Positions 1-11,371 of a stretch of DNA of 11,371 nucleotides are shown here, in pieces (the first letter of the stretch is position 1; every line of letters begins with the position of its first letter). Under the pieces are notes generated by a model that did not search any database, was not told the DNA's origin, and worked only from the letters and a program-made list of their open reading frames with translations. This DNA is from an uncultured beta proteobacterium. GTDB taxonomy: Bacteria; Pseudomonadota; Gammaproteobacteria; Burkholderiales; Burkholderiaceae_C. The stretch covers positions 1 through 11,371 of the forward strand of contig CAIXMC010000050.1 of assembly GCA_903920405.1 (NCBI GenBank), in the 5' to 3' direction. The position numbers and the translations under genes are program-made.

Positions 1-20
1 CTGCTATCAAACGTCAAGGG

Positions 21-28
21 GGGATCTA
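21..28. repeat. Target site duplication, left copy
   Basis: GGGATCTA lies directly before the left terminal repeat and is identical to the copy at 124-131. The preceding G is also shared with the last base of the element, so a 9-bp reading is possible, but 8 bp keeps the C...G symmetry of the ends. Confidence 0.85.
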
Positions 29-123
29 CAGGGTGAATTGGTTCTCTTGAAATCCTCCTACGAAGAACACAAATATATTGCCACGCCACTCGCTTTGAAA
101 ACAGGGAGAACAAATTCACCCTG
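29..123. mobile_element. 95-bp MITE with 18-bp terminal inverted repeats
   Basis: The left end (29-46) reads CAGGGTGAATTGGTTCTC. The reverse complement of the right end (106-123) reads CAGGGTGAATTTGTTCTC, so 17 of 18 positions match. The element is flanked on both sides by the 8-bp direct repeat GGGATCTA. It is too short to carry a transposase and must have been moved in trans. From memory, ends starting CAGGG with 8-bp target duplications fit the ISAs1 (H-repeat) family. That assignment is an inference and no ISAs1 transposase is visible in this window. The element is open in frame 2, so a misleading reading frame runs through it into the OmpA domain. Confidence 0.85.
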
Positions 124-131
124 GGGATCTA
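124..131. repeat. Target site duplication, right copy
   Basis: GGGATCTA follows the right terminal repeat directly and is identical to 21-28. Removing one copy together with the element restores the OmpA-domain reading frame. Confidence 0.85.
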
Positions 132-403
132 AACGGTTACGGTATGACAACACAAATCTTGCGTTGGACAGAGCAAGAGCAGTTCATGCGGCATTGGTGT
201 CAGGTACTGCGTTGGCGGAGTATCGCAACGTTCTCAATCAACCTTTGTTTTCATTCAGTTCTTATGCCGACACCCGACCACTTCCCCAAATGGAGGCCTC
301 TGACGCAAGAAATCGACGTGTTGATTTAAAGATAGTATTAACTTATCGACCTCTTGAGGTTTATGCGCCTTCTCTTGGAATTAAGCTGCACTGAATTTGA
401 ACC

Positions 404-1808
404 ATGATGTTGAACCTGGCTTTTCCATTGTTACCCCTTGAACTACCACATTTGTCTGTCGTATTAAAAAATATGGGCGGTGAAGCTGTTCATGTTCCGT
501 CAGATTATTTATCGCTAGGCGACCGTCTGAGACAAAAAATAATTGCAGGCAGGGCATCGAATTACGACAATCTAACGCGATCAGATTATAAAAATTTACC
601 TTATTCATTTTTTGTCAAGGGTTATGTTCCACTTGAAAAATCAGACCCTGTTGTGGTTCATCATTATTGGTCAAAACTTCTGCCAAGCGTAGCCGAAAAG
701 ACACCCAACAAGGTTAACCGATGGTTATCTATTTTGTTTTTTATTTACTGTGATCGTTTTGATCCCGATGATGTCAGTTTTACGGAGTATGCCCATCAAT
801 TTTTTGAGTTTTCTCAAGCCTACGCGCCCGATTTTGTAAGAGTGTGGCGACGTGCTCATTACAAATATGCCTTCTTCAATGTATCCCAGGCGCCTTCATG
901 CCTGGCACATGACTGGTTGACTACACCGTATGCAGGTATTCAAACATGGCTGGATTCAAAAAAACTCTGGACAGGTTTTTTTTTCAACTCAGTTAATGGC
1001 ACATGCACTGGTTCGACTCTACGATGGTTCTCTGGGTCGTCTAGATGCTGAGCCGTTGGTTAGAAAGTTGATGGTTTGGGTTGAGCAATTCACGACCAGC
1101 CCGGATAAAACAGTGCATCGCATCCCATTTGCCAATGCCGTGCTTTTGCCTTGGCATAATGTCAGTGCGCCAGCCCCAGTTAAAAAAATGCTCATGGATT
1201 GGTTTCTTTGCCACTATGGCGACCCACGCATTCCACAAAAAAATGTTTACCAATGGCAAGGTGTTGATGGGCTTGCAGTGGAGGTCATGCTGGCCTGGTT
1301 GGCGGGCGAAACAGTCAAGGCTTTTGTCCAGATTCTTGAAAAAACGGCTGATGTCACCTGGCGCTACCGGCAAAAATTCTGGATGGCCTATATTGATGCC
1401 AATCATGTGGATGATGCCTGGCTGGCCTTGGGTGATGATGCCTTGCGAGAAGTCAAAATCAATTTGATTCAAAATTATCGACTGGGTTATGGTTCACTGG
1501 ATGGCGCACAAAAAAACCAGTCCGTGCTGATTATAAAAATAAAAAATTTGATTTTTACAGAATGGAGTCATTCTGGCAGTCTGCGTGCTTGCAATATTAA
1601 TAACATCAATGCACCCAAATTGCGTCTTATGCACTACGATGCCGACTTATTGCGCAACATTATTTCACTTGATTTTCATGATGGCGCCAATGAAAATCCA
1701 GAATTACGCCACCATCACCCTGGACGTGGCACCTGGCAAATAAAAGCACGCGATTTTATTCGTCATCATGCAGGTATTTATCTTAGGGATCAAGACATAC
1801 TTCTTTGA
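404..1808 (+). pseudogene. EH-signature (ZorC-like) protein gene, frameshifted at T9
   Basis: Two overlapping reading frames form one protein. The first runs from ATG 404 to about 984; the second continues to the TGA at 1806-1808. They join at the nine-T run at 976-984. With eight T's the reading is WTGFFSTQLMAHALVRLYDG and the product would be 467 residues, slightly shorter than the ZorC in this window (569). The C-terminal part has the EH-signature layout: a Glu in IFTEWSHSGSLRAC (about residue 386 of the repaired protein) and a His cluster RHHHPGRGTW about 50 residues later, ahead of an Arg/Asp-rich helix. ZorC family proteins are DNA-binding effectors of Zorya defence. It follows the OmpA-like gene by 9 nt, matching zorB-zorC order. 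It is more AT-rich than the intact zorC and only distantly similar, so it is not a recent duplicate. No zorD-like gene follows. Sequencing error or transcriptional slippage at the T run cannot be excluded. Confidence 0.75.
976..984 (+). other. T9 run, site of the frameshift in the EH-signature gene
   Basis: Nine consecutive T's mark the point where the coding frame changes. One T fewer restores a single reading frame of 467 codons plus stop. Runs of this length are prone to replication slippage, transcriptional slippage and base-calling error. Confidence 0.8.
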
Positions 1809-2200
1809 GGTTAATGGCTATGTTGGTATCGAAATAACCAGGTGTTCAACCACACGCATATCGTGCTTGCCGTCAAAATAAATGTCCAGCAGGGCATTGT
1901 GAATGGAATTAACAGGCTACGCGAAGAAGATATGTTTGTTGACCATATTGACATCTTGCTTGCGCGAAACCATCGACTACAAAAATCGGAATGGTTCAAT
2001 ATGCTGTCCTCGGAATTGCCAGCTCGTATGAGGTTGTGCATCCGATTTGCAAGTGCTCTGAGGACTTTGAGGTTAACTTTCTCCATGGTGCCGCCAACGC
2101 CAAAGTGGTTGAAATCGGATCGGCAAAAATCATCACTTTAAAGCGACTACATGCCGAAGCTGGCTGATTAGCACTAACTCGCTACGATTTTCGGATAAAT
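1809..2200. other. Intergenic region between convergent genes, no intact gene recognised
   Basis: No convincing gene or terminator is seen here. Short open stretches occur on both strands. On the plus strand, 1991-2167 encodes 58 residues ending in KIITLKRLHAEAG. On the minus strand there is a coding-like fragment, NALLDIYFDGKHDMRVVEHL, closing at about 1827 and interrupted by stops upstream. These look like worn fragments of older genes, but I cannot assign either to a family. The missing downstream partner of the ZorB/ZorC-like remnant would have been expected here and is absent. Confidence 0.5.
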
Positions 2201-2839
2201 CTAGGGCTGTGTAGCGGCTTGTTTTAACCCCTCCGCCGTCGCTTTTGCACCATGCAGACGCAGAGCGGCCACCAGTTCTGCTAATGTGTACGGCGGTTTT
2301 TTCAGGTCATTGAGCGACTTTGCAATCGCCTGACAGGTTCTTGCTGGCGCTGCGTCAAACAGGCTGTCCAAGAACGCACCGGCTTTGATGACCTCGACAC
2401 CAAGTTTGCGGGTGTCAGCGACCGCCAGATGTTTGGTGTTGTCGGAAACGATCACTACCTTGTGCAGTGCCGGGTTATCTTCCTCATCGATTCCGTTCAC
2501 CATGACCAAGGCGGCGGCGATCAGGTGGCGGTCGTTTTCAGGCACCCGAGCGGGGACTCGGGACATGAATGCCGTATCGTCATACCCCGTAATCAGATGC
2601 CCATTGCTGGTGGCCCGTTGAAACGCCTTGAGCCGTTTGTCACCTGACTTCGATGCGTTGGGATGCACCTGTGGCCAGTTGCGCAGGAACTCAGCCTCAA
2701 CATCAGCCGTCCAGTAAGCAAAGTAAAGACCATGCAGCATCAAGTCAAACAGGACATCCGACAAGCGCGATGGCAGCAGCACGCAGGTGTCCAAAATAAC
2801 CAGGGTGTTGCCACCGGGGGAGAGTGGGTGGCGGTCCAT
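2201..2839 (-). CDS. PIN-domain ribonuclease, probable toxin
   Basis: The 212-residue protein carries the acidic residues expected of a PIN nuclease: Asp17 in LVILDTCVLLPSRL, Glu48/Glu50 in TADVEAEFLRNW, Asp103 in PENDRHLIAAAL and Asp133 in VVIVSDNTKHL. PIN toxins cleave RNA using metal ions held by these acids. At 212 residues it is longer than classic VapC toxins (about 130), with a C-terminal extension after residue 140. It lies 9 nt downstream of a helix-turn-helix gene on the same strand, the order expected for antitoxin then toxin. I chose ATG at 2837-2839; a TTG directly before it (2840-2842) is an alternative. The PIN call is firm. The toxin role is inferred from the pairing. Confidence 0.85.
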   Translation of the reverse strand: MDRHPLSPGGNTLVILDTCVLLPSRLSDVLFDLMLHGLYFAYWTADVEAEFLRNWPQVHPNASKSGDKRLKAFQRATSNGHLITGYDDTAFMSRVPARVPENDRHLIAAALVMVNGIDEEDNPALHKVVIVSDNTKHLAVADTRKLGVEVIKAGAFLDSLFDAAPARTCQAIAKSLNDLKKPPYTLAELVAALRLHGAKATAEGLKQAATQP

Positions 2840-2848
2840 CAATGAAAG

Positions 2849-3367
2849 TCACCGACTTTTTGCAAGTGCCTTGACCCGCCGCATCACATCCGCTTCAGTG
2901 CTTTTATAGGCACCGGCCGTTTCACCTTCCGTGCGTAGGTCAGTGGCTTTGCCGGTCACCTGATGCTTGGCTTTCCAGTCCAGCACTGCGGCACGGGATA
3001 CCCGCCTATGGCCACCAGCCGAGACAGTTGCACCCGCAAGCTTGTTCTGGTCGATCAACATGGCGACGTAGGGGCGGCTATACCCTAGCAATTCGGCGGC
3101 CTGGGCTGTGCTGATCAGGTCAGTGGCCGAATCAACCGCTTTCGGCATCTCAATACCCACTGTCTGGCTCTCAATATCAACCAGGTGGCGGATCAATTGC
3201 AGACGGGCGTTGCGGCTTTGTGGTGTGGTGGCCTCCAGAACCTGATGGAGTGCGTTGGCGACCTGATCAGACATGGCTCCAGTCATCGAACCGATAGCAT
3301 CCGCCAATGGTCCGAGTGGGTCGTGGCGGTGTGTTAATGTTTTACCCAGCGTGGTGGCGGTAGACAT
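2849..3367 (-). CDS. Excisionase/MerR-type helix-turn-helix protein, probable antitoxin
   Basis: The 172-residue protein has an excisionase-like DNA-binding domain at about residues 86-135: STAQAAELLGYSRPYVAMLI followed by GGHRRVSRAAVLDW, the pattern of a helix-turn-helix plus wing. The N-terminal 80 residues look helical and could serve in dimerisation. The tail from about 140 is charged and probably flexible, which is where such antitoxins often bind the toxin. The start is well supported: a GGAGGT ribosome-binding site (complement of 3372-3377) lies 4 nt before ATG 3367. The PIN gene follows by 9 nt. An antitoxin of this type would normally repress its own promoter, and three 9-bp tandem repeats lie just upstream at 3408-3434. 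The antitoxin function is inferred from context. Confidence 0.8.
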   Translation of the reverse strand: MSTATTLGKTLTHRHDPLGPLADAIGSMTGAMSDQVANALHQVLEATTPQSRNARLQLIRHLVDIESQTVGIEMPKAVDSATDLISTAQAAELLGYSRPYVAMLIDQNKLAGATVSAGGHRRVSRAAVLDWKAKHQVTGKATDLRTEGETAGAYKSTEADVMRRVKALAKSR

Positions 3368-3399
3368 GGTGACCTCCAGAGTTGAATCGAATCGTGTTC

Positions 3400-3437
3400 A
3401 GTATAAAACGAAAACAACGAATAATACGAAAATTATA
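3400..3437 (-). promoter_or_regulatory. Candidate promoter and operator of the helix-turn-helix/PIN operon
   Basis: Three head-to-tail 9-bp units, ACGAAAACA (3408-3416), ACGAATAAT (3417-3425) and ACGAAAATT (3426-3434), sit 41-67 nt upstream of the antitoxin start. On the minus strand a TATACT (complement of 3400-3405) makes a possible -10 box, and a TATAAT (complement of 3432-3437) is an alternative. No good -35 box is seen at 17 nt from either. The regular spacing suggests binding sites for the helix-turn-helix protein. This is inference from position and repeat structure. Confidence 0.45.
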
Positions 3438-3467
3438 ATGCCTGCAAATGCACAGGTAGTGACTGCC

Positions 3468-3764
3468 TCAAGCACCATCCTGTAGGTGAGCTATTTTTGA
3501 ATCAGAGGCTTGCAATGGAATGCAAGATTGCAATCTTGCAATTGAAAAGGGCCAACGCCCAACATTTGTTTGCCATTTCCGGGTCTCATCAATAAAACCC
3601 TCACTTGTCACTCTGTCTGAATCTGTCCAGACTTTCAGGTCACGCCCTCCAAACGCCAACCACGCGCTGTCTCTCCACTTTTTTGCATTGTGACCGCGCC
3701 AAGTCAGCATCCAATCCGGTGTCTTTTGCACTTGGAAACGGGCATAAAAAAAGGATGAAATCAC
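3468..3764 (-). CDS. Hypothetical 98-residue open reading frame, doubtful
   Basis: A minus-strand frame of 98 codons starts at 3764. The protein is rich in Trp, Arg and Lys (for example WMLTWRGHNAKKWRDSAW) and shows no domain I recognise. It has no evident signal peptide or membrane segment. A perfect 20-bp palindrome (3521-3540) lies inside its 3' part, and no neighbour supports a role. It may be a spurious frame or the remnant of a gene. It is listed because it is the longest open frame in an otherwise empty stretch. Confidence 0.15.
   Translation of the reverse strand: MISSFFYARFQVQKTPDWMLTWRGHNAKKWRDSAWLAFGGRDLKVWTDSDRVTSEGFIDETRKWQTNVGRWPFSIARLQSCIPLQASDSKIAHLQDGA
3521..3540. repeat. 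Perfect 20-bp palindrome
   Basis: TGCAAGATTGCAATCTTGCA equals its own reverse complement. A further TTGCAA occurs just before it at 3510-3515, and the palindrome itself ends in CTTGCA followed by A, so the local sequence is built from repeated TTGCAA half-sites. It could be a protein-binding site or a recombination site. There is no U-run after it, so it does not look like a terminator. Confidence 0.6.
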
Positions 3765-3845
3765 CCTCTAACGCGCGTCCCTATTGCGTTGGTAGCTATA
3801 TTAACAATAGCAATTCAGGCGTGGCATGACGCTGTGCGCATCAAT

Positions 3846-3871
3846 ACAGCGGTGACAGGTACGACCGCTGT
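3846..3871. repeat. Inverted repeat, 8-bp stem
   Basis: ACAGCGGT (3846-3853) pairs perfectly with ACCGCTGT (3864-3871) across a 10-nt loop. Including the last stem base, four T's follow on the plus strand (3871-3874), so a weak terminator is possible, though no plus-strand gene ends just upstream. Confidence 0.4.
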
Positions 3872-3970
3872 TTTCGGCATGACCTCCTGGCAGTGAATGC
3901 TTCTGTTCGTAGCACAATGCAGTCTGACACAACAATAGCATTGCGATGCTCCTTTGATAACCCATTCATT

Positions 3971-3990
3971 CCAACAGGCAGCACTGTTGG
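3971..3990. repeat. Inverted repeat, 7-bp stem
   Basis: CCAACAG (3971-3977) pairs with CTGTTGG (3984-3990) around the loop GCAGCA. It lies 44 nt before the start of the Sel1-like gene and has no T-run. It could sit in the mRNA leader or be an operator. Confidence 0.4.
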
Positions 3991-4033
3991 CCGTTGGTTG
4001 GCGCACCTTGGATTCACTCTATCGGACATCAAG

Positions 4034-4702
4034 ATGACTGATTTTTGCCTGGCTACTTCTGAAGACGGCGTTCGTTTCAAACTCAAGAACGATGGCACTT
4101 GGGTGCCTGATGTTGAGATTCAATCTCAGCCTGTAAATACCCAGAATATGGTTGAAGGTAAGCGTTTATTTGATTTGGCAGAAGAATATACCGATGGCAG
4201 TATAAATGTGATTAAAGATGAAAAAAGAGCATTTCAGTTATATAAACAGTCGGCAGAATTAGGCTATATAATGGCATTTTGCAGATTAGCATTTTGTTAC
4301 CGTTTAGGATTAGGCGTTAAAAAAGACTTGAATACAGCTCTTTTATGGGCAAAAAAAGCCATAAAGTCTGGAGAAATATTTGGATATTGGTCGGCTGTAC
4401 TATGTTTTCTTGATGCATCTATGGCAAACGAAGCCAGAGCAATGTTTAATGAATGTTTTTGCGAATATGAAAATGAATTTCTTTGCGATAACCAGAACAC
4501 CAGAAGTATATTGTCTTTGTTTGCAAGATGCGTTATAAATAATGAGATTCCTATAGACAATATTCCTTCATACATTCATTTAGTGATGCAAAGATTTTTA
4601 AGTGATCTAAATAGTCGGAAAAACCCATTGTCAGAATTAGAAGAAGGCCGTCTCGAATACATTCAAAAATTTGTTCCTATGCATCAAAATGGTTTAATCT
4701 AG
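4034..4702 (+). CDS. Sel1-like repeat protein with a SEDGVRF/GTW N-terminal module
   Basis: The 222-residue protein starts with a short module (residues 1-26) containing SEDGVRFKLKNDGTWVPD. One full and one partial Sel1-like (TPR-type) repeat follow at about residues 62-120: DEKRAFQLYKQSAELGY and then LGLGVKKDLNTALLWAKKAI. Sel1 repeats usually bind other proteins. The C-terminal 100 residues are helical-looking and unassigned. The frame stays open upstream to ATG 3893, but I chose ATG 4034 because the module then lies at the very N-terminus, as in the next gene. No strong ribosome-binding site is seen. The body is AT-rich while the module is not, suggesting a chimeric origin. There is no signal peptide, so it is probably cytoplasmic. 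The function is unknown. The gene ends 54 nt before the next gene and lies upstream of zorA on the same strand. Confidence 0.7.
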   Translation: MTDFCLATSEDGVRFKLKNDGTWVPDVEIQSQPVNTQNMVEGKRLFDLAEEYTDGSINVIKDEKRAFQLYKQSAELGYIMAFCRLAFCYRLGLGVKKDLNTALLWAKKAIKSGEIFGYWSAVLCFLDASMANEARAMFNECFCEYENEFLCDNQNTRSILSLFARCVINNEIPIDNIPSYIHLVMQRFLSDLNSRKNPLSELEEGRLEYIQKFVPMHQNGLI

Positions 4703-4756
4703 CAGCTATTAAATTGCAACCAGATGATTTGTAATATAAAATTTGAAAGGAAAATC

Positions 4757-5394
4757 ATGGCAGACCACTTCATCACCATTTCGGAAGACGGCGTTCGGTT
4801 CAGACTACACAGCAATGGCACTTGGGAGCCAGATGCAATTCCTGCAAGCAAAGGGCATATTCGGTTTCGATCAAGTGATTGGGGGATAGTATGGAGCAGG
4901 TCAAGGATAACGAAAGAGATTTAGATTTATCTATCGCTGGTGATTATCTCCATCATAGAACTATCACGACAATAGCAGGTTTACCGGCGCGGGTCAGTTT
5001 TTGGTTTACAAAAAATATGCTTTGGAAGGGAAGCTACTCTTTTTTGTTAACCAATATACCACTAAACATGTTTCTTGATAACTTTGAAATCTTGAAACTT
5101 TCTTTGTCTCAAAAATACGGTGAACCTGATCGAGATACACCCAAAGAAGTGTGGCATCATCCGAGTTATCAAAACGTTCCTATGTCCAAAGGAACGGCTG
5201 TTATGAGAGGTTATCAATCAGTGTTTGAATCTTGGTCAGATAATGAAACACAGATTATCCTAAGTATGACGCAGGGTGAAGATACCCAACCTATTCGAAT
5301 ACTAATGAGCTACATCAGTCTCCGCTTAAAAGCTCTAGGCATGGCTGCGCAAACTCGTCTTCAGTCAGACAATCTATCCACCGACGGTCTCTGA
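4757..5394 (+). pseudogene. Second SEDGVRF/GTW-module protein gene, frameshifted at G5
   Basis: ATG 4757 is preceded at 5 nt by a good ribosome-binding site, AAAGGA (4746-4751). The protein begins MADHFITISEDGVRFRLHSNGTWEPD, the same module as the preceding gene, then reads FRSSDWG. At the five-G run 4881-4885 the frame breaks: the original frame stops at 4921-4923, while the other frame continues DSMEQVKDNERDLDL to the stop at 5392-5394. One added G gives an uninterrupted 212-residue protein with WGDSMEQVKDNE, a pattern seen in small beta-rich proteins of unknown role. A TTG at 4879 in the second frame is an unlikely natural start because it splits this motif. The gene ends 33 nt before zorA, on the same strand, so it may share its transcript. 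A genuine mutation, a phase-variable switch and a sequencing error are all possible. Confidence 0.65.
4881..4885 (+). other. G5 run, site of the frameshift in the second module gene
   Basis: The preceding T and five G's give TGG GGG ATA in the first frame. A sixth G would give TGG GGG GAT, which joins the SEDGVRF module to the downstream body through WGDSMEQVK. The run is short for classic phase variation. Confidence 0.7.
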
Positions 5395-5427
5395 AGTAAT
5401 TTATTCAGTCCTGATTTTTAATCCACG

Positions 5428-7605
5428 ATGCCCCCCGAACTAACCGCCCTGGCCACTCCAATCCTGCACTGGTCTGTTGGCACCTTGCTGGCGTTTTCGG
5501 TGCTGGCATTTGTCGGGCAATTCCTGCTGCCCGGCATTCGCATAGGCCGCCAACTTAAAAAAGCCAATCAAAAACTCATGGCACTGAAAGCTGCCGGGCC
5601 TGTGCTTGATCTTGACCGTGTTCGCAGCGAAGTGATGGTCAGTGTCGATCTGCGTCATGCCTGGGACGAGTACCGCGACACGCTGCATGGTCAAAAGCAG
5701 GTGACTGCGGCCGGCGTGTTGGAGGTTTGCCGCTGGCGCGCCACATCCATGGCCAGTGGCTTTTTTACGGAGCAGGCCTTGATTGCCGTGCCGCTTCGCA
5801 CCGAGTTTTACAAGCATTTGCCTGGCATTTTGACCGGGCTGGGCATTATTGGCACTTTCTCTGGGTTGATCATTGGGTTACAGGGTTTCAAGGTGACGGA
5901 CGATGCGCAAGTGGTGCGTCGCAGTCTGGAGACGCTGATAGTGAGCGTGGGGGGTGCGTTTGTCGTGTCGGGCGCGGCGATTGCGTTGGCCATTTTGGTG
6001 ACAGCGATTGAGAAATTTACGGTGAACCGGCGCTACGCTGATCTGGAAACATTGTGCAGCGTACTGGACAGTCTGTTTGACACCGGTGCAGGTGAAGAGT
6101 ATTTGCAGCGGCTGGTTGAAGCCTCCGAGACCTCGGCCACGCAAACCATGCAGATGAAAGAATCTTTGGTGACTGACCTCAAACAGGTCCTCACGGAACT
6201 GACGCATCAGCAAATTGCCACCATGACCACCACCAGCTCCCATTTGGGGCAGGTCATTTCCACCAGTTTGACCGAGGGGCTGACGGAGCCGCTGGCGCGT
6301 ATTTCGGACGCGGTTCAGGCGGTGGGGCACAGCCAGGGTGAAGCGGTCAATAAACTATTGACCGATGTGTTGGGCGGATTTACCGCACAGATGGACAGCA
6401 TGTTTGGCTCGCAAATGCGTGGCGTGAACGAGATGCTGGTGCAAACGGCCAACACCATCGCATCGGCATCTGTGCGCTTTGAACAATTGGCAGGCCAGAT
6501 GCAGCAAGCCGGCACGGGGGCTGCCGATGCCATGGCGCAACGCATGGACGAGGCTGTGCAGCAGGTGCTTTTGCGCCAGTCTGAAGCCAACGACCAGATG
6601 CGTCTTTTCATGGATCAACTCACAACCTCGGTGGCCAACAGCCAGAGCGAATCTGCCGAATTGACCCTGGGCATGATGAAGGAGTTGGGCGAAAGCACCA
6701 GTGCCTTGATTCAAAGCCTGCAAGACCAGGCGCACAACGCGCAGCAATCCCACAGCGCACATCAAAACGAGCGCGATGCGCAAATGCGATCGCTCTTGGA
6801 ACAGTTGCAGTTGAACATGGCCAAAAGCCAGGGCGAATCTGCCAGTGCAACTGCCCGGTTGTTTGACCAGCTTGGTGAGACAACAGGCCATTGGGTGCAA
6901 GACCTGCAAGAGCAAGCCAACCATGCCCAGGAAGAGCATACCGAACGTCAAATAGAACTGGCTGCCCGAACAGCAGAATTGCTCCAGGGTCAAAGCGCTC
7001 AAGTAAGTCAGTTGAGTGCCGTGGTGCAACAAGCCAGCGTGGCCATGCGTGAAGCCATTGAGCGTTTGCAAACCAGCACCCACAGCAACATCGAGCGCAT
7101 GGGGCTGGGCGCAGAGCGCTTGCATGATGCATCCAGCCATCTGAGCGACAACCTGGGTGCCATGAAGTCAGCGAGCGATGGTTTGGGAAACATGGCAGGC
7201 CAACTCAATGTATCTGCCAGCACTTTGAGCAGTGCGCTGGTGGCCACCCAGCAGTCTTTGGGTGACCATGGGGCAGTTCGGGATGCACTGGCCGCCATGG
7301 TGACGGACTTGCGCAGTACCGTTGAAAACGCAAAACGCGAAGCCTCCCTGACCGTCGATCTGGTCAATAGCCTGCAAGTTGCCAGCCAACGTCTGACAGA
7401 GGCCCAGCGTGCGGCGGATACCTACCTTCAAGGTGTGACCGAGGTGCTGGGCGAAGCGCATGGCGCGTTTGCCAGGCAAATGGAAATCACTTTGCGAGAT
7501 GGCAACCGCGTTTTCCATGAAGAATTGGCACAGGCCACCGGTTTGCTCAAAGGTGCCATCCAGGACTTGGGTGAGGTGCTTGACAACCTGCCGTCGGCAG
7601 CTTGA
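5428..7605 (+). CDS. zorA: ZorA, MotA-like motor protein of type I Zorya
   Basis: ZorA is the inner-membrane stator-like subunit of Zorya. Five copies surround a ZorB dimer and carry a long cytoplasmic tail that is thought to pass the signal of phage attack to the effectors. The 725-residue protein fits the family. A membrane segment lies at about 8-37. MotA-like segments lie at about 131-154 (LPGILTGLGIIGTFSGLIIG) and 170-197 (LIVSVGGAFVVSGAAIALAI). From about 198 to the end it is Gln/Glu/Ala-rich and helical, about 530 residues of probable coiled coil. Two tandem 62-residue units occur at residues 390-451 and 452-513. An in-frame TAA at 5419-5421 leaves ATG 5428 as the first possible start. 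I see no ribosome-binding site, so coupling to the upstream gene is possible. zorB starts 2 nt after the stop. Confidence 0.92.
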   Translation: MPPELTALATPILHWSVGTLLAFSVLAFVGQFLLPGIRIGRQLKKANQKLMALKAAGPVLDLDRVRSEVMVSVDLRHAWDEYRDTLHGQKQVTAAGVLEVCRWRATSMASGFFTEQALIAVPLRTEFYKHLPGILTGLGIIGTFSGLIIGLQGFKVTDDAQVVRRSLETLIVSVGGAFVVSGAAIALAILVTAIEKFTVNRRYADLETLCSVLDSLFDTGAGEEYLQRLVEASETSATQTMQMKESLVTDLKQVLTELTHQQIATMTTTSSHLGQVISTSLTEGLTEPLARISDAVQAVGHSQGEAVNKLLTDVLGGFTAQMDSMFGSQMRGVNEMLVQTANTIASASVRFEQLAGQMQQAGTGAADAMAQRMDEAVQQVLLRQSEANDQMRLFMDQLTTSVANSQSESAELTLGMMKELGESTSALIQSLQDQAHNAQQSHSAHQNERDAQMRSLLEQLQLNMAKSQGESASATARLFDQLGETTGHWVQDLQEQANHAQEEHTERQIELAARTAELLQGQSAQVSQLSAVVQQASVAMREAIERLQTSTHSNIERMGLGAERLHDASSHLSDNLGAMKSASDGLGNMAGQLNVSASTLSSALVATQQSLGDHGAVRDALAAMVTDLRSTVENAKREASLTVDLVNSLQVASQRLTEAQRAADTYLQGVTEVLGEAHGAFARQMEITLRDGNRVFHEELAQATGLLKGAIQDLGEVLDNLPSAA
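6595..6966 (+). repeat. Tandem 186-bp (62-residue) duplication in the ZorA tail
   Basis: The unit beginning QMRLFMDQL at 6595 is repeated at 6781 as QMRSLLEQL, 186 bp later. Matching landmarks include ANSQSESA/AKSQGESA, KELGEST/DQLGETT, IQSLQDQAHNAQ/VQDLQEQANHAQ and the closing ERDA/ELAA. The copies are divergent but clearly aligned without gaps. A weaker trace of a third copy may follow (ARTAELLQGQ). Confidence 0.75.
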
Positions 7606-7607
7606 AC

Positions 7608-8375
7608 ATGTTTGGTGGTGTACGCACTTCACGTTCACAACGCAGCCGCGAAGAAGGGGAAAAGCCTTTCTGGATTTCGTTTTCTGACCTGATGTCGGCG
7701 CTGATGGTGCTGTTTTTGGTCGCACTGACCGTGGCGCTGCTGGCAGTCACCAAAAAGGTCTCGGAAGACGAACGCGAAGACAGGGAACGTCTGGCGGCCA
7801 TTACGGTTTTAATGAACGAGATCAAACAGGTGGTGTCTGCCAAAGAGTTTGAAGGTGTGCGCGTCATTGGCAACACCATTGACTTTGGCCCGCGGGGGCG
7901 CTTTGAGCGTGAAGGGCAAAACACATTGTCTTTACCGCAACGGCAAGTGCTTCGCCAGTTCACTCCCCGTTTGTTGGATCGTCTGCGGGTAACCGATGCG
8001 GGCAAATACTGGTTCAAACGTGCCGTGGTCGAAGGGTACGCCAGCCAGAGCGGCAAATACCTGTTCAACCTGAACCTGAGCCTGGAGCGCAGTGAACGGG
8101 TGCTGTGCGAACTGTTGCGCGAGCCTGTCAATGGAGAACTCCCACTGCCAGAGGCCGACCGTGAACTGATTGCCACACGGTTTTTTGTGGGTGGCGCATC
8201 GTTTAACTCGTTGCGTTCTACCGCTGATGACAGCCGGCGCATTGAGTTCAAACTGGAATTCAAAAGCCGCCAGGAACGCCATGACGAACGTCTTCAAACC
8301 CCACCCGTGGCAGATGCTGATGCCCTGGCGCAGGCACTTGACCCCAAAGAGCGATGCCCCATTTTGAACCGTTAG
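7608..8375 (+). CDS. zorB: ZorB, MotB-like protein with OmpA domain, type I Zorya
   Basis: ZorB is the inner subunit of the Zorya motor, anchored to peptidoglycan by its OmpA-like domain. The 255-residue product has a short cytoplasmic N-terminus, then one membrane helix starting FWISFSDLMSALMVLFLVAL. Asp27 in this segment matches the ion-carrying Asp of MotB and the essential Asp of E. coli ZorB. The OmpA-like domain fills the second half, with NLNLSLERSERV at about 151-162 and the closing DDSRRIEFKLEF at about 205-216. I chose ATG 7608; a TTG at 7602 would overlap the zorA stop and add two residues. The 3' end overlaps zorC by 22 nt, suggesting translational coupling. The same family is seen, disrupted, at 1-394. 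Confidence 0.93.
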   Translation: MFGGVRTSRSQRSREEGEKPFWISFSDLMSALMVLFLVALTVALLAVTKKVSEDEREDRERLAAITVLMNEIKQVVSAKEFEGVRVIGNTIDFGPRGRFEREGQNTLSLPQRQVLRQFTPRLLDRLRVTDAGKYWFKRAVVEGYASQSGKYLFNLNLSLERSERVLCELLREPVNGELPLPEADRELIATRFFVGGASFNSLRSTADDSRRIEFKLEFKSRQERHDERLQTPPVADADALAQALDPKERCPILNR

Positions 8376-10063
8376 ACGCGCTGCGCGCCAAACTCTCTGC
8401 TGCATTGAGCCATCGGCAGGTGTCTGCCGCGTCAGCCTGGGGCAACCCGGGGATGATGACCGAAGTTCTTCGCACCATCCAACGCGATTTTGAGGGTACC
8501 GATGGCAAGCCACCCACGCAAGACGTGCTGGCCAAGGCGCTGAACCACTTTACCCAAACCCAAGAGGTGGCCAATTTCACGGAACTCAAATACGTTTGCT
8601 ATGGCGTGACGGTACCCGTGGGAAAAGCGCAGCAACGCGTGATGGACAGCGCGCCATTATTCGATGGGCTGCTCTTGTTGGTGCAGCAACAAGAAACAAG
8701 ACAGAAACAGTTTCGTCGCTGTTACCAGGGCCTGCTGCATGGCTATTTTGAATTGGATCGGCATACCGAGGGTGTGGCGGGCGCGCATTGGCATCGTCTG
8801 GGTACTTTTTTGAACCACAAACTCCAGCCTGTTCTGGATGCTGTATCGCAGCGAGGCCATACACCCGACTGGCTTCAAACGCTGAACCATCACCGAAATT
8901 TACTTACCGATGACCCGTGCAGCCGGTATGCCAAACGCCTGGCACAAGGCGATTTTGTGGAACTGAAAACAGTCTGCACCGGGCTGGGCATTGCGGGATC
9001 GTCCTGGGTGTGGCATGACGCGCTGATGGCTTATGTTCAGTGGGTTTGCGCGTGTGATGATGACACTTTCCTGAGGGCATTGCCCCGTGTTTTGCAATTG
9101 CTCAATGGTCAGGCCGACCTGAAACTCCCGCCCATGTTGTCCACACAGGCCACTGCGCTCACAGTGGTACGGTACTCGCGTTGCGCCAGCAAACCAGAAC
9201 ATACCGAGTTGCGCGATACCTGTCTGCACTGGATTGGCAACCCGTGGCTCAAACGCACCGATTGGGATGCCACTGTCAAACATGAACCTGCACGTCAGAT
9301 GGTGGACAGTTGGTTGAAACGCCGCTTGATCAGGGACTTTTTTGAACTGCTGGCGCAAGACGGTGCCGCTGACCTGCGCCGACTGAACTTCTGGCTCAAA
9401 TGGGAGTCCAGCATCACCGACATGTGGTTTGTGCTGGGTTCTGATGCACGGTTTAACCAAAGTGCTGCCTTCATCGATTTGCGCAAACGCATGGAGGGCA
9501 ACCTGCGAATTCTGAATGACAACCACGCGCAAAACAACGCCTTTGTCATGCGCATCCATCAACTGCTGGTGATTGAATTTGGGGTAACAGGCAACGCCTG
9601 CTTTGTTTTTGCAGCCGCAGACTTTCATACCAGCCTGGCACAAAAAACCTTCAGCATCCACGAACTCAAACAAAAAACACCTGCACCGGTCGCACGCTTG
9701 TCGCATCAATCGCATTGGGAGTGGAAATTTGACGATGAACTGCGCAAACTGCTTTGCAACGTACCCCTGTCAAAGTCTGCCTTGTACGATCAATCTGCAC
9801 CATCGCCCCAGCCTGCACAAACGGTATTTCGCAGCCGTCTGCCCACACCTGCCATCCCCAAAACGCCGTCCATTGACTTGGATGCCATTTGGCATTTGTG
9901 CAAACAAAACAATATCCAATGGGAAGACAACCGCCCCAAGCAAGGCGCTTTGTGGGTGTTGATTCCCGACAGAAACAAACGCCCAGGTCTTGCCGCTTTG
10001 CTTGACCGTGGCGGGTTTCGTTATGCGCATGGCAAAGGGTTTTGGCTTAAAGACGAGAATTGA
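8354..10063 (+). CDS. zorC: ZorC, EH-signature DNA-binding protein of type I Zorya
   Basis: ZorC is a cytoplasmic Zorya protein that binds DNA and is needed for defence. The 569-residue product has the family's usual length. The N-terminal 350 residues are helical and unassigned. The EH-signature domain shows Glu408 in LLVIEFGVTGNACFVF and His451 in RLSHQSHWEWKFDDEL. Their 43-residue spacing equals that which I remember for the essential Glu400 and His443 of E. coli ZorC. After a Pro/Ser-rich linker at about 475-505, a small C-terminal domain (about 508-569) ends in GGFRYAHGKGFWLKDEN. The start at ATG 8354 lies inside zorB and has AAAGAG just upstream. zorD begins 3 nt after the stop. Confidence 0.9.
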   Translation: MPHFEPLDALRAKLSAALSHRQVSAASAWGNPGMMTEVLRTIQRDFEGTDGKPPTQDVLAKALNHFTQTQEVANFTELKYVCYGVTVPVGKAQQRVMDSAPLFDGLLLLVQQQETRQKQFRRCYQGLLHGYFELDRHTEGVAGAHWHRLGTFLNHKLQPVLDAVSQRGHTPDWLQTLNHHRNLLTDDPCSRYAKRLAQGDFVELKTVCTGLGIAGSSWVWHDALMAYVQWVCACDDDTFLRALPRVLQLLNGQADLKLPPMLSTQATALTVVRYSRCASKPEHTELRDTCLHWIGNPWLKRTDWDATVKHEPARQMVDSWLKRRLIRDFFELLAQDGAADLRRLNFWLKWESSITDMWFVLGSDARFNQSAAFIDLRKRMEGNLRILNDNHAQNNAFVMRIHQLLVIEFGVTGNACFVFAAADFHTSLAQKTFSIHELKQKTPAPVARLSHQSHWEWKFDDELRKLLCNVPLSKSALYDQSAPSPQPAQTVFRSRLPTPAIPKTPSIDLDAIWHLCKQNNIQWEDNRPKQGALWVLIPDRNKRPGLAALLDRGGFRYAHGKGFWLKDEN

Positions 10064-10066
10064 TAA

Positions 10067-11371
10067 ATGTTTGATACGCTTTTTGGAAAAAACAAAGTAT
10101 CGGCAGCAGCGCAAAGCGTGCTTACACCTGTGAGTTACAACTCCGAAGGCATTCACTACCACTTGCCTGCCGATGCCAAAACACAGTGGCTGCAAGCACC
10201 CTCTGAAGCAAACGATGCAGCAGACCTTCACGCCAGGCTGAACCAGATTTTTCTGGAGGGTTTTGGTGATTGGCGCAAAGCCGAATTTGTATTGCCCTGG
10301 CGCGATGTTTACGCTTTGTTACAGCACCCCGAACTGGCGAACTACCGAGAAGCCTTGCTGATACCCCCGACATCACAGGCACGCCCTCGGCTGACCAGCA
10401 GGGGCGCGTTGATGGATGCAGACTTTTCTGTGATGCTGGATGAGTGGGTTGATCCGCAAGGCCGTCGCTTGCAGCCTGTTCCCAAGCTACAAGGCTGTGT
10501 GCTGACGGTGGATGGCACTTGTGCGCTGTTGCCTGAACCCCTGCACCGGCTGCTCGATGAGTTGAGCCGCTTTCACGCCTGTGCGCCAGAGCAGCGCACG
10601 CAGTCTTTCAAGGAACAGTCGTTTGGTCGTATGCGCACCTTGGCCAAACGCAGCGCTTGCCCCGTGTCTGACTATGTGGCGCGCACGGTGGTGCTCACGC
10701 CTGAGCGTCTGCGTCTGTCTTTGGAGCGTCGCGGTGAGGGCGAGGGTTCACTGTTGGAGGTCATCCCGGGCTTTGACGAAGCACCCGCTGGCTGGTTGAG
10801 CCAGTTTGACCGCTTGCCATTGCAAGACAGCTACGATGTGCCAGACGGGCCAGCCCTGGTGCGTGTTGTCATCAGCCCCGAAGTGCGAGCCGTTTTGGCC
10901 GAGATCAAGCACATGCCCGCACGGCGTGCCTACGGGCCACGAGCGCAGGCTTTTGCGCGCAACCCGTTTGGTGTGCTGGGCGAAGCTGCACATGGGGTGG
11001 TTGATGCCGACCAGTTTGAACAGGCGTGTGCCGACGCAGGCATTTCTTTTGAGCGATTCACGCCACAGGTGCAGCGTGGCGAAATGGGTGAAGTGTTGCG
11101 TGTTGGTTTGCTGATTGAAGCCCCTGGCAATTTGTTGCAGGAAGCGCAGACGCTGTGGTTTACCGATACCGCCGAACTGCTGCGGTTCACCGACAAACTG
11201 GGGCGCTGTCTGACTGACGAATCGCAATGTATTCAATGGCTTGGACATGAGTTGGATATGGAGGGTGATACCCACACACATCTGGAAGAACTGCAATCGT
11301 GGTGGCGTGAGTGGGCCAGCCCCAGCCTGTGGACGGCGGCTGAGGTGCTGGACTTGCGCCATTACGCAGCA
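10067..11371 (+). CDS. zorD: ZorD, N-terminal 435 residues (cut by window end)
   Basis: The frame from ATG 10067 is open to the last base (435 codons). By position after zorC this is ZorD, the SNF2-type DNA translocase and nuclease of type I Zorya, usually about 1,080 residues. The visible part corresponds to the N-terminal region, which in the known protein precedes and regulates the helicase core. No Walker A or DEAH-type motif is present yet, as expected. The segment begins MFDTLFGKNK and has no signal peptide or membrane helix, so it is cytoplasmic. The start follows the zorC stop by 3 nt (TGA TAA ATG), with only a weak upstream ribosome-binding site, so translation is probably coupled. 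The assignment rests mainly on gene order, because the catalytic part lies outside the window. Base composition matches zorA-C. Confidence 0.8.
   Translation, partial: MFDTLFGKNKVSAAAQSVLTPVSYNSEGIHYHLPADAKTQWLQAPSEANDAADLHARLNQIFLEGFGDWRKAEFVLPWRDVYALLQHPELANYREALLIPPTSQARPRLTSRGALMDADFSVMLDEWVDPQGRRLQPVPKLQGCVLTVDGTCALLPEPLHRLLDELSRFHACAPEQRTQSFKEQSFGRMRTLAKRSACPVSDYVARTVVLTPERLRLSLERRGEGEGSLLEVIPGFDEAPAGWLSQFDRLPLQDSYDVPDGPALVRVVISPEVRAVLAEIKHMPARRAYGPRAQAFARNPFGVLGEAAHGVVDADQFEQACADAGISFERFTPQVQRGEMGEVLRVGLLIEAPGNLLQEAQTLWFTDTAELLRFTDKLGRCLTDESQCIQWLGHELDMEGDTHTHLEELQSWWREWASPSLWTAAEVLDLRHYAA

What the first reader, a model, noticed from the sequence alone, without database searches (positions are those of the whole stretch)
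21..131. A 95-bp MITE with intact target duplication inactivates an OmpA/ZorB-like gene
The sequence shows 18-bp terminal inverted repeats (17/18 match) at 29-46 and 106-123, flanked by the exact 8-bp duplication GGGATCTA. Excising 103 bp reconnects two frames of an OmpA domain. Without excision the upstream frame stops at 34-36, inside the repeat. The near-perfect ends suggest a fairly recent insertion. The CAGGG ends and 8-bp duplication suggest mobilisation by an ISAs1-family transposase. A gene caller would report a false small gene starting inside the element.
Basis: partly seen in the sequence, partly recalled or inferred. Interest (0 to 1): 0.75.

Follow-up and report, generated by a model that had tools for sequence, protein, structure and literature searches.

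The report
Nested mobile repeats inside broken zorB
The 95-base hitchhiker DNA element is real and belongs to a repeat family spread through this bacterium, but it sits inside another mobile element, and that outer element, not the small one, cut an anti-phage defence gene in two; the case is tidy but of an ordinary kind.

Summary
The element is real. At 29-123 lies a 95-bp MITE ("A") with 17/18-bp terminal inverted repeats and an exact 8-bp target duplication. Loci fetched from the host genome hold 22 complete A-type elements (94, 95, 128 or 245 bp); where a duplication is readable it is mostly 10 bp.

124-141 is the 18-bp end of a second, genome-wide repeat family ("B", 6-bp duplications), and A is inserted inside a B element. 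zorB resumes at 142. Contig C442 of the same genome carries the 5' part of zorB, then GTATGA, then the other end of B; the window resumes after B with GTATGA. All 119 ZorB homologues compared match both pieces; in 118 they meet with an overlap of 0-2 residues. So B (at least about 178 bp, length unknown) broke zorB, and A lies within B. Removing 103 bp would not rejoin zorB.

A second Zorya operon, open to the contig end, lies downstream. A's CAGGG ends and 10-bp duplications fit an ISAs1-type source, but no ISAs1 domain was found in the host and no IS with A's ends in the searches made. New members of a known kind.

The parts
1..141 (.). right end of outer element B, interrupted by A (29-123) and A's second target copy; B-derived bases are 1-28 and 132-141
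   Evidence: 124-141 equals the 18-bp terminus of the B family; the contig starts 141 bp before the B/zorB junction; C442 ends 140 bp inside the other end of B
124..141 (-). 18-bp terminal sequence of element B (CGTAACCGTTTAGATCCC on the minus strand), outer edge at 141
   Evidence: 26+26 matches of its 17-bp core (up to 2 mismatches) in own genome, control 0+1
29..123 (.). 95-bp MITE A
   Evidence: identical copy at C47:4086-4180, 93% copy at C169:3963-4057
29..46 (+). left terminal inverted repeat of A
106..123 (-). right terminal inverted repeat of A
21..28 (.). target duplication of A, left copy GGGATCTA
124..131 (.). target duplication of A, right copy GGGATCTA
142..147 (.). target duplication of B, right copy GTATGA (left copy is C442:5879-5884)
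142..394 (+). 3' part of zorB (OmpA-like domain), cut off from its start
   Evidence: PADLOC ZorB PDLC00610 positions 159-238 (that alignment starts about nine residues inside the repeat); 119 of 119 homologues match the piece that starts at 143
404..1808 (+). zorC of the same broken operon, split in two overlapping frames (404-1051 and 930-1808); a T9 run lies at 976-984
   Evidence: PADLOC ZorC, ORFs, sequence
5428..11371 (+). second Zorya operon: zorA 5428-7605, zorB 7602-8375, zorC 8354-10063, zorD from 10067 to the contig end
   Evidence: PADLOC; NCBIfam, mostly below its curated cut-offs

Best explanation
Two insertions, one inside the other. Element B (ends YGTAACCGTTTAGAYCC, 6-bp duplications) inserted into the OmpA-like domain of a Zorya zorB gene, duplicating GTATGA; the zorB frame runs three more codons into B and stops. 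The 95-bp non-autonomous element A (ends CAGGGTGAATTKGTTCTC) inserted into B, 18 bp from B's right edge, duplicating GGGATCTA. A made no further difference to zorB. Shown: both families, both duplications, the split of zorB between contigs C442 and C50. Inferred: the time order (A either entered B after B was in zorB, or came along inside B), that both elements are moved by transposases supplied in trans, that A's source is an ISAs1-type IS, and that the operon is dead.
For: The core of 124-141 matches B family ends, 26+26 in own genome with control 0+1, and 9 of 18 B pairs scored have exact 6-bp duplications. The two zorB pieces cover ZorB profile PDLC00610 at 6-162 (C442) and 159-238 (window). 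All 119 homologues compared (of 218 found, 120 listed, one being the truncated protein itself; lengths 225-274) match both pieces: one shared residue in 99, two in 16, none in 3, and a four-residue excess in 1. GTATGA lies on both sides. The contigs stop 140 and 141 bp inside the repeat, as an assembler would break there. The truncated ZorB is a cluster of 3 sequences on 7 contigs, the longest 8160 bp, longer than C442. The closest homologue is uninterrupted at this point (P0002).
Against: No contig held here spans C442-B-C50; adjacency rests on gene continuity and duplication. Among 52 B end flanks the 6-bp partner test also gave three other pairs between different places, some surely chance. 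The interior and full length of B are unknown, and no transposase for A or B was found. C47 also carries the B end with A inside, next to a different flank, so a rearrangement or assembly fault at this repeat is possible.
Confidence: 0.92

Rival explanations
1. One reading: A inserted directly in zorB and is the sole cause of its inactivation; removing 103 bp restores the frame.
For: The TIRs and 8-bp duplication are exact, and frame 1 of 1-28 holds no stop before A.
Against: The 1-28 peptide gave no match to the 119 homologues; 124-141 is a repeat terminus found at many other sites; the 5' half of zorB is on C442 and ends in another element's terminus at exactly the codon where the window resumes.
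Confidence: 0.02
2. Contig C50 is chimeric: the A-in-B end belongs only to the C47 locus and was joined to zorB in error.
For: C47 shares 117 identical bases (window 25-141) and then has another flank.
Against: GTATGA on both sides of the zorB break fits a genuine B insertion here, and C442 independently shows a B end at the same zorB codon. Even so, only the presence of A in this B copy would be wrong; B would still be what broke zorB.
Confidence: 0.06
3. A is mobilised by a transposase unrelated to ISAs1, for example the ISKra4-type elements of the same genome.
For: The end of an ISKra4-type transposase gene lies about 45 bp from an A terminus at C247 (relatives of that gene reach the NCBIfam ISKra4 cut-off in 2 of 4 tested); no PF13808 domain in the MAG.
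Against: After the gene, CGCACCC is kept in both own copies and six of seven relatives shown, and the sequences then diverge, so that is probably the IS edge and in C247 the IS has landed beside or in an A element. Some PF13808 loci of the order have CAGGG ends, two with 10-bp duplications, like A.
Confidence: 0.3

Closest known systems
Bacterial MITEs (review PMC10969869, passages seen)
   Same: Short, near-perfect TIRs, exact target duplications, many copies; elements inserting into one another are described there
   Different: I found no name for either family, but ISfinder and Repbase could not be searched here; A and B subfamilies with unrelated ends carry the same inverted palindrome GTCATTCCCGCGAAGGCGGGAAT (the window's own A copy does not)
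ISAs1-family insertion sequences
   Same: CAGGG outer ends; exact 10-bp duplications in loci L194 and L220
   Different: Inner TIR differs (CAGGGCAATCGCATGAAT in those loci against CAGGGTGAATTKGTTCTC); no PF13808 domain found in the host MAG
Zorya anti-phage systems (PMC11890865, passages seen)
   Same: ZorA, ZorB, ZorC homologues around the break; the paper reports that mutations in ZorB's peptidoglycan-binding domain abolish anti-phage activity
   Different: In the broken operon the helicase next to zorA matches DrmD far better than ZorD
Transposon conglomerates in Aeromonas salmonicida (PMC5756416, passages seen)
   Same: Elements targeting each other, and reciprocal target duplications between copies
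   Different: There named transposons in a finished genome; here short elements and one longer one of unknown length in a fragmented MAG

Membership tests
MITE (element A) | short length with near-perfect terminal inverted repeats | tested here: met
   95 bp, 17/18
MITE (element A) | target-site duplication | tested here: met
   8 bp exact here; 11 of 21 A copies with both flanks readable have 8-10 bp, ten have none by the exact rule
MITE (element A) | multiple dispersed copies | tested here: met
   22 complete A elements in loci fetched from own genome, one of them (C47) cut short by a contig end in its flank
MITE (element A) | shares ends with an autonomous element that can move it | tested here: inconclusive
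   none found in own genome, 59 relatives, 369 class genomes (host included), or two collections; a longer element with a related end exists (C129 and congener G020, 82% over 143 bp) but no transposase was recognised in it
ISAs1-derived | CAGGG outer ends and 10-bp duplications as in PF13808 loci of the order | tested here: met
   6 of 30 PF13808 loci gave CAGGG-bounded inverted pairs, 2 of these with exact 10-bp duplications; the scan looked only for CAGGG, so the other 24 say nothing about their ends. A has 10 bp in 9 of 21
ISAs1-derived | ISAs1-type transposase in the genome | tested here: not met
   PF13808 absent from own MAG, which is 89.8% complete and broken at repeats; so A is not filed as ISAs1-derived
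MITE (element B in zorB) | short non-coding element | tested here: inconclusive
   B here exceeds about 178 bp, longer than the 88-157 bp B copies that carry 6-bp duplications; interior not assembled
Zorya ZorB (interrupted gene) | MotB-like N-terminus plus OmpA-like domain, adjacent to zorA and zorC | tested here: met
   PADLOC ZorA, ZorB and ZorC hits on C442 and window. NCBIfam ZorB1 gives only 20 bits (cut-off 400) for the N-part and nothing for the C-part; Pfam MotB_plug below cut-off for the N-part, nothing for the C-part, OmpA just below cut-off for homologue P0002

The most novel reading that the evidence does not exclude
The nested pair B-with-A moves as one unit through B's outer 18-bp ends, which A left intact: the same A-in-B junction, identical over 117 bp, lies beside two different flanks (window and C47). 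Small elements would then act as cargo of other elements, and the genome's A and B bursts would be linked.
Probability: 0.35. Interest if true: 0.42.

Novelty: new member of a known kind. Interest (0 to 1): 0.3.

Why it matters
It corrects a cause: the visible small element is not what broke the defence gene. It also shows how a contig that starts inside a repeat can make a nested element look like a simple gene interruption. The host carries two families of short elements with different ends, both nearly missing from the 35 congeners searched, and one insertion lies in a phage-defence operon that has a second, apparently intact relative next door. That makes a small case for following the decay of redundant defence systems.

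Tried and rejected
The lone A ends at C129, C247, C85 and C332 were considered as ends of the autonomous IS. At C247 an ISKra4-type element lies beside or in an A element. The C129 end is 82% identical over 143 bp to a locus in congener G020 with the related end CACGGTAAATTTGTTCTC, and shares its first 41 bp with the C247 end at 95%, but no transposase was recognised there; C85 and C332 were not followed further. The only ISKra4 gene that the family search found in the host, on C75, has no A ends near it and one weak B-like match.

The exact 18-bp A end in its GG form gave 7 single hits in genome contigs, and the form with any base at that place 1 in viral contigs, none with a partner end; the tools state that the host's own records may be left out there. 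L176 (a Nitrospirae MAG, hit 122 bp from its contig end) could be an IS end and was not resolved. Two 1.1-kb weak pairs in relatives (L137, L138) lie over ordinary genes and share no similarity.

B ends in viral contigs gave 9 single hits without partners. A plasmid search for A gave one 22-bp match, for B's left end 8 records with short weak matches. A translated 30-residue stretch at B's left end found nothing in plasmids, so the identity of B stays open.

Rfam: 0 families in the window at the gathering threshold. Paper search for MITE, ISAs1 and target site duplication together: 0 papers.

Full report
Observation. The window is the whole of contig C50 (11,371 bp) of a 458-contig assembly of 2.68 Mb. 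The inverted repeats at 29-46 and 106-123 match at 17 of 18 positions and are flanked by GGGATCTA at 21-28 and 124-131. The end pattern with up to two mismatches occurs 35 times forward and 35 times reverse in the host genome; the control pattern occurs 0 times. The 95-bp element occurs in full three times: here, at C47 (identical) and at C169 (93%). I call the family A.

Family A in the host. Among loci fetched from the host genome a script found 22 complete A elements of 94, 95, 128 or 245 bp. One (C47) has a flank cut by a contig end. Of the 21 others, 9 have exact 10-bp duplications, one 9 bp, one (the window copy) 8 bp and ten none by the exact-match rule. The 8-bp case might be a 10-bp duplication that lost two bases in its G run; this is inference. 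The 128-bp subfamily holds the palindrome GTCATTCCCGCGAAGGCGGGAAT once on each strand, and so does a 143-bp B element; the window copy of A does not hold it.

The flank is another repeat. A search with window 1-200 showed that 123-141 occurs elsewhere in the genome without A. The sequence GGATCTAAACGGTTACG with up to two mismatches has 26+26 matches in the host, control 0+1, and forms inverted pairs: family B, outer end YGTAACCGTTTAGACCC. Of 18 B pairs that the script scored, some of them nested or spanning two elements, 9 have exact 6-bp duplications and 9 none. In the window the outer edge of such an end is at 141, so A lies inside a B element, 18 bp from B's edge, and the 1-28 stretch is read as B interior. 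That last point follows from position; 1-28 itself was not found whole in any other B copy (one search shows only partial, weak matches to parts of it, apart from its last four bases in C47).

The other half of zorB. C442 ends 140 bp inside a B element with the same terminus; just before it stands GTATGA (C442:5879-5884), and the window continues after B with GTATGA at 142-147. C442 encodes a helicase, a ZorA homologue and the first 165 codons of a ZorB homologue up to the break. The ZorB profile PDLC00610 is covered at 6-162 by the C442 piece and at 159-238 by the window frame; the latter alignment starts about nine residues inside the repeat, so the small overlap is not exact. A protein search with the C442 piece gave 218 proteins, 120 listed; P0001 is the truncated protein itself (169 residues, 3 member sequences, 7 contigs). 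Against the other 119, 225-274 residues long, both pieces match in all 119 and meet with one shared residue in 99, two in 16, none in 3 and a four-residue excess in 1. The one shared residue is what the duplicated GTATGA predicts. The nine-residue frame-1 peptide of 1-28 gave no match at the cut-off used.

Conclusion on cause. B broke zorB; A lies in B. Whether A entered B before or after B reached zorB is not known; the shared junction at C47 would allow either. The statement that a gene caller may report a small gene is fair: an ORF with TTG start at 38 runs to 394.

What B is here. B's left 140 bp (C442) and its right 38 bp without A and without the second target copy (window 1-28 and 132-141) do not overlap (best ungapped match of 1-28 in the left end is 14 of 28). 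So this B is longer than about 178 bp, while B copies with clean 6-bp duplications are 88-157 bp. It may be a full IS whose interior was not assembled or binned; its left end recurs in the MAG only as a 94-base match at C151. Its transposase family is unknown.

Second copy of the nested junction. C47 carries window 25-141 without a mismatch and then a different flank. Either B-with-A moved or recombined as a unit after A inserted, or the assembly is faulty there. This is the basis of the novel case.

Source of A. PF13808, the ISAs1-associated domain, was not found in the host; the MAG is 89.8% complete. It was found in 26 of 399 genomes of the order, 19 over the curated cut-off. Of 30 loci examined, 6 have CAGGG-bounded inverted pairs with at least 14 of 20 matches, and 2 of these (L194, L220) have exact 10-bp duplications; the scan looked for CAGGG only. 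This supports ISAs1 as a class of source by CAGGG and duplication length only; beyond CAGGG the ends differ. Among 60 genomes (35 congeners, 24 others of the order, the host) 40 have some match to A's end with up to two mismatches. Of the 29 relative loci that were fetched (not every hit was), only L130 (congener G013) holds a short A-like pair, 93 bp with the related end CAGGGTAAATTTGTTCTC; two 1.1-kb weak pairs are over ordinary genes. Congener G020 has a longer stretch 82% identical over 143 bp to the A-type end at host C129. B ends with up to one mismatch were found in 2 of the 59 other genomes, once each. Exact CAGGGTGAATTNGTTC was found in 4 of 369 genomes of the class including the host; the three others have one hit each and no partner.

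Surroundings. The broken operon continues with a zorC in two overlapping frames with a T9 run in the overlap. The helicase upstream of zorA matches DrmD (439 bits, cut-off 950) far better than ZorD (33 bits). From 5428 a second operon zorA-zorB-zorC-zorD runs open to the contig end. [quoted passage not shown] the insertion lies in that domain, so loss of function is the likely result, not tested.

Literature seen: passages of PMC11890865, PMC10969869, PMC3281130 and PMC5756416 and search listings. Elements inserted into one another are described in two of these, so nesting as such is not new.

Noticed in passing
G000:C180:6254-6381 and C138:10296-10423; also C439/C234, C44/C332 and C371/C69: For 8 of 66 distinct A end flanks the 10-bp partner lies at another copy (four pairs; C371/C69 is between two contig ends, C180/C138 between two complete copies). 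This hints at exchange between copies or assembly breaks.
   Followed up: partly
G000:C243:255-499: A 245-bp A element that contains a third inverted-repeat element (ends CAGCMTGTCGGACTTGA, apparent CTAG duplication); similar starts are seen in the B copy on C9 and the A copies on C422 and, cut by the contig end, C92.
   Followed up: no
G000:C8 about 3410-3613: A B element inserted in the end of another B element, with duplication TCTAAA.
   Followed up: no
window 404-1808: zorC of the broken operon is split by a frameshift, with a T9 run (976-984) in the overlap; real mutation, slippage or error not decided.
   Followed up: partly
window 2201-3367, minus strand: PIN-domain-like gene (weak, below cut-off) next to an excisionase-type HTH gene, between the two Zorya operons; toxin-antitoxin-like layout.
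   Followed up: no
L116 (C442) 105-2435: DrmD-like helicase directly upstream of a ZorA-ZorB set (zorC follows in the window), in place of ZorD.
   Followed up: partly
L130 (congener G013) 1501-1593: 93-bp A-like element with identical 18-bp ends and a related palindrome ATTCCCGCCTGCGCGGGAAT.
   Followed up: partly
window 3893-4702: Sel1-repeat protein gene between the two defence operons.
   Followed up: no
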